DNA from: Gemmatimonadota bacterium
GTDB lineage: Bacteria; Gemmatimonadota; Gemmatimonadetes; Gemmatimonadales; Gemmatimonadaceae
Reading direction: 5' to 3'
Assembly (NCBI GenBank): GCA_016874035.1
Contig: VGVM01000007.1
Span: 1-64,000, forward strand
DNA length: 64,000 nt
Below the pieces are notes generated by a model. It was not told where the DNA came from, made no database searches, and worked only from the letters and a program-made list of their open reading frames with translations. The translations under genes were made by a program, and so were the position numbers. How positions within the stretch are numbered: position 1 is the first letter of the stretch; each line of letters opens with the position of its first letter. This document shows positions 1 through 64,000 of the stretch, piece after piece.

Positions 1-10
1 GCCGGCGGAT

Positions 11-382
11 TTAGCACACCGGCTCGCCTTCGTTCGTGGCGCTGCCGCCGACCGAGATCTTGCAGGTCTTCGTCGTCGCGTTGTGGCTCGACGTCGCGGA
101 CCAGCCCGTGCTCGTGACCGTGCCGACCGTAACCGTCACGCCGCTCGACGCCTTGTACGTCTTGCTCAGCGCCGTCGTGGACGAGGCGTACACGCTGCTG
201 TTGTCCGAGAAGTAGGCTTCCTGCGCGGTGATCAGGTTGCGGAGGTCCGACTTCATCGACGCGATGTAGGCCTTCTCCTTCGTGTTCGCGAACTTCGGGA
301 TCGCGATCGCGGCCAGGATGCCGATGATGACGACGACGATCAGAAGCTCGATCAGGGTGAAGCCCTTCTTGTTGCTATGCAT
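11..382 (-). CDS. pilA: Type IV major pilin-like prepilin
   Basis: This is the subunit of a type IV pilus, made as a prepilin in the inner membrane, cleaved by prepilin peptidase and polymerised by PilB/PilC. The leader MHSNKKG is followed by FTLIELLIVVVIIGILAAIA, the classic class III N-terminus with Glu at mature position 5. The rest is a short Ser/Thr-rich globular domain with two Cys near the C-terminus (TKTCKIS and the final EPVC) that could form the pilin disulfide. I chose ATG at 382, not the ATG six bases upstream, because GAAGGAG lies 7 nt before 382 but only 1 nt before 388. At 123 residues it is short for PilA but normal for this group. A sigma-54 motif lies about 95 nt upstream. 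pilB, pilT and pilC are at 35-39 kb. Confidence 0.93.
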   Translation of the reverse strand: MHSNKKGFTLIELLIVVVIIGILAAIAIPKFANTKEKAYIASMKSDLRNLITAQEAYFSDNSSVYASSTTALSKTYKASSGVTVTVGTVTSTGWSATSSHNATTKTCKISVGGSATNEGEPVC

Positions 383-475
383 GCGCATGCTCCTTCAAAG
401 AGTGAGGTAGGGTGGCTTAGTGGCGGCCCTGCGTTTCTACGGCCAGACGATTCTCCAATCGCACCTGAATATTAC

Positions 476-491
476 AGCAAGTATCTTGCCA
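476..491 (-). promoter_or_regulatory. Sigma-54 (-24/-12) promoter of pilA
   Basis: On the minus strand the sequence reads TGGCAAGATACTTGCT, matching the RpoN consensus TGGCAC-N5-TTGC with GG and GC exactly 11 nt apart. One consensus base differs (C to A). It lies 94 nt upstream of the pilA start, pointing at it. pilA is sigma-54 dependent in many bacteria, and a PilR-like activator is encoded at 4915-6303. The motif is seen; its activity is inferred. Confidence 0.7.
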
Positions 492-654
492 CATCCGGCT
501 GCGAAGCGTTAATCGCGTCCCTGTAACGACTTAGCGCGGCGGGAAGTCACGCGGCGCGGGGTCGGGCGGGCGAGGATTGCGGCTTCGCGGGCATTTTGCG
601 GTGCCTGGCGGAGCCGGGGTGCCCGGCGTCGGTCAATTCGACCGGGGGCGCGAG

Positions 655-2436
655 CTATGGCCGGGCATCGAGCACGGCCGGTCGCTTGAGCGTTTCCCAG
701 ATCCCCGGACGCCATCGGTTGGCGCCGTCAAGGGTGTCGTTTGCGATCAGGGCGCTGTCGGCCCGCGTGATGATGTACTGGAACGCGCGCTTGTACATGG
801 TGTCCGCGTACGCACGGCGCGCCACGGCGCGGGCCTTCCGGTACTGCGCCAGTTCGAGGTGGCAGGCCGCGAGGCCAACCCAGGAATACGGGAGCTTCTG
901 CTCGATCGCCAGGGCCTCGAGGTAGAGGGGGATCGCCGCCTGGCAGACGTGGGCATCCCGGTAGCGGTGCGCCAGGTCCTGGCGGACTCCCCAATACTGA
1001 GGGAAGAGCGCGATCGCGTAGCGCCATTCCCGCTCGGCCTCGGCCGCTCGCCGTTGCTCCCACAGCAAGCCGCCGCCGGCGTAATGCGTCTTGAAGCTTT
1101 GCGGCGCGTCGAGCTGCATTTGCCGAAAGACCGTGTCCGAGTCCTTCCACACTCGCTGCCGTTCGGCACTGTGCGCCGCGCCAACGCCAAGCAGCAAGAC
1201 CAACGGTGCGGCACCGAGGATCCGGAGTGAGCGCGGTTGGCTCGCCAGCCGGCTCGCGACCCAAGGCACGAGTGCAGCCGCGGCGAGCACCGCCGCTACA
1301 CTCGGCAGGAACAGCGTGCGCTCGGCCAACAGGATCCCGGTCGGGATGGCGATGTTCGCCGTCGGCGTGAGGGTCACGGCGATCCACGCCAGCGCAAACG
1401 TGACGAGCGGCCAGCGCCGCCGTGCCACCACGGCGAGCACCACGAGGCACACCAGCAGGAGCAGTCCCGGCGCGTGATCCACCGACGGTGACGGCAGGTA
1501 CGGCACGTGGCGCGGCGAGTAGTCGGCCGAGAGGTGCTGGGGCCAGATGAGCAGGCGCGCGAACTCCGGCGCGAGCGCGATCATCACCCAGGTGCGCTGC
1601 CAGACCCCGAGGCCGCGCAACGCCGGGTGCTCCACATCGCCGCCCACGGCCCCCGTGATGTACACCCGCACCGCGAGGTAGAGCGCGGCAACCAGGCCCA
1701 GCCAAACCAGGAACGTCACCAATTCGTCGGCGCGCCGACGCGAGGCGCGCGTATCGCGCACGCAGAACGCCTCGGCCGCCGCAATCAACGCGGGCAGGAC
1801 GATTGCGTTTTCCTTGAAGCACATCCCGACCAGGTAACAGAGGGCGATGAACAGGCCGGTCTGGCGAGGCAACGGCGCGCCCCCGCGCCGTGCGCGGAGG
1901 TAGGTGATGAGCGCCAGCAGCACCACGGCGCTCGTCCAGAGCTCGGCCTGGCCGACGACGTTGCCGACGGCTTCGACGTGCACCGGATGCACGGCGAACA
2001 ACGCCGCCGCAACCCAAGCCGCCATCCGCGGCAGGAGTTCGACGGCGAGCGCGTACACCAGGAGCGTGACGACGGCGTAGAGCAGGACGTTGACCGCGTG
2101 GAAGACCCACGGGGCCCCGTCTCCCGCGGCCCACTGCAACGCGTACCCGACCACGGCGAACGGCCTGAACAACGCCGCGTTCCTGAACGCGGGCCAATAG
2201 CTGTCACTCAGCCCGAACCACCAGTGCGCGGAGTCGGTGACCGTCGCGTTCTCGACGATGATCCAGCGGTCGTCGTAGGCGAATCCGTTCCAGAGGCTCG
2301 TTGCCGACGCGACCAGCGACAGCAGCACGAGGACCGCGAGGGCGGCGGCGCGCGTACGCGGCTCCGCGAGGCGCGCGTCCAAGGACGCGTGGCGGGGCGC
2401 TTCGAGGCCGGCCGCAGCGCCGACATCGTCCCCCAT
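655..2436 (-). CDS. Multi-pass membrane protein with C-terminal TPRs, TMTC/GT-C type glycosyltransferase
   Basis: This is probably a polyprenol-phosphate-sugar-dependent O-glycosyltransferase of the inner membrane. The first periplasmic loop carries NGFAYDDRWIIVEN, resembling the Asp-Asp loop of TMTC/DUF1736 and other GT-C enzymes. About ten hydrophobic segments follow (roughly residues 25-440), then a soluble tail of TPR-like repeats (from about residue 470: QSFKTHYAGGGLLW, AIPLYLEALAIEQK). I placed the start at the internal ATG at 2436, giving 593 residues, because the longer frame would begin inside the upstream glycosyltransferase gene and its first 51 residues look non-coding. The gene follows the GT2 gene by 28 nt, so the two are probably cotranscribed. 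The acceptor is unknown; the nearby pilin is a candidate. Confidence 0.75.
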   Translation of the reverse strand: MGDDVGAAAGLEAPRHASLDARLAEPRTRAAALAVLVLLSLVASATSLWNGFAYDDRWIIVENATVTDSAHWWFGLSDSYWPAFRNAALFRPFAVVGYALQWAAGDGAPWVFHAVNVLLYAVVTLLVYALAVELLPRMAAWVAAALFAVHPVHVEAVGNVVGQAELWTSAVVLLALITYLRARRGGAPLPRQTGLFIALCYLVGMCFKENAIVLPALIAAAEAFCVRDTRASRRRADELVTFLVWLGLVAALYLAVRVYITGAVGGDVEHPALRGLGVWQRTWVMIALAPEFARLLIWPQHLSADYSPRHVPYLPSPSVDHAPGLLLLVCLVVLAVVARRRWPLVTFALAWIAVTLTPTANIAIPTGILLAERTLFLPSVAAVLAAAALVPWVASRLASQPRSLRILGAAPLVLLLGVGAAHSAERQRVWKDSDTVFRQMQLDAPQSFKTHYAGGGLLWEQRRAAEAEREWRYAIALFPQYWGVRQDLAHRYRDAHVCQAAIPLYLEALAIEQKLPYSWVGLAACHLELAQYRKARAVARRAYADTMYKRAFQYIITRADSALIANDTLDGANRWRPGIWETLKRPAVLDARP

Positions 2437-2464
2437 GCCGAAGCGGTCCACGTTCAGGTCGCGA

Positions 2465-3259
2465 TCAGCCGAAGGTATTGAACTTGACGATATGCCAGAT
2501 GGCCGCGACGCCGTCCTTCCACCCGATCTTCTTGCCCTCGGCGTACGTGCGGCCTGAGTACGAGATCGGCACCTCGAAGATGCGCGCATTGGCGTCCGCG
2601 AGGCGCGCGGTCACCTCCGGCTCGAAGCCGAACCGGTCCGACGTCAGCCGCAGCGAGCGCGCGATATCGCCGCGAATCGCCTTGTAGCAGGTTTCCATGT
2701 CGGTGAGGTTCAGGTTCGTGAACATGTTGCTGAACATCGTCAACACGGCGTTACCGACGGAGTGCCAGAAGTAGAGCACGCGGTGCGGGCCGCCAAGGAA
2801 CCGGGAACCGAAGACGGCGTCGGCCCGCCCGTCCACGATGGGCTCGAGAAGGCCCGGCCAATCCGCGGGGTCATACTCCAGGTCCGCGTCCTGCACGATG
2901 ACGACATTGCCCGTGCTCGCGGCAAGGGCCGTGCGAATGGCGGCGCCTTTCCCGCGATTGAACTCGTGAAACACCAGCGTGTCAATCGCGCCACGCTCCT
3001 TGAGCGCGCGGAGGATATCGGCCGTGCCATCGCTCGAACAATCGTCCACGCAGATGATCTGCTTGCGAACCGGCACCGCGCGGACCTGCGCGATGATCGT
3101 CTCGATCGTCGCGCGTTCGTTGTACACCGGGATCAGGACGCTGAGGACGAGATCGCTCGCCGGCAGCGGGGTACGGCCACGCAGGCGCGGCGGCGCGGAG
3201 ATTCCCGCCGGGGGCGTGGGTCGGTACGGAACGGAGTCTGGCGATTGGTTCATGGCCAT
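2465..3259 (-). CDS. Family 2 glycosyltransferase, dolichyl/polyprenyl-phosphate mannosyltransferase-like
   Basis: Cytoplasmic GT-A enzyme expected to load a sugar onto a polyprenyl phosphate for use by membrane GT-C transferases. The order is typical: LSVLIPVYNERATI (about residues 39-52), VDDCSSDGT (71-79), RGKGAAIRTAL (102-112) and the metal-binding QDADLEYD (123-130). GSRFLGG and the acceptor-side segment MFTNLNLTDMETCYKA follow. Length is 264 residues with no C-terminal membrane helices, as in short DPM1-type enzymes. Two ATGs (3259 and 3253) are equally possible starts. It lies between two membrane glycosyltransferase genes on the same strand with ~28-nt gaps, so it probably supplies their donor. 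The exact sugar cannot be read from the sequence. Confidence 0.88.
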   Translation of the reverse strand: MAMNQSPDSVPYRPTPPAGISAPPRLRGRTPLPASDLVLSVLIPVYNERATIETIIAQVRAVPVRKQIICVDDCSSDGTADILRALKERGAIDTLVFHEFNRGKGAAIRTALAASTGNVVIVQDADLEYDPADWPGLLEPIVDGRADAVFGSRFLGGPHRVLYFWHSVGNAVLTMFSNMFTNLNLTDMETCYKAIRGDIARSLRLTSDRFGFEPEVTARLADANARIFEVPISYSGRTYAEGKKIGWKDGVAAIWHIVKFNTFG

Positions 3260-3287
3260 TGCGGTGACGGCACGAAGCGGGTGAGGG

Positions 3288-4931
3288 TCACGGCGATCCG
3301 ATACGCCACGCCGCTCCTCCCCCCGGGAGTGTACCCAACGGTGAGAGGCGATGGGAGCGGCCGGACGCCTCGAGGCGCCGGGCCGCCCGCAGTTCCGGCG
3401 ATCCGCCGGAGAGCACGAGATGCGTGGCCTGACCAGCGGTGATCAGCGCCATCAGGTCCGCCTCGACCTCGTCCAGCCGAGGCCGACTGACGTACTCGAC
3501 GGGTGAGAGGATGTGCACCGGGACGACGCGTCTTCCTGTGTAGAGGTACACGAGCGGCTCCCCGTCGGTGGCGACCACGGCATTTGCGGGCGTGTTCGCG
3601 AGCACCCACGCCACGGTCGGCGCCAGCCGCTCGGCGTTGCGGCGCTGCGCAATGTCCACCCAACCGCGACCCACGCCGCGCGCTGAGTACGAGCCAAGGC
3701 CGACCGCGGCGCCGGTCGCGACCACGAGCAGGGTCGCCGCCGCCACTCGCGCGCCACGGGGTTGTGCCGTGTCCCGCGACACCTCGAAGATGGCAAATAC
3801 TCCACACGCGAAGACGATCCCTATCAGCGGCCAGACGCCCCAGACGAACCGATCCGGCGCGTACGGCCACGCGAGCACCAGCACCAGATACAGGCCGAGA
3901 AACGCGACGAGCGCGCGCGACCGGCCCCAACAGCGCCAGCACCCGACGGCGAAGACCACCGCAAGCAGGACCACCAGCAGCGGCCGCACAGGCCGCAGTC
4001 CGCCGGGGAAGAACACCACCGCGAGCGTGCGCTCCAGCGCCACGACGTTCTGGCGCGCTACCTCGGCAACGAACGCGCTGCCGCGCTCACCGACCGCCGT
4101 GAGGTACCACGAGAGGTAGCCGCCGTAGTTGCCTTGAAGCGGAGCGGCGAGCTCCGCGGCGTGCGTCGCCTGCCAGGCTTGCCAGGCGATCGCGAAGCCA
4201 AGCCCGATCACCCCGACGATCACCGCCGCGCGGACCTGGCGCGCCAGCACGAGCGCGAACACGGCGGCCGGAACGAGTACGAGCATCGTGCTACGCGTGA
4301 GCATCTCGAGCCCGATCGCGACGCCGGCGAACACGACGGCGCCTAATCCCGCGGCAACGCGCGCCGCGGATCCCGGGGTCGCGGGCACTCCGGGCGCGCC
4401 GCGATCGGCGGCCCGCTCCACCGCCCAGAGGGCTGCAATCGCCAGCACCAGCGCGAGCGGCTCGGCGAACAGCACCGTGGTCAGCACGATCACGGGAAGC
4501 GTGAGCGAGAACAGGACGGCCACCGGTGCGGCCAGCAACGAGGGCAAGCCGAGCCGACGCACCCCGAAGGCGCAGGCCAACCCGGCAGCGGTCGCCATGA
4601 GCACCGGGTTGATCAGGGACAACCAGGCAACGTTGTCGGGGAAGGCCGGGAACACGCGCCAGACGACCGAAAGCAGCGCGGGCCAGAGCGGCGGGAAGTG
4701 GATCGCCGCTGGGGCGTCCGGCAGGTGCGCGAATCGGTAGCCGGCGCCTTCCGCCAGCGCGCGCGCCGAGGCGAGGTACACGCCGTCGTCCCAGAACACG
4801 CCGGCGGGCTGGGGCGTGGGAACGGCGACTATCGCGAGGAAGACCGCCGCAGCGGTCAGCAGCGGCGTGACGCGGGCGACGCGGGCCATGACGCCGGCGA
4901 AGTCCGCCCGCGCGCTACTGCTCGACGCCAA
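3288..4931 (-). CDS. GT39/ArnT-like membrane glycosyltransferase
   Basis: Integral membrane protein of 547 residues with a GT-C architecture. An N-terminal helix is followed by a periplasmic loop FWDDGVYLASARALAEG containing the catalytic-type Asp pair. Then comes FPPLWPALLSV, the equivalent of the PPL motif in PMT/ArnT enzymes, and about ten more hydrophobic segments. A soluble C-terminal domain covers roughly the last 130 residues. Such proteins transfer a sugar from a polyprenyl-phosphate carrier to protein or lipid on the periplasmic side. The start used here overlaps the end of pilR by 17 nt; an internal ATG at 4889 is an alternative. It is probably the third gene of a pilS-pilR-glycosyltransferase operon. 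Substrate unknown. Confidence 0.78.
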   Translation of the reverse strand: MASSSSARADFAGVMARVARVTPLLTAAAVFLAIVAVPTPQPAGVFWDDGVYLASARALAEGAGYRFAHLPDAPAAIHFPPLWPALLSVVWRVFPAFPDNVAWLSLINPVLMATAAGLACAFGVRRLGLPSLLAAPVAVLFSLTLPVIVLTTVLFAEPLALVLAIAALWAVERAADRGAPGVPATPGSAARVAAGLGAVVFAGVAIGLEMLTRSTMLVLVPAAVFALVLARQVRAAVIVGVIGLGFAIAWQAWQATHAAELAAPLQGNYGGYLSWYLTAVGERGSAFVAEVARQNVVALERTLAVVFFPGGLRPVRPLLVVLLAVVFAVGCWRCWGRSRALVAFLGLYLVLVLAWPYAPDRFVWGVWPLIGIVFACGVFAIFEVSRDTAQPRGARVAAATLLVVATGAAVGLGSYSARGVGRGWVDIAQRRNAERLAPTVAWVLANTPANAVVATDGEPLVYLYTGRRVVPVHILSPVEYVSRPRLDEVEADLMALITAGQATHLVLSGGSPELRAARRLEASGRSHRLSPLGTLPGGGAAWRIGSP

Positions 4932-6303
4932 TGCGGGAAAGCTTGCGGTGCAACGTCGAGGGATCGATCCCGAGCACTTCGGCGGCGCGCGTCTTGTTGC
5001 CCCCTTCGCTCTGGAGCACCCACAGGATGTAGGCGCGCTCGATCGTTTCGAGCGTCGGGTTTACGGCCTGGCGTTCGGAGACCAGGGGCTCGGTACGGCG
5101 CGCCGTGATGCGATCCGGCAGTGACGTCGGTGATACGACCTCACCGGGTGTCAGGATCACGGCGCGCTCGATCGCATTCTCGAGTTCCCGGACGTTTCCG
5201 GGCCACTGATACGCCGACATCGCGTCGAGCGCGCCGTCGGTGAAGTGTTTCGGCGCGACGCCGTGGCGCTCGCAGGCGCGGGCCAGGAACGCATCCGCGA
5301 GGATCGGGATGTCCTCCGCACGCTCGCGGAGCGGCGGCAGGTGGATCGCGATCACGTTCAGCCGGTAGAACAAGTCGCGCCGGAAGTTGCCGCGACGAAT
5401 CTCCTCCTCGAGATCGCGGTTCGTCGCCGCGATGACGCGCGTGTCGATCGGTCGCGACTCGGTCGCACCGACCGGGATGACCTCGCGATGCTGCAGGACC
5501 CGGAGCAGCTTGACCTGGGTCGCGGCCGTGGTCTCGCCGATTTCGTCAAGGAAGAACGTGCCGCCGGCGGAGGCCTCGAAGAGGCCCTCCTTGTCCTTGA
5601 CCGCCCCGGTGAAGGCGCCTTTCACGTGGCCGAACAGTTCGCTCTCGAGCAGGCCCTCGGGGAGCGCCCCGCAGTTGATCGAGAGGAACGGCTTGTCGCC
5701 GCGCGCGGACAGTTCATGCACGAAGCGCGCGACGATTTCCTTGCCCGTTCCCGATTCCCCAAGCACCAGCACGGTCGAATCGGTCGGCGCGACGGCCTCC
5801 GCCAGCTTCAGCGCGTCGAGCCACTTCCGGTTCGACCCGATCGGCGCGAGGTTCGCCGTGCGGTCGCGGCGCTTGATCTCCTCGCGCAGCGTGATGTTCT
5901 CGACGCGCAGCGACCGATGTTCCGCCGCGCGTCGCAGGATCGCGACGAGTTCGTCGTTGCGGAACGGTTTCTGGATGTAGTAGTACGCGCCCTCGTTGAC
6001 GGCCTGCATCGCCGATTGCAGCGTGGCCTGCGCCGTCATCAGGATCACGGGCAAGGTCGGGTCCTTCTTGCGGGCCGCCGCCAGGAGCTCGACACCGGTG
6101 ATGCCGGGCATCCGGACATCCGTGAGCACGATGTCCGGCGTGAGGTCGTTCAGCGCCTGGAGCCCGGCCTTGCCGCCGGCCGCCACCGACGGGTTGAACC
6201 CTTCATTTCGCAGCAGGATCTCGAGCGTCTCGAGAATTCCCGCTTCGTCGTCAACGATCAGCACGCTCGGCCGCGCGCGCGAACCGGAGGAGGTATTGGC
6301 CAT
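4915..6303 (-). CDS. pilR: Sigma-54-dependent response regulator, PilR/NtrC family
   Basis: Cytoplasmic transcription activator of 462 residues. The receiver domain (about 13-125) has the acidic pair in LIVDDEAG and the phospho-acceptor Asp in VLTDVRMPG. The AAA+ domain (about 155-385) has Walker A GESGTGKE, the sigma-54-contacting loop GAFTGA and Walker B TFFLDEIGE. The C-terminus is a Fis-type helix-turn-helix (KTRAAEVLGIDPSTLHRKL). It starts 3 nt after the sensor kinase gene, so the two form one unit. The name PilR is an inference from the multi-pass PAS kinase partner, the position near pilA and the -24/-12 motif in front of pilA. A generic NtrC-family regulator cannot be excluded. Confidence 0.85.
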   Translation of the reverse strand: MANTSSGSRARPSVLIVDDEAGILETLEILLRNEGFNPSVAAGGKAGLQALNDLTPDIVLTDVRMPGITGVELLAAARKKDPTLPVILMTAQATLQSAMQAVNEGAYYYIQKPFRNDELVAILRRAAEHRSLRVENITLREEIKRRDRTANLAPIGSNRKWLDALKLAEAVAPTDSTVLVLGESGTGKEIVARFVHELSARGDKPFLSINCGALPEGLLESELFGHVKGAFTGAVKDKEGLFEASAGGTFFLDEIGETTAATQVKLLRVLQHREVIPVGATESRPIDTRVIAATNRDLEEEIRRGNFRRDLFYRLNVIAIHLPPLRERAEDIPILADAFLARACERHGVAPKHFTDGALDAMSAYQWPGNVRELENAIERAVILTPGEVVSPTSLPDRITARRTEPLVSERQAVNPTLETIERAYILWVLQSEGGNKTRAAEVLGIDPSTLHRKLSRIGVEQ

Positions 6304-6306
6304 AGG

Positions 6307-8013
6307 TCAGTTGCCCGGCGCCGCGTCGTCGCCGACCGGCAGGAAGATGGAAAACCGTGTGCCCGCGGCGCCCGCATCCACGAGCACGACTCCGCGGTGC
6401 GCTTCGATCGCGCGGTGCGTGATGGCGAGGCCGAGCCCGGTCCCGCCGACCTTGGACGTCACGAACGGTTCGAAGAGTCGCTCGAGCACCTTGGGATCGA
6501 TCCCGTCGCCGGAGTCCTCGACATCCACCACGATCGCGCCTTGTTCGAGTCCGGCGATACCCCGCGGCACCCGCGACGGTGGCGCGTGCCCCACCGCTAC
6601 GCGCACGGTCGAACCCGGGCGCGTGGCCTGAAGCGCGTTCAACGCCAGGTTGAACACGGCGCGGTGCAGGAGGTCCTCGTCGCCGCGCACGCGGAGCGGC
6701 GTCGGCAGCGTATCCACGGTGAGCACGGCCCCGTCGGCACGCAGCGGATGCGAGTCGGCGAGTGCGGCCGCGCCGCGCACCACGGCGCCGATGTCCACCG
6801 ACTCGTGCCGCGTCACGCGCACGCGCGCAAAATCGAGGAACTCCGACAGCAGGCGCGCCAGCCGGTCGGACTCCCGCACGATCAGCCGGCCCAGGACGCG
6901 TTCATCGTCGCTCGCCGCCGGGCGAGCGGCCATCTGCTCGACCGCGCTGCGGATGGATGCCAGCGGGTTCTTGATCTCGTGCGCGAGCGAGGCCGCCAGT
7001 TCCGCGACGGCCTCCAACCGCTGGGCGCGGAGGTTGGTTTGTTCCAGCCGCTTCTGGTCGGAGATGTCCTGGAAGATCGCGATCACGGTCCGCGGCGAGC
7101 CGTCCGGCCCGCCGCCGCTGGCCGTCGTCGTCAAGCCGAGCGGAATCGTCTTGCCGTTTCGGGTCAGCTCGCCTTCCAGGCGCGCCTGGGTCGGGGTCCC
7201 GACCGTCGCGGCGTGCCTCAGCGCACTCGCCAGCGTCACGGAACGGTCGCCGATCTCGTCGAGGACCCGGGTCCCGATGCGTTCCGCGAGCGGCAGGCCG
7301 AGCAGTTCCTCGGCGACCGCGTTCGCGAACAGGAGTTCGCCGTTCTCGCCGACGCTGACGATGCCGCTCCGGATGTTGCGCACGATGTCCGCCTCGCGGA
7401 GTCGCACCGTCCGCAGCTCGGCCGCCAGTGCCTCTCGTCCCACACCGGCCGCCTTCAGTTCCGAGGCGATGTACGAAGTCCCCACGCCCGCGAGCGCGAA
7501 CACGCCCAGTTGGAGCGTCAGCGCGAAACTGGGATCCTGCGCGAGCAGGACGAGCGCGTCGGCGACATACAACACCAGCCCCAGCAATGCGACCAGCAGC
7601 GCACCACCCGCGGTCAGGACCAGCGCCGCGACCGCGTTGACTAGGATGTACAGTGCGGCAAACTGACCGTCGGTGACGTGCACGACGGCGGTGACGAGCA
7701 GCAGGTCTGTGACCAGCTGCAGGTAGAAGAACGCGTCGCTGAGCGGCCGGCGCTGCGTCTCGGACCAGATGAACGACGCGGCCGTAGTGGCCAAGGTGCC
7801 GAGAAAACTCAGCGTCACGACGAACGTCTTGGCCGCGTCCGTGTTCTTCCACGAAAGGAACGCAGCGAGCAAGATCGCCGTGGCAAGCGACATGCGACCG
7901 ACGTACACCCAGCGGATCAGCCGTGCCGGGTTGAGCACGGCCGCAAAGCGTCGCTCGGCGGCCCGTGAAAGCGGTCCGGGTGCCCGGACCGTTGCATTTC
8001 GCATGATCATCAT
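6307..8013 (-). CDS. pilS: Membrane PAS-domain sensor histidine kinase, PilS-like
   Basis: Inner-membrane sensor of about 568 residues. Some six hydrophobic segments lie between residues 35 and 180, followed by a cytoplasmic PAS domain (about 205-330, starting near RNIRSGIVSVGENG). The HisKA domain has the phospho-His in SLAHEIKNPLASIRS. The ATPase domain has the N box (FNLALNALQA), G1 (VEDSGDGIDP) and G2 (GGTGLGLAIT). The multi-pass N-terminus plus PAS is the PilS layout. I started at ATG 8013, a cluster of three ATGs (8013, 8010, 8004); the longer frame would run into the divergent arfB promoter region. It is the first gene of the run that continues through pilR into the glycosyltransferases. 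Confidence 0.85.
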   Translation of the reverse strand: MMIMRNATVRAPGPLSRAAERRFAAVLNPARLIRWVYVGRMSLATAILLAAFLSWKNTDAAKTFVVTLSFLGTLATTAASFIWSETQRRPLSDAFFYLQLVTDLLLVTAVVHVTDGQFAALYILVNAVAALVLTAGGALLVALLGLVLYVADALVLLAQDPSFALTLQLGVFALAGVGTSYIASELKAAGVGREALAAELRTVRLREADIVRNIRSGIVSVGENGELLFANAVAEELLGLPLAERIGTRVLDEIGDRSVTLASALRHAATVGTPTQARLEGELTRNGKTIPLGLTTTASGGGPDGSPRTVIAIFQDISDQKRLEQTNLRAQRLEAVAELAASLAHEIKNPLASIRSAVEQMAARPAASDDERVLGRLIVRESDRLARLLSEFLDFARVRVTRHESVDIGAVVRGAAALADSHPLRADGAVLTVDTLPTPLRVRGDEDLLHRAVFNLALNALQATRPGSTVRVAVGHAPPSRVPRGIAGLEQGAIVVDVEDSGDGIDPKVLERLFEPFVTSKVGGTGLGLAITHRAIEAHRGVVLVDAGAAGTRFSIFLPVGDDAAPGN

Positions 8014-8091
8014 ATTCGGCCCATTCGTTGCTTTTTGCAATGGCGGGCATGCCCCGATGGCCAGCGCGGCTGCGCCTGCCGAATGTTCAGC

Positions 8092-8535
8092 ATGACCCAT
8101 TCACCGAGCGAATTCGGACTGCTGGTCGCCCCCGGCATCGAGATTCCCGAGGCGGAGCTCAGCGTTCAGGCGACCCGGGCCGGCGGCCCTGGCGGCCAGC
8201 ATGTCAACACTTCGTCAACTCGGGTGGAACTCGTGTGGGCGCTCGCGACCTCGCGGGTCGTGAACTCGGAGCAACGGACGCGAATCCGTACGACGTTGAG
8301 CGGCCGGCTCGACGCCGAAGGGAATCTCCGGATCGTGGCCAGCGACACGCGGAGTCAGCGGCAGAACCGCGAGCTGGCGCGGCGGCGCCTGGTCGCGCTG
8401 GTCGCCAAGGCGCTCAAGGTCGCGAAGGCCCGGCGGAAGACGCGCCCCCCGAAATCGGCGGTGGAGCGCCGACTGACGGAGAAAAAGCACCGCGCCGACC
8501 GGAAGCGGGATCGGCGCGGTGGCAGCGACGAGTGA
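8092..8535 (+). CDS. arfB: Ribosome rescue peptidyl-tRNA hydrolase ArfB (YaeJ)
   Basis: A 147-residue stop-codon-independent release factor that frees ribosomes stalled without a stop codon. It has the catalytic loop GGPGGQHVNTSSTRVEL with GGQ at residues 34-36. A basic tail (about 100-147, rich in Lys/Arg) enters the empty mRNA channel in the known family. It lacks the codon-recognition domain of RF1/RF2. ATG 8092 gives the usual family N-terminus; an in-frame ATG nine bases upstream is possible. The gene is divergent from pilS with a ~78-bp spacer. The last codons form a strong hairpin (separate entry). Confidence 0.93.
   Translation: MTHSPSEFGLLVAPGIEIPEAELSVQATRAGGPGGQHVNTSSTRVELVWALATSRVVNSEQRTRIRTTLSGRLDAEGNLRIVASDTRSQRQNRELARRRLVALVAKALKVAKARRKTRPPKSAVERRLTEKKHRADRKRDRRGGSDE
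8488..8521 (+). repeat. Perfect 11-bp inverted repeat inside the 3' end of arfB
   Basis: CACCGCGCCGA (8488-8498) pairs with TCGGCGCGGTG (8511-8521) around a 12-nt loop. The hairpin covers codons for residues 133-144 and ends 11 nt before the stop codon. No U-tract follows, so it is not a standard intrinsic terminator. It may be an mRNA processing or stability element. Confidence 0.6.
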
Positions 8536-8553
8536 CGCGGATTCCCGCGCGGC

Positions 8554-8931
8554 TCAGACGTGCTGGTCGAACATGATCTGGTTTCCGTCTGGGTCGGCGA
8601 TCACGAAATGCGCCGGGCCGGACGGACTCGCCGCGGTATTGCTGACCATCGGTGTCACCCCCGCGGCTTGCAGTTCCGTTTCGAGGGCCCGGACATCCGT
8701 GAACGTCGGAAGGGTCTGCGCCTTGTTGTCCCAGCCAGGGTTGAACGTCAGGATGTTCTTCTCAAACATCCCCTAGAAGAGTCCGATCGTGACCGGCCCG
8801 TTCTGCAAGATGGCCCATCCGCCGAGGTCGCCCATCTGGCTGGTGAACCCAAGCTTCTGGTAGAACGCCATCGAGGCCTTCAGGTCCTTGACGGCGAGAC
8901 TGACGGAGAAGTTGCCGAGTTGCATGTGCAT
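8554..8931 (-). pseudogene. VOC (glyoxalase/bleomycin-resistance) family gene interrupted by an amber codon
   Basis: Reading from ATG 8931 (or 8925) gives a complete small VOC protein: QLGNFSVSLAVKDLKASMAF, YQKLGFTSQMGDLGG, ILQNGPVTIGLF, then TAG at 8773-8775. The same frame resumes with GMFEKNILTFNPGWDNKAQ and ends FVIADPDGNQIMFDQHV. Family members usually read GLFQGMFEKN here, so the TAG is best explained as a single C-to-T change of a CAG glutamine codon. There is no other frame damage, so the lesion is recent, an assembly error, or a read-through site. The restart at ATG 8769 would give only a 71-residue half domain, which is unlikely to fold alone. Confidence 0.85.
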
Positions 8932-9002
8932 CCCGTTGAGGTTGAATGAGCACCGCGGAGGTTGGCTGCGCTACCAACATGCGACTTCGGCCTGCTTTTC
9001 GC

Positions 9003-9026
9003 GTCACCCGAACAGGTGATTTTTTT
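9003..9026 (+). terminator. Possible Rho-independent terminator on the plus strand
   Basis: TCACC (9004-9008), a six-base loop, GGTGA (9015-9019), then seven T (9020-9026). A run of seven T is rare in this high-GC sequence. No plus-strand gene precedes it; both neighbours are on the minus strand. The stem is short, so the call is tentative. Confidence 0.35.
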
Positions 9027-9052
9027 GGAGTGGGCCGCGCTCGGCCCGAACG

Positions 9053-9823
9053 CTACCGAACCCCCACGCTCACACCGACGCGGAACGACAGGTAGTTCGC
9101 GGCACTTCGGACCGGCGACAGGGTCGGCGGGGCGCTCGTGCTCGTGACCTTGATGCCTTCCTTGGTCAGGTACTGCACGTCGGAGTTCCGGTGCGTGCGC
9201 ACGCCGAGGTCAATGGAGATCGGCTGGTAGCCCCGGCGCACCGGGATGTAGAGGCCGCCTCCGAGCACGGTGGTGAAACCGCCGTCCCCGAAGTTCTTGG
9301 TCGTCGCGAACGGCTCGCTGTTTGACGACCCCTCGACGGAAGACTGGGTAAAGAAGTACGAGAACCCGACGCCGCCGTGCAGGTACGGCCTGAGCGCACC
9401 GGTGGGCGCGATCGCCTGGAGCCCGAACGTCCCCGTCACGATGTTGTTCGACGTGGTCACGTCAACGCCGATGAGTCCGAGCGCACCGCCGCCGAGCGCC
9501 TGCCGACGCGTCGCGTGGCCGTACACGAATAAATCGACGTCCGCCCTGAACGCGAAGATCTGTTCGTCGTCGAGCGCGTAGAGAATGTGCCCGCCGCCGC
9601 CGAACGCCGACTGGACGTAGTCCTTGAACTCGCCGGACGGCGCGCCGAACTCCAGGCCGCCGCCCGCGTAGAACCGCGCGGGCTCGGTCTGGACGCGTCG
9701 CGGCCCATCACCGCGGCGGCCCTGGGCCTCGACTTGGCCGACCGCGACCAGCAGACCTGCGGCGGCCAGCAGGCCGCGCCGCAACGACCGGGAAGTACCC
9801 GGAACCTGACGATGCATTTTCAT
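9053..9823 (-). CDS. Secreted outer-membrane beta-barrel protein
   Basis: About 256 residues with a signal peptide ending GQVEAQG; the predicted mature protein would start with Gln. The mature part alternates polar and hydrophobic residues with Gly-rich turns (FYAGGGLEFG, GGGHILYAL, YLHGGVGFSYFF, VLGGGLYIPV). It ends SFRVGVSVGVR, typical of an 8-10-stranded barrel of the OmpA-like/outer-membrane-beta-barrel families. Function unknown. I chose ATG 9823; a GTG at 9865 overlapping the previous stop, or ATG 9817, are alternatives. It is probably last in a run with the lipoprotein and LolA-like genes upstream on the same strand. Confidence 0.72.
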   Translation of the reverse strand: MKMHRQVPGTSRSLRRGLLAAAGLLVAVGQVEAQGRRGDGPRRVQTEPARFYAGGGLEFGAPSGEFKDYVQSAFGGGGHILYALDDEQIFAFRADVDLFVYGHATRRQALGGGALGLIGVDVTTSNNIVTGTFGLQAIAPTGALRPYLHGGVGFSYFFTQSSVEGSSNSEPFATTKNFGDGGFTTVLGGGLYIPVRRGYQPISIDLGVRTHRNSDVQYLTKEGIKVTSTSAPPTLSPVRSAANYLSFRVGVSVGVR

Positions 9824-9861
9824 GCCCGAACTACCACCGCACTTGCGCAGAAGTTTCCTGC

Positions 9862-10635
9862 TCACGGCTTGATGAGCGCCTTCACCGCCGCGGGTGGCTC
9901 GAATGCCGAGGGCTCAACCTTGTCGAACTCAACGGCCGTGACCGTCATGATGGCGCCGGCCGGGCCGCCGCGCTGCTCGATCCGCTTTGGCATCTTCACG
10001 CCGCCGAAGTCGGCGTATTCGAGCATCACCGAGGTCTGCTCGATCGGACCGGCCGGTGTGTTCGCCGTGCCGACGATCGCCGCGAGCAGGCCTGTCGCGG
10101 CATCGAAATACTCGACGCCCTCGCGCGTACCGCGCGTGACCTTCACCTTGTAGCACTTGCGGCCCTCGAAGTCCACGAGTTCCACGGTCTCGGCCTTCGA
10201 GTAGTTCTCGGGCGCCTGGAAGTTGGCGAAGAAGTCGGCGTTCGCGATCACCGCCTCGAGCGCCTCGCCTGAGAGGATCTGTGGCGGCTGGCCCATCGGC
10301 GGGGCGGCCCATCCGGTCTTGCCATCGTACCCCTGCAGCTGCTCGCCGAACTGGCCGAGCACGACCCGCTGCACCAGCTTGTTCGGCTTGGCGCGGAAGA
10401 TCTCCATCGTGGCGTCGAGGCCCATGGCGGCGATATTGACCGTGCCGCTGATCTTCATGCTGCTGTACTTGTCGAGCGCCGCGCGGCCGCCGAGCGCCGC
10501 GTTGTGCTTCTCCATCAGGGACTTCGCATCCGGAAGTACTTGCGCACCGACGCTCCTCCCGAGCGCGACCAGCGAGAAAGCGAATGCCGCGAGGGCGCGG
10601 CGCGAAACGACTGGTATCGGGAAGGCGTGAACCAC
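9862..10635 (-). CDS. Secreted LolA/outer-membrane-lipoprotein-sorting-like protein
   Basis: About 257 residues with a signal peptide ending RSVGAQVLPD, so the predicted mature N-terminus is Gln. The mature part begins SLMEKHNAALGGRAALDKYS, then ISGTVNIAAMGLDATMEIF, KPNKLVQRVVLG, GYDGKTGWA and later EYADFGGVKMPKRI. This pattern of beta strands on a half-barrel is that of LolA/LolB-like lipid-binding proteins. GTG at 10635 is chosen because it gives a standard signal peptide; the 133 residues in front of it in the open frame are the shadow of the neighbouring lipoprotein gene. Precise ligand unknown. Confidence 0.7.
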   Translation of the reverse strand: MVHAFPIPVVSRRALAAFAFSLVALGRSVGAQVLPDAKSLMEKHNAALGGRAALDKYSSMKISGTVNIAAMGLDATMEIFRAKPNKLVQRVVLGQFGEQLQGYDGKTGWAAPPMGQPPQILSGEALEAVIANADFFANFQAPENYSKAETVELVDFEGRKCYKVKVTRGTREGVEYFDAATGLLAAIVGTANTPAGPIEQTSVMLEYADFGGVKMPKRIEQRGGPAGAIMTVTAVEFDKVEPSAFEPPAAVKALIKP

Positions 10636-10699
10636 GGGACCGCCGGGGTTGAGGGGCGACGACTGCGTTGATTCGCGGAATGAAGATACCGGCGGATCG

Positions 10700-11212
10700 C
10701 TACGGCGAGGCAAGTCCTGCGGCGATCGCCGTTGCGATGCGCTCGCGCTGCCGGTCGGTCCCGCCCACGACCACCGCGAACAGGTTGTTGTGGATGACCA
10801 GTTCGCGCGGCACACCCCAGGGTGACGGCTGGCCGGCAGGCGCGGCGGAGATGGGATCCAGCTTCGCCACCGCAGCCGCTCGCGCGGTCGAATCGGCGTA
10901 GATGTACGCGTCCACGCGCGCGACGCCGAGCGAAAACGCGTGCACCGGCACACCCATGAACGCACGCGCCTTCGCCGTGTCAATGCGCTGTGGCGCGAGT
11001 CCCGCGTCCACGAATCGCTTCGCCAGCGCCGCATCGGTCCACTGGCCCGTGGACGGTGTGCTGGGTGCGTCAGCGACCCGCGCGGACTCCGCCGACACGC
11101 GGACCCGCGCTTCGGACGCCAGCCGCGCCTTGCGGTCTTCGGCGCTCTCGCAGCCGGTCACGCCGACCGCGACCGCGATGCCAAGCACGAGGCGCGCCAT
11201 ATTGCTGTGCAT
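10700..11212 (-). CDS. Putative lipoprotein of unknown function
   Basis: About 170 residues. The N-terminus MHSNMARLVLGIAVAVGVTGC contains a signal peptide with a lipobox-like VTGC, so it is probably lipid-anchored. The rest is Ala-rich with a helical segment (EDRKARLASEARVRVSAESARV) followed by a small alpha/beta domain (VHAFSLGVARVDAYIYAD, VPRELVIHNNLFAVVVGGT). I recognise no named family. ATG 11212 has GGGG four bases upstream; ATG 11200 is an alternative. It is first in the run leading to the LolA-like and beta-barrel genes. Confidence 0.65.
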   Translation of the reverse strand: MHSNMARLVLGIAVAVGVTGCESAEDRKARLASEARVRVSAESARVADAPSTPSTGQWTDAALAKRFVDAGLAPQRIDTAKARAFMGVPVHAFSLGVARVDAYIYADSTARAAAVAKLDPISAAPAGQPSPWGVPRELVIHNNLFAVVVGGTDRQRERIATAIAAGLASP

Positions 11213-11255
11213 GCGGCCCCATGACCTCGCGAATCCCAAGGCGCCACTCACCAGC

Positions 11256-11624
11256 ATGCGAGTGGACAAGTGGCTGTGGGCGGCGCGGTTCTTCAAGACG
11301 CGATCCCTGGCGGCTGAGGCGGTCACCGGAGGCAAAGTCGAAGTGAACGGTGAGCGCGTCAAGCCCGCTCGTGCCGTCAAGGTCGGCGAGCTGGTGAGTG
11401 TGCGGCTCGGACCGTACACCCACGCCGTGGTGGTGCGGGGACTGAGCGAATCGCGCGGTCCCGCGTCCGTCGCCGCGACGCTCTACGAGGAAACCGCCGA
11501 GAGCCGCGCCGCGCGCGAAAAGCTCGCCTGGCAACTCAAGTTTGCCGCGCCGGTGATGGACGCCGGCACCGGCAGACCGACCAAACGAGACCGGCGCGAC
11601 ATGGAGCGGATGCGGGGCCGGTAG
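11256..11624 (+). CDS. S4-domain RNA-binding protein, HslR/Hsp15 family
   Basis: About 122 residues. The N-terminal S4 domain reads RVDKWLWAARFFKTRSLAAE followed by VTGGKVEVNGERVKPARAVKVGELV. A basic tail ends TGRPTKRDRRDMERMRGR. Hsp15 in E. coli binds 50S subunits carrying stalled peptidyl-tRNA, so this gene and arfB could serve related ribosome-rescue roles. The family usually begins just before RVDKWLWAARF, so ATG 11256 is used; ATG 11211 would add 15 residues and would overlap the divergent lipoprotein start. Confidence 0.85.
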   Translation: MRVDKWLWAARFFKTRSLAAEAVTGGKVEVNGERVKPARAVKVGELVSVRLGPYTHAVVVRGLSESRGPASVAATLYEETAESRAAREKLAWQLKFAAPVMDAGTGRPTKRDRRDMERMRGR

Positions 11625-11685
11625 GCGCCGCCGAGGTGTTCTTGTTCCGCCCCGCAACGGCGACGGTCCCGCGAACGTGCGACCG

Positions 11686-12357
11686 TCAGCCCGCCAGCCA
11701 ACGCAGGACCCGGTCATCCAAGCGGTGCCCGCCATTGAACGAAATCGCGTCGAACGGCACCGCCGCATCGCGCAGCAACAAATGCTGGGCCTCGAGGACC
11801 TTCGGCGTGATGAACTTGTCGCGGGTGCCGCAGACATATGAGATGCGCATGGCCGGCTGCCGCGCGACAAGGGCGCGGTAATCCAGCTCGGGCGGGAGCG
11901 ACGACTCCCACATAATGAGGCGCGCGGGACGGATCGCGCCGAGCGCTGACCAGCGAACCGCCGCCGCTCCGCCCTGCGAGAACCCGAGCACGGTGACCGG
12001 TGGCGTGACGCCGCCGAACCTGGCGCGGACGTGGTCGTGGACGCTGTCGAGGTACGCCACGACGTCGCGGATATCGGCCTCACGTTCGGCACGCGTCATC
12101 CATGTGGCGCCGACCGGCGCGTCCCGGGCGACGACGGGGCCCACGTAATGGCGATTGAGGGCTTCGGGCGCGACCAGGAACCGGGAACCGTCATCAATGC
12201 CGGCCGCCATCTCGAGGATCTGCGCCGCGCGCATCGCCTGCCCATGGAGCACGTACCAGAGTTCTCGCACGTGCGGGCGCGCAGCCGCCGTCGGCTCCAC
12301 CCCTCGCGTTGCGATGACCGCCGTCCGCCGGACCTCCAGCAACTCCGTCCGGATCAC
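11686..12357 (-). CDS. Alpha/beta hydrolase, phospholipase/carboxylesterase type
   Basis: A 223-residue cytoplasmic esterase-like hydrolase. The catalytic triad is visible: Ser in GFSQGGAA, Asp in CGTRDKFITP, His in FNGGHRLD. YVLHGQAM near the start supplies the oxyanion strand. The layout matches the carboxylesterase/phospholipase (Abhydrolase_2) family. Its ATG overlaps the TGA of the upstream methyltransferase gene by 4 nt, so the two are translationally coupled. Substrate unknown. Confidence 0.82.
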   Translation of the reverse strand: MIRTELLEVRRTAVIATRGVEPTAAARPHVRELWYVLHGQAMRAAQILEMAAGIDDGSRFLVAPEALNRHYVGPVVARDAPVGATWMTRAEREADIRDVVAYLDSVHDHVRARFGGVTPPVTVLGFSQGGAAAVRWSALGAIRPARLIMWESSLPPELDYRALVARQPAMRISYVCGTRDKFITPKVLEAQHLLLRDAAVPFDAISFNGGHRLDDRVLRWLAG

Positions 12358-13385
12358 TGCCGGACTTTGCAGACGATGCCGTTGTGCGCCTTGATCACGC
12401 CGGCACGCAGGATATCGAACCCGTTCTCACGCGCGTACAGCGCCATCTGCTCGACCGTCATCAGCTCGCGGTAGCCATAGTTGAGCAGGTCGCTCATCAC
12501 GTAGTACCAGGCGCGGCTCCGCAGCTGGTCGCGCGGCGTCGTCATGATCACATAGCCGCCGGGCTTCACGAATCGCCGGTGGAACTCGAACGCCAGCGGC
12601 TTGTGCTCATCGGGAAAATGCTCGATCAGCCCGATCGACACGACGACATCGAACTCGCGGCCGTACCTGAGGTTCCGGATATCCTCGACCTCGAAGCTGA
12701 TGTCCATCTCCTCGCGGTACCACACACGCTTGTGCCCGGTTGCGAGGTCCGCACCGAGGAACGGGTACTGCTCCGGGAACTTCCCGAACCGGTCCGTCTT
12801 GCAGAACTCGTCATAGTCCACGAGCACGGTGTGCCCGCCCGGGTACATCGCCGCGAGCTGCATGGCTTCGTAGCCATCGGCCGCGCCGAGGAACAGGATC
12901 CGGGGTTTCTTGACATCGAGCCCGTCGAAGAGCGCCCGCTTGCCGCGCGGGTCCCAGACGGCGTCCTCGACGCGGTGAATCCTGTTCCAGATCAGGAGAT
13001 GCAGCATCTCCTCCACCGCCTCGCGGGCGCCGTGGACGTCGAACGTCTTCATCGCGGCCGCGAGTTCGGCTCGCGCGGCGGCGCCGGCCGCCGGGACGTC
13101 CTGGGCGAAGAACGCGTGGAAGTTCGCGTTGAACTTCTTCCAGCCATCGAGGATCGGCAGCTCCGCCCCGTGCGTCCGCTCGTAGTCCCGCTTCTCACGC
13201 GACCACTTCTCGACGCGGTACGGACGCCCAATGTCGCGCCAGGACACCTTCGACCAGTCGCGGACCGAATGGTCCACGAACATGTCGGGCGGCTGGTCGC
13301 GGACGTCCACGACGTACTGCGGCCCGACATGGAAGTCGCCCACGGCGTGCCGGGTCAGTGGCGTTGGACCGGTCGCGATCACCAT
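12354..13385 (-). CDS. SAM-dependent class I methyltransferase
   Basis: About 343 residues. The N-terminal region, with no recognised domain, is followed by a Rossmann methyltransferase domain in the second half. Motif I is RILFLGAADGYEAMQLA, then an acidic residue in TVLVDYDEF. Motif IV is FDVVVSIGLIEHFPDEHKPL and the post-motif strand is FVKPGGYVIMTTP. Start ATG 13385 is used; the open frame upstream looks non-coding. It is first in a two-gene unit with the esterase. On the minus strand at about 13470 lies AATAGTTG, resembling the TATAGTTG seen before pilB and the sprA-like gene. Substrate unknown. Confidence 0.8.
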   Translation of the reverse strand: MVIATGPTPLTRHAVGDFHVGPQYVVDVRDQPPDMFVDHSVRDWSKVSWRDIGRPYRVEKWSREKRDYERTHGAELPILDGWKKFNANFHAFFAQDVPAAGAAARAELAAAMKTFDVHGAREAVEEMLHLLIWNRIHRVEDAVWDPRGKRALFDGLDVKKPRILFLGAADGYEAMQLAAMYPGGHTVLVDYDEFCKTDRFGKFPEQYPFLGADLATGHKRVWYREEMDISFEVEDIRNLRYGREFDVVVSIGLIEHFPDEHKPLAFEFHRRFVKPGGYVIMTTPRDQLRSRAWYYVMSDLLNYGYRELMTVEQMALYARENGFDILRAGVIKAHNGIVCKVRQ

Positions 13386-13520
13386 GGGGGTAGAGAATAG
13401 CGGTTTGCGGCGATTTCGCACGTCGCGTACCCGATGACGGCCTGGCGCCGGCGCCCCCGCGGCGGCGCCCAACTATTATCTTTCGGGCGTCCAACACCTG
13501 ACTCTCAACTGACTTCCGCC

Positions 13521-13676
13521 GTGTCCAACGACCGCGTCAATCCATCGTCCCAGGGCTGGGGCGTCGCCGCCGTGATCATCGCGCTGGCCATCATCGCGAA
13601 CGTCACGGCGTACACGATCCACAAGAAGACCTACCTCAAGCCCGACAAGCCGAAGGCCGAAGCGGCCGCGCACTAG
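13521..13676 (+). CDS. Small single-span membrane protein
   Basis: A 51-residue protein from GTG 13521. It has a short polar N-terminus, one hydrophobic helix (WGVAAVIIALAIIANVTAYT) and a Lys-rich tail (KKTYLKPDKPKAEAAAH). No family recognised. It is supported by clean boundaries: the helix is strongly coded and a bidirectional terminator lies 43 bp after the stop. The open frame extends upstream to 13434 but that part lacks coding character. Confidence 0.6.
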   Translation: MSNDRVNPSSQGWGVAAVIIALAIIANVTAYTIHKKTYLKPDKPKAEAAAH

Positions 13677-13718
13677 CTAGCGGCGTAGCAAGCGGCGGAT
13701 TCCGCAGGGTGGAAATAC

Positions 13719-13749
13719 AAACGGGGAGCGCGGATGCGCACCCCGTTTT
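13719..13749. terminator. Bidirectional Rho-independent terminator
   Basis: AAACGGGG (13719-13726) pairs with CCCCGTTT (13741-13748), and the interior GCGC/GCGC extends the stem. TTTT follows on the plus strand and GTTTGTATTT on the minus strand. It lies between the converging small membrane protein gene and infA and fits termination of both. Confidence 0.8.
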
Positions 13750-13777
13750 GCGTTCGCCTATCCGCCGGTCCGGCTGG

Positions 13778-13999
13778 CTATGTCCTGTGCCGGAACGTGA
13801 TCCGACCCCGGCTCAGGTCGTACGGCGAGACCTCGACTGACACGCGGTCGCCCTGCAAGACCCTGATGCGGAACCGCCGCATCTTCCCCGCCATGGTCGC
13901 GAGCACGTCGTGCCCGTTGGTGAGATGCACGCGGAACGTCGCGCTGGGGAGCACTTCCGTGACCGTGCCTTCGAGTTCGATCGCCTCTTCCTTCGCCAT
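13778..13999 (-). CDS. infA: Translation initiation factor IF-1
   Basis: A 73-residue OB-fold protein that binds the 30S A site during initiation. The sequence is canonical: [57 protein letters not shown] and [12 protein letters not shown]. Length and start (ATG 13999) match the family. It is monocistronic here, away from any ribosomal protein cluster, between an M20 hydrolase gene (divergent) and a terminator. Confidence 0.97.
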
Positions 14000-14113
14000 G
14001 GATACCGGGTTGGGGACTTGCTGACGACCGGCGGGGCTCGCCGGTCCGGCAGGCGCGCCAAGGACGGCGCAGGGGTTAATTGTAGTACCGAACCTCATGC
14101 CCTACTAGCACAT

Positions 14114-15472
14114 ATGCCGAACGAGATTGTGGACGGTGCCCGCCGCGTGGCGTTGGCTTCCGTGGTGTTGGCGACGCTCATCGCCGCAACCGGCGCCCCC
14201 GCCACGGCGCAGGGCGCAGCACCGAACGCGTCCCAAGGCGCCCGCCTCGACTCCGAGCTCGCCCGCGTCGTCGAGAAGGTCATCGCCTGGCGGCGAGACA
14301 TCCACCAGAACCCGGAGCTCGGCAACGCCGAAGTCCGCACCGCCAAGCTCGTCGCGGATCACATGCGCTCGCTCGGCATCGAGGTCCGCGAGAAGGTCGG
14401 CAAGACGGGCGTGGTGGGTGTGCTCCGAGGCGGGCGGCCCGGCCCGGTGGTCGCCCTCAGGGCCGACATGGACGCGCTGCCGGTCACTGAGGAAGTGGAC
14501 CTGCCGTTCAAGTCCACCGTGCGCACGACCTTCAACGGCCAAAATGTCGGCGTGATGCACGCCTGCGGGCACGATGCCCACACCGCAATGCTCCTCGGCG
14601 CGGCGGACGTGCTCGCGAAGATGAAGCCGGATATTGCCGGCACGATCGTCTTCATCTTCCAGCCGGCCGAAGAAGGGCCGCCCGCAGGTGAAACCGGTGG
14701 CGCGCCGCTGATGGTCGCCGAGGGTGCATTGGACAACCCGAAGCCCGAGGTGATCTTCGGGCTGCACGTGTGGCCGGACACGGCGGGCCGCATCACCTAC
14801 CGTCCACGCGGCGCGATGTCGGCGAGCGACGGACTGGACATCGTGGTGCGCGGCCGCCAGACACACGGCGCGGTGCCCTGGCGCGGCGTGGACCCGATCG
14901 TCGTGGCCAGCCAGATCATCACGGCGCTGCAGACCATTCCCGCGCGCCAGACCGATGTCACGGTGGGTCCCGCCGTGGTCACGATCGGCATGGTGAGCGG
15001 CGGCGTGCGGCGGAACATCATCCCGGACAGCGTCGTGATGCAGGGCACGATTCGCACGTTCGATTCCGAAATGCGCAAGGAAGTCCTCGCGCGCGTGAAG
15101 CGCACCGCCGAAAACATCGCGGAAGCCTCTGGTGCGACCGCGACGGTCACGATCCCGATCAGCACGGACGTGGTCTTCAATGACCCGGCGCTCACGGCGC
15201 GCATGACGGCGACCCTCGAGCGGGTCAGCACGACGAAGCCGAACCCCAACGGGCTCTGGATGCCGTCGGAGGATTTCCCGGCGTTCACGAAGAACATCCC
15301 CGGTCTCTACGTGTTCATGGGTATCAACGCCAGGGGCGTGACGGCCGAGGACGCCGCCGCGAACCACTCGCCGAAGTTCTTCGTGAATGAGGACGCGCTG
15401 CCGACCGGCGTGAAGACCTACGTGTCACTTGCGCTCGACTACCTGCGGGCGCCCGCCGGTCGTGTCCCTTGA
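14114..15472 (+). CDS. Secreted M20 family amidohydrolase
   Basis: About 452 residues. The signal peptide ends ATGAPATAQGAAP, leaving Gln at +1. The catalytic domain has the IAA/hippurate-hydrolase pattern: WRRDIHQNPELGN, VALRADMDALPV, HACGHDAHTAMLLGAA, IFQPAEEG and a C-terminal metal-site His in AANHSPKF. Such enzymes remove acyl or carbamoyl groups from amino acids or dipeptides; here it would act in the periplasm. Its stop codon overlaps the start of pnuC (TGATG), which ties it to the nicotinamide riboside operon. Whether its substrate is related to that pathway is unknown. Confidence 0.88.
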   Translation: MPNEIVDGARRVALASVVLATLIAATGAPATAQGAAPNASQGARLDSELARVVEKVIAWRRDIHQNPELGNAEVRTAKLVADHMRSLGIEVREKVGKTGVVGVLRGGRPGPVVALRADMDALPVTEEVDLPFKSTVRTTFNGQNVGVMHACGHDAHTAMLLGAADVLAKMKPDIAGTIVFIFQPAEEGPPAGETGGAPLMVAEGALDNPKPEVIFGLHVWPDTAGRITYRPRGAMSASDGLDIVVRGRQTHGAVPWRGVDPIVVASQIITALQTIPARQTDVTVGPAVVTIGMVSGGVRRNIIPDSVVMQGTIRTFDSEMRKEVLARVKRTAENIAEASGATATVTIPISTDVVFNDPALTARMTATLERVSTTKPNPNGLWMPSEDFPAFTKNIPGLYVFMGINARGVTAEDAAANHSPKFFVNEDALPTGVKTYVSLALDYLRAPAGRVP

Positions 15473-16101
15473 TGGCCGAACTGTTCGGCGGGCTCGCGGA
15501 ACGCTGGCTCGAACTCCTCGCGGTCGGATTCGGGCTGGTCAGCGTCTGGCTCTCGGCGCACGAGGACATCTGGAGCTGGCCCACCGCGATCGTCAACGTC
15601 GGGATCTTCTTCTTCATCTTCTGGGAGGAGAAGCTGTACGCCGACTCGGTGCTGCAACTCTTTTACCTCGGGATGTCCGTTTACGGCTGGTGGGCGTGGC
15701 TGCACGGCGGCGCGAACCGTTCGGCGCTGCACGTGACGCGCGCCACGGCGCGGCAGTGGGGCGCCGTGCTGCCGCTCATGCTCGGTTGCGGACTCGCGCT
15801 TGGCTGGTATTTGGACAATCACACCGACTCGCCCGTGCCGTACATGGATGCGCTGCTCACCACGACGAGCCTTGGGGCGCAGTGGATGATGGCGCGGAAG
15901 ATCCTCGAGAACTGGATCGTCTGGATCGTCGCCGACATCGTGTACGTCCCGCTGTTCATCTCGCGCGGGCTGCCCTGGACGGCCGTGCAGTATGCCGTGT
16001 TCCTGGGCCTCGCGTGGATGGGATACCGCGCGTGGAAACAGTCGTTGCTGGCGCCGGCGCAGGGGCTGGGGCGCCAGGGGGGCGGACCCCAGGCCGCGTG
16101 A
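15472..16101 (+). CDS. pnuC: PnuC nicotinamide riboside/mononucleotide transporter
   Basis: A 209-residue inner-membrane protein with about seven hydrophobic segments. The PnuC signature is clear: SWPTAIVNVGIFFFIFWEEK and YADSVLQLFYLGMSVYGWWA, then NWIVWIVADIVYVPLF and QYAVFLGLAWMGYRAW. PnuC carries nicotinamide riboside by facilitated diffusion, with uptake driven by intracellular phosphorylation. The next gene, overlapping by 4 nt (GTGA), encodes that kinase, which strongly supports the call. The start is ATG 15472 overlapping the preceding TGA. Confidence 0.95.
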   Translation: MAELFGGLAERWLELLAVGFGLVSVWLSAHEDIWSWPTAIVNVGIFFFIFWEEKLYADSVLQLFYLGMSVYGWWAWLHGGANRSALHVTRATARQWGAVLPLMLGCGLALGWYLDNHTDSPVPYMDALLTTTSLGAQWMMARKILENWIVWIVADIVYVPLFISRGLPWTAVQYAVFLGLAWMGYRAWKQSLLAPAQGLGRQGGGPQAA

Positions 16102-16637
16102 CACGCTCGCCCCGCCGCATTGTCGTCACGGGCCCCGAGAGTACGGGCAAGACCACGCTCGCCGCAGCGCTCGCACAGTCGCTCAGCGTGCCATGGGTGC
16201 CCGAGGCCGCGCGGGTGCATGCGGAAGCGCAGCTCGCGCTCGGGCGCGCGCTCGACGCAACGGACGTCGAGACGATCGCGCGTTTGCACATCGCGAACGA
16301 AGACGCGGCGAGAGGCCGTGCCGGCGCCGCGCAGGCAATAGTCCTCGACACCGACCTGATCAGCACCGTCGTGTACGCGCGGCACTACTACGGCGAGTGC
16401 CCGGCGTGGATCGAGGCCGCGGCGCGCGAGCGACTGGGGGACCGCTACCTGCTCTGCCTGCCGGACCTGCCGTGGACGGCGGACGGCGTCCGCGACCGGC
16501 CTGAGTCGCGCGGCGAAATGCTCGCGGCGTTCCGCGCGACGCTCGCCGAGTTTGGTGCGCGCGTCGAGGTGGTCGGTGGAACTGGTGTAGCGCGCCTCGA
16601 GCGCGCGCGGGCTATTGTCGCGGCGGCGGGACTGTGA
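16098..16637 (+). CDS. Ribosylnicotinamide kinase (NadR kinase domain only)
   Basis: A 179-residue cytoplasmic P-loop kinase that phosphorylates nicotinamide riboside to NMN, trapping what PnuC imports. Walker A is GPESTGKTT (12-20), followed by PWVPEAARVHAEA and VLDTDLISTVVYARHYYG, as in the C-terminal domain of NadR. The NMN adenylyltransferase and DNA-binding domains of E. coli NadR are absent. The start is GTG 16098, overlapping the pnuC stop. The 3' end overlaps the convergent PD40 lipoprotein gene by 26 bp. Confidence 0.9.
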   Translation: MTRSPRRIVVTGPESTGKTTLAAALAQSLSVPWVPEAARVHAEAQLALGRALDATDVETIARLHIANEDAARGRAGAAQAIVLDTDLISTVVYARHYYGECPAWIEAAARERLGDRYLLCLPDLPWTADGVRDRPESRGEMLAAFRATLAEFGARVEVVGGTGVARLERARAIVAAAGL

Positions 16638-18591
16638 TGCGCTGCACCTGCGCGCCGTACAGCGACCCGATGGCGATCAACGCACGACCACCGGCGGCCC
16701 AGCCTATGAGGTTCATCGAGTAACCAGGGGGCCTCGGCAGCACCTTGGGCGGGCCGCCGCCCGCCGGCCGGAGGTGCATGACATCAGACCCGTCACCCGT
16801 GAGATCCTGGCGTGCGATCGCCACGGTGCTCGCGTCCGGACTTGCCGCCGCGACAAACTCGTACACCACCGAGTCAGTGCTGAGCGCGCGCGCAAACTTG
16901 CCTTCAAACGACCAGATCTCGGTGTTGCAGTAACCCTGCCGGCAGGGGTGAAGCAGCACCTCACGCCCATCCGGAGACCATGTAGGGTAGATAGACGGTA
17001 CGGGCCCGATCTGGCGCGGTGCGCCGCCGGATGCCGGAACGACGTATGCGCCGGGTCCCTTGCCTCCCGGGGATGCGGCGGTGAACAGCAACCATTTCCC
17101 ATCAGGGCTCCAGCGATGGAATGGTTGTACCGATCCGAGCGTCGTCAGGCGCCGCGGCGCGCCGCCAATCGCAGACGCAACCCACAGGTCAGCGACCGGA
17201 GCATCGCGATCCGAGACAAATGCGACCAAGTCTCCGGTCGGCGACCACTGAGGGCTGAAGTCCGCGCCCTGCCAGTCGGTGACCTGACGCGGGGCACCAC
17301 TGTCCACCGGTGCAATCCAGACGTCCGGATTGCCTGATCGTGTTGATGCAAACGCAACGCTCCGGCCGTCGGGCGACCAACTCGGCGACACGTCGACGCT
17401 TGGCCCACCGGCAATCAGGCGCGGCGCGCCGCCAGCGACATTCACCGCCCAGACATCCGGGTCGCCATTCGCGTTTCCGGCGTACGCGACCTGTTGCCCA
17501 TCGCGCGAGATGTCAACAGGATATCCCGGGCCTCCGCCGGAGATTGGGGGCAGAACCCCCCAGTCACCGCTCGTCAATGCGCTCGGAGCGCCGGCATCGG
17601 ACGGGATAGAATAGAGGTGCGAGTTCCCACGACTGGCGGAGACATAAATCGCCGAGCCATCCGGAGTCCACGCCCCAGGATACTCGGCGACCGCATCATC
17701 AGTAATGCGCTGGATATCGGATTCGCCCGCCCCGAGAACCCAGATATCTGGCTGCCCACCCCGCTGAGACACGAACGCGAGCCGCTTGCTGTCGGGCGCC
17801 CACACGGCGCCGTTATCCTCGGCGATGTCTGCCGTGAGCTGCAGTCGGTCGCCGCTCGCCATTTCGAGCCGCCACATGTCGCTGGTCCCGGTACGCGTTG
17901 ACTGATACGCGAGGTACTTGCCGTCAGGCGAAAACGGGCGGGCGTTGATTCGCTCAAAACCCTCGGTGGTGAGCTGGCGGTGCGCCTTCGCCGCGAGATC
18001 GTATGCCCAGAGTGTGTTCTTGCCGTCGAGCGTCAGCTGATACGCGACGAGCTTGCCATCGGGCGATGGATATGCATCAACGCTTCCGCGCACGGCGAAG
18101 AGCGGCGAAAGCGAGCCGTTGGCCATGTCGTACCGGAAGGGCTGGCCGCCAGCGGCGCCCGACACGATCACAAGCAGTGAGCCGTCCGCCAGCCAGCCCG
18201 TGGGACGTTCGTCCGCCACCGTGCCGGCGGCGATGCGTTCAACAGCACTGTCCAGTGCGACGACCACCGCGTCGCTCTGGCCGCCCGCATCGCGCGCGAA
18301 TGCTACCCACCGACCGTCGGGCGACAGAAGCGGTGTGCCAAAGTCCCAGACGCCGAAACTGATCCGCCGCTCACCCGTGCCATCGGCATTCGCGATGTGA
18401 ATAGCCGCCTTGCCTTCCACGTACTTGGGGTACAGTACGCGGCCGTCAGCGAGAACTCTCACCTCACCGAATGCGCCCAGGTTCTGCTGTGGCACGATCG
18501 TCACGCGCTTCGGCATTCCGGACTCCGTGTCGCCGCCGCACGCCACGACAGCGCCCAACGCCACCAACCCGAACAGTCGTCGGTTCATCAT
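16612..18591 (-). CDS. PD40/TolB-type beta-propeller lipoprotein
   Basis: A 659-residue exported protein. The N-terminus MMNRRLFGLVALGAVVACGG carries a lipobox ending in Cys, so it is probably membrane-anchored. At least eight PD40 blades follow, for example FSPDGKYLAYQSTRTGTSDM, WAPDSKRLAFVSQRGGQPDI, WSPDGRSVAFASTRSGNPDV and WSPTGDLVAFVSDRD. Such propellers bind proteins or peptides, and no catalytic domain is attached. It starts 2 nt after the Ser/Thr kinase gene, so the two are cotranscribed; the pair recurs in this kind of genome. It may sense or relay an envelope signal (inference). Confidence 0.85.
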   Translation of the reverse strand: MMNRRLFGLVALGAVVACGGDTESGMPKRVTIVPQQNLGAFGEVRVLADGRVLYPKYVEGKAAIHIANADGTGERRISFGVWDFGTPLLSPDGRWVAFARDAGGQSDAVVVALDSAVERIAAGTVADERPTGWLADGSLLVIVSGAAGGQPFRYDMANGSLSPLFAVRGSVDAYPSPDGKLVAYQLTLDGKNTLWAYDLAAKAHRQLTTEGFERINARPFSPDGKYLAYQSTRTGTSDMWRLEMASGDRLQLTADIAEDNGAVWAPDSKRLAFVSQRGGQPDIWVLGAGESDIQRITDDAVAEYPGAWTPDGSAIYVSASRGNSHLYSIPSDAGAPSALTSGDWGVLPPISGGGPGYPVDISRDGQQVAYAGNANGDPDVWAVNVAGGAPRLIAGGPSVDVSPSWSPDGRSVAFASTRSGNPDVWIAPVDSGAPRQVTDWQGADFSPQWSPTGDLVAFVSDRDAPVADLWVASAIGGAPRRLTTLGSVQPFHRWSPDGKWLLFTAASPGGKGPGAYVVPASGGAPRQIGPVPSIYPTWSPDGREVLLHPCRQGYCNTEIWSFEGKFARALSTDSVVYEFVAAASPDASTVAIARQDLTGDGSDVMHLRPAGGGPPKVLPRPPGYSMNLIGWAAGGRALIAIGSLYGAQVQRITVPPPRQ

Positions 18592-18593
18592 CG

Positions 18594-20021
18594 CTATTGC
18601 CCCGTGTTTGCATTCGCCGCGCGGCGCGCGCTGCCATCCAGCACGCCGCGCAGCTGCGAGTTGATCGTGCGAACCAGCGAGTCCTGCGCCGCCAGGACGT
18701 CCTTCACGTTGAGCTCAAAGCTGCCGGTCCAGTAATGCCGCACCGTCTGCGGCTCCACGACCTGCAGGTTGATGCGCATGACATCGCCGGCGCGGAACAG
18801 CGTGCCTTCCATGACAGCGTCCACCTTGAACTCCGCCGCGACGTCGCGAATCCGCCGACTCTGGCCCTTCTCGGCCATCTCCGAACGCGGCACCACGCCG
18901 GCGAGGTCCATCGCGGCGATACCGTTGATCAATTGATCCTGCAGACTCTCCGCGAACACGGCATCCGCGCCGGAGATATCGCGAAGCGGCATCACCGCCA
19001 TGCGGGTGATCGTACCGAAGCCGCCGGCGCGCGAGCCCAGTGCCTTCCACACACCGAAGGCCGCGCCCGCCAGCAACAGCACTGCCACGCCAATCAGCGC
19101 CATGCGCTTCGATCCACCTGATGCCGGCGCAGCCTTCACGGTCTTCACCGGCCGCGTCTGCGTAGGCGTGATGCCACCGCTCGGCGTGCCCAGTGCCTCG
19201 AGAATCGGGACCAGCTCTTCCGTCGTCTGCCAGCGGTCCGGAGGCGCCTTCTCGAGGCACCGCATCACGAGTTCCGACAGCTGAGTGGAAACCGCGGCGC
19301 GCGATTCCGTGACTGGCGTTGGCTTTTCCAGCACTTGCGCAGAAAGGATGGCCTGTGCGGTCTTCCCCTGAAACGGCGGCTTCCCCGTGAGCATTTCGTA
19401 GGCCAGCAAGCCAAGCGCGTAGATGTCGGAGCGTGCGTCAATGGCTTCGGAACCCGTCGCCTGCTCCGGTGACATGTAGGTCGGCGTGCCGACGGCCACG
19501 CCAACCGTGGTCATCTTCTCGCCGCCGGCGTTGGTCACGGCCTTCGCCACGCCGAAGTCCATCACGAGGGCATGGCGGCCGGAGAGCATCACGTTGCCCG
19601 GCTTGATATCGCGGTGCAGAATGCCCGCCTCATGTGCGGCCGCGAGCGCGTCCGCGACCTCACGCATGATACGCACCGCCTCGGGCACGGGGAGCGCGCC
19701 GTCGCGGTCAATCCGTTCGCGCAACGACTCGCCCGAGACGAACGGCATCGTATAGAACAGGAACCCGTCGGCTTCGCCGGAATCGAGCAGCGGCAGGATG
19801 TGCGGGTGCTGCAACTTGGCGAGAATGCGAATCTCGCGCGGGAAACGGTCAGGACCGAGCGCGGCGGCAAGTTCCGGGCGCAGCACCTTCACCGCAACCT
19901 GCCGTTCGTGCTTCAGGTCATCGGCGAGGTACACGGTCGCCATGCCACCAGCGCCGAGTTCGCGCTGGATGGAGTAGCGATCAGCGAGTGCCACCTGGAG
20001 GCGGTCGATCTGCTCTGGCAC
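18594..20021 (-). CDS. Hanks-type serine/threonine protein kinase with periplasmic TolB-like domain
   Basis: A 475-residue one-span kinase. The cytoplasmic kinase domain (about 15-285) has the glycine loop ELGAGGMATVYLA, invariant Lys in QVAVKVLR, the catalytic HRDIKPGNVM, MDFGVAKAV and APE-region YMSPEQATG. A linker leads to one membrane helix (about 322-342, MALIGVAVLLLAGAAFGVW). The outer domain MAVMPLRDISGADAVFAESL resembles the FlgO/TolB-N fold used by many Gemmatimonadota kinases. The start is GTG 20021, giving the usual LADRYSIQRELG spacing. It is followed at once by the PD40 lipoprotein gene, a likely partner. Confidence 0.92.
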   Translation of the reverse strand: MPEQIDRLQVALADRYSIQRELGAGGMATVYLADDLKHERQVAVKVLRPELAAALGPDRFPREIRILAKLQHPHILPLLDSGEADGFLFYTMPFVSGESLRERIDRDGALPVPEAVRIMREVADALAAAHEAGILHRDIKPGNVMLSGRHALVMDFGVAKAVTNAGGEKMTTVGVAVGTPTYMSPEQATGSEAIDARSDIYALGLLAYEMLTGKPPFQGKTAQAILSAQVLEKPTPVTESRAAVSTQLSELVMRCLEKAPPDRWQTTEELVPILEALGTPSGGITPTQTRPVKTVKAAPASGGSKRMALIGVAVLLLAGAAFGVWKALGSRAGGFGTITRMAVMPLRDISGADAVFAESLQDQLINGIAAMDLAGVVPRSEMAEKGQSRRIRDVAAEFKVDAVMEGTLFRAGDVMRINLQVVEPQTVRHYWTGSFELNVKDVLAAQDSLVRTINSQLRGVLDGSARRAANANTGQ

Positions 20022-20082
20022 AGCGCGAATCTACCGATTGGCGAGCGCGGAGGGCTACGGCGTCGGTCGGATTGGCCGGTGC

Positions 20083-21180
20083 CTACCGAGCGCCCCAGTA
20101 CCGCGGGCGCGTCGTGCTCGGCGCCGCGGGCGCAGGCGGAGGCAACTGACCCAGGAACCGAGCATACGTCCGGTCCGTGACCGCAACGCGCAGCTGTTCG
20201 GCGTTCGGTTGCGCGTTGATGACGGCCGCCCTCGCGTCCGCGCGCCCAACCAGCGTGGCGAGGCTGATCATGCGCGTGCTGTTGCGGTAGCCCTCCTCGA
20301 AATCGCCCGAACGGATCTGCACCGCCGAGGCATTCGCCATCAACTCCGCGCCGGGCAGCAGCATGGCGTTTCGTGCCTGGCCTTCGTCCTGGAACGTCAG
20401 CGCAAAGCGGAACGGGCCTGCCCAGTCCGGCACGCGCGCCTGCGCCAGCTGCAGCAGCGCCTCGCGCGCCGCCGACTCGATCCGGCGCGAGGCCTCTTCG
20501 CGCCCCACGCTCTCCGCGCGGCCCATGCCCATCGCGCGCTTGATCATCGCGTACTTCACCCAGGGCAGGTTGCGCCGCACTTCCTTCTCGAGCTGGTCGT
20601 CGCCGCTCACCATGATCAGCGGGATCTTCAGGCGACCGGCGCCCGCTGCGAGGATCATGCTCTCGTTGAACGGCACGCCGTTCACCTTGTACTCGACATC
20701 CTCGAACGTGTAGGTGTGCGCGAGGAAGCCGGACGCGTTCCCAGCGCCCGCGTGCATGCCCACCGCGATGATCGCATCGAACGAGTGATCGTAACTGTCC
20801 ATGTAGATGTCGAACGGCGTGTCGCGATAGTGCATCTTCGCCGGCGCGAGCAGCTGTTCTTCATGTACATCGGGCCCGGTCGAGTTTCCCGAGCCGTGAC
20901 CATCCACCACGACGATTTCCGTGGCGCCACCGGCCTTGAGCCCCGCGATCGCGGCATTCACGTCGGCCGTCAGTGACCGCCGACCGAACGCATACTCGGT
21001 GGGATACGTGAACGAGGTGTGCCGGTGCTCCGTCGCCTCCGAGACGCCTTCCATATCGTAGAGGAGCAGCACCTTGAGGCCGCGCTGCTGGGCGGAGGTC
21101 GAGGCGGCCGCCGCGCACAGCATGCCGATCGCTGCGGTGAGGCGCCACACGGCTGGGAAACGCTGAACGAGTCCTGACAT
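20083..21180 (-). CDS. Secreted M55 family D-aminopeptidase (DppA-like)
   Basis: About 365 residues with a signal peptide ending STSAQQRGLK (predicted mature N-terminus Gln). The M55 zinc-site residues are in LLYDMEGVSE, VVVDGHGSG, GMHAGAGN and NGVPFNESMI. The family hydrolyses D-amino-acid peptides; cytosolic DppA of Bacillus acts on D-Ala-D-Ala. Export implies action on peptidoglycan-derived or external D-peptides. It is about 90 residues longer than DppA because of a C-terminal extension ending in a Pro-rich tail. Start ATG 21180 is the only one giving a signal peptide. Confidence 0.9.
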   Translation of the reverse strand: MSGLVQRFPAVWRLTAAIGMLCAAAASTSAQQRGLKVLLLYDMEGVSEATEHRHTSFTYPTEYAFGRRSLTADVNAAIAGLKAGGATEIVVVDGHGSGNSTGPDVHEEQLLAPAKMHYRDTPFDIYMDSYDHSFDAIIAVGMHAGAGNASGFLAHTYTFEDVEYKVNGVPFNESMILAAGAGRLKIPLIMVSGDDQLEKEVRRNLPWVKYAMIKRAMGMGRAESVGREEASRRIESAAREALLQLAQARVPDWAGPFRFALTFQDEGQARNAMLLPGAELMANASAVQIRSGDFEEGYRNSTRMISLATLVGRADARAAVINAQPNAEQLRVAVTDRTYARFLGQLPPPAPAAPSTTRPRYWGAR

Positions 21181-21296
21181 CCGCACTTGCCTCCCCGCGC
21201 CGTCGCGCGGTTTCGAGTTACGGGCCGAATATAGGGCCTGCACGTCCGGGCGTTCGCTATTCCATGCCTTGGCTGGACGGTGGTTCGCTCTCCGTC

Positions 21297-22265
21297 CTAC
21301 CGCCGCGCCGGCGGCGCCGCGTCGAGCCGCCGGACGAACTCGGCCACCGTGGTCACGCTGCGAAAGAAGAACGACGCCGGGACCTTGTCCGCCGTGTCGG
21401 ACGGCTTGTGATAGTCCGGGTGGTCTTCCACGCCGAAGTACACCCACGGGATTCCCTTCGCGTGGAATGCGCCGTGATCCGACTGGCTCGTCCAGTCGTC
21501 CTGCCCGCCGCCGGAATCGTGACCCAGCTTCAGCGTGACAGGCGCCACCCGCACGGTGGAGTCCAGCAAGGGCCTGAGCGCCGGATGGCGCGCCGCGCCG
21601 GCCGCCCAGAGTTCGTTCCGGTCATTCCGGCTCACCATGTCAAGATTCACGTTCGCGATCATGCGGTCGAGCGGTACCGGCGCCGCTTCCACGAACGCCC
21701 GCGCGCCGAGCAGCCCGCTCTCCTCGCCATCGAAGAGCGCGATCACCACCGAGTGTTGCGGAGGGTTCGCCTTGAGCCACTTGGCGATCGCGAGCACACC
21801 ACTCGTACCGGACGCGTTGTCGTCGGCGCCGCGGTAGATCTCGTTGTTTCGCACGCCGACATGATCGTAGTGCGCCGTGAGCACGACATAGCGGTCCGGC
21901 ACGCGGCTTCCGCGGACTACGCCGACCAGGTTCACGCCTGCGATCGTGTTGCCTCCGCGCCCGGTCGTCGAGAACGGGGCCTCCAGCGCCGCGCCGAGTG
22001 GTGCAATGCCGATCGCGTTGAGGCGCGAGAGCAGGTAGGCGCGCGCCTTCGCGCCGCCGGGGGTCCCGACCCGCCGACCCTCCATGGAGTCCGCCGCCAG
22101 GACGCCGAGGTCCCTGAGCAGCTGGGCTGAATCGAGGGCGGGCAGCGGCGGGCGCTGGGCCGATTCCGCGGTGGTTGCGCACGCGGTCGCCGCCATGCCG
22201 ACGGCGCCAGCGGCGACGAGCACGGCCGCGATTGAACGCCGCCGCGCAGAAATCCGGTTCGTCAT
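21297..22265 (-). CDS. Secreted M28 family zinc aminopeptidase
   Basis: A 322-residue exported peptidase. The N-terminus has a hydrophobic signal with ATAC, which may be a lipobox; cleavage at ESAQRPPL is the alternative. Co-catalytic zinc ligands are in LTAHYDHVG, GADDNASGT, LFDGEESGL, NLDMVSRND and QSDHGAFHAKG. These match the M28 family of aminopeptidases. The Cys-type export signal keeps it in the periplasm or outer membrane. It is divergent from the sortilin-type gene and 116 bp ahead of the M55 gene on the same strand, so joint transcription is possible. Confidence 0.88.
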   Translation of the reverse strand: MTNRISARRRSIAAVLVAAGAVGMAATACATTAESAQRPPLPALDSAQLLRDLGVLAADSMEGRRVGTPGGAKARAYLLSRLNAIGIAPLGAALEAPFSTTGRGGNTIAGVNLVGVVRGSRVPDRYVVLTAHYDHVGVRNNEIYRGADDNASGTSGVLAIAKWLKANPPQHSVVIALFDGEESGLLGARAFVEAAPVPLDRMIANVNLDMVSRNDRNELWAAGAARHPALRPLLDSTVRVAPVTLKLGHDSGGGQDDWTSQSDHGAFHAKGIPWVYFGVEDHPDYHKPSDTADKVPASFFFRSVTTVAEFVRRLDAAPPARR

Positions 22266-22339
22266 GCCGTCAATCTACGCCGCGCCGACCCACGCCGAGC
22301 GCTAGAATTGCCATTCTCACTCCACCGTTCGGACACGCC

Positions 22340-25300
22340 ATGCGCCAGATCACCCTCGCCCTGCTCGGCATTTCGGCCATCCTCCACGCGCAGGGGCGAC
22401 CGCCCGCGCGACCGGCGCCGACCGCACCAACCGCCGTTACAGCGGCTCCCGCGTTCGATTCCTCACTCTTCGCCGCCATGCAGTGGCGCCTGATCGGCCC
22501 GTTCCGCGGCGGCCGGTCTGTCGCGGCTTCCGGCGTCACCGGCCAACCCATGGTGTACTACGCCGGCTACACTGGCGGCGGCGTGTGGAAGACCGACAAC
22601 GCCGGCAACTCGTGGCGGAACATCTCGGACGGGTTCTTCCGCACCAGCTCCATCGGCGCGATCGCAGTCGCGGAGTCGGACCCGAACGTCGTGTACGTCG
22701 GCACGGGCGAACACGCGATCCGCGGGCAGTCATCCAGTTTCGGCGACGGCGTGTACAAAAGCACGGACGCCGGAAAGACGTGGAAGCACACCGGGCTGGA
22801 GGCCTCGAGGCAGATCAGCGCGGTGCGTGTGCACCCGCAGAACCCGGAAATCGTGTACGTCGCCGCGCAGGGCGATCGCTGGAAGGGCACGGCGGACCGC
22901 GGCGTGTATCGCTCACTCGACGGCGGGAAGACCTGGGCGCAGGTGCTGAAGGGCGAGAACCCGACCAGCGGACCAAGCGACCTCTCGATGGACCCGACGA
23001 ACCCGCGCATCCTGTACGCCGCGTTCTGGGATCATCAGCGGCTCCCGTGGCAGGTTCGGAGCGGCGGCCCCGGGAGCGGCATCTGGAAGTCCACGGACGG
23101 CGGCGATACGTGGGCGCGGCTCGGCGGCGGACTCCCGCGCCTGATGGGCAAGATCGGTGTGTCGGTCTCGCCCGCGAACCCGGAGCGCGTGTTCGCGATC
23201 GTCGAGGCCGAACGCGGGGGCCTGTTCCGCTCGGACGATGCCGGGCGCACCTGGCAGCTGCTCGGCGAACAGCGCGATATCCAGACGCGGTCGTGGTACT
23301 ACATGAACGTCATCGCCGACCCACTGAACGCGGATGTCGTGTACGTGATGAACGCGCCGTTCATGAAGTCGATTGACGGCGGCCGGACCTTCACGACCGT
23401 GAATGCGATGCACGGCGACAACCACGGCCTGTGGGTGAATCCGAAAGACTCGCGCTACATGATCAACTCGAACGACGGCGGCGTGAGCGTGACGCTCGAC
23501 GGCGGCCGCAGCTGGAGTTCGCAGGACAACCAGCCCACCGCGCAGTTCTACCACGTCACGGTGGACGACGTGTACCCGTATCGCCTGTACAGCGGGCAGC
23601 AGGACAACAGCTCGGTCGTCATCAAGTCGCGGAGCGACGGCGGCAGTATCGGCATCCGCGATTGGTTCGATGGCGCCGGGTGCGAAAGCGCGAACATCGG
23701 CGTGGACCCCAGGAACCCGCGCTACGTCTATGGCGGGTGCTATCAGGGCATCATCGACGAACTCGATGTGCAGACGGGCATGCGTCGCCAGGTCATGCCG
23801 TACCCGGCGTTGACGCTGACGGAGCCCAGCGATGCAATGAAGTACCGTTTCAACTGGACCGCGCCGGCGGTTGTGTCGCTGCACAACGGCAACGTGCTCT
23901 ACCACGGCGGAAACGTGCTGTTCCGTACGAGCGACCGCGGCCGCACCTGGGCACCGATCTCCCCTGACCTCACGCGAAACGACAAGGCGACGCAGGGTTG
24001 GGGCGGCACGCCGATCACGAACGAAGGAGCCGGCGGTGAGAACTACGGCACCATCGTCGTGATCGCCGAGTCGCCGCACGATGCGAACACCGTGTACGTG
24101 GGGACGGATGACGGACTCGTGCAGCTCACCCGCGACGGCGGCCGCACGTGGACCAACGTGACGCCCGCCGGTGTCGCGCTCGGCCTCTCCAACGAGCTGG
24201 AGGTATCGCCGCACGATCCGGCGACCGTGTACCTCGCCTTCCGGCGCGACCGTCATGGCGAGTACACGCCGTACCCGATGAAGTCCGCCGACTACGGCAA
24301 GACCTGGACACGCATCGCCGTCGGCATGCGCGAAGGCGAACCGGTGCGCGTGATCCGCGAGGATCCGGTGCGCAAGGACTTGCTCTACGCGGGAACGGAG
24401 ACCGGCGTGTACGTGTCCTTCAATGGTGGAACGTCGTGGCAGCCGTTCTCACAGAACCTGCCGATCACGCCCGTGACTGACCTCGATGTCCGCCACGACG
24501 ACCTCTACGCCTCGACTGAGGGGCGCGCGTTCTGGGCACTGGATGATCTCAGCGCGATCCGGCAGCTCGCAGACAGCATCGCGCGCAAGGACGCGCACCT
24601 GTTTGCGCCGAAGGCCGCACTCCGCATCGCCGGAGGCGGCGGGTTCGGCGGCGGCGGCGCGGCGGGCCGGAATCCGCCGTCAGGCGCGAACTTCTACTAC
24701 TCGCTCGCGAAGGCGCCGGACTCGGCGACCGCGGTGAAGCTCGAAGTGCTCGCCGCAAACGGCGCTGTCGTCCGCACGTATGAGCGCGCCGCCGGTGCGG
24801 CGGCCGCGCCTGGTGGCGGCGGTCGTGGCGGTCCGCCTCCTGTGCGCATCAACCCGCGCCAGGGCCTGAACGCGTTTCAGTGGGATTTCCGCGGTGAGGC
24901 GCCAACTGCATTGCCGGGGAACGTCGCGATGTTCGGTGGGCCGACTGGCGGCGCACTCGCGTCACCCGGCCGCTATCAGGTGCGCCTGACCGTGGGAACC
25001 CAGGTGCAAACGCAGTCGTTCGAGTTGCGACGTGATCCGAGGGAAGAGGCGACGGTGGCCCAAGCGGCCACGCGCGACTCCGCGGCGCGTGCGATCGTCG
25101 CGCGCATGTCGGAGATCAATGAATCGATCGTCCGGCTGCGCGACATCAAGGACCAGGTCTCGCGGTTTGTGGACAAGACGAAGGACGCGGCGACGGCCTC
25201 CACCATCGCGGCCAAGGGCAAGACGATCACCGTTGGCGTGGACTCGCTCGATCCCAAGCTTACGACGAAGGCCGCGAACTTCCAGGACATCATCAACTAC

Positions 25301-25531
25301 CGGAACGGGATCAACGCGCAGTTCATCTTCCTGCTCGGCCACATCGAGGGCAACGACGTGCTCACCCAGCCGTCACGCGACCGGTTGGCTGAGCTCGAAC
25401 GGATGTGGGCCGCGATGAAGCAGGAGATCGAGAAGGTCGAGTCCGAAGTGCCCGCGTTCAACAAGCTGCTGCAGGATGCAAACGTCGAGGGCGTGATCGT
25501 ACCGAAGCCCAAGCCGAAAGTGGCGATGTAG
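22340..25531 (+). CDS. VPS10/sortilin-type BNR repeat glycosyl-hydrolase-like secreted protein
   Basis: A 1,063-residue exported protein. A short signal peptide ends SAILHAQGRP. Two seven- to ten-bladed propellers carry Asp-box repeats such as GVYKSTDAGKTW, GVYRSLDGGKTW, GIWKSTDGGDTW, GLFRSDDAGRTW, VLFRTSDRGRTW and VYVSFNGGTSW. After about residue 770 there is a Gly-rich linker and a C-terminal helical domain. The family is abundant in Gemmatimonadota and Acidobacteriota and is usually annotated as glycosyl hydrolase, though no activity is proven. Start ATG 22340 gives the signal peptide. The last codons belong to a tandem hairpin repeat. Confidence 0.88.
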   Translation: MRQITLALLGISAILHAQGRPPARPAPTAPTAVTAAPAFDSSLFAAMQWRLIGPFRGGRSVAASGVTGQPMVYYAGYTGGGVWKTDNAGNSWRNISDGFFRTSSIGAIAVAESDPNVVYVGTGEHAIRGQSSSFGDGVYKSTDAGKTWKHTGLEASRQISAVRVHPQNPEIVYVAAQGDRWKGTADRGVYRSLDGGKTWAQVLKGENPTSGPSDLSMDPTNPRILYAAFWDHQRLPWQVRSGGPGSGIWKSTDGGDTWARLGGGLPRLMGKIGVSVSPANPERVFAIVEAERGGLFRSDDAGRTWQLLGEQRDIQTRSWYYMNVIADPLNADVVYVMNAPFMKSIDGGRTFTTVNAMHGDNHGLWVNPKDSRYMINSNDGGVSVTLDGGRSWSSQDNQPTAQFYHVTVDDVYPYRLYSGQQDNSSVVIKSRSDGGSIGIRDWFDGAGCESANIGVDPRNPRYVYGGCYQGIIDELDVQTGMRRQVMPYPALTLTEPSDAMKYRFNWTAPAVVSLHNGNVLYHGGNVLFRTSDRGRTWAPISPDLTRNDKATQGWGGTPITNEGAGGENYGTIVVIAESPHDANTVYVGTDDGLVQLTRDGGRTWTNVTPAGVALGLSNELEVSPHDPATVYLAFRRDRHGEYTPYPMKSADYGKTWTRIAVGMREGEPVRVIREDPVRKDLLYAGTETGVYVSFNGGTSWQPFSQNLPITPVTDLDVRHDDLYASTEGRAFWALDDLSAIRQLADSIARKDAHLFAPKAALRIAGGGGFGGGGAAGRNPPSGANFYYSLAKAPDSATAVKLEVLAANGAVVRTYERAAGAAAAPGGGGRGGPPPVRINPRQGLNAFQWDFRGEAPTALPGNVAMFGGPTGGALASPGRYQVRLTVGTQVQTQSFELRRDPREEATVAQAATRDSAARAIVARMSEINESIVRLRDIKDQVSRFVDKTKDAATASTIAAKGKTITVGVDSLDPKLTTKAANFQDIINYRNGINAQFIFLLGHIEGNDVLTQPSRDRLAELERMWAAMKQEIEKVESEVPAFNKLLQDANVEGVIVPKPKPKVAM

Positions 25532-25577
25532 TCGCCACTGAAAGTGGCGATGTAGTCGCCACTGAAAGTGGCGATGT
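25516..25577. repeat. Tandem 24-bp repeat, each unit a perfect hairpin
   Basis: Unit GAAAGTGGCGATGTAGTCGC plus CACT occurs at 25516-25539 and 25540-25563, with a partial third copy to 25577. Each unit contains AGTGGCGA-TGTAG-TCGCCACT, an 8-bp perfect inverted repeat. The first copy contains the stop codon (25529-25531) of the sortilin-type gene. Lying between converging genes, it may work as a two-way terminator or stability element, although no U-tract is present. Confidence 0.75.
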
Positions 25578-25594
25578 CGTGACGATCCGTCGCG

Positions 25595-26800
25595 TCAGCG
25601 CGCGACCACCAGCAACGCGTTCGCGACCGGCCGCTCGCCGGTCGGGTCGGATGGCGAGCTCACCGTTCGGCCGCGCAGGTTGAGCGCGGTCGAACCGCCG
25701 CCGTCGAAGTTGAGTGCATCCCACACGCCCTGGGCCTTGAGCAGCTCAGCGAGTTCGACGAGCGTCATCCCGACGCTCGTTGCCTGCCGTCCATCAACGG
25801 TCGCCAGGTAGATCGTCGAACTGTCGCGACTGAACCCGACGACGCTGCGCGGGTGACGCGCCTCGGCGTTGCTGGAGATCGTGCCCTCGTCCCACGGGGC
25901 GCGTGCCGCGACATTCGCGCCGCCGCGGAGGATCCGCGGCCAACCACCGATCAGCAGCTGGGGTGCGGCATACCAGCCCGGCCGCGAGGCAACGGTGGCG
26001 CGCAGCAGCACGCGCACGGTATCGCCGGGCGCTAAGCCCGCGACGACAGCAGAGCGCGGACCGTACGCGCCGAGTATCGCGCCGTTCGCGGGCACGACAT
26101 TGCTCCCGCTGCGGAACGCAGCGGCCGTCACGACGTAGAGCGCGGTGTCGCCGCGACGGCCGGCATCGCCCAACGGCACCTCCGCCACGTTGCGCGCGGT
26201 GTCGCGAGGCGTGGTGCCGAAGCGCGACGTGTAGAGCGTGACGGTCTCGGAGCCGCCACGCGCCCGGTAGTTCACCGCATGCACCGGGAATGCGCCGCCC
26301 TTATGAAACGCCGACCCGTCGAGCATGAACGGGTCGAGCATCGGGCGTCCGCGTGAGTCCACGGCGAACTGCGTGCGCACGATCCCGAACGCACTGAACT
26401 GCGAGTCGGGCGAGCGAAGGCCTTTCCACCATTCGCCGCCGATGACCTGGTTGTTCTCGGCTTCGCCGGTCTGGAGGTTGAAGAAGTCAGCGTTGATCGC
26501 GGCCAGGACACGCGCGGCGCCTTCGGGTTGGCGCGCCACCATGGACGACATCGTCTCGCGCCCCCGGAGCGAGTCCCGCGCCCGCACGTGCCGCAGGTCG
26601 CAGTTGCAGCGGCGTATGTCCACCGACATGACGTTGACGATCCAGGGCCCGGCGGGATCCACGATCCGGCGCCAGCGTACACCGGGCGCGACGACGGAAT
26701 CCGCGACGGCCCGCGCACCCGACGCCTGCGGCGTGGTCCCCTGGGCGTGGAGCGCGCCAACGAGGATCAGCGCGACCGCGGCCGACGCGATGTGTCGCAT
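25595..26800 (-). CDS. Secreted phosphodiester glycosidase (NAGPA/DUF2233 domain)
   Basis: About 401 residues with a signal peptide ending GALHAQGTTP. The NAGPA domain shows INADFFN, GIVRTQFAVD, NGAILGAYG, YLATVDGR and the C-terminal DALNFDGGGSTALNLRG followed by ERPVANAL. The family cleaves sugar-1-phosphodiester bonds, as in the mammalian uncovering enzyme; bacterial members act on cell-wall or exopolysaccharide glycans. The start ATG 26800 overlaps the TGA of the NamZ gene, so the two are coupled, which favours a peptidoglycan-linked role. Confidence 0.88.
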   Translation of the reverse strand: MRHIASAAVALILVGALHAQGTTPQASGARAVADSVVAPGVRWRRIVDPAGPWIVNVMSVDIRRCNCDLRHVRARDSLRGRETMSSMVARQPEGAARVLAAINADFFNLQTGEAENNQVIGGEWWKGLRSPDSQFSAFGIVRTQFAVDSRGRPMLDPFMLDGSAFHKGGAFPVHAVNYRARGGSETVTLYTSRFGTTPRDTARNVAEVPLGDAGRRGDTALYVVTAAAFRSGSNVVPANGAILGAYGPRSAVVAGLAPGDTVRVLLRATVASRPGWYAAPQLLIGGWPRILRGGANVAARAPWDEGTISSNAEARHPRSVVGFSRDSSTIYLATVDGRQATSVGMTLVELAELLKAQGVWDALNFDGGGSTALNLRGRTVSSPSDPTGERPVANALLVVAR

Positions 26801-28065
26801 CACGGGTACAGGCGATACGCCTTCACTTTCTCGGCGAATGCGGCGGCGTCGGCTTCCCAGCGGGCGAGCAGTTCGTCCACCGTCCCGTTCTTCACCGCGG
26901 CGAGCAACTCATCGGTGCCCGCGAGGCGGTTGAAGTGCGACTCCCGCCACGTGAGGTCCGTCGAGTGCCGCGAATAGACCAGGCGGAGCATGCGCGCGCC
27001 GACGGTGATCGGTTGGATCGTATTGCGATTCGTCACGCGAATGCGGATCATCGGCACCGGTCGCGGGCCTGCCTGCTTCTGCCCCGCCTCGATCATGCTC
27101 TCCGTCGCCTCGAATGCGACCCCGGGCATGCGCATGGCGTTCAAATGCTGCACGATCTCACGCACGTCGGTCATCCACTGCGCACCGATCAACAGGAACG
27201 GTGCCTCGGTCCCGCGCCCTTCGCTCATGTTCGTGCCTTCGAAGAACACCGTACCCGGGTACATCAGCGCAGCGTCGAGGTCGCGGATGTTCGGCGACGG
27301 GTTGATCCACGGAATCCCGGTCTCGTTGAACCACATCGAGCGGCGATACCCGGACATCGGCACGACCTTCAGATCCGACACCACCAGCTTCTCGCCCACG
27401 AGGAACCGCATGAGCTCGCCGGACGTCAGGCCGTAGCGCAGGGCGACGGGAAACTGCCCGACGAACGACGCGAACTGCGTCTTCAGGATGTTGCCCTGCA
27501 CCACGTCGGCACGAATGGGGTTCGGGCGGTCGAGGACGATGAACGGCACCTTGGCCCCGGCGGCAGCCGCCGAGAGCGCCATCGTCCACTGGAACGTGTA
27601 CACGCGCGCGCCGACATCCTGGATGTCGTAGAGCAGGACGTCAATCTTCGCGAGGTCTTCGGCGCGCGGCACGCGCGTCTCGCCGTACAGGGAGTACACG
27701 GGAACGCCCGTCGCGGAGTCCACGCTCGACGCGACCTTTTCGCCGGCCGCGGCCATCCCGCGAATCCCATGCTCGGGCCCGAAGAGCGCGGTGAGGCGTA
27801 CGCCTGGCGCCTTGTGCAGCAGGTCGATCGAACTGCGGCCGTCGCGCGCCCGGCCGGAATGGTTCGTGATCAGGCCGACGCGCTTGCCGCGGATCAGGTG
27901 CATCGAGTCGGCGAGCAGGACCTCGATTCCGGGCCTGACGCCGGCCGTTACGGACTGGGCACCTGGGGGGCTCGCGGGCAATCCGGCGACAATGGCGCAG
28001 GCAACCGCCGCACGGATGGCCCGGACCGCCGGGCGAGGGTGAGGAACTGGCATGGATGTGGTCAT
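26800..28065 (-). CDS. namZ: Exo-beta-N-acetylmuramidase NamZ (DUF1343, GH171)
   Basis: A 421-residue exported enzyme expected to release MurNAc from the non-reducing end of peptidoglycan fragments. The signal peptide ends LPASPPGAQSVTAG. The DUF1343 pattern is GIEVLLADSMHLIRGKRVGL, ITNHSGR, FGPEHGIRG, YSLYGETR, LLYDIQDVGARVYTF, VLDRPNPI and SPNIRDLDAALMYPGT. Known NamZ of Bacillus subtilis acts with NagZ and AmiE in wall recycling. Here the partner gene is a NAGPA-type glycosidase. ATG 28065 is used; a second ATG lies 12 bases in. It is divergent from deoC with a 69-bp spacer. Confidence 0.9.
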   Translation of the reverse strand: MTTSMPVPHPRPAVRAIRAAVACAIVAGLPASPPGAQSVTAGVRPGIEVLLADSMHLIRGKRVGLITNHSGRARDGRSSIDLLHKAPGVRLTALFGPEHGIRGMAAAGEKVASSVDSATGVPVYSLYGETRVPRAEDLAKIDVLLYDIQDVGARVYTFQWTMALSAAAAGAKVPFIVLDRPNPIRADVVQGNILKTQFASFVGQFPVALRYGLTSGELMRFLVGEKLVVSDLKVVPMSGYRRSMWFNETGIPWINPSPNIRDLDAALMYPGTVFFEGTNMSEGRGTEAPFLLIGAQWMTDVREIVQHLNAMRMPGVAFEATESMIEAGQKQAGPRPVPMIRIRVTNRNTIQPITVGARMLRLVYSRHSTDLTWRESHFNRLAGTDELLAAVKNGTVDELLARWEADAAAFAEKVKAYRLYP

Positions 28066-28134
28066 CGTGAAGTCGGAAGATATGCACCGAACCCGGGCAC
28101 CCGTCAGTATTATGGTAGTAACCCTTCCCAGTCC

Positions 28135-29181
28135 ATGACTCCATCCAATACGCGCGGCCTCAAGCTGGCCGGAAAGGACACGTCAGCGGCGGGCGCAGCC
28201 AAAACGGGCCCGCGGCCGATGCCCGGTGCAACGTTTGCCCGAAACCCCGGCACCGCGCTCGACCTGGACCGCGTGCTCGCGGTCCGCGTGAACCGGAGCG
28301 CGGTCGAACGACGCGCCGCCACGATCCCCACGCGCCGGACCGTGAAGAAACAGTGGCAGGCAGCGTGGTTGCTCCGGGCAGTGACGCTCATTGACCTCAC
28401 GACGCTCTCCGGCGACGACACGCCGGGGAACGTTCGCCGCCTCTGCGCCAAGGCGATGCACCCGCTCCGCGATGATCTCGAGCACCTCCTGGGTGTCGAG
28501 TCGCTTGGTGTAAAGTGCGGTGCCGTCTGTGTGTATCACACGCTCGTCCCGACGGCGGTCGAGACACTCGAGGGGAGCGGCATCCCGGTCGCCGCGGTCA
28601 GCACCGGCTTCCCGGCCGGCCTCTCTCCACTCTCGACCCGTATCACCGAAGTGAAGGAGAGCGTCGCCGCGGGCGCCGGCGAGATTGATATCGTGATCAC
28701 GCGCGGGCATGTGCTCACCGGCAACTGGGATGCCCTTTACGACGAGGTGCGCGCGTTCCGCGAAGCCTGCGGCGACGCGCACATGAAGGCCATCCTCGGC
28801 ACCGGCGACCTTGCGACGCTCACCAACGTTGCGCGCGCCTCGATGGTCGCCATGATGGCCGGCGCCGACTTCATCAAGACGAGCACCGGCAAGGAAGGCG
28901 TGAACGCCACGCTCCCGGTGTCGCTCGTCATGGTGCGGATGATCCGCGAGTACTTCGAACAGACGGGCTATCCCGTCGGCTACAAGCCGGCCGGCGGCAT
29001 CCGCTCGGCGAAGAATGCGCTCGAGTACCTCTACCTCATGAAGGAGGAACTCGGCGAGCGTTGGGCGCGCCCGGACCTCTTCCGGTTCGGGGCGTCGGGC
29101 CTGCTCACGGACATCGAACGGCAGGTCGAGTATTTCGCGACCGGGCGCTACGCGGCCGCGTATCGCCAGCCCATGGTCTAG
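28135..29181 (+). CDS. deoC: Deoxyribose-phosphate aldolase
   Basis: A 348-residue cytoplasmic aldolase that splits 2-deoxyribose-5-phosphate into glyceraldehyde-3-phosphate and acetaldehyde. The class I TIM-barrel residues are in IDLTTLSGDDT, CVYHTLVPTAVETL, STGFPAG, EIDIVITRGHVL, MKAILGTGDL, the Schiff-base Lys in GADFIKTSTGKEG, and VGYKPAGGIR. It has about 80 extra N-terminal residues compared with E. coli DeoC, in the longer group found beside aldehyde dehydrogenase genes. ATG 28135 has no clear Shine-Dalgarno sequence; TATTAT at 28109-28114 may be the -10. The next gene can oxidise the acetaldehyde product. Confidence 0.95.
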   Translation: MTPSNTRGLKLAGKDTSAAGAAKTGPRPMPGATFARNPGTALDLDRVLAVRVNRSAVERRAATIPTRRTVKKQWQAAWLLRAVTLIDLTTLSGDDTPGNVRRLCAKAMHPLRDDLEHLLGVESLGVKCGAVCVYHTLVPTAVETLEGSGIPVAAVSTGFPAGLSPLSTRITEVKESVAAGAGEIDIVITRGHVLTGNWDALYDEVRAFREACGDAHMKAILGTGDLATLTNVARASMVAMMAGADFIKTSTGKEGVNATLPVSLVMVRMIREYFEQTGYPVGYKPAGGIRSAKNALEYLYLMKEELGERWARPDLFRFGASGLLTDIERQVEYFATGRYAAAYRQPMV

Positions 29182-29211
29182 ACCCACTGACACGCACGCC
29201 CACCGGATCCC

Positions 29212-31599
29212 ATGGCGACCACAATTCCTGAGATCTTCGAATCCCTCGACTACGGCCCGGCGCCGGAGTCAGACAAGCCCGCGCTCGAATGGCTCGCGCG
29301 CCACAAGGCGACGTTCGGGCACCACATCAACGGCGCATTCACAAAGCCGAAGGGCGCGACGATCAGCGTCGTGAACCCCGCGACGGGCGCCGAGCTCGCG
29401 AAGGTTGTGCAAGGTTCGCGCGCAGATGTGGACCTGGCCGTGACCGCCGCGCGTAAGGCGCTGGTCGAATGGCAGGCGCTCGGGACGCACGGACGTGCGC
29501 GGCACCTGTACGCACTGGCGCGCATGGTCCAACGGCATTCGCGACTCCTCGCTGTGCTCGAGTCCCTGGACAACGGCAAGAGCATCCGTGAGACACGCGA
29601 CCTCGACATCCCGCTCGTCGCGCGCCACTTCTATCACCACGCCGGCTGGGCGCAGCTGCTCGAGACGGAGTTCCCCGGCTACACCGGCGCGGGCGTCGTG
29701 GGGCAGATCATCCCGTGGAACTTCCCGCTGCTCATGCTGGCGTGGAAGATCGCGCCCGCGCTCGCCGCCGGTTGCACGGTCGTGCTCAAGCCCGCCGAGT
29801 TCACTCCGCTCACCGCCCTGGCCTTCGCGGAACTCGCGAACGAGGCCGGGATCCCGAAGGGCGTGATCAACATCATCACGGGCGACGGCTCCACGGGCGC
29901 GGCGCTCGTGGATCACCCCGGCGTGGACAAGCTCGCGTTCACTGGGAGCACCGACGTCGGGCGCATCATCCGCAAGGCGACGGCCGGCAGCGGCAAGAAG
30001 CTCTCGCTCGAACTCGGCGGCAAGAGTCCGTTCATCGTGTTCGACGACGCCGACCTCGACTCGGTGGTCGAAGGCGTGGTGGACGCGATCTGGTTCAACC
30101 AGGGGCAGGTGTGCTGCGCGGGCTCGCGACTCCTCGTGCACGAGGGTATCGCGGAGCGGCTGTTCGAGAAGCTGCGCGCGCGCATGGAACGCCTGCGCGT
30201 GGGTGCCCCGCTCGACAAGGCCGTGGACATGGGCGCGATCGTCGCCCCGGTCCAGCTCGAACGCATCCGTTCGCTGGTCGAGCAAGGTCGCAAGGAAGGC
30301 GCGGACATGTGGCAGCCGTCCTGGGCCGTGCCGAAGGACGGCTGCTTCTACCCGCCGACGTTGTTCACCAAGGTCGCGCCAAGCTCGACGATCGCCCAGG
30401 TCGAGATCTTCGGGCCCGTGCTCGTCTCGATGACGTTCCGCACGCCGGCCGAGGCGGTCGCGTTGGCCAACAACACCCCGTTCGGGCTCGCCGCGAGTAT
30501 CTGGAGCGAGAACATCAACCTCGCGCTCGACATCGCGCCGAAGGTCAAGGCCGGAGTGGTCTGGATCAACTGCACGAACCTCTTCGACGCGGCGGCGGGA
30601 TTTGGCGGGTACCGCGAGAGCGGCTACGGGCGCGAAGGTGGCCGCGAGGGGATGTGGGAATACCTGAAAAGACAGCAACCACGGGTAGTAGGTAGTAGGT
30701 ATTTGGGGAGGAAGGCGAAGTCATCAACGGCTGTTGCGCCCGCGTCAGGCCTCGCGGTGGACCGCACGGCCAAGCTGTACATCGGCGGCAAGCAGGTGCG
30801 ACCCGATGGCGGCTACTCGCTCCGGATACTCGGCGCGAACGGCAAGCCGCTCGGCGAGGTCGGCGAGGGCAACCGGAAGGACGTGCGGAATGCGGTCGAG
30901 GCCGCGCAGGCGGCCGCGAGCTCATGGTCGCGCACCACGGGCCACGCGCGGGCGCAGATCCTCTATTACATCGCCGAGAACCTTGCGGCGCGGCGCGCGG
31001 AGTTCGCGGCGCGGCTCACGGCCCTCACGGGCGGCGACGGTGGCGGCGAGGTGGATGCGACCGTCACGCGGCTCTTCACGTACGCATCGTGGGCCGACAA
31101 GTGGGACGGCGCGGTGCACCACACGCCGGTGCGCGGCGTCACGCTCGCGATGAACGAGCCGCTTGGCGTGATCGGCGTTGCCGCGCCGGACGCGCATCCG
31201 CTGCTCGGCTTCGTGTCGGTCGTCGCTCCGGCGATTGCGGCCGGCAACGCCGTGATCGCGGTCCCGAGCGAACGGCACCCGTTGGCCGTGACGGACTTCT
31301 ATCAGGTACTCGACACCAGCGACCTCCCAGGCGGCGTGGTCAACATCGTCACGGGCCGCAAGGACGAACTGGCGAAGGTGCTCGCCGAACACGACGACGT
31401 CGCTGCGATCTGGTATTGGGGGTCGCAGGCCGGCGTGAAGATGTGCGAGCTGGCGAGCTGCGGAAACATGAAGCAGACGTGGTGCGAGGACTCGGCGGCC
31501 CGCCCGCGCGCATGGGCGGACGCGGCCGACGGCGAGGGCCGTGAGTTCCTCAGGCACGCCACGCAGGTGAAGAACATCTGGATTCCGTACGGGGAATAG
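29212..31599 (+). CDS. Double-domain aldehyde dehydrogenase
   Basis: A 795-residue fusion of two aldehyde dehydrogenase units. The first (about 30-490) is complete: PWNFPLLMLAWK, FTGSTDVGR, the general base Glu in LELGGKSPF (about 267) and nucleophile Cys in QGQVCCAGS (about 301). The second (about 515-795) has cofactor-domain elements (GVIGVAAPDAHPLLGF, AGNAVIAVPSE) but no LELGGK equivalent and no clear catalytic loop, and it ends early. It is therefore probably structural. The gene follows deoC by 30 nt and most likely oxidises acetaldehyde to acetate. The linker between the halves (RVVGSRYLG) is encoded by a solo copy of the heptad array seen at 51.6 and 52.2 kb. Confidence 0.92.
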   Translation: MATTIPEIFESLDYGPAPESDKPALEWLARHKATFGHHINGAFTKPKGATISVVNPATGAELAKVVQGSRADVDLAVTAARKALVEWQALGTHGRARHLYALARMVQRHSRLLAVLESLDNGKSIRETRDLDIPLVARHFYHHAGWAQLLETEFPGYTGAGVVGQIIPWNFPLLMLAWKIAPALAAGCTVVLKPAEFTPLTALAFAELANEAGIPKGVINIITGDGSTGAALVDHPGVDKLAFTGSTDVGRIIRKATAGSGKKLSLELGGKSPFIVFDDADLDSVVEGVVDAIWFNQGQVCCAGSRLLVHEGIAERLFEKLRARMERLRVGAPLDKAVDMGAIVAPVQLERIRSLVEQGRKEGADMWQPSWAVPKDGCFYPPTLFTKVAPSSTIAQVEIFGPVLVSMTFRTPAEAVALANNTPFGLAASIWSENINLALDIAPKVKAGVVWINCTNLFDAAAGFGGYRESGYGREGGREGMWEYLKRQQPRVVGSRYLGRKAKSSTAVAPASGLAVDRTAKLYIGGKQVRPDGGYSLRILGANGKPLGEVGEGNRKDVRNAVEAAQAAASSWSRTTGHARAQILYYIAENLAARRAEFAARLTALTGGDGGGEVDATVTRLFTYASWADKWDGAVHHTPVRGVTLAMNEPLGVIGVAAPDAHPLLGFVSVVAPAIAAGNAVIAVPSERHPLAVTDFYQVLDTSDLPGGVVNIVTGRKDELAKVLAEHDDVAAIWYWGSQAGVKMCELASCGNMKQTWCEDSAARPRAWADAADGEGREFLRHATQVKNIWIPYGE
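30684..30704 (+). repeat. Solo heptanucleotide array inside the aldehyde dehydrogenase gene
   Basis: GGTAGTA-GGTAGTA-GGTATTT, three 7-bp units (21 bp, so frame-neutral), matching the repeat that flanks the four-helix-bundle gene at 51.6-52.2 kb. It encodes part of the linker between the two ALDH domains, in the frame that avoids TAG. Confidence 0.7.
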
Positions 31600-31601
31600 C
31601 G

Positions 31602-32939
31602 ATGACGACACGCTGGGCTTCGGTGGCAACGACGGTGGCGGCGTGCGTGACGTTCGCGGGCGCCAACAGCACACCCCTCTCCGCGCAATCGCACCTCGAG
31701 TCGCGCAATCGCTGGGCCCGGCTCTGCGAGATCCGGCGCGAGAAGTTCGACCGCATCCTGCCGGAAGCGATGCGCGAGAACGGCATAGACATGTGGATCG
31801 TCGCGATGCGCGAGGGACATTACGATCCGCTCTGGGACCTCCTCGGCCGTGGCTACGTAGGCTCGATCGGATACTTCGTGTTCACGGATCGCGGCGGCGA
31901 CCGCATCGAGCGGGTGGCCATTGACGTCACCGACCACAATCGCGCCGCGTGCGGCGCGTACGACGCCGTCGCCGGGACGTCCGACCTCGCGGCGTTCGTG
32001 CGCCAGCGGAATCCGCGCAAGATCGGCATCAACACGTCCGACGAGATGGGAATGGCCGACGGCCTGACCCACACGCTCCACCGCCACCTCACGACGACAC
32101 TCGGTCCGGAGTTGTCCGCGAAGCTTGTGAGCGCGGAAAAGCTGATCTCCGACTTCAGCTCGCGCCGGGTCGCGAGCGAACTCGTCGCCTTCGGTGACGC
32201 GACGGAAATCGGTCGCCAGATCGCCGAGCGCGCGCTGTCGAACGAGGTCATCACCCCCGGCGTCACGACGCTGGCCGAGGTCGCCTGGTGGATCCAGGAA
32301 CAGCAGCTGCAGCGCGGGCTTGGTTCGTCGTTCGAAGTGCCGAGCATTTACATCACCGGACCTGACGGGATCGAGGCGACGTCGAACGACCGCATCATCC
32401 AGCGCGGCGACATCATCATGATGGACTTTGGCGTCGGCTACCTGAACATGTGGACCGACCAGAAGCGGATCGCGTACGTGCTGAAGCCCGGCGAGACGCG
32501 ACTGCCGGCCAGCATCCAGCGTGCGTTCGACCAGGCCGTGAAGGTGCGTGAGGTGATCCGGAAAACCGCCCGCGCCGGCAAGACGGCGAAGGCGATGATG
32601 GACGAGGTCAATGCGGCGATCGTCGCGGCCGGGTTCACGCAGATGCAGGGCTTCAACCAGGTGCGGAACGACGCAAGCACCGAGTTCATCATCGGCTGTC
32701 ACTCGGTGGGAGACTGGGGCCACGGGATCGGTCCGTCCATGGCATGGTTCAATCCCGGACGGCTCAACTTCGAGATTCGGCCGAGCAACCTGTTCTCGAT
32801 CGAGTTGTTCGCGTACACGCCGCTCCCCGAGTGGGGCGGGAAGAAGCTGCGGATCCCGCTCGAGGATGATGCGGTGGTGACCGCGCGAGGCGTGGAGTGG
32901 CTGTCGCCGATCAATCACCGGATACAGTTGATCCGGTAG
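31602..32939 (+). CDS. Secreted M24 family metallopeptidase (Xaa-Pro aminopeptidase-like)
   Basis: A 445-residue exported protein. The signal peptide ends TPLSAQSHLE (mature Gln). The creatinase-type N-terminal domain (about 35-175) is followed by the pita-bread domain. Metal ligands fit IIMMDFGVG (Asp), NMWTDQKR (Asp), GCHSVGDWGHGIG (His), SIELFAY (Glu) and LEDDAVVT (Glu or Asp). Members hydrolyse Xaa-Pro dipeptides or peptides. GGGGAA lies 7 nt upstream of the ATG. It begins 2 nt after the ALDH stop, so it is probably cotranscribed, although no pathway link is evident. Confidence 0.88.
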   Translation: MTTRWASVATTVAACVTFAGANSTPLSAQSHLESRNRWARLCEIRREKFDRILPEAMRENGIDMWIVAMREGHYDPLWDLLGRGYVGSIGYFVFTDRGGDRIERVAIDVTDHNRAACGAYDAVAGTSDLAAFVRQRNPRKIGINTSDEMGMADGLTHTLHRHLTTTLGPELSAKLVSAEKLISDFSSRRVASELVAFGDATEIGRQIAERALSNEVITPGVTTLAEVAWWIQEQQLQRGLGSSFEVPSIYITGPDGIEATSNDRIIQRGDIIMMDFGVGYLNMWTDQKRIAYVLKPGETRLPASIQRAFDQAVKVREVIRKTARAGKTAKAMMDEVNAAIVAAGFTQMQGFNQVRNDASTEFIIGCHSVGDWGHGIGPSMAWFNPGRLNFEIRPSNLFSIELFAYTPLPEWGGKKLRIPLEDDAVVTARGVEWLSPINHRIQLIR

Positions 32940-32967
32940 GGTGTCGGCACGGCCCGGGACGTCGGTT

Positions 32968-32998
32968 GACCGCCGGTGCATGTAAACGTCCGGCGGTC
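32968..32998. repeat. Perfect 9-bp hairpin after the M24 peptidase gene
   Basis: GACCGCCGG (32968-32976) pairs with CCGGCGGTC (32990-32998) around a 13-nt loop, 29 bp after the stop codon. No T-run follows. It could be a Rho-independent-like or RNA-stability structure. Confidence 0.5.
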
Positions 32999-33073
32999 GG
33001 GCGGCACCTGATGGATGAACGTCATTGCGGCGCGACCCGCGCCGCGCCGACCCGCGCACATTTCGGAGCCCGC

Positions 33074-34180
33074 ATGTCCCGACGCATTCGACGCACGCTT
33101 GTCACGGCCGCCGTCGCGATCGTGGTCATGGCGGCAGGCCCGGCGACCACCGCCGGCTCATTGACCGCCATCGCGGACATGAGCGAGGCGCGTATGGCGC
33201 ACACGGCGACACTGCTCGCCGACGGCCGCGTGCTCGTCGCCGGCGGGTTCACCGAGGCGGGCTCGGCGCGAGGGGCCCAGGCGTACGACGCCGCAACGCG
33301 GCGCTTCTCGCCCCTGCCTCCGATGCTCACGACACGGCACAGCCATACCGCGACTCGCCTGCGTGACGGCCGCGTGCTGATCGTCGGCGGTCTCGGCGCG
33401 GGAAACACGACACTGGCCACGGCGGAGATCTTCAACCCGGTGACGAACACGTTCTCGCCGGCGGGCACGCTGCAAGAGGCGCGTGCCGGGCACGTCGCCG
33501 TACTCCTCGATGACGGCCGCATACTCCTGGCGGGCGGCCTTGGTCTTGGCTGGACCTTCCTTTCGAGCGCCGAGCTCTACGATCCGGCCTCCGGGACGTT
33601 CAGCCGGACGGGCAGCATGACGGCGCCCCGCGAAAGTCATGTCGGGCTCCTGTTGCGTGACGGGCGGGCGTTCATCGTGGGCGGCCACCGCGGTCGGCGA
33701 TCGGAGATGGTGCTCTACAGCTCCGCCGAGGCGTACGACCCCCGGACGGGCCGATTCAGCCACGTTGCCGACATGTCCATCCGCCGACACAAGCACGATG
33801 CCGTGCTGCTCCAGGATGGGCGGGTGCTCGTCACGGGTGGCTCGACCACGCGAGATTACGACGAGCGGTACGCGTCAAGCGAGATCTTCGACCCCGCAGC
33901 TGTGAAGTTTTCCGACGGACCGACCCTGAACCGCCCGCGCTACAAGCACGCCGGAAGCAGCGTCCTGCTCCAGTCCGGCCAGGTGCTGATCGCCGGCGGC
34001 GCGACCGAAGCCGAGGTGTACGACGCTCGGACGAAGACGTTCTCGATCGTCGCGGGGTCGTCGCGACTGACCGGGCATTTCTCGGCCGTCGCCCCGCTGG
34101 CCGACGGGAACGTGCTGATCACGGGCGGATACGGCAGTGACGTGGGCCCGCGAGCGACGGCCTGGCTCTACCGGCGTTGA
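33074..34180 (+). CDS. Secreted kelch-repeat beta-propeller protein
   Basis: A 368-residue exported protein with a signal peptide ending AGPATTAGSLT. This is the one predicted export here without Gln at +1. Six or seven kelch blades follow, each with the HTATLLADGRVLVAGG type motif: HTATRLRDGRVLIVGG, HVAVLLDDGRILLAGG, HVGLLLRDGRAFIVGG, HDAVLLQDGRVLVTGG, KHAGSSVLLQSGQVLIAGG and FSAVAPLADGNVLITGG. The fold binds ligands or proteins and has no catalytic residues I can recognise. CGGAG six bases upstream supports ATG 33074. Confidence 0.85.
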   Translation: MSRRIRRTLVTAAVAIVVMAAGPATTAGSLTAIADMSEARMAHTATLLADGRVLVAGGFTEAGSARGAQAYDAATRRFSPLPPMLTTRHSHTATRLRDGRVLIVGGLGAGNTTLATAEIFNPVTNTFSPAGTLQEARAGHVAVLLDDGRILLAGGLGLGWTFLSSAELYDPASGTFSRTGSMTAPRESHVGLLLRDGRAFIVGGHRGRRSEMVLYSSAEAYDPRTGRFSHVADMSIRRHKHDAVLLQDGRVLVTGGSTTRDYDERYASSEIFDPAAVKFSDGPTLNRPRYKHAGSSVLLQSGQVLIAGGATEAEVYDARTKTFSIVAGSSRLTGHFSAVAPLADGNVLITGGYGSDVGPRATAWLYRR

Positions 34181-34197
34181 TCAGGCGCGCTCAGCGC

Positions 34198-34962
34198 TCA
34201 GCGGCGGTCCCGCGCAGCGACACGACCTCGCACGATCTCGCCGCACTGCAGCATGCCGCCGCGTTCGAGCGCTCGCCGTGACGCGGCGTTGTCGCGGTTG
34301 CAGCGAGCGGCCGCGATGAAACCGCGGTCCCGCGCGATTCGCTTCAGTTCCTGCACCAGGTAGCTCGCCAGCCCGCGCCGCCGGTGCGCCGGTGCGACCT
34401 CCATATAGATGTCGCCATACGGCGGGTTGTAGTGCGAAAACAGCCCACCCGTTGCGACCAGCTCGCCGTTGAGGTCGAGTCCCCAATCGCCGATCGGCTC
34501 GGTCGAGTGCGGGAACACGGCCGCATGGTCTTCGGGCCGTACCGCTCGGAGCCGCACGCCGCCGGGCGCAGTGAAATGGGACTGCCCGCCCTCGGCGAAC
34601 AGCAGGGTGTGCGCTTCCCGGTCGGTGCTGAACTCCTGAAGGAGCGGCGCTAGGAACGGATCGTTCGTTTGGGCTTCCATGTGCGTCGCGCGCGTCGCGC
34701 GGAGCACGGCCGCGAACAGCGCCGGCGCCTCCGACATCCCGTCCGGCGTGACGAAGAACTCCTTCACGGTCTGATGCGGTTCACCGGGCGGTGCACCCAG
34801 GGCGGCGTAGCCGACCGTGATACCGTCCTCGGCGATTCGATACAGCGTCGTGAAACCGCGTTGATGCCACGAGTCGTGGACGATCTGGGCCGCCATGGCG
34901 GCGCGGTAGCGCTCGCGCCACGGCAGCAGCGATTCGAGCGCTGACTCGGTGACGATCGGCAT
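34198..34962 (-). CDS. GNAT family N-acetyltransferase
   Basis: A 254-residue cytoplasmic protein. The C-terminal half is a GNAT domain: MEVAPAHRRRGLASYLVQEL holds the acetyl-CoA loop R/Q-x-x-G-x-G/A, followed by ARCNRDNAASRRALERGGM. The N-terminal half looks like a second, diverged GNAT fold without that loop (GFTTLYRIAEDGITVGYAAL). Acceptor unknown. ATG 34962 chosen; a longer frame upstream is not coding-like. It converges with the kelch gene at 17 bp and is downstream of the pil operon on the same strand. Confidence 0.8.
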   Translation of the reverse strand: MPIVTESALESLLPWRERYRAAMAAQIVHDSWHQRGFTTLYRIAEDGITVGYAALGAPPGEPHQTVKEFFVTPDGMSEAPALFAAVLRATRATHMEAQTNDPFLAPLLQEFSTDREAHTLLFAEGGQSHFTAPGGVRLRAVRPEDHAAVFPHSTEPIGDWGLDLNGELVATGGLFSHYNPPYGDIYMEVAPAHRRRGLASYLVQELKRIARDRGFIAAARCNRDNAASRRALERGGMLQCGEIVRGRVAARDRR

Positions 34963-35009
34963 GGACGACTCCCGCGGCTGCGGCCGCGTCCCCGTCGCGG
35001 CGGCGCCGA

Positions 35010-35035
35010 CCGGCACCCGGTTTCCGGGATGCCGG
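35010..35035. terminator. Hairpin downstream of the pilB-pilT-pilC operon
   Basis: CCGGCA-CCCGG-TTT-CCGGG-A-TGCCGG, an 11-bp stem with one bulged base, 20 bp after the pilC stop on the minus strand. No U-tract follows, so it is at best a weak intrinsic terminator or an RNA 3'-end stabiliser. Confidence 0.45.
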
Positions 35036-35054
35036 CCGCGCCCGTCGCAGTCGC

Positions 35055-36251
35055 CTATTGCACCGCGTTGATCATGTCGAAGATCGGCAGGTACATGGCC
35101 ACGACCATGCCGCCGACCACGACGCCGAGGAACACGATCATCACGGGCTCGAGCAGCGAGAGCAGGTTGCTGACGGCCGCGTCCACTTCTTCGTCGTAGA
35201 AGTCGGCGATCTTCGAGAGCATCTCGTCCAGGCCGCCGGTCTGCTCGCCGACAGCGATCATCGAGATCACCATGGGCGGGAACACGTTGCTCTTGGACAG
35301 CGGCGCGGAGATCGTGTCACCGCCCGCGATGGACGCACGGCTCGCCATGATCGCGTCCTGGATCACGCGGTTGCCGGCGGTCTTCGCCGTGATCTCGAGC
35401 CCGTCGAGGATGCTCACGCCGGATGAGATCAGCGTGCCCAGCGTGCGCGTGAAGCGCGAGACCGCCGATTTCCGCAGCACGTCCCCCAGCACGGGGAACG
35501 CGAGCATCGCCTTGTCCACCTGCAACTTCCCGTTGGGCGTCGCGTTGTAGCGCTTGAACGCCTGGACCCCGAAGAACGTGCCGAGCCCGATCGCCCACCA
35601 GTAGTTCTGCAGGAACTCGGACATCGCGATCACGATCCGGGTCGGCAGCGGCAGCGCGAGGTTCACGCTCGCGAACATGCTCTGGAACACCGGGATCACG
35701 AAGAGGAGCAGCACACCAACCGCGATGCCGGCCACGCTGGAGATCACGCCGGGGTAGATCATCGCGCCCTTCACCTTCCGGACCAGCGCGTCGTTCTTTT
35801 CCATGAACGTCGCGAGGCGCATCAGGATCGTGTCGAGGATACCGCCGGCCTCACCGGCGGCCACCATGTTGACGTAGAGGTCGCTGAACGCCTTCGGGTG
35901 CTTCGACAGCGCATCGGCCACCGTGTGCCCGGACTCGACGTCAAACACCACCTGGCGGGTGACCGCGGAGAGCGCCTTGTTCTCGGTCTGCTTGGAGAGG
36001 ATGTCGAGCGCCTGCACGAGCGGCAGGCCCGAGTTGATCATGGTCGAGAACTGCCGCGTGAAGATCACGACGTCGCGCATCGGGATCGGGCCCGTCGTCT
36101 TCTGCTTCGCCTTCGCGGCCTCCGCGACCTTCACCACGTTCAGCCGCTGCTTGCGCAGTTGCTGGATGACGTCGTCCTTGTTGGTCGCCTCGATCGTATC
36201 GGTTTTCAGCGCGCCTTTCGCGTCGCGCGCCGTGTACGTAAACGTCGCCAT
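35055..36251 (-). CDS. pilC: Type IV pilus inner-membrane platform protein PilC (GspF family)
   Basis: A 398-residue polytopic protein around which the assembly and retraction ATPases work. It has two GspF domains: FTRQFSTMINSGLPLVQALD (first) and FTRTLGTLISSGVSILDGLE (second). Three hydrophobic segments are visible (VAGIAVGVLLLFVIPVF, WWAIGLGTFFGV, PVMIVFLGVVVGGMVVAMYL). Length is standard. It is the third gene of a pilB-pilT-pilC run with 27- and 47-nt gaps. Confidence 0.95.
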   Translation of the reverse strand: MATFTYTARDAKGALKTDTIEATNKDDVIQQLRKQRLNVVKVAEAAKAKQKTTGPIPMRDVVIFTRQFSTMINSGLPLVQALDILSKQTENKALSAVTRQVVFDVESGHTVADALSKHPKAFSDLYVNMVAAGEAGGILDTILMRLATFMEKNDALVRKVKGAMIYPGVISSVAGIAVGVLLLFVIPVFQSMFASVNLALPLPTRIVIAMSEFLQNYWWAIGLGTFFGVQAFKRYNATPNGKLQVDKAMLAFPVLGDVLRKSAVSRFTRTLGTLISSGVSILDGLEITAKTAGNRVIQDAIMASRASIAGGDTISAPLSKSNVFPPMVISMIAVGEQTGGLDEMLSKIADFYDEEVDAAVSNLLSLLEPVMIVFLGVVVGGMVVAMYLPIFDMINAVQ

Positions 36252-36298
36252 GGTGTCGTGACCTCAGGAAAGCAAAGTCCGTGTCCGCTTCGTCCCGC

Positions 36299-37462
36299 TT
36301 ACCGCTTCAAGCCACCCGTCAACGCGCCGGGAGCCTTGGGATCCTTGATGCCGGTGTCGGCCTCCATCGGGCTCTCGCCGATCAAGCGGAGGAACTCGTT
36401 GGGCTCGCTCGACACGCGCACGCATTCGTCCTTGTCCACTTCCTTCGCCATATACAACTGGTAGAGCGCATCGTTCAACGTCTGCATGCCGTGCTTCTTG
36501 CCGGCCTGCATCGCCGAGTAGATCTGGTGGATCTTGTCGTCGCGGATCATCGCGCGGATCGCCGGCGTGACCACGAGGATCTCGCAGGCCATGGCGCGCC
36601 CCTTGCCCGACTTCTTCGGCAGCAGCGTCTGCGTCACGATGCCCTCGAGCACGAATGACAGCTGCGCGCGCACCTGCGACTGCTGGTGGCTCGGGAAGAC
36701 GTCAATGATACGATTGATGGACTCGGCCGCTGAGTTCGTATGCAGCGTGGCGAAGGCCAAGTGGCCCGTCTCGGCGATCGTCAGGCCCGCATGGATGGTC
36801 TCCATGTCGCGCATTTCGCCGACGAGCACGACGTCCGGGTCCTGTCGCAGCGCGTACTTGAGTGCGGCGCCGAACGACTTCGTGTCCGTGCCGACCTCGC
36901 GCTGGTTGATGATGCAGTTCTGGTGCTTGTAGATGAACTCGATCGGGTCTTCGACCGTGATGATGTGTCCCTTCCACTCGCGGTTGATCTTGTCGATCAT
37001 GGCCGCCAGGGTGGTGGACTTGCCGGAGCCGGTCGGCCCCGTCACGAGCACGAGCCCGCGCGGCTTCTCCGTGAACTTGATGATCGCGGGCGGGAGCTTG
37101 AGCTGGTCGGCGGTCTTGATGGAGATCGGGATCTGCCGCATGACCATCGAGACACACCCACGCTGCTTGAAGCAGTTGCCGCGGAATCGCGCCAGGTTCT
37201 GGATGCCGAACGAGAAGTCGAGCTCGTCCTCCATCTCGAAGCGCTTCTTCTGCTGTTCCGTCAGCACCGAGTACGCGATCTGCAGCGTGTCCTTGGGCGT
37301 GAGCACGTAGCTGTTCTTCGACGACGTGATATCGCCGTCCACGCGCATCTTCGCGCATTCGCCCGCCGTGATGTGCAGGTCGGAGGCGCCGCGCTCGATC
37401 ATCTCCTCGAGGAGGGCGCGCAGGTTCACGGTCTGTTGCGGGGCGGCAGCGGGGGCGGTCAT
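36299..37462 (-). CDS. pilT: Type IV pilus retraction ATPase PilT
   Basis: A 387-residue cytoplasmic hexameric ATPase that depolymerises the pilus. Walker A GPTGSGKST is at 142-150, the Asp box is in ITVEDPIEFIYKH, Walker B is LVGEMRDMETI and the His box is TGHLAFATLHTNSA. The PilT-specific AIRNLIRE motif appears as AIRAMIRDDK. The N-terminus ASDLHITAG is typical. Retraction gives twitching motility and DNA uptake. Confidence 0.96.
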   Translation of the reverse strand: MTAPAAAPQQTVNLRALLEEMIERGASDLHITAGECAKMRVDGDITSSKNSYVLTPKDTLQIAYSVLTEQQKKRFEMEDELDFSFGIQNLARFRGNCFKQRGCVSMVMRQIPISIKTADQLKLPPAIIKFTEKPRGLVLVTGPTGSGKSTTLAAMIDKINREWKGHIITVEDPIEFIYKHQNCIINQREVGTDTKSFGAALKYALRQDPDVVLVGEMRDMETIHAGLTIAETGHLAFATLHTNSAAESINRIIDVFPSHQQSQVRAQLSFVLEGIVTQTLLPKKSGKGRAMACEILVVTPAIRAMIRDDKIHQIYSAMQAGKKHGMQTLNDALYQLYMAKEVDKDECVRVSSEPNEFLRLIGESPMEADTGIKDPKAPGALTGGLKR

Positions 37463-37489
37463 TGCGAATTCGTGATGAGTGAGTGGGTA

Positions 37490-39322
<1,833 letters not shown>

Positions 39323-39436
39323 CGCTTCGCTGGACCGTCCCGCTCAGGTAAAGCCGGTGAAAAGAGGGGCTGCCGCACAACTATAAGTGGCGCCCCCTGT
39401 GGGTTCGGGTGAAGCTGGGCGGGGGCTAGGGGTGTG

Positions 39437-40006
39437 TCAAGGACGGCGGGAGGGTTGCCATTCGCTGCGCCGGGGCTCCCGGAACGCACCGGCGGGCGGT
39501 GGCCGAAACGGTCCCGCCGAAAAGGTCACCTTGCCCGCCAGCTTTCCGGCGAGCGACGGACCGATCCCCTTCACGCGCTGGAGCCCTTCGAGCGAGCCGA
39601 ACGGGCCGAGCGCAGCCCGATCGGCGACGATCCGACCCGCCAGCGCCGGCCCGATCCCCGGGAGCGACTCGATGGACTCGGCGGACGCGACGTCGAGGTT
39701 GATCGGCGCGGCGGGTTCGTCCGGTCGGCTGGACGCAGCGATGGCGGCACCGCGTTTCCGGCCTGCGCTCTGGCTGGCTGACTTTCGGCTCCCGCCGGAC
39801 TGCCGCGCCTCACGGGCGACCCGCGCCGAGTCTCGCTGGGCGCGCGCGGAATCCACGGCGGCGATTTGTCGGTCCAGCGCCGCGACCGCGGCGGCGGTCG
39901 GTGGAAGCGCCTGGTGCGTCCTCGCGCGGACCGCGCGCACACCGATACCCAGTGCGCCGATTCCGGCAATGAAAAGCAGGGCGTGGCGCTCGGCGGTTGT
40001 GGGCAT
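39437..40006 (-). CDS. ComEA-like helix-hairpin-helix protein
   Basis: About 189 residues. An N-terminal membrane anchor (ALLFIAGIGALGIGVRAV) precedes an Arg/Ser/Ala-rich linker. A C-terminal (HhH)2 domain reads INLDVASAESIESLPGIGPA, then LAGRIVADRAALGPFGSLEG and LQRVKGIGPSLAGKLAGKV. This is the ComEA fold, which binds incoming DNA in the periplasm during natural transformation. The linker is longer than usual. ATG 40006 is used; ATG 40021 adds five residues. Placement just upstream of pilB on the same strand supports a pilus-based DNA uptake role. Confidence 0.82.
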   Translation of the reverse strand: MPTTAERHALLFIAGIGALGIGVRAVRARTHQALPPTAAAVAALDRQIAAVDSARAQRDSARVAREARQSGGSRKSASQSAGRKRGAAIAASSRPDEPAAPINLDVASAESIESLPGIGPALAGRIVADRAALGPFGSLEGLQRVKGIGPSLAGKLAGKVTFSAGPFRPPPAGAFREPRRSEWQPSRRP

Positions 40007-40092
40007 GGGCCCACGATGCACTGCCTGCCGCCCGGGTGCGTTACCGAAAGTGACCGGGAGGGATCAAATCGTTGCCGGACGGCCGCGGGGTC

Positions 40093-41022
40093 CTACCGCA
40101 ACAGCGCCATCGCGACATCCCCCACCACCTGCAGCGACGCCTTGCTCACCTTCGACAGGTCGTCGCCCATCGTGTGGTGCCACTCGTAGTCGATATCAAT
40201 GACGTCAATCACGCGCAGCCCCGCAGCGATCAGCGGGTAGTGATCATCCGTGATGGTGTAGTCCCGCATATCCGGCCGGAAATACTTGTCGTAACCAAGC
40301 TCCTTGGCCTTCGCCCAAACCCGCTGCACCACCTCCGGCGCGTTCTGCGCCGAGTACATCTCCTGCGGGAGGTTCAGGTCGGCATCGCCGATCATGTCCC
40401 ACACCACGCCGAACAGCGGCTTGTAACCCGGGTCCGGCAGGTTCTTCGCGAAATACGTGGAACCGATGAGCACGTCCACATCGGGACTGAACGTGCCGTA
40501 GTCCTCGCCGTCCACGAACAGCAAATCCACGCCGAACGCAGGCGGAGCCTTCTGCAGCGCCTCGGCGACGGCGATCAGCAGCGCAACGCCGCTTGCCCCG
40601 TCATTCGCCCCGGGAATCGGCGACTTGTGGTTCGCCGGATCCAGGTCGCGGTCCGCATTCGGCCGCGTGTCCCAGTGCGCGACGTACAGGATGCGCCCGG
40701 CGACGCCCGGGTTGATCCGTGCGAGGATGTTGCGCTGCGGGATCTGCTTGCCGGTCGCCAGCGTGTGCTGCCACTTCTGCTCGGTCACGGTCGCGCCGGC
40801 GGCCTTCACCTTGGCGACGATCCAGTCGCCGGTCTTCTGCCACCCAGGTGTGCCCGGCACGCGCGGCCCGAACGCCACCTGTTGGCGCACATAGCTCATC
40901 GCGGAATCGGCGTTGAACTCGCTCGCGCGCGCGCCACCGGCGGCCTGAGCGTCGCCACCGCCGGAACACGCCAGCGCCGGGGCCGCCAGCAGCGCGAATG
41001 CACCGAGTAGTCGTGCGATCAT
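40093..41022 (-). CDS. Type II glutaminyl-peptide cyclotransferase-like M28 protein (lipoprotein)
   Basis: A 309-residue zinc enzyme anchored by a lipobox (APALAC, Cys 19). It probably converts N-terminal Gln of exported proteins to pyroglutamate. Zinc and active-site positions are AHWDTRP (His116), GANDGASG (Asp141), VDGEDYG (Glu173/Asp174), DMIGDADLNLP, DDHYPL (His261) and YEWHHTMGDD (His282/283). The DMIGD, DDHxP and HTM-D elements match glutaminyl cyclases rather than ordinary M28 aminopeptidases. Bacteroidetes type II cyclases share the AHWD and GEDYG-like segments, as I recall them. Its ATG overlaps the TGA of the sprA-like gene by 4 nt, so the two are coupled. Confidence 0.78.
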   Translation of the reverse strand: MIARLLGAFALLAAPALACSGGGDAQAAGGARASEFNADSAMSYVRQQVAFGPRVPGTPGWQKTGDWIVAKVKAAGATVTEQKWQHTLATGKQIPQRNILARINPGVAGRILYVAHWDTRPNADRDLDPANHKSPIPGANDGASGVALLIAVAEALQKAPPAFGVDLLFVDGEDYGTFSPDVDVLIGSTYFAKNLPDPGYKPLFGVVWDMIGDADLNLPQEMYSAQNAPEVVQRVWAKAKELGYDKYFRPDMRDYTITDDHYPLIAAGLRVIDVIDIDYEWHHTMGDDLSKVSKASLQVVGDVAMALLR

Positions 41023-44000
41023 CGAAGCTCTCCCGCGAAATATGCGATCTGCAGCACTGCCGAAAACACGACCTGCGAGATGCGCCGGTTGGCGTTGACG
41101 TCGAACGTGATGATCCGCGCGCCCTGCAGGGAAAACGTCAGGTTCTCGGCGACGTCCGTGTCCGCGTTGAAGCTAATGGCCTCGCGACCCGCATCGGCGA
41201 GGCGACTCTTCAGCGCACCGGACGACGTGTTGCCGATCGTCTCGACGAACCCAACTGTTGTTGCGCGCTGGTAGGAAAGCCGGGTGCGCAGGCCACTCCG
41301 CAGTTCCCACTCGGCCGGCAGCTTGAATGCCCGCACGATGTCAGCGCCGACGTCGCGCGTGGTCGTCTCCAGGCGGCTTCCCGGCATCGAGTCAGTCCGC
41401 ACGCTCGTCGCCAGCGATGCGCCCGTCGTGAGCGCGCCGCCGTCGTTCCACGCCACGGCGATCGAGACCGGGTAGCTCAGCGAGCTGCCCGAGCGCAGGT
41501 CGCGTATGCCGGCCCGGCTGCCGGGCGCGATGCTGCGCTGCCGTGTCGCGACCAGCCGCGCAGTTGTCGTGATGCTCGCCACAACCGGGTTTACCCCGCC
41601 CGGTCGGACGGTGTTGCGGAACGACAACTCCGGAAGCGTGGTGAGCTCACCGTCCACGATCACCTGTGACTTGTCCGGGCGGCGCAGCCAGTTTCGCGTG
41701 CTCAGTCGCTGCGTTCGCACATCGAGCGTGCTTCCGAACGGCAGGCGGAATCCCGTGGCAATCGCGACCTGGGCGTTGCTGGCGGCCGTGGTTGCGAGGA
41801 AGCCGCCGTCCGCGAGGAACCGGTCCTCGCCCCCGAAGCCCAGCTGCAAACCGAGTCCGGGCGTGCGCGGCGTGCCGTCGAACGCGGACGTCAGCGTGCG
41901 ATTCAGCGATATGTCCACCGGCAGCATCGCGCGGTCGAGGAATCGCCTGCGCGCCGAGTCGCCGGGCGTTCCGGACGCCGCGCCGAGACGCGCGAAGTCC
42001 AGCGCGAACCCGACATTCAGGACCTGGCTCGCGTTGACACGGCGCGGCAGCCGCAGGGCGCCGGTGGTGTCGCCTTCGCGCAGGAGTACCCGCGCATTCG
42101 GGTCGCGCAGGTGGCCGTAGCTCGTCGTGAAATCGGCGCGCGGCCTGAGCCACCCGGTGAGCACCGGCGCCAGCGCGTACGTCGAGGTGACAGCGCGCTC
42201 CCGCTCGAGGCCCGCATCCAGGCCGAGCAACGACGAGCGCTCGGCCGAAGCCACGCGCGCCGTCAGGGTGGAATCGCCGTAGTCCACGAGGTCGCGCGTG
42301 CTCGACACTTCCCATCGCGCGCTGAGCGCGTCGAAGGGCCGGAGTTCGATCGCCGAGCTGTTGCGCCACGCGTTGGTGCGCCCGTCGGTCGTGCGGCGCG
42401 GATCGCGCGGCGACGGCGCGACGGTCAGGAAGTTCGCGCGCGACTCGTCAATCGCCATGTAGTTCCCGCTCGCGCGGAACGACGCCGGCTGCAGTCGCGG
42501 GCGGGCGTCGCGCATCGCGCGGGCGATTTCGGACCCGCCAAGCCAACGCGGCAATCGGTCGAACGCCTTGGTCCACCACGCCGGCATCGCGCCCGCCGGC
42601 GAGTCCCCGCCAATCGCATAGTCAACGCCGGCATTCAGTCGGCCCTGATCCGCTTCCTGGAACTCGGAGCGGCTCGTCGTGCCCGCGGCGCCGAAGTTCG
42701 CGCTCACGTGGTTCACGAGCGGTGCGATCCAGCCGCCGGCCAACGGCGAGGCGCGACGGACGCTGAGCGCGACACCGGTCGTTCGCTGCTCCGGCGTTCG
42801 CAGCGCCGCGATGTCCTCGGCGCGAACGTCCGAGCGCGTCAGGAACTCCGGCGTCGTGCTGCCCCGCCCGGCCGTGAACGTCAGCGGCGCCGCCCAGCCG
42901 CTCGTGCCGGGGAGCAGGCGATCGAGTCGCACGGTGCCGCTGACGTCAACCTGTTGATCCGTCAGGTACGTCGGCGCCTCCGCGAGCTGGCGGAAGTTCG
43001 GGTCACGACGCGAAACGCCGACGCGAATCTCGGCCAGGTCACCGAGGTTCCCCCGGACGCCGACCTGCCCCGCGTACCCCGGCGTCGCGACGATTTCCGC
43101 GAGCCGGATGTCGTTGACCCATACCTCGGCGGTGTCCGCAAACGAGAGTCGCCCTGCGCCGGTGCCGGCGGAATCCACGCGCACCATGCCCACCGCGAGC
43201 TCCTGCACGGCCGTGAGGTTCGGCGGCGCAACCACCGCGTCCGCGGCATAGACGATGTACCCGCCGGAGCAGGCCGCGCGGCGTCCGACCGTGCCCGCCG
43301 GCACGCCGCTCGCGGCGATCAGCGCGAGATCGGCTCCGGTGCAGGCCAGTGAGTCGGGCCGTCCCTGCAGGTAGCTGTTCTCGAGTTGCGCGCGCAGGGC
43401 GTACAGGCGGTCAAAATCCACGCGCAGCTCGGGCAACCATGCGGCCTGCGTCGCGCCGACGCCGGCCGTCGTGCGATACGCGTAGAACGAGTTTGCGTCG
43501 CGCCCGATCTTCACGAAGAACTGGAGCTCCCCGCCCTGCCCCCAGCCGTTGCCGCGACCGCGCGCCCACACGCGCAGCTCGCGATACTGGCGAAAGTTCC
43601 GCGCCCCCTCAGGGAACCGGTACACGGCCTCGGCGCGCTCCAGCGGGCGGAGTCCGGTTGCCGTGAGCCGCATGGCATGTTCGTTCACCACGACGCGCTC
43701 GGTCTCGAGCCCGGTGATGGGTCGCTCCGCGCCCTCCACGACGCCGGGTGGCGACTGGTAGCCGAGCGCGCTGAGCGAGTCCTGCGTGCCGATGGACGAC
43801 GCGAACACGAACCCCGCGCCGGCGCGCTCGCCCGCGACGCCCGTGAGCGTGCGATCCGACCGCTTGAGCCACGCCGCGCCCGCGAGGCGGAGGCGCGTCA
43901 CCACCAGCTGCGAGAACTCACCGTCAGCCAGCGTCTCACCCGAGAGCACCGTCATGCGCAGCGCGCGCACGCGACTGAGCGACGGACCGCCGTTGATCGT

Positions 44001-47000
44001 GTCGTGCGGCGCCGCCACCGGAAGACGCACGAGCACCCAGCACTGCCTCGGAGCCGCGGCCCCGAGCGAATCGTTCGGCGCCGGGATGCAGCCGCCGACC
44101 CGCGACCACGATCGCGAATCGGAGAGGTCGCTCACATACCGGAACACGCGCTCACGCTCGCGCTGCGCCGCGTCGAAGTTGAGCACGTTGTCCGCGTCAA
44201 TGTCCCACTCGTCAAGGCGACCGTTCGCGACGGTGCAGTTGGTCCGCGTGTCGCCAAGCCGCGCGATGCTGAGGTTGCCGCGCTGGCACAGCGGCACGCG
44301 CAACTGGATCCCCGTGGAGTCCGGCGACGTGACGAACAGCCGCGGCACGACGTCGCCGGGAAGCCCGATGTCGTCCTTTTGCTGGTTGAACGCCCGGCTG
44401 AACGCATCGCGTTCCGATTGCAGCGTGTCGCGCCCGACCACCGCGCGCCCGCTCCACACCGAGTCGCGCCCCGCGGACGTCGGGATCACCGAGAGTTGCG
44501 TGGGGACGATGGCCACGCCGTTCTCGCTCACGTCGCCAAGGTCGAGGATCACCGTCGGGTTTCGGCGACGCCGCACGACCGTGGTGTCCACCAGCGCCCA
44601 GAACTCGAGCGTCTCCTTCCCGATCAGGTTCACGCCCGACGCAGCGCCGAGCACCTGTCGGATCGAGCGCCAGCGACGGCCCACGGGCGCGTTCGAGATG
44701 CGCCAGCGGTGTCGCCGGGTGGCATCGTCGTACACGCCGCCGATCGAGAGCGGATACAGCGTCAGCCAGAGCGCGCGTTCAGGCTGTTCGATTCCGCCGC
44801 CGGCGAGTTTCGTCTGCGGGTCAATCTGCTGGAGCGTGAAGCTGACGACGCTGTCGCGCACGGTGCGGCCGTTCGTCTGCCAGGCCATCGTGGACGCGCG
44901 CGACACGTCGAAGGCCGCCCCGCCGAATCGCGTGGCGAGGTTGCGCCCGAGCGCCGGCTGGCTGCTGTACGACCACGCCTCGTCCTCGAGGCGCAGCGTG
45001 AGCGCGCCGTCGCTCTCGAACGACTCGAGGTATGCCTCACCCGAGCGCCCCGCGAGCGGCCGGCTGGTCGCGAACTCGGCCTCGAATCGGAGCCCCGACG
45101 GTGTCGCGGACTCGCGCCCCGTGAGCCGCTGCAACGCGCGATCCCAGGACGCGACGGGGACGTGGAACGCACCGCTCAGCCCCGCGACGATCGCGGATTC
45201 ATCCGCGAACCCGAGCTGCGGCCGCGTGAACGCCGAGTGCTGCCGCTGCCCGATCGCGATGAAGTTCAGCGAACCGCGGGAGAAGGCCCACTCCGACGCG
45301 ACGCCGAAGATGCTCGTCGGCGTGGACACGAACAGCGGTGTCTCCTCGAAGCGCACCGTCACTTGCCGCGCGCGCGCGTCGAGCGAGTCGCTGCGCAGGA
45401 TGGTGACGCGACCGAGGTCGTAGTCCACGAGGTAATCCGTGTTGCGCCTGAGCACGCGGCCGTCGTCGAGCACGATGCGCTCCGAGTTCGGGCGAAGCTG
45501 CGTGGAGCCGAGTGCGAGGGTCCACGCGTCCGTCCCCGCGTCGGACTCGAACCGCAGGCGCAGCTTGTACATCGGCTGCGGATGACGGACCGAGTACAGG
45601 TCCTCGTTCGGCGTGACGTAGATCGCGTCGTTCGAGGGATTGCCAAGGTCGCTCGCGAGCCCCGCGCGCGCGAAAGGCTGGAGCGACGGGAAGACCAGGA
45701 ACCGCTCGCGCACGACCGTCGGTGCCGCCGAACCGGTCACCGCCAGCACCGGGTCGCCCCGCCTGGGCCAGATGCGACCCTCGGCGTCGAACTCCGTCGG
45801 CACGCCGCTGCGGTGCATCCCGAAGAGCTGGAGGAACGTCGCGGACGAGCCCGAACGCGGCGTCTCCTGGTCGAACGTGCCGCCGCTCGCGATCGTGAGC
45901 TGGATCGTCTCGCGGCGGATGTCCTCGCCACCCACGCGGTACGCGGCGCGAATCTCCCGCGCGAACGCGGCGTCGCCGGGGCGAACGTTCGGATCCCAGA
46001 TCAGGTGCGCCAGTTGCTCGCGGGAGTCCACCCGAATGAGGTCGGGCGTGCCGCCGGCCGTCGCCACCACCGTTTCCTGTCCGGCCACGCGCACGGTGTA
46101 CGCCGCAACGAGCCGCTCCTTGTTCGGGTCCAGCGGCTGCGCGAGCGCGACCCAGAGCTGCGAGGGGTCCATGTAGTAGTCCACGTTCTCGCGCAGCGGT
46201 TCGTACACCGGCCCGCGCCGCGACTCGGGATCGCCGATCAGCGTGAACTGCGGACCGTTCGGGTTGGGCGGTTGTCCGCCGATCAGCAGGCGGTAGAGCG
46301 TGACGCGCACGGGGCGCGCGGAATCCGGCAGCGCTGCGGCCGCCCGCTGCAACGCCGCACCGTCGAGCACGTCAATGTTCGGGTAGCCGCGCAGCCGGCG
46401 CGGGTCCACGACGAAGAAGAACCGCCGCGCCTCGATCGTGTAGTCGTCAATGTCGAGCGCCCCGGCCTGCGCGCCCGTGCCGCCCACCGTGAACACCCGG
46501 TCGCGCTGCACGATGCCCTTTTGCTCCGCGGCGATTGCGCGGACGCTGAGGCGACCGAACTTCGCCATCGCCTGGATGCCGTAGTTCCCCTGCGGGATGC
46601 CGCTCGTGATGTACCGGGACGCCGGCGCGTCGAAGCCGACGTTCCCGACCTCGACCCGCTGCAGCCATTCGCCGGGTTTGCCCTCGTACGCGAGCGCCAA
46701 CACGTTCGACCCGTCCACTTCGCGGCGGGAGTCGTAGTCCACGCGCGTCGCAAAGCGGTCCACCGTGCCGCCCATCCTGAGCCCGAACTGGAACTCCGGC
46801 GACGGCTGGAACCGTCCGCGGCAGTTCGCGCCGAGCGCCGTGAACTGGCTGGCGGTACAGCGCTCGTTGCGGGTGCGTTCCGTGCGGAACTCGAGGCGGG
46901 CGTCAAACTGCAGGCCGAGGTCACTGCCCGGGCCGAACAGGCGGGCGAAGAGCGAGTCGGCGGCGGACCGTGCGGAATCGCGTGACGCCGGGGCACGGGA

Positions 47001-47135
47001 GGTGTCGCGGCCGGCCTGTGCCTGGGCCGCGGGCGGGACCACCAGCACGCCAAGGCACGCGGCGGTCGCCGTGACAAGGAGGTGTGCTCGATATGCAGCG
47101 AACGTGTGGCGTATTGGTCGCACGTCGAGGCGCAC
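41019..47135 (-). CDS. SprA-like giant outer-membrane protein (T9SS translocon family)
   Basis: About 2,038 residues. The signal peptide ends PPAAQAQAGRD. The protein is built of long alternating strands, with segments close to SprA: IPQGNYGIQAMAKFGRLSVR, AAEQKGIV, VDYYMDPSQLWVALAQ, ELQFFVKIGRDANSFYAYRT, VWVNDIRLAEI and NLGDLAEIRVGVSRRDPNFR. SprA of Flavobacterium (about 2,400 residues) is the 36-strand outer-membrane channel of type IX secretion. I see no other T9SS gene here, so the role is inferred. The start is uncertain: GTG 47135 or 47123, or TTG 47159. TATAGT at 47161-47166 (minus) looks like a -10, which would favour the internal GTGs. Confidence 0.72.
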   Translation of the reverse strand: MRLDVRPIRHTFAAYRAHLLVTATAACLGVLVVPPAAQAQAGRDTSRAPASRDSARSAADSLFARLFGPGSDLGLQFDARLEFRTERTRNERCTASQFTALGANCRGRFQPSPEFQFGLRMGGTVDRFATRVDYDSRREVDGSNVLALAYEGKPGEWLQRVEVGNVGFDAPASRYITSGIPQGNYGIQAMAKFGRLSVRAIAAEQKGIVQRDRVFTVGGTGAQAGALDIDDYTIEARRFFFVVDPRRLRGYPNIDVLDGAALQRAAAALPDSARPVRVTLYRLLIGGQPPNPNGPQFTLIGDPESRRGPVYEPLRENVDYYMDPSQLWVALAQPLDPNKERLVAAYTVRVAGQETVVATAGGTPDLIRVDSREQLAHLIWDPNVRPGDAAFAREIRAAYRVGGEDIRRETIQLTIASGGTFDQETPRSGSSATFLQLFGMHRSGVPTEFDAEGRIWPRRGDPVLAVTGSAAPTVVRERFLVFPSLQPFARAGLASDLGNPSNDAIYVTPNEDLYSVRHPQPMYKLRLRFESDAGTDAWTLALGSTQLRPNSERIVLDDGRVLRRNTDYLVDYDLGRVTILRSDSLDARARQVTVRFEETPLFVSTPTSIFGVASEWAFSRGSLNFIAIGQRQHSAFTRPQLGFADESAIVAGLSGAFHVPVASWDRALQRLTGRESATPSGLRFEAEFATSRPLAGRSGEAYLESFESDGALTLRLEDEAWSYSSQPALGRNLATRFGGAAFDVSRASTMAWQTNGRTVRDSVVSFTLQQIDPQTKLAGGGIEQPERALWLTLYPLSIGGVYDDATRRHRWRISNAPVGRRWRSIRQVLGAASGVNLIGKETLEFWALVDTTVVRRRRNPTVILDLGDVSENGVAIVPTQLSVIPTSAGRDSVWSGRAVVGRDTLQSERDAFSRAFNQQKDDIGLPGDVVPRLFVTSPDSTGIQLRVPLCQRGNLSIARLGDTRTNCTVANGRLDEWDIDADNVLNFDAAQRERERVFRYVSDLSDSRSWSRVGGCIPAPNDSLGAAAPRQCWVLVRLPVAAPHDTINGGPSLSRVRALRMTVLSGETLADGEFSQLVVTRLRLAGAAWLKRSDRTLTGVAGERAGAGFVFASSIGTQDSLSALGYQSPPGVVEGAERPITGLETERVVVNEHAMRLTATGLRPLERAEAVYRFPEGARNFRQYRELRVWARGRGNGWGQGGELQFFVKIGRDANSFYAYRTTAGVGATQAAWLPELRVDFDRLYALRAQLENSYLQGRPDSLACTGADLALIAASGVPAGTVGRRAACSGGYIVYAADAVVAPPNLTAVQELAVGMVRVDSAGTGAGRLSFADTAEVWVNDIRLAEIVATPGYAGQVGVRGNLGDLAEIRVGVSRRDPNFRQLAEAPTYLTDQQVDVSGTVRLDRLLPGTSGWAAPLTFTAGRGSTTPEFLTRSDVRAEDIAALRTPEQRTTGVALSVRRASPLAGGWIAPLVNHVSANFGAAGTTSRSEFQEADQGRLNAGVDYAIGGDSPAGAMPAWWTKAFDRLPRWLGGSEIARAMRDARPRLQPASFRASGNYMAIDESRANFLTVAPSPRDPRRTTDGRTNAWRNSSAIELRPFDALSARWEVSSTRDLVDYGDSTLTARVASAERSSLLGLDAGLERERAVTSTYALAPVLTGWLRPRADFTTSYGHLRDPNARVLLREGDTTGALRLPRRVNASQVLNVGFALDFARLGAASGTPGDSARRRFLDRAMLPVDISLNRTLTSAFDGTPRTPGLGLQLGFGGEDRFLADGGFLATTAASNAQVAIATGFRLPFGSTLDVRTQRLSTRNWLRRPDKSQVIVDGELTTLPELSFRNTVRPGGVNPVVASITTTARLVATRQRSIAPGSRAGIRDLRSGSSLSYPVSIAVAWNDGGALTTGASLATSVRTDSMPGSRLETTTRDVGADIVRAFKLPAEWELRSGLRTRLSYQRATTVGFVETIGNTSSGALKSRLADAGREAISFNADTDVAENLTFSLQGARIITFDVNANRRISQVVFSAVLQIAYFAGELR

Positions 47136-47160
47136 CCGGGCCCGGGAACGGGGTATCAAC

Positions 47161-47200
47161 TATACTTCACCGACCGTCTGGCCCGTGGAATATACGGGCC
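47161..47200. promoter_or_regulatory. Divergent promoter region with a perfect dyad
   Basis: Between the sprA-like gene and lptF lies GGCCCGT (47180-47186), seven bases, then ACGGGCC (47194-47200), a perfect 7-bp dyad flanked by GACC and GGTC. Minus-strand TATAGT (47161-47166) and plus-strand AATATA/TATACG in the dyad centre are possible -10 elements. The dyad may be an operator. Activity is inferred only. Confidence 0.4.
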
Positions 47201-47264
47201 GGTCGAGGGGCTACAACCCGATGTGGCATCAGGACTTCCGGGCCCGCCCCCTATCCGATCTCCC

Positions 47265-48827
47265 GTGCGCATCATCAGCCGTTACGTCCTCCGCGAACAC
47301 TTCGGGCCGCTCGTCTTTGCGATGTCGGCCCTGACGTCGCTGCTGCTGCTCAACTACATCTCGAAGCAGTTGCCGCAGCTGGTCGGCAAAGGGCTGCCGT
47401 GGACGGTGATCGCCGAGTTCATCTTGCTTTCGCTGCCGTTCACGATCGCGATGACGCTCCCGATGGCCGTGCTCGTCGCAACGCTGCACGCGTTCAGCCG
47501 GCTGGCCGCCGACAGCGAGATCACGGCGTTCAAGGCCAGCGGAATGGCCCTGCCGCGCCTCATGGCGCCCGTGCTCGGTGCGGGCCTGTTCCTGACCGCG
47601 CTGATGGTCTGGTTCAACGACCAGGTCATGCCGGCATCGAACTACGCGCTGCAGACACTCACGAACGACATCGCGCGCAAGAAGCCGACGTTCGCCCTCC
47701 GACCGCAGGTCATCAATGAGGTGCTGCCGAGCCGGCTGTTCCTCAGGGCGGGGCGACTCGAGGGCGGATCGAGCGAGATGCTCGACGTGACGATCTTCGA
47801 TTTCACCAGCCCGACGCGCCGGCGCACGATCCACGCCGACTCCGGACACGTCGAGCTCGCGGCCAACGGGCATGACATGCTCCTCACGCTGCGCAACGGC
47901 TACATGACCGAGATCGCCAGCCAGGAGCCGCACCGATTGCAACGCGTGTTCTTCGCGCGGAACCATGTGCGCGTGAAGGACATCGGGAACGATCTCGAGC
48001 GCAACACGCAGGGCGGGATGAAGAGCGACCGCGAGATGACGGTCTGCGAGTTGCAGGCGAAGTTGATCCAGGCCGTGCAGACGCGGGACTCGGTCCTGCG
48101 CACGATCCGCGGGTTGAGCCCGTACGTCGCGGACTCCCTGCCCTTCAGCGGTGGCGCGTTCGGCAGCGGCGCGGCGTATTGCGGCACCATGCGCACGGTG
48201 TTGCCGGAACAGGCCATCGCGCAGGCGCCGGCGCAGTCCACACCACCACCGGTGGTCGCTGCTGTTCCGCCTGACACCGGCGGGCCGATCCCCGCCGGCG
48301 GCGGCGCCGGCGACCGACCCACGCAGGCCGCGCAGGCGCCGTCCATTCCCCCATCGGCCGGGATCCTCCCCGTCGCGGGCGATTCGTCCATGGGCAAGTC
48401 GGTCTGGCTCGAGAGCCTCAAGACGCAGTACGTGATGGCCGAGCGCGTGATCAACGGCAACCGCGTGGAGATCGAGAAGAAGTTCGCGATCGCCACGGCC
48501 TGCCTCGTCTTTGCGCTGCTGGGCGCCCCGATCGCATTCCGCTTCCCGCGCGCGGGTGTGGGCCTCACGATCGGCGTCAGTCTCGCCGTGTTCGGCGTGT
48601 ACTACATCGGCCTGCTCGGTGGCGAGGAATTGGCAAGGCGCGGCTACCTGCCGCCCGCGATCGCCATGTGGGCCACGAACGCGATCCTGGCCGTGATCGG
48701 GCTGGTGCTCACCGCGCGGCTCGGGCACGAAGGGACGACCACGCGCGGATCGGAGATGTCCGACCAGCTCGCGCGCTGGAACGATGCGCTCCTTCGCCTC
48801 CTCGGCCGGAAGACGGCGGACGCATGA
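47265..48827 (+). CDS. lptF: LPS export permease LptF (YjgP/YjgQ family) with enlarged periplasmic domain
   Basis: About 520 residues; one of the two permease subunits of the LptB2FG ABC exporter that lifts LPS from the inner membrane. IISRYVLREHFGPLVFAMSA begins the first helix, and four C-terminal helices (ATACLVFALLGAPIAFRF, VGLTIGVSLAVFGVYYIGLL, WATNAILAVIGLVL) complete the fold. The periplasmic beta-jellyroll is followed by an extra ~130 residues with a Pro/Gly/Ala-rich stretch (PAQSTPPPVVAAVPPDTGGP), making it much longer than E. coli LptF (366). The start is GTG 47265, before which the frame is non-coding. The TGA overlaps the ATG of lptG. Confidence 0.85.
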   Translation: MRIISRYVLREHFGPLVFAMSALTSLLLLNYISKQLPQLVGKGLPWTVIAEFILLSLPFTIAMTLPMAVLVATLHAFSRLAADSEITAFKASGMALPRLMAPVLGAGLFLTALMVWFNDQVMPASNYALQTLTNDIARKKPTFALRPQVINEVLPSRLFLRAGRLEGGSSEMLDVTIFDFTSPTRRRTIHADSGHVELAANGHDMLLTLRNGYMTEIASQEPHRLQRVFFARNHVRVKDIGNDLERNTQGGMKSDREMTVCELQAKLIQAVQTRDSVLRTIRGLSPYVADSLPFSGGAFGSGAAYCGTMRTVLPEQAIAQAPAQSTPPPVVAAVPPDTGGPIPAGGGAGDRPTQAAQAPSIPPSAGILPVAGDSSMGKSVWLESLKTQYVMAERVINGNRVEIEKKFAIATACLVFALLGAPIAFRFPRAGVGLTIGVSLAVFGVYYIGLLGGEELARRGYLPPAIAMWATNAILAVIGLVLTARLGHEGTTTRGSEMSDQLARWNDALLRLLGRKTADA

Positions 48828-49912
48828 GACTGTGGCCCCGCCTGCGGGTACTGGACCGGTACGTCCTGCGTGAGTTCCTGACGATCTTCATGGCCGCGCT
48901 GGCGGGCTTCCCGATCCTCGTGATCGTGCTCGACGTCACGGAAAACCTGGGCAAGTACCTCGGCCGCGAGCTGCCGCCGCTCGACATCGCGCAGGCGTAC
49001 GTCTACGGCGTGCCGGAGACCATGTTCCTCGTGCTGCCGGCGGCGGTCCTCTTCGCGACCGTGTTCTCGATCGGCGGGTTCACACGGCACACGGAACTGA
49101 CCGCGGCGAAGGCCTCGGGCATCAGCTTCCATCGGTTCATCGTGCCGATCGCCGCGGGCGCGGCCGTCTCGACCGTGCTTGGCATCGGCCTCTCGGCGAT
49201 CAAGCCCGAGGCCAACCAGCGCCGCGGGGAGCTGCTGCAGGAGAAGAAGGCGCGCGGGAACTTCCGGTCGAACTTCACGTTCGCGAACGAGGATGCCCGG
49301 GTCTTCAAGATCAATACCGCCGATGCGCTGACCGGGATCATGAACGATGTCGAAGTCGAGCGGCGCGGCACGGGCCCCGATTTCCCTTCGTACACGATGT
49401 TCGCGCGCGACGCCCGCTACCAGGACGCCCAGGGGTGGACGCTGCGCCAGGGGTTCATCCACATCATGCCGAACGACTCGACGAACATCGCGGTGTCGTT
49501 CGACTCGCTGCGCGACCGAAACTTCCGGGCCGCGCCCGCCGTGTTGATGGCCGACCCCCGCGCGCCGGACGAAATGGGCTTCACCGAGCTTGGCGCATTC
49601 ATTACTTCCATGGAACGATCCGGCACGGACGTGAACAAGTTCCGCACCGCGCGCATGCTCAAGGTCGCCATCCCCGTGACCTGCGTGATCATCATGCTGT
49701 TCGGCGCGCCGCTCGCGACCAGTAACCAGCGCGGCGGCCCGGCGCTGGGCGTCGGGATCAGCCTGGCCACGACCGTAGTATTCCTGATGCTCGTGCAGAT
49801 GACGCAGGCGATCGGCGACAAGGGGCTCGTGATGCCCGAACTTGCCGCGTGGATCCCCAGCGCAATTTTCGGCATCATGGGGACCATACTGCTCGTGAAG
49901 GTGCGCACATGA
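48824..49912 (+). CDS. lptG: LPS export permease LptG (YjgP/YjgQ family)
   Basis: A 362-residue inner-membrane partner of LptF, of standard length. The N-terminus RLRVLDRYVLREFLTIFMAA is homologous to the start of LptF. Helices PILVIVLDVTENLG, FLVLPAAVLFATVFSIGG and the C-terminal IPVTCVIIMLFGAPLATSNQ, GVGISLATTVVFLMLVQ are typical. The jellyroll domain lies at about residues 130-265. It overlaps lptF and mlaE by 4 nt each (ATGA), so LPS export and lipid-transport genes form one operon. The ATPase LptB is not in the window. Confidence 0.87.
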   Translation: MRLWPRLRVLDRYVLREFLTIFMAALAGFPILVIVLDVTENLGKYLGRELPPLDIAQAYVYGVPETMFLVLPAAVLFATVFSIGGFTRHTELTAAKASGISFHRFIVPIAAGAAVSTVLGIGLSAIKPEANQRRGELLQEKKARGNFRSNFTFANEDARVFKINTADALTGIMNDVEVERRGTGPDFPSYTMFARDARYQDAQGWTLRQGFIHIMPNDSTNIAVSFDSLRDRNFRAAPAVLMADPRAPDEMGFTELGAFITSMERSGTDVNKFRTARMLKVAIPVTCVIIMLFGAPLATSNQRGGPALGVGISLATTVVFLMLVQMTQAIGDKGLVMPELAAWIPSAIFGIMGTILLVKVRT

Positions 49913-50745
49913 GTTCGGGTTCGGCGCGCGACACCAGGGACTTCCACGTCTTCCAGCGGACGCCGCTTCGGTTCCTGCAGCAGATGAGCCGCGCGACGCT
50001 CGCCTTTTTCGGCGGGATGGGCGCCCGCGTGCTGTTCCTGCGCGAACTCTGGCGCGCGCTGGGCGAACCACGCACGTACGGCCCGCTGATCATCAAGCAG
50101 ATGCGGGCGATCGGCGTGGACTCGGTGCCGCTCGTGCTCATGGTTGCGGCATTCATCGGCGCCGTCATCGCGATCCAGGTGCGCTACCAGCTCTTCCCGG
50201 GCATCCAGCTCTCGATCGTGGGGCTGTCGTCGCGCCAGATCACGGTGCTCGAAACGGGCCCGCTGCTCACCGGCCTCGTGCTGGCCGGCCGGATCGGCGC
50301 GAAGATGACCGCTGAGATCGGCACGATGCGCGTGACGGAACAGATCGACGCGCTTGAAACACTGGCCTACGACCCGGTCGCGTACCTGGTCGTCCCCCGG
50401 CTGATCGCGTCGATCGTCATGCTCCCGCTCCTCACCCTGATGGCGGACGTGATCGGCGTGATGGCGGGCGCGATGGCCGGTGTCTTCGTGACGGACGTAC
50501 AACTCCCGATGTTCGTCGAGGGTGTGCGGCTCGGCTACGACCACTTCCAGGTGTTCTATTCGCTGATCAAGGCGACCCTGTTCGGCGGCGCGATCGCCTA
50601 CCTCTGCACGTACGAGGGCTATGTGACCGAGGCCGGCGCCGAAGGCGTCGGCAAGTCCACGGCGAAGGCCGTCGTGATTTCCTCGATCTGGATCCTCATC
50701 CTCGACGCGACCACCGCACTCCTCCTCGCACCATATTTGCAATAA
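49909..50745 (+). CDS. mlaE: MlaE/YrbE family ABC transporter permease
   Basis: A 278-residue inner-membrane permease for phospholipid transport across the envelope. The family core is present: LVLMVAAFIGAVIAIQVRYQ, ETGPLLTGLVLAGRIGAKMT, AEIGTMRVTEQIDALETLAY, DPVAYLVVPRLIASIVMLPL and FGGAIAYLCTYEGY. The N-terminal extension before the first helix is typical of YrbE. It overlaps lptG and mlaD. No MlaF-type ATPase gene is adjacent. Confidence 0.93.
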   Translation: MSSGSARDTRDFHVFQRTPLRFLQQMSRATLAFFGGMGARVLFLRELWRALGEPRTYGPLIIKQMRAIGVDSVPLVLMVAAFIGAVIAIQVRYQLFPGIQLSIVGLSSRQITVLETGPLLTGLVLAGRIGAKMTAEIGTMRVTEQIDALETLAYDPVAYLVVPRLIASIVMLPLLTLMADVIGVMAGAMAGVFVTDVQLPMFVEGVRLGYDHFQVFYSLIKATLFGGAIAYLCTYEGYVTEAGAEGVGKSTAKAVVISSIWILILDATTALLLAPYLQ

Positions 50746-51626
50746 TGAAGCGACGTGACGAAGTCCTTGTCGGCCTGACCGCCACCGTGGCGCTGGTGAT
50801 GGGCCTGATCGGTGCGCTCTGGCTTGCGCGCGGCGGCATCTCTCCCGGCTACCCGTTGTACATCAAGTTCGACTGGGGCGCGGGACTCAAGCAGGGACAG
50901 CCCGTGCTGCTCGCGGGCGTGAACGTCGGGTTTGTCGGGGACGTCGAGCTGCAGCAGGACGGCAACCTGATCGTGACGATCAAGGTCAGGAACCAGTTCC
51001 AGGTGCCGAAGGGGACGACAGCGACCATCGAGCCGAACGGTTTCTTCGGCGACATGCTGATCGCGCTGCAATCTGAGAAGCCGAACAGTGAGCGGTTCGC
51101 GGTTGGCGACACCATCCCCCGCGGTGCGGCGTCCCCGCCGCTCGGGCAGATCCTGGGGCGCGTGGATTCGCTGACGAAGAACCTCACCGCGCTGACCGGG
51201 GCGCTGCAGAAGGACTTGGTCAACGAGGACGGGCTCGGCGAGATCCGCAGCACCATCCGCCAGGCGCGTACCCTGTTCGCCGAACTGCAGAAGGTCGCCG
51301 CGGAGCAGAACGCCGAGCTGACGAAGACGCAGGCGTCACTGCGCCGCGTGGCGAACGCCGTGGACTCCGCCCAGGTGGACTCGACGCTGCGCGTGCTGAC
51401 GAGTGCGGCGAAGAGCGTGACCACACTCGCGGCGGACATCGGCGAAACGACCGGCCGCCTGGACTCGCTGATCAACAAGGTGAACAACGGGCAGGGCACG
51501 GCCGGTCGCCTCCTGAACGACGACGGCCTCTACCGCGACGTACGCGGGACGCTGCAGCGGCTCGACTCGCTCATGGCGGACTTCATGGCGCACCCGAAGA
51601 AGTACGTGAAGTTGAGTATCTTCTAA
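50745..51626 (+). CDS. mlaD: MlaD/MCE domain lipid-transport protein
   Basis: A 293-residue protein with one N-terminal membrane helix (VGLTATVALVMGLIGALWLA). An MCE domain follows (about 38-115: YIKFDWGAGLKQGQPVLLAG, VNVGFVGDV, FFGDMLIAL). A long helical/coiled-coil tail (150-290) contains NKVNNGQGTAGRLLNDDGLY, a motif common in long MCE proteins. It forms hexameric rings that bind phospholipid beneath MlaE. TAATG overlap with mlaE. Its stop codon is followed 6 bp later by the heptad array of the four-helix-bundle element. Confidence 0.92.
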   Translation: MKRRDEVLVGLTATVALVMGLIGALWLARGGISPGYPLYIKFDWGAGLKQGQPVLLAGVNVGFVGDVELQQDGNLIVTIKVRNQFQVPKGTTATIEPNGFFGDMLIALQSEKPNSERFAVGDTIPRGAASPPLGQILGRVDSLTKNLTALTGALQKDLVNEDGLGEIRSTIRQARTLFAELQKVAAEQNAELTKTQASLRRVANAVDSAQVDSTLRVLTSAAKSVTTLAADIGETTGRLDSLINKVNNGQGTAGRLLNDDGLYRDVRGTLQRLDSLMADFMAHPKKYVKLSIF

Positions 51627-51632
51627 GGGTGA

Positions 51633-51688
51633 GATAGTGGGTGGTGGATAGGAGATAGGAGATAGTAGATAGTAGGTAATAGGTGTTC
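51633..51688 (+). repeat. Heptanucleotide array A (GATAGTA type)
   Basis: Eight successive 7-mers: GATAGTG, GGTGGTG, GATAGGA, GATAGGA, GATAGTA, GATAGTA, GGTAATA, GGTGTTC, decaying towards both ends. It starts 6 bp after the mlaD stop. It is the inverse of array B at 52194-52228. Confidence 0.85.
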
Positions 51689-51703
51689 GGCGGCACGTGC
51701 CAT

Positions 51704-52075
51704 TCAGGCGTGAGCGCGCGTGTACGCGACAGAGAGTTTCGCGCGTAGCGCAAACAGCATCCGCCTGACGTGGGAGATTTCGTCCAGCAGCGCGTCCGCC
51801 GCGTCCTCCGGGATCACGCGGGTGTCGCGCGCGGCGAGCGTGAAGTACTCCAGCTCCGCTGCCGATGCCGCGGCGATTCCCACATAGCGCTTGAAAGATG
51901 GCCGAGACGAGCTGCAGGCGCCCTCAACGAGGTTGGCGCACACCGACATCGCCGATCGGCGCAGCTCGCGGCCGATAAGCCGCGCGCTCACGACGCCGTC
52001 GAGTCGGCGGTCGGCAAGCAACTGCACGGTGAGCACATGGGCGCGACGCCACACGTCGAGGTCTTGATAGCGCAC
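51704..52075 (-). CDS. Four-helix bundle protein, 23S rRNA intervening-sequence (S23/IVP) family
   Basis: A 123-residue all-helical protein. The family pattern is clear: YQDLDVWRRAHVLTVQL, then LIGRELRRSAMSVCANLVEG, SFKRYVGIAAASAAELEYFT and LLDEISHVRRMLFALRAKL. Members form pentameric bundles related to the Avd subunit of diversity-generating retroelements and are encoded within 23S rRNA IVSs; their biochemical role is unsettled. The start is GTG 52075. It is on the opposite strand to mlaD. Both sides carry heptad arrays in inverse orientation, which suggests that gene and arrays belong together. No reverse transcriptase or template repeat is nearby. Confidence 0.88.
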   Translation of the reverse strand: MRYQDLDVWRRAHVLTVQLLADRRLDGVVSARLIGRELRRSAMSVCANLVEGACSSSRPSFKRYVGIAAASAAELEYFTLAARDTRVIPEDAADALLDEISHVRRMLFALRAKLSVAYTRAHA

Positions 52076-52147
52076 GGCGCAACTTCGTCGCGCGGCGGCG
52101 TACGCGCGATGGCCGCGTCACGCGAGACTCATCGTTTTGTCGCGGCA

Positions 52148-52188
52148 AGAAAAAGGAAGTGGGCCCAGAGCGTGCGCCCCAGGCCCAC
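52148..52188 (-). terminator. Rho-independent terminator downstream of the TonB receptor gene
   Basis: On the minus strand GTGGGCC (from 52188) pairs with GGCCCAC (to 52159). Inner GGGCG/CGCTC pairing extends the stem, and TTCCTTTTTCTT follows. It lies 37 bp beyond the receptor stop codon, with heptad array B between them. Confidence 0.8.
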
Positions 52189-52193
52189 CGTCC

Positions 52194-52228
52194 CCACTAC
52201 CTACTATCTACTACCTACTATCTACTAC
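52194..52228 (-). repeat. Heptanucleotide array B, overlapping the TonB receptor stop codon
   Basis: Plus-strand 7-mers CCACTAC, CTACTAT, CTACTAC, CTACTAT, CTACTAC; the minus strand reads GTAGTAGATAGTAGGTAGTA. The receptor's TAG stop (52225-52227) is part of the last unit. Inverse of array A. Confidence 0.88.
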
Positions 52229-55200
52229 CAGCTGTACCTAAACCCGGCCTGGAACTGGTAGTTGTCGCCCGTGCCGTTGCCCTTGATGTAGGTGCGCTGG
52301 TTCACGTTGTGCGTGAAAATCGGCACCGCGACCTTCGGGTCAATGCTCGACATGCCGACGTGAGTGAGCACCGGCACGTTGCTGTTCGACGTACCGTCGG
52401 TCTGCTTGCTCTTGCCCCACTCGTCGTTGATCAGGTTCATCACGTTGTAGACGTTGAAGATGAACGTCGCGCGCTGGCCACCGAGGAACTCCGGGAGGGC
52501 CTGGCGGATCGTGAGGTCCATCTGCTCCTGCCACGGGGTCCGGCACGAGTTGCGCTTCATGATCGTTCCGCGCGCCTTGCGGAGGCACTCGCTGGACTTG
52601 ATGAAGTCCTCGAAGGCCTGCGCCTGCGTCGCGGCCGTGATCGTGCCCGAGTTGTTGAAGCGGATCTCGTTCGGGTCGAGCGCGCTTTTCGGCACGTAGA
52701 GCAGGTCATTGCCCTGCGAGCCGTCGGCGTTCAGGTCGCCCGCGCCACCGGCACCGCCGTACACGTAGTCGTGCGGAGCGCCGGAGTTGCCACGATAGTA
52801 CAGGGTCACGTCGGTCGAGAGGCGATTCTTCCACCACCAGAACGTGTAGGTGCCCTGCGCCACGAAGTTGTGCGGCTGGTCAAACAATGACACTGCCCGG
52901 CTCGCGACGGTCTGGTTGGTCGAGAGCGTGCGCCCGAAGCGCCAGTTCGACGCCGCCGTGGACGACCCGAACGACTGAACGTCGTACGAGTGGCCGTAGG
53001 TGTACGCCACGAGCCCCTGCCAGTTGTTGCTGTACCGCTTCTGCAACTGGAAGGTCACGTTGTAGAAGTAGTCGTTGTTCTGGTTCTGCATGTCGTAGCC
53101 GGCGGCGAATCGGCTGGTACCGCCGTTCGCGATGATCCTGGACGGGATCGACGCCCGGGCCGCGCCCGTCGTCAGGATCGTGTCGCCGTAGAGCACGCGA
53201 CCACGCGGGTCCACGCCGCGCGGCGCGTTCAGGTTCAGGTTCACCATGAACAGCTGGTTGAGCGTGCGGCCGTAGAGGCCTTCGACCGTGGCAACCAGGT
53301 TTTCGCCGATACGGCGGTCGAACGCGAGCGAGAAGCGGAGCGGCTGCGGATACTTGAGGTCCGGCGCCATGAAGTTCACTTCGCCGATCGGCCGGTTCAC
53401 GACGCCGGTGCGGCAACCATTGATCCCGCTCGGGTCAACCGCGAAGCTCGGCGCCGGCGCCGTGCTGCCGCTCGTGTTGCAGTTAAGGAACGTGATGAGG
53501 TTGCCGGAGTTGATGGTCGAGTTCTCGAGCCACACGGCCGGCGGCGTACCAACGAAGAGGCCCACACCGCCGCGGAGCTGATTCACCGCGTTGCCGGTGA
53601 TGTCCCAGTTGAACCCGAGCCGCGGCGACCACTGCACCGAGGTCTTCGGGATCTTGTCCGTCCGACGCCCGTAGGCGCTGTCCACGGTTGCGTTGTACGG
53701 AATGTCCGTGAGGAACATCGCGATGTCGGCGCGGACACCACTGGTCAGCGTGAGGCGCGGCGTCGCGGCCCACTGGTCCTGCACGTACCACGCGGAGTTC
53801 GCGAAGTTGAAGTAGGCGTTGCCCTGGTCCTTCAGGATGATGCTCTTGCGGAACGAGTTTGCGTTGCCTGCGGCGAGCGAGTCCAGGTTGCGGAAGCTCC
53901 ACACGCCGTACGACGACTGCGTGAACAGGTTCCGGATGTAGTTGTAGTCGTTGCGCGTGCCGATGGTCAGCGTGTGCGCACCAATCGCCTTCGACCAGTT
54001 GTTGGTGAGTTCATACGTGTCGAAGTCACCTTCATTGCCCTGCGAGAACTGGTCGGCGCCGGCGATGATCGTCGCGTTGCCGCCACCGACGCGCGGGACC
54101 TGGAACACGGTGATCTGCGGGAAGACCGCGTTGGCCGTGCGGCGGTCGCGGACACGCGTGAAGCCCGCGAAGAACTCGTTCGACGAACCGTCGGCGAAGT
54201 TCGAGTAGATCTGCAGCACCGGTGAAAGCTTCTTGCTCGTCAGCGTGTGTTCGTTCGACGTGTACACCATGGTGCTCGACGAACGGCTGTTCTGCGCGCG
54301 CATTTCCTGCCGCGTGTCACCGTAGTTCACGCGAAACACGGCCCGGTGATTGTTGTTGATGCGGTAGTCGAACCGCACGAACGGGTTGTGCTGCGGCCGC
54401 GGCCCGTTCACGACGTTCGTCGTGCCGTACGCTGTCAGGCCGTAGGGCGCGCCCGCGACGATGGACTCGAAACGACGGAAATCCGTGGTCGCGATCTGGA
54501 GCGGCGAGGTCGCATTGGACGGCTGGCCCTCGTACGGGCCGAACAGCGGCACGTTCTCGGACTTGATTTCGTCCGCGACGAAGAAGTGGAGCTTGTCCTT
54601 GATGATCGGGCCGCCGAACGAGAACGCGAGCTGGCCGCGGTCAAACTTCGTGGAGCGGAGCACCGGCGTGTTCCGCCCGAACTGCTCGTTGCGGAAATCG
54701 TAGAACACGGAGCCCGTGAACTTGTTCGTACCCGACTTCGTCACGGCGTTGAGCAGGAGGCCACCGAAGTTGCCCTGACGCACGTCGAACGGCGCGAGCA
54801 GCACCTGGAACTCCTTCACCGCTTCCAGTGAAACCGACTTCGCGCTGATCTGGCCGCCGGGCTGGCCGGTGGCACCGAGGCCGAACACGTCGCGCTCGGT
54901 CGCGCCGTCGATCTGCACGTTGTTCATGCGGTTCGACATGCCGCCGGCCGAGTAGCCGGCGCCGGCCGTGGAGACCTGCGGAACGAGCTTGATGAAGTCG
55001 GTCAACTGGCGGTTCGGCGTAGGGAGGCGCTGGATCACGGTGTCCGTGATCGCGGCCTTCGTGCCGGTATTCGACGCCGAGAAGCCGTCGTTGCTCGCCG
55101 TGACCGTCACCGCGGAAATCGTGGCGGCCTGCTCGGTGAGCTTGAAGTCAATGCGGGTCGCCACCGAGAGCTGGACCACGACACCCTCGCGCGTCACCGG

Positions 55201-55482
55201 CGAGAAGCCGATTCGCCGCGCGATAACCGTGTATCCGGAGCCAACCTCGAGCCCTTGGATGTAGTAGCGCCCGTTTTCGCGCGTCGTCCCGACGGCGGTC
55301 GCGCCCGTGGCGCGATTCGTGATCTGGATCTGGGCGGTGGCGAGCGGGTTGTTGCTGGGGTCAGAGACCGTGCCGGTGACGGCTCCGGTAGTGACGCTCT
55401 GCGCGTGAAGCGACGGTGCGGCTGCGGCCGCAGCTACGCAGAGGATCGCGGCAAGCGCCAGCCGCGAACGAATCATGGCCAT
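52225..55482 (-). CDS. TonB-dependent receptor with N-terminal carboxypeptidase-regulatory domain
   Basis: A 1,085-residue outer-membrane receptor. The signal peptide ends PSLHAQSVTTG. A CarboxypepD_reg-like domain (about 28-110) reads GAVTGTVSDPSNNPLATAQI, then YYIQGLEVGSGYTVIARRIG. The plug contains NRMNNVQIDGATERDVFGLG and NAVTKSGTNKFTGSVFYDFR, the Oar-like pattern. A long barrel ends in FQAGFRYSW, with the terminal aromatic residue used in barrel assembly. GAGGG six bases before ATG 55482 supports that start. Oar-like receptors import or export large substrates; the ligand is unknown. Its stop codon lies within heptad array B. Confidence 0.92.
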   Translation of the reverse strand: MAMIRSRLALAAILCVAAAAAAPSLHAQSVTTGAVTGTVSDPSNNPLATAQIQITNRATGATAVGTTRENGRYYIQGLEVGSGYTVIARRIGFSPVTREGVVVQLSVATRIDFKLTEQAATISAVTVTASNDGFSASNTGTKAAITDTVIQRLPTPNRQLTDFIKLVPQVSTAGAGYSAGGMSNRMNNVQIDGATERDVFGLGATGQPGGQISAKSVSLEAVKEFQVLLAPFDVRQGNFGGLLLNAVTKSGTNKFTGSVFYDFRNEQFGRNTPVLRSTKFDRGQLAFSFGGPIIKDKLHFFVADEIKSENVPLFGPYEGQPSNATSPLQIATTDFRRFESIVAGAPYGLTAYGTTNVVNGPRPQHNPFVRFDYRINNNHRAVFRVNYGDTRQEMRAQNSRSSSTMVYTSNEHTLTSKKLSPVLQIYSNFADGSSNEFFAGFTRVRDRRTANAVFPQITVFQVPRVGGGNATIIAGADQFSQGNEGDFDTYELTNNWSKAIGAHTLTIGTRNDYNYIRNLFTQSSYGVWSFRNLDSLAAGNANSFRKSIILKDQGNAYFNFANSAWYVQDQWAATPRLTLTSGVRADIAMFLTDIPYNATVDSAYGRRTDKIPKTSVQWSPRLGFNWDITGNAVNQLRGGVGLFVGTPPAVWLENSTINSGNLITFLNCNTSGSTAPAPSFAVDPSGINGCRTGVVNRPIGEVNFMAPDLKYPQPLRFSLAFDRRIGENLVATVEGLYGRTLNQLFMVNLNLNAPRGVDPRGRVLYGDTILTTGAARASIPSRIIANGGTSRFAAGYDMQNQNNDYFYNVTFQLQKRYSNNWQGLVAYTYGHSYDVQSFGSSTAASNWRFGRTLSTNQTVASRAVSLFDQPHNFVAQGTYTFWWWKNRLSTDVTLYYRGNSGAPHDYVYGGAGGAGDLNADGSQGNDLLYVPKSALDPNEIRFNNSGTITAATQAQAFEDFIKSSECLRKARGTIMKRNSCRTPWQEQMDLTIRQALPEFLGGQRATFIFNVYNVMNLINDEWGKSKQTDGTSNSNVPVLTHVGMSSIDPKVAVPIFTHNVNQRTYIKGNGTGDNYQFQAGFRYSW

Positions 55483-55641
55483 GATGGGGCCCTCGTCAGG
55501 GTATGGTTGAACCGATGCCTGCAGCGGACCAGCCAGCCCTGCCGCAGTGCCAGAAAAGTAGGCGCCACCCGGAGCGCGCACAACGCGGGCCGCCGCCGGC
55601 GCTCGACCACCGCCCGGCGCCGGGCGATGGCACCCCTTGCG

Positions 55642-57015
55642 CTATGGCGTGACGCGTCGTCTCAACGTGAGGTAGTAAACCGGAATTCCCGCCACCACCA
55701 CGCCAAGGACGCCGAGCGTGCTCATGCGCGTCTCGGGCTGGATGATCGCGTTGCCGAGCAGGTAGAGCACGCTCAGCACGAAGAGCGCCGGCACCAGCGG
55801 GTAGAGCGGCGCGCGGAACGACGGATTGTACCCGGGACGCCCGCGCAGCTTGAAGATCGCCGCCACCGCCAGCGCGTAGAACGGCAGGAACGCCGTCACG
55901 AACGCATCGGCCAGCGACTCGAAGGTGCCGACCAGCACGAACGCGCAGCCAAGCGCCGCGACGAGCGCGATGGCGATCCACGGCGTCCCGCGCGTGGGGT
56001 GCACCTGACCGAAGACGGGGAAGAACAGCTTGTCCTGCGCCATCGCGAAGAACACGCGCGGGCTGGTCAGCAGCACCGCGTTCAGGGTACCGAAGGTCGA
56101 GAGCATCACGGTAATGGAGACAAACGCCACGCCGGGCGTCCCGATCACCCGCTGCGCCACGTCGGCGGCGACCAGTTTCGAGGTACGGATCTCCTCGATC
56201 GGCATCACCGCGAGATAGGCGATGTTCGCCAACAGGTAGATGGCCAGCACGAGCAGCGTCCCGCCGATCAGCGCGCGCGGCAGCGTCCGCTGCGGGTCCT
56301 TCACTTCGCCGGCGTTGTACGCCAGGTCCGCCCAACCGTCAAAGGCCCAGAGCGTCGAAACGAGCGCCAACCCGAATGCGGAAACCGCGATCGGCGTGGA
56401 CGACATCATGGGGGTGAAGTGCCCGCCGGTCTGCGGCAGCCCGACCGCCAAGGCAATGGCCACGATGAACAGCAGTCCGCCGTACTTGGCCAGCACCGTG
56501 AAGTTCACCACGGCCGCCGACGCCCGCACGCCGATCACGTTGAACATGGCCGTGACCAGGATCGCCGCCACGGCAGTCCAGCGCACCAGCATGACCTGGT
56601 CCGCGGCCTGCGGATCGCGCCCCATCACGCGGAAGAAGTACTCCGCAAAGGTGATCGAGATCGCGCCGAGCGACGCGGCGCGGATCATGACCAGCTGGCC
56701 CCACCCGAACAGGAATCCCGTGCCCCGCCCCCAGGCCTCACGGCACAACACGTACACGCCGCCCGTGCGGGGAATCGCACTCGACAACTCGGCCAGCGTC
56801 AGCGCTCCGCAGATCGCGAAGACCCCGCCGATCACCCACACCGAGAGCATGGGGAGCGGACCCGGCAACTTGTCCGCGATCCCGGCAGGTGACCGGAAGA
56901 TCCCGGACCCGATCGTGGAACCGATCACAACGGCGACGGCGCTCCAGAGGCCGATGCGACGCTCGAGCGCGGGGGCGGCAGGCGTGGGCGCCGGCGCTTG
57001 GGATGGCTGGCTCAT
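55642..57015 (-). CDS. APC family amino acid permease
   Basis: A 457-residue inner-membrane transporter with about 12 hydrophobic segments. The first helix has the unwound GSTIGSGIFRSP motif that binds the amino-acid carboxylate, followed by LPMLSVWVIGGVFAICGALT and LAELSSAIPRTGGVYVLCRE. This is the LAT/SLC7-like branch. It is closely related in layout to the permease at 58244-59599, and the two flank cyoE. Substrate unknown. Confidence 0.9.
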   Translation of the reverse strand: MSQPSQAPAPTPAAPALERRIGLWSAVAVVIGSTIGSGIFRSPAGIADKLPGPLPMLSVWVIGGVFAICGALTLAELSSAIPRTGGVYVLCREAWGRGTGFLFGWGQLVMIRAASLGAISITFAEYFFRVMGRDPQAADQVMLVRWTAVAAILVTAMFNVIGVRASAAVVNFTVLAKYGGLLFIVAIALAVGLPQTGGHFTPMMSSTPIAVSAFGLALVSTLWAFDGWADLAYNAGEVKDPQRTLPRALIGGTLLVLAIYLLANIAYLAVMPIEEIRTSKLVAADVAQRVIGTPGVAFVSITVMLSTFGTLNAVLLTSPRVFFAMAQDKLFFPVFGQVHPTRGTPWIAIALVAALGCAFVLVGTFESLADAFVTAFLPFYALAVAAIFKLRGRPGYNPSFRAPLYPLVPALFVLSVLYLLGNAIIQPETRMSTLGVLGVVVAGIPVYYLTLRRRVTP

Positions 57016-57123
57016 GCCGCAATGCTACACCACCGCCCGGCCTGTGGCGAGCGGACACGGCAAACGCGGTGCGCCCGCGCGTTGAATCGCGCCCCTCCGC
57101 TGGCGAGATTTCATGGCTCTCAT

Positions 57124-57384
57124 ATGGCCTCCTCGCTCGCTGTCACGCTGTTCGTCATCGCCGCTGCCGGCATCGTCATCGCGCAGTGGATGATCCTGGT
57201 TTCCACCGCCCGCGCGCTGCGCCACGCGGGGACACCCCGGAGCGGGCGTGAGTGGGCCTATGCCGTCGTGCCGGCGGTCCTGCTCGTGGCGCTCCTGATC
57301 GGTACATGGCGCGCCATGCATCCGACGACGATCGAGGTTCGGGGTACGGCGCCGAGCGCCGTGGGCACCGGCGGGGGCGTATGA
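57124..57384 (+). CDS. Small membrane protein upstream of cyoE
   Basis: An 86-residue protein with two hydrophobic helices (LAVTLFVIAAAGIVIAQWMI and WAYAVVPAVLLVALLIGTWR) and a short Gly-rich tail. Its TGA overlaps the cyoE ATG by 4 nt, so it is translationally coupled to haem O synthesis. It may be a small cytochrome-oxidase-related protein, but I recognise no family. The start ATG 57124 is preceded by 42 residues of non-coding open frame. Confidence 0.65.
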   Translation: MASSLAVTLFVIAAAGIVIAQWMILVSTARALRHAGTPRSGREWAYAVVPAVLLVALLIGTWRAMHPTTIEVRGTAPSAVGTGGGV

Positions 57385-58292
57385 GCAGCCCAGCGACCGA
57401 TTCGGCCACCGCCTCGGACGCCACGCACCGTCCGTTGCTGGCGGACCTCGTGATGCTCACGAAGCCGCGCATCATCTCGCTCCTGCTGGTCACGGCGGTC
57501 ATGCCGATGTACGCCGCCGGCACGCCGAGCTGGTCCGCCGTGATTGCGGTGCTGGTGGGCGGATACCTGATGGCCGGCGGGGCGAACGCGGTCAACATGT
57601 ACCTCGACCGCGACATTGACCAAGTCATGGCGCGGACCCGCACGCGCCCGATCCCGGCGGGGCGCATGGCGCCCGTGGCGGTCCTCGCCTTCGGCGTGGC
57701 CTGCGCGACCGCGGCGGCGTTCATCCTCGGCCGTGCGGTGAACGCCGTCTCCGCCGTGTTCGCGCTCGGCGGCTTCTACTTCTATGTCTTCGTGTACACG
57801 CGCTGGCTCAAGCGCTCGACGCCGCAGAACATCGTGATCGGCGGGGCGGCCGGCGCGTTCCCGCCGCTCGTTGGCTGGTCGGCCGTGACCGGCACGATTG
57901 ACCTTTCGGCAATCCTGCTGTTCCTGATCGTGTTCTACTGGACGCCGCCCCACTTCTGGGCGCTCGCGCTCAACAAGCAGGTGGACTACGGCCGCGCCGG
58001 CGTCCCGATGGCGCCCAACGTGTGGGGCGATCGCGCGACGATCACGCAGATGCTCTGGTACAGCGTGTTGCTGGTGGCGCTGACGGTCCTGCCGGCGTGC
58101 ATCGGCGTGTTCGGCCTCACCTACCTCGCGTCCGCGCTGGTGCTCGGCGCGATCTTCCTGCACGGCGCATGGCGCGTGTGGCGCGAGCGCGACACGGGGG
58201 CGTGGAGCGCGCCCGCGTGGAAACTCTACAAGTACTCGCTGCTCTACCTCGCGCTGCTGTTCGTCGCGATGGCCGTGGATCGCCACTTGTAG
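57381..58292 (+). CDS. cyoE: Protohaem IX farnesyltransferase (haem O synthase)
   Basis: A 303-residue inner-membrane UbiA-family prenyltransferase that adds farnesyl to haem b, making haem O for terminal oxidases. The first Asp-rich motif is NMYLDRDIDQVMARTRTRPI and the second region is YTRWLKRSTPQNIVIGG. YWTPPHFWALALNKQVDYGR is diagnostic of CtaB/CyoE. Nine membrane segments fit. Its 3' end overlaps the convergent permease gene by 49 bp. No oxidase subunit genes are in the window. Confidence 0.95.
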   Translation: MSSPATDSATASDATHRPLLADLVMLTKPRIISLLLVTAVMPMYAAGTPSWSAVIAVLVGGYLMAGGANAVNMYLDRDIDQVMARTRTRPIPAGRMAPVAVLAFGVACATAAAFILGRAVNAVSAVFALGGFYFYVFVYTRWLKRSTPQNIVIGGAAGAFPPLVGWSAVTGTIDLSAILLFLIVFYWTPPHFWALALNKQVDYGRAGVPMAPNVWGDRATITQMLWYSVLLVALTVLPACIGVFGLTYLASALVLGAIFLHGAWRVWRERDTGAWSAPAWKLYKYSLLYLALLFVAMAVDRHL

Positions 58293-59599
58293 AGCGCCGC
58301 ACCGGCCGCCAGCATCGCGGTCCCGGCGAGCGACATCTTCGGCGCGGAGAGCCACGCGCTCAGCACGCCGATGGCGGCCGCGAACACAAAAAGCGCGGGA
58401 AGCCATGGGTACCAGGGGACGCGGTACGGCCGCGGCGCATCCGGGCGAAGGCGGCGCAGCTTGAACACCGCGGCGCCGGCCAGGCCGAAACAGATCCAGT
58501 CGGCAAACACGACGCCCGAGAGCAGCGGGCCCAGTGCGCCCTGCGTCGCGAACAGCAGCACGAGCGACCAACCGCCGAGCATCAGCAACGCGACGTAGGG
58601 TGAACCGAACCGCGGGTGGACACGGGCCGCCACCGGGAGGACCGTGCCGTCGCGACCGAGCGCGAACACGACGCGCGCGTTCGCCAGCAACGCGACGTTC
58701 ACGAACCCGAAAACGGACAGCATGGCGGCGACCGTGATCGCGGTGGCCGCCCCCGGGCCCACCATGATGCGAGCCGTGTCCGCGGCAACGGCGGTGCTGG
58801 CGGCGAGGCCGTCGCGCCCGAGCGCGCGCAGGTAGGCCAGGTTGGCGCCCAGGTAGATCGCCACGACGAGCGCCACGCCGATCGCCAGCGCGCGCGGCAA
58901 CGTGCGGCCGGGGTCGCGAATCTCACCCGCGACCATGTTCGTCTGCTGCCATCCGCCGATCGTGAACAGCACCGCAACGAATGCCGCCGCGAGACCGGAC
59001 GCCAGCGACGGCAGCTGGGCGGGCGCGGGTACGGACTCGACGACCGGCAGGGGCGCGGTTGGCGCCAGCGCCAACCCGGCGGCGATCAGCGCCGCGAGCG
59101 CGGCGATCTTCGCGACGCTGAACACGTTCGCGAACATCGCGCCCGGTTTCACGCCGAGGATGTTCAGCGCCGTGCAGACCACGATCGTGATCGCCGCAAC
59201 GCCGATCGGGCCACCGACCGCCGCGATATCAATGAAGCGGCCAAGGTAGTTGCCGAACGCCATCGAAACGGCGGCGATCGCGCCGCTGGCGACCATCAAG
59301 AGGATTAACCAGCCCAGCAGGAACGCCGCGAGCGGTCCGAACGCCTCGCGGAGGTACACGTACGGCCCCCCGGCGTCGGGAAGCATCGCGCCAAGTTCCG
59401 CGAAGGTCAGCGCACCGGCGAGCGCGACCACGCCGCCGGCGATCCACACGCCGAGCATCCAGGGGGCGGACGGCAGCCCGCGCGCGACCTCCGCGGGCGT
59501 GAAGAAGATGCCGCTGCCGATGATGCCGCCAACGACGAGCAGGGCGGCCGACATCACCCCCAGCTCGCGACGGAGCGCGGGCGCCGCGTTGGGCGCCAC
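58244..59599 (-). CDS. APC family amino acid permease
   Basis: A 451-residue inner-membrane transporter with about 12 hydrophobic segments. GGIIGSGIFFTPAEVARGLP is the substrate-binding first helix, followed by WMLGVWIAGGVVALAGALTF and AELGAMLPDAGGPYVYLREA. GTG 59599 abuts the stop codon of the M24 peptidase gene directly, so peptide cleavage and amino-acid uptake may be linked. An internal ATG 45 bases in is a less likely start. The last 49 bp overlap cyoE on the other strand. Confidence 0.9.
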   Translation of the reverse strand: MAPNAAPALRRELGVMSAALLVVGGIIGSGIFFTPAEVARGLPSAPWMLGVWIAGGVVALAGALTFAELGAMLPDAGGPYVYLREAFGPLAAFLLGWLILLMVASGAIAAVSMAFGNYLGRFIDIAAVGGPIGVAAITIVVCTALNILGVKPGAMFANVFSVAKIAALAALIAAGLALAPTAPLPVVESVPAPAQLPSLASGLAAAFVAVLFTIGGWQQTNMVAGEIRDPGRTLPRALAIGVALVVAIYLGANLAYLRALGRDGLAASTAVAADTARIMVGPGAATAITVAAMLSVFGFVNVALLANARVVFALGRDGTVLPVAARVHPRFGSPYVALLMLGGWSLVLLFATQGALGPLLSGVVFADWICFGLAGAAVFKLRRLRPDAPRPYRVPWYPWLPALFVFAAAIGVLSAWLSAPKMSLAGTAMLAAGAALYKWRSTAIATNSSAR

Positions 59600-60805
59600 C
59601 TACACCACGATCAGGTCGCGCTGGATCTCGCGAGGCGTGACCACCAGGGCGCGCTCGCCGATCCAGCAGTTCACTTCACTGCGCACGCCGAGCACCCCTG
59701 GGATGTACACGCCGGGCTCAACCGAGAACCCGACGCCGGGGATCAGCAGGCGCTCCTCCCGCGTCTCGAGGTTGTCGAGGTTCGGGCCTGAACCGTGCAA
59801 TGCCCGCGCATCAATGGAGTGGCCGGTCCGGTGGGTGAAGTACTCACCGAAGCCGGCCTTCACGATCACCCCGCGTGCCGCGTCGTCGGCCTCCGCACCG
59901 CGCACGGCGTCGCCCGCGCTGATCCGTCGCGCGAGGAGATCGAGCGCGGCATCGCGCGCGTCGCGCACGGCCGTCCACACCGTGGCGAACTGCGCCGACG
60001 GCTCGCCGATGCTCGCCATCCAGGTCTGGTCGGCGTAAATGCCGCCCGGCTCGGTGGCCCAGAGGTCAATCAACACCGAGTCGCCCTCGCGCAGGAGGCG
60101 GGGGTGGTCCGCCGCGGGCTCGTAGTGCGGGTTCGCCGCATTCTCGGTGGCGGAAACGTTTGGGCCGTGGTCGGTGGTCAGCCCGTTGGCGGCAAACTGC
60201 TCCTGCATCCAGGCCATGACCTCATGTTCCGCCAGCGGCGAGGCGCTGCGCGCCGCCGAGCCGATCCGCCGAAACGCGTCGCGCGCAACGACCGCGATGA
60301 TCTCGGCCGCGCGCAGGTGCGATTCGCGGCCGGCATCGCTCCAGACGGCGAAGAAGCGCGACACGAGGTTCGCCGATGTAAGCACGGTCGCGCCCGTGGC
60401 CCGCACCATATCCAGCACGCCGGCCGGTATGCGGTCCACCACCGGGATCGCGTCGCCGGGGGAATACTCCATAAGTACGCGCTTGCCGGCGACCAGCGAT
60501 TTCACGTCGGATTCGAGCGCACCCCAGCTCGAGTACACCCGCTTGCCCCACGAGGACGGCCAGCGCGACCACGGCCCCTGCTCGATCGCATGCGTGATCG
60601 CGACGGGCGCAGCGTCCCCCGGAATCCACGCAAAGATCCGGCGAGACTGCATGCCGTGGAGGCCGAGCATCGCGCGAGCGATCGGGTTGGCCCCGCGAAA
60701 ATCGTAGAGGAGCCACCCGTCCGCGCCCGCGGCACGGATCGCCTGCTGGACGTCGGCCAGCGACCCGGGGGAGAGCAGCGCCGGCTCGCCGGCGGCGCCG
60801 CTCAT
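59600..60805 (-). CDS. M24 family Xaa-Pro peptidase, cytoplasmic
   Basis: A 401-residue protein with no signal peptide. The N-terminal creatinase-like domain includes WLLYDFRGANPIARAMLGL. In the pita-bread domain, metal ligands fit VLIDLWATEPGGIYADQTW (two Asp), GEYFTHRTGHSID (His), GFSVEPGVY (Glu) and GVRSEVNCW (Glu). It belongs to the prolidase/PepQ-like group acting on Xaa-Pro peptides. The start ATG 60805 overlaps the stop of the preceding gene; its stop abuts the start of the amino-acid permease gene. Confidence 0.88.
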   Translation of the reverse strand: MSGAAGEPALLSPGSLADVQQAIRAAGADGWLLYDFRGANPIARAMLGLHGMQSRRIFAWIPGDAAPVAITHAIEQGPWSRWPSSWGKRVYSSWGALESDVKSLVAGKRVLMEYSPGDAIPVVDRIPAGVLDMVRATGATVLTSANLVSRFFAVWSDAGRESHLRAAEIIAVVARDAFRRIGSAARSASPLAEHEVMAWMQEQFAANGLTTDHGPNVSATENAANPHYEPAADHPRLLREGDSVLIDLWATEPGGIYADQTWMASIGEPSAQFATVWTAVRDARDAALDLLARRISAGDAVRGAEADDAARGVIVKAGFGEYFTHRTGHSIDARALHGSGPNLDNLETREERLLIPGVGFSVEPGVYIPGVLGVRSEVNCWIGERALVVTPREIQRDLIVV

Positions 60806-61431
60806 CGGGCCGATCCGATCGGCCGCCACTCCGCGCGCCACTCGCAGGTCCCCTCGCTACGTCCGGCGCAGCGCACGTGTTCGACCGCACCGACCCCGCC
60901 GACCAGCAGCTGCATCAGTTCCCGGAGTGCGGATTCGTAGTAGGCGCATCCGCCTTGCCGGGCGGTGGACTCGAGCGTCACCGACCCCTGGACGCTCAAG
61001 AGGATCGATGAACCCACGCGACGAATGTTGCCGGCCATATACCGAGCCGCGATGCGGCGCACGTGGCGCAACGCAATCGGCCGCGCGAGGATGGCGGGCA
61101 GCATGAGCGTGAGCTTGCGCGTGACCGGCGACACCGTGCCGTACGACTGGCGCGCCAGGTTGCGTCCCGCCTCGCGGAAGACGGCCTCCGCGTCCGGGCG
61201 GCGGCCGATCAAGCGCGCGATCCCCACGGCTTCGTCGAACGATTGGGGCTGCCTGCGCCGCACGGCCTCGGCGAACCGCTTGATCTGCGCGAAGACCGGT
61301 TCGGACAGGCCCATCCGCTTGTTCCGAAGTTCCGCCACGAACTCCGCTTCGAGGTCGCCGTCCGGCAGGTCCACGGTGCGGACGGCTTCGAGGAGCGAGA
61401 GGGGGATCAGGGGATCGACGGTGGACGGCAT
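60802..61431 (-). CDS. Protein of unknown function, possible V4R-like C-terminus
   Basis: A 209-residue soluble protein, helical in the first half (LRNKRMGLSEPVFAQIKRFA, SFDEAVGIARLIGRRPDAEA). It ends CAYYESALRELMQLLVGGVG plus CAGRSEGTCEWRAEW. The final Cys-rich strand pair resembles the end of V4R/DUF2378-type small-ligand domains, but the match is weak and I do not assign a function. First of a three-gene unit with the M24 peptidase and APC permease (4-nt and 0-nt junctions). Confidence 0.6.
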   Translation of the reverse strand: MPSTVDPLIPLSLLEAVRTVDLPDGDLEAEFVAELRNKRMGLSEPVFAQIKRFAEAVRRRQPQSFDEAVGIARLIGRRPDAEAVFREAGRNLARQSYGTVSPVTRKLTLMLPAILARPIALRHVRRIAARYMAGNIRRVGSSILLSVQGSVTLESTARQGGCAYYESALRELMQLLVGGVGAVEHVRCAGRSEGTCEWRAEWRPIGSAR

Positions 61432-61517
61432 GGCGACGCGTGGAGGGGCCGGGAAAGACTGGCGCGAAAGCTAGTCGGCGCTTGCGCCGCGCGAGCGCGC
61501 CTCGCGACCTTGCACCC

Positions 61518-62327
61518 ATGATGGAACGTGTGCTGCTCGGGGCCTTCGCGGCGGTCGCCATCACGGTCATCGCGCGTCGCTACGAAGTCCTCGATGAGTC
61601 AGGCCAGTGGGGCGCGCTGGCTATCGGTATCCTGGCTTCCGCCGCGGGCTGGCCGTGGGCGGGAACCCTGGTGATCTATTTCGTGGCCGCAGCGGCCATC
61701 ACCTGGTACGGTGCGCCGACCAAGGCGGCGCGCACGGAATCGTCCACCTCGCCGGTTCGGACCCGGCACCTGCTTCAGGTGCTCGCCAACGGGATCGTGT
61801 TCGTCGCCTTCGCGTATCGCGCCCGCGGCAACCCGCAGTCCATCTGGGGGATCGGAGCCGCCGGCGCGCTCGCGGCGTCCTTCGCCGACACGGCGGCAAC
61901 GGAGATTGGCACGCTGTACGGGCGTTCGCCGCGCAGCATCCTCACGTGGCAGCGCGTGTCGCCCGGGCTGTCGGGCGGTGTCACGCTTGCCGGCACGGCG
62001 GCGGCCGTGGTCGGCGCGGCGTTCGTCGCCGCCATCGCCGCCGCCATGCACGGGATCGGCTTGGGAAGCCGCTTCGTTGCGGTAGTCACGATCGGCGGAG
62101 TCGCCGGCTGCCTCGCGGACTCGCTGCTCGGCGCCACGGTCCAGGCGCGGCGCTGGTGCGAGCACTGCAATGCGTGGACGGAACGACGCGTGCATCCCTG
62201 CTCGTACCGCACCGTGCATGCGCGCGGAATTCGCTGGGTGGACAACAGCGTCGTCAACCTCGCGGCGACCGCGATCGGCGCGGTCGCTGCGGTCGCTGCG
62301 GTCGGCGCGAACTTGGCGCTGCGATGA
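61518..62327 (+). CDS. DUF92 family membrane protein (VTE6/phytyl-phosphate-kinase-like)
   Basis: A 269-residue polytopic membrane protein. Conserved stretches are GALAIGILASAAGWPW, GAAGALAASFADTAATEIG and TWQRVSPGLSGGVTLAGTAA, then CLADSLLGATVQARRWCEHC and DNSVVNLAATAIGA. The plant relative VTE6 phosphorylates phytyl phosphate; bacterial members are uncharacterised but suggest prenyl-phosphate metabolism. Its TGA overlaps the ATG of the FAD reductase gene, whose family also acts on prenyl chains. ATG 61518 and 61521 are equivalent starts. Confidence 0.85.
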   Translation: MMERVLLGAFAAVAITVIARRYEVLDESGQWGALAIGILASAAGWPWAGTLVIYFVAAAAITWYGAPTKAARTESSTSPVRTRHLLQVLANGIVFVAFAYRARGNPQSIWGIGAAGALAASFADTAATEIGTLYGRSPRSILTWQRVSPGLSGGVTLAGTAAAVVGAAFVAAIAAAMHGIGLGSRFVAVVTIGGVAGCLADSLLGATVQARRWCEHCNAWTERRVHPCSYRTVHARGIRWVDNSVVNLAATAIGAVAAVAAVGANLALR

Positions 62328-63589
62328 GCACGCCTGCGGATCCGGAAGCGGTCGTCGTTGGCGCTGGGCCGGCGGGCTCGGCACTCGCATGGGCGCTGGC
62401 CCGCAACGGCCTTCGCGTCGTCGTGCTCGATCGGGCCCGCTTCCCGCGCCCGAAGCCATGCGCCGAGTACCTGAGTCCGCAGGCGGCGCGTCTCCTCGAT
62501 GAGATGGGTGTGCTCACGCGGCTCGAGCCGCTCGGCGCCCAGCTCGCTGGCATGCGCATTCACGCTGGCGATGACGGCCACACCCAGGCGCAGTGGTTTG
62601 AGGGGCGATTCGAGGCCGCGCACGGGTTTCGGGCCTACCGCCCGCGCGGGCTCGCGGTGCGCCGCGAAACGCTCGACGCGGTCCTGCTCGACGCGGCGCG
62701 GCAAGCCGGCGCGACCGTCGTCGAGGGCGCGACGGTGACCGACCTTATCACGCAGCCCCACGACCCGGCGCGCGTGGCCGGTGTCGCGTGGCGGGACGGC
62801 GATGGCGTCGCGCGCCGCACGACGGCCCAGGTGACGATCGGCGCCGACGGGCTGCGGTCCGTCGTCGCGCGACGTGCGGGGCTCGCGCGCCGCCATGCCT
62901 GGCCGACGCGCTACGCGTTCGTCGCGCACTACCGCGGCGTCGCGGGCGTCGGCGATGTCGGTGAAATGCACGTGGGTGACGCCGGCTACTGCGGGCTGGC
63001 CGCCGTGGGCGGCGGACTCACGAACGTGGCCGTGGTCGTTCCCGCGCGCGCAGCCACGGCTGCCGCGGGCCGGCTCGACGACTTCCTCGGCGCCTGGCTC
63101 GCCGCGAGTCCCACGCTGGGCCCCCGGTTCGCGGAGGCGCAGCGCGTCTCCGCGGTGCAGGCCACGGGGCCGTTCGCGTCGCACGCGCGCGCGGCGTGGA
63201 AGCCCGGCGTCGCGCTGGTCGGGGACGCCGCCGACTTCTTCGATCCGTTCACGGGCGAGGGGATCTATGCCGCGCTCCGCGGGGCCGAACTGCTCGCGCC
63301 GTACGTCGTGGCCGCGGCGCGCGCCGATTCGCCGACGCGTGCCGACGAATCGTTGCGCGCGTGGGATCGCTGCTGGCGCGACGAATTTCGCGGCAAGTGG
63401 TGGCTGGAACGGATCGTGGGCGCGGCCGTGGCTTCGCCGCGTGTCCTCGCGCAGCTGGCGCGCAGGTTCCGCGCGCGTCCACACCTCGCGGACCTGCTCG
63501 TGGGCGTGACCGGCGACTTCATCCCGCCGCGCGAGGTGCTCAACGCGCGGTTTGCCTACGAACTCCTGTCCGCCAGTCCGGCCTCCTGA
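62324..63589 (+). CDS. FAD-dependent oxidoreductase, geranylgeranyl reductase-like
   Basis: A 421-residue flavoprotein. It has the dinucleotide motif VVVGAGPAGSALAWALARNG (9-28), then VLDRARFPRPKPCAEYLSPQ, VTIGADGLRSVVAR (the GD-type motif) and ALVGDAADFFDPFTGEGIY (FAD ribityl contact). These belong to the GGR/PHBH-related superfamily that reduces isoprenoid double bonds or oxidises polyketide/quinone rings. It overlaps the DUF92 gene and the following methyltransferase gene. Confidence 0.88.
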   Translation: MSTPADPEAVVVGAGPAGSALAWALARNGLRVVVLDRARFPRPKPCAEYLSPQAARLLDEMGVLTRLEPLGAQLAGMRIHAGDDGHTQAQWFEGRFEAAHGFRAYRPRGLAVRRETLDAVLLDAARQAGATVVEGATVTDLITQPHDPARVAGVAWRDGDGVARRTTAQVTIGADGLRSVVARRAGLARRHAWPTRYAFVAHYRGVAGVGDVGEMHVGDAGYCGLAAVGGGLTNVAVVVPARAATAAAGRLDDFLGAWLAASPTLGPRFAEAQRVSAVQATGPFASHARAAWKPGVALVGDAADFFDPFTGEGIYAALRGAELLAPYVVAAARADSPTRADESLRAWDRCWRDEFRGKWWLERIVGAAVASPRVLAQLARRFRARPHLADLLVGVTGDFIPPREVLNARFAYELLSASPAS

Positions 63590-64000
63590 TGCGCGCCTCC
63601 GCAAACCGCGACATCCTCCGGGGCCGCGAGTTCCTCGACGACCGCGCGCTCGCGCCCGAGCTCGCGATCCGGTCGCTGCGCGATATTGCGCGGTCGAACC
63701 GGCTGTTCGGCGGGACGCGCGCGGTGCTGGCCGAGCTTCGCGATGACCTGAGGGCCGACGGGACGCCGCATGCGCGTCCACTGACCGTCTTCGATGCGGG
63801 CACCGGCGCCGGGGACATCCCGTTCGCGATCCGCGAGGCCGGCCGCCGCAACGGTTGTGACGTGCGAACGGTCGGGCTGGAGTGGACCGCGCCGCTCGCG
63901 CGCGCGGCCGCCCCGCTCGCCCAAGTGACGATGGCGGGCGATGCGCGCGCGCTCCCGATCGCGAGGGGCGCGTTCGATATCGCCGTCTGTGCCCAGGTGC
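63589..64000 (+). CDS. SAM-dependent methyltransferase, N-terminal part (truncated by window end)
   Basis: The first 137 codons are present, open to the edge. ATG 63589 overlaps the TGA of the FAD reductase gene (TGATG). After a helical N-terminus (ELAIRSLRDIARSNRLFGGT) comes motif I, TVFDAGTGAGDIPFAI, then VGLEWTAPLARAAAP, AGDARALPIARGAFDIAVC, all standard for class I methyltransferases. Such a methyltransferase beside an FAD oxidoreductase is common in alkylresorcinol/quinone-like lipid clusters, which would predict a type III polyketide synthase gene downstream. That part is inference. Confidence 0.85.
   Translation, partial: MRASANRDILRGREFLDDRALAPELAIRSLRDIARSNRLFGGTRAVLAELRDDLRADGTPHARPLTVFDAGTGAGDIPFAIREAGRRNGCDVRTVGLEWTAPLARAAAPLAQVTMAGDARALPIARGAFDIAVCAQV

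Follow-up and report, generated by a model that had tools for sequence, protein, structure and literature searches.

The 64,000-nucleotide stretch of Gemmatimonadota DNA analysed here, referred to as the window, contains a pair of convergent genes: mlaD of the MCE family on the + strand (50745-51626; PF02470, E=9.5e-15) and, on the - strand, a CarboxypepD-reg/OMP beta-barrel gene resembling TonB receptors (52225-55581; PF25183, E=1.3e-51, and PF13620). Between them lies an S23/IVP four-helix-bundle gene of 123 aa with a GTG start (51704-52075, - strand). The family assignment proposed in the initial annotation holds in profile searches, in which the product scores 68.2 bits against PF05635 (23S_rRNA_IVP; E=8.7e-19, curated cut-off 33.8) and 64.1 bits against TIGR02436 (E=1.2e-17, curated cut-off 24). 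The window protein also has a relative in the PDB, 2gsc (XCC0516; E=4e-6).

The S23 gene is framed by two opposed tandem arrays of heptads of the GATAGTA/GGTAGTA type. Arm 1 (51633-51688, + strand) begins 7 nt past the mlaD stop codon, which ends at 51626, and has the same orientation as that gene. Its units at 51633-51681 are GATAGTG, GGTGGTG, GATAGGA, GATAGGA, GATAGTA, GATAGTA and GGTAATA, followed by a degenerate GGTGTTC, so that the array described initially as eight units is real with seven good units and a poor eighth. Arm 2 (52195-52229, - strand) contains the five expected units, GGTAGTA, GATAGTA, GGTAGTA, GATAGTA and GGTAGTG, is complementary to arm 1, and stands at the 3′ end of the receptor-like gene, whose stop codon is the first TAG of the array, inside its first unit. 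The suggestion that the arms could pair in RNA is borne out by folding of the S23 sense strand, for which an almost perfect duplex of -45.4 kcal/mol is predicted compared with -17.1 +/- 4.3 kcal/mol for shuffled arms. The distances from arm to ORF, 122 nt upstream and 25 nt downstream, are within the range of other S23 elements. A GC-rich hairpin followed by a T-run, resembling an intrinsic terminator when read from the sequence and folded (approximately 52150-52190, - strand), occurs between arm 2 and the S23 gene and is perhaps the receptor-like gene's own terminator. The window thus has terminal inverted repeats that pair and an S23 ORF in the loop, as in the intervening sequences (IVSs) of 23S rRNA, where the ORF is optional; its position is between two protein genes and not in 23S rRNA, and no Rfam family was matched in the window. 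Separately, a perfect 24-bp tandem repeat of 2.6 copies, itself hairpin-forming, occurs between convergent genes at 25516-25577.

In sister loci with a visible convergent partner of mlaD, that partner is a homologous receptor gene (26-41% identity). The measured gap from mlaD to the partner is 73-137 bp and contains no S23 gene, with the exception of one relative (G009, locus L209) that has an S23 gene of 44% identity in the mlaD interval, accompanied by arrays of a different unit. The short intervals in sister loci indicate that the interval was invaded in the window. A comparison of mlaD intervals for an empty site yields short S23-free intervals and no exact empty site, and the one S23 gene found at the same place in a relative is accompanied by arrays.

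Inverted tandem arrays at S23 genes

S23 genes are in general framed by inverted tandem arrays. Framing was scored by comparing the two 350-bp flanks of a gene for their best inverted repeat. With a threshold of 18, 40 of the 57 S23 genes in the genus score at least 18 compared with 0 of 663 control genes, and 18/29 do so in other genera of the order. A scan of public genomes covering 80 S23 loci from about ten phyla (Gemmatimonadota, Chloroflexota, Acidobacteriota, Nitrospirota, Bacteroidota, Planctomycetota, Proteobacteria, Cyanobacteria and candidate phyla) gave inverted-repeat scores of at least 18 at 17 loci, compared with 0 of 139 displaced controls. Scored by periodicity, arrays are present within 200 bp on at least one side of the gene at 67 of the 80 loci and on both sides at 30, and the period is exactly 7 in 89 of 97 scoring flanks; 8.8% of control pieces also score by periodicity, a rate that includes real solo arrays since these pieces were drawn from the same loci. 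Arrays accompany 24 of 30 S23 genes in Gammaproteobacteria, 14 of them on both sides, and nearly all of nine S23 copies on cyanobacterial plasmids. At one gammaproteobacterial locus (L423) a degraded S23 gene adjoins GGGAATC-type units like the Xanthomonas repeats described in PMC4692102. About a third of S23 genes, the other one of the source genome among them, have no strong arms. No S23 match was obtained in a phage collection.

Arms with periods of 6, 8, 10 and 11 are also found. Unit length clusters weakly on the S23 tree, with 8-bp units scattered, and a fixed coevolution of protein and unit length was set aside on these grounds; the loose tie between unit length and S23 phylogeny speaks against a protein that rigidly recognises a 7-nt unit. 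A divergent S23 subfamily with partial matches to PF05635 was encountered at eight loci; its long arms are rich in GTGGGAG/GAGTGG, with a period of 6 or 11 at several of them.

Solo arrays and insertion behind stop codons

Two arrays flank the S23 gene in the window, as first noted; however, they are not private to it. Pattern searches and sampled stretches of the 3.08-Mb source genome gave 52 occurrences of TAGTAGRTAGTAG at about 22 sites and none of the reversed control pattern, and TAGTAGRTAGTAG is absent from all 60 relatives searched, 17 of them of the same genus. Most arrays of the source genome follow a stop codon directly and have the orientation of the gene that it ends: 19 of 27 array intervals, a count in which one site at contig ends enters twice, begin between -10 and +25 nt from a same-strand stop codon. 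Where two genes converge in this genome, a pair of opposed arrays is often present and folds into a long hairpin. In period 7, intergenic location, sense orientation near stop codons and inverted pairing, the arrays agree with published orphan heptads of the GGGAATC type. Because most arrays are gene-less, spread over the genome and located at gene 3′ ends, the presence of an array does not by itself define an element. A solo array of the TAGTAGRTAGTAG family within the window (30684-30704, + strand) forms an in-frame linker between the halves of a 795-aa double aldehyde-dehydrogenase-like ORF, which is perhaps a fusion produced by insertion at a stop codon. Elsewhere in the genome a solo array (locus L076, 3569-3687) starts 11 nt after a tRNA-Ala gene, and so the position rule is not bound to translation stops alone. 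The idea that the arrays are back-up stop codons, providing TAG in three frames, was rejected, given this array behind a tRNA and the occurrence in relatives of units without stops (GACGGCA, GAGAAGG).

Gene-less arrays usually have the same unit as the S23 arms of their own genome. Heptads of a different set, GATGATG, GATGACA, GAGAAGG and GAGACTA, occur in a relative from another family (G057), often in inverted pairs. In 400 kb of this genome, 30 of the 31 tandem arrays with a period between 4 and 12 are heptad arrays. Of 34 arrays in G057, 20 follow a stop codon directly in sense and none in antisense (9% under the null, p=7e-13). Its two S23 genes are framed by GATGACA and GAGAAGG, which are its main solo families; the GAGACTA family, seen at three loci, has no partner among these two genes. 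Allowing at most one mismatch, solo arrays match the S23 arms of their own genome in 22 of 32 cases in G057 and in 5 of 7 in the source genome. The 3′ ends of mlaD in two further relatives (G001 and G011) have the heptads GACCGAA and GACGGCA, which also frame S23 genes of those genomes. At greater distance, solo arrays of the TCAGCNN type number in the hundreds in Stenomitos and Hydrocoleum and exceed 100 in one Nitrospira genome, and the S23 genes of these genomes have TCAGCNN-type arms. No heptad arrays were present in 160 kb from two S23-free genomes, nor in 100 kb of G014, a genome with 11 S23 genes. The scatter of arrays anticipated as a counter-indication in the initial annotation is thus real, and it coexists with strong enrichment at S23 genes.

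S23 elements insert as units in relatives. A conjugative plasmid of Trichormus variabilis (L434) and its 97% identical counterpart in Nostoc carneum (L443) provide an exact junction, at which the empty sequence AAAAAGTAATTAAC is replaced by AAAAAGTAAT, the element and GTAATTAAC. The 5-bp target duplication, GTAAT, includes the upstream stop codon, and a decayed copy of the S23 element occupies the same site in another Nostoc (C052, L446). In Nostoc ATCC 53789, two paralogous operons show GGTTCTAGGTTATG converted to GGTTCTA, the element and TTCTAGTTATG; here the 5-bp duplication, TTCTA, overlaps the TAG stop, and the first A of the element restores the stop codon. These two clean duplications both belong to cyanobacterial plasmid elements, and six further plasmid pairs gave no exact junctions. 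Three pairs of Gemmatimonadaceae loci have about 575 bp in common, comprising S23 and arms, between non-homologous flanks. Between related copies the dN/dS of S23 is 0.06-0.24, which indicates that the protein is kept by purifying selection, and S23 is the sole gene observed inside the arms in the phyla sampled. The initial proposal of an IVS-like element outside rRNA is upheld by the paired arms around the S23 ORF, their generality among S23 genes and insertion as a unit, and of the mobile or RNA-level system suggested there, movement at the DNA level is supported by the target-site duplications in relatives. At four loci on cyanobacterial plasmids S23 elements lie inside cas, nrd, cmr and conjugation/transfer operons. 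The cas6-cas4 interval has an S23 element in Anabaena sp. 90, and in Dolichospermum (locus L442, 1315-1560) a different inverted-repeat element, of the GTAGGTTGGGTT type.

A proposed mobile S23 element and alternative accounts

On this evidence the window region is probably one copy of a very widespread mobile element in which an S23/IVP gene is enclosed by inverted tandem-repeat arms. Its arms are short tandem repeats, mostly of 7 bp, and as we envisage it the element inserts in intergenic DNA at or just behind stop codons with a 5-bp target duplication. Gene-less arms would be shorter relatives or remnants having the unit of the resident S23 element. We know of no catalytic site in S23. The S23 relatives of solved structure, 2gsc and 2rld, have five chains each and are pentamers, and a toroid shape has been described (PMC4990558). 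Such a pentameric ring may bind the arms in a folded state, either a DNA cruciform or a hairpin in RNA, and carry them to the strand-transfer machinery. This machinery could be a host enzyme or an activity of S23 itself that is as yet unrecognised. A position behind the stop codon, in many cases ahead of the host terminator, would leave neighbouring genes intact. Recognition of the heptads by S23 and a driving role of the protein in movement are both inferred. Spread by a reverse transcriptase or a RAYT-type enzyme was considered and rejected, since within the genus a Y1 transposase was found in 0 of 18 genomes and reverse transcriptase is absent from 17 of 18, including the source genome, in a survey that covered these two families.

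It is conceivable, if somewhat unlikely, that S23 is a passenger of a MITE-like element, whose movement depends on recognition of its arms by a host transposase, and that the protein serves another role such as RNA protection. An S23 protein with no known catalytic centre, the gene-less state of most arrays and a 5-bp duplication, the signature of ordinary transposases, would all fit such an arrangement. However, within a genome the arm unit tracks the S23 gene present there, and it differs among species; S23 is also the only gene seen inside the arms in the sampled phyla and is under purifying selection. A single transposase common to arm sequences so variable would also be odd, and the survey of the genus for Y1 and reverse transcriptase found none of the former and almost none of the latter.

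For the window itself, each arm could be a solo array in its own right, one for either of the convergent genes, with the S23 gene having arrived alone. Both arms do occupy the usual place of solo arrays, behind a stop codon, other convergent pairs in the source genome have opposed arrays with no S23 gene, and the terminator-like hairpin separates arm 2 from the S23 gene. Set against this are the arm-to-ORF distances, which fit those of other S23 elements, and the 73-137 bp between mlaD and the OMP gene in sister species, S23-free with one exception. Independent arrival is rather unlikely, and the window copy would have arisen from a single insertion; given the canonical position of both arms and the distance of the available relatives, the window alone cannot prove one such event.

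Quite unlikely, in our judgement, is the proposal that the arrays are primarily 3′-end RNA elements, with the S23 ring binding heptads in mRNA tails in a TRAP-like manner to control termination or stability, and mobility being secondary. It would account for the sense-strand position right behind stop codons and behind a tRNA gene and for the strong RNA duplex of the arms, and most Xanthomonas repeats are transcribed according to Rehm et al. (PMC4692102). However, the arrays are missing at the same genes in relatives, which speaks against conserved regulation, the unit varies freely, and there are exact insertions with DNA target duplications. Finally, slippage-born microsatellites lying near S23 genes by chance are a highly improbable explanation: heptads occur commonly in some genomes, and an origin by slippage has been suggested (PMC4692102), but the 40/57 framed genes against 0/663 controls, the inversion of the arms, unit matching within genomes and exact empty sites contradict this account in general, while it could still hold for single solo arrays, some of which need slippage alone.

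Extending the mobile-element reading beyond the window, we tentatively propose a phylum-spanning class of elements whose sole product, the S23 pentamer, recognises heptad arms, directs insertion at stop codons and generates orphan heptads, with IVSs as the minority located in 23S genes. It is likely that orphan heptads, GGGAATC and TAACTGA among them, derive from the arms of S23 elements, and there is a substantial chance that S23 elements are a class of their own. This would link the long-standing question of what S23/IVP proteins do with that of where scattered bacterial heptad repeats come from, making both testable, and would give a simple account of S23 genes inside unrelated operons (cas, cmr, nrd, tra). 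Insertion in cas operons would explain why 23S_rRNA_IVP genes were reported from cas loci, and listed as CRISPR-associated, in a study of metagenomes (PMC3936711). If S23 drives movement, these elements would insert by a system that lacks any recognised transposase or reverse transcriptase.

Relation to known systems

Three things were each known before, namely IVS elements, S23 genes located outside rRNA, and orphan heptads (PMC4990558, PMC3936711, PMC4692102 and PMC4679880). The connection of S23 genes with heptad arrays appears to be new: no literature linking the two outside rRNA was found in a search that excluded preprints and most subscription journals. The nearest relatives are the 23S rRNA IVSs with S23/IVP ORFs of Leptospira and Coxiella, for which earlier authors suggested an origin by transposition or mobility (PMC4990558). 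They share with the present elements a sporadic distribution and an S23 ORF enclosed by terminal inverted repeats with pairing in RNA, whereas the elements described here are intergenic, behind the stops of protein genes or behind tRNA, and have arms made of tandem heptad arrays with many gene-less copies per genome. Orphan heptads, reported as GGGAATC/GGGGAYT in Xanthomonas and Nostoc (PMC4692102) and as TAACTGA in Beggiatoaceae and others (PMC4679880), are likewise intergenic 7-bp units, and the GGGAATC repeats also lie on the sense strand near stop codons and form inverted convergent pairs; the available parts of these two papers draw no link to S23.

Other comparisons concern the arrangement of gene and repeat. 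In REP/BIME systems with their RAYT (Y1) genes, inverted copies of a repeat likewise stand on either side of a gene, and the repeat is also found alone at many intergenic sites; here, however, the gene is S23, Y1 is absent from the genus, and the repeats are tandem heptads and not single palindromes. The accessory protein Avd of diversity-generating retroelements belongs to a related pentameric four-helix-bundle family (PMC10053308), whereas the reverse transcriptase on which those systems depend is missing from nearly all genomes of the genus. MITEs resemble S23 elements in being short, with inverted ends, a target duplication and no transposase; they differ in that the S23 element codes for a conserved protein under purifying selection and has arms that are variable tandem arrays.
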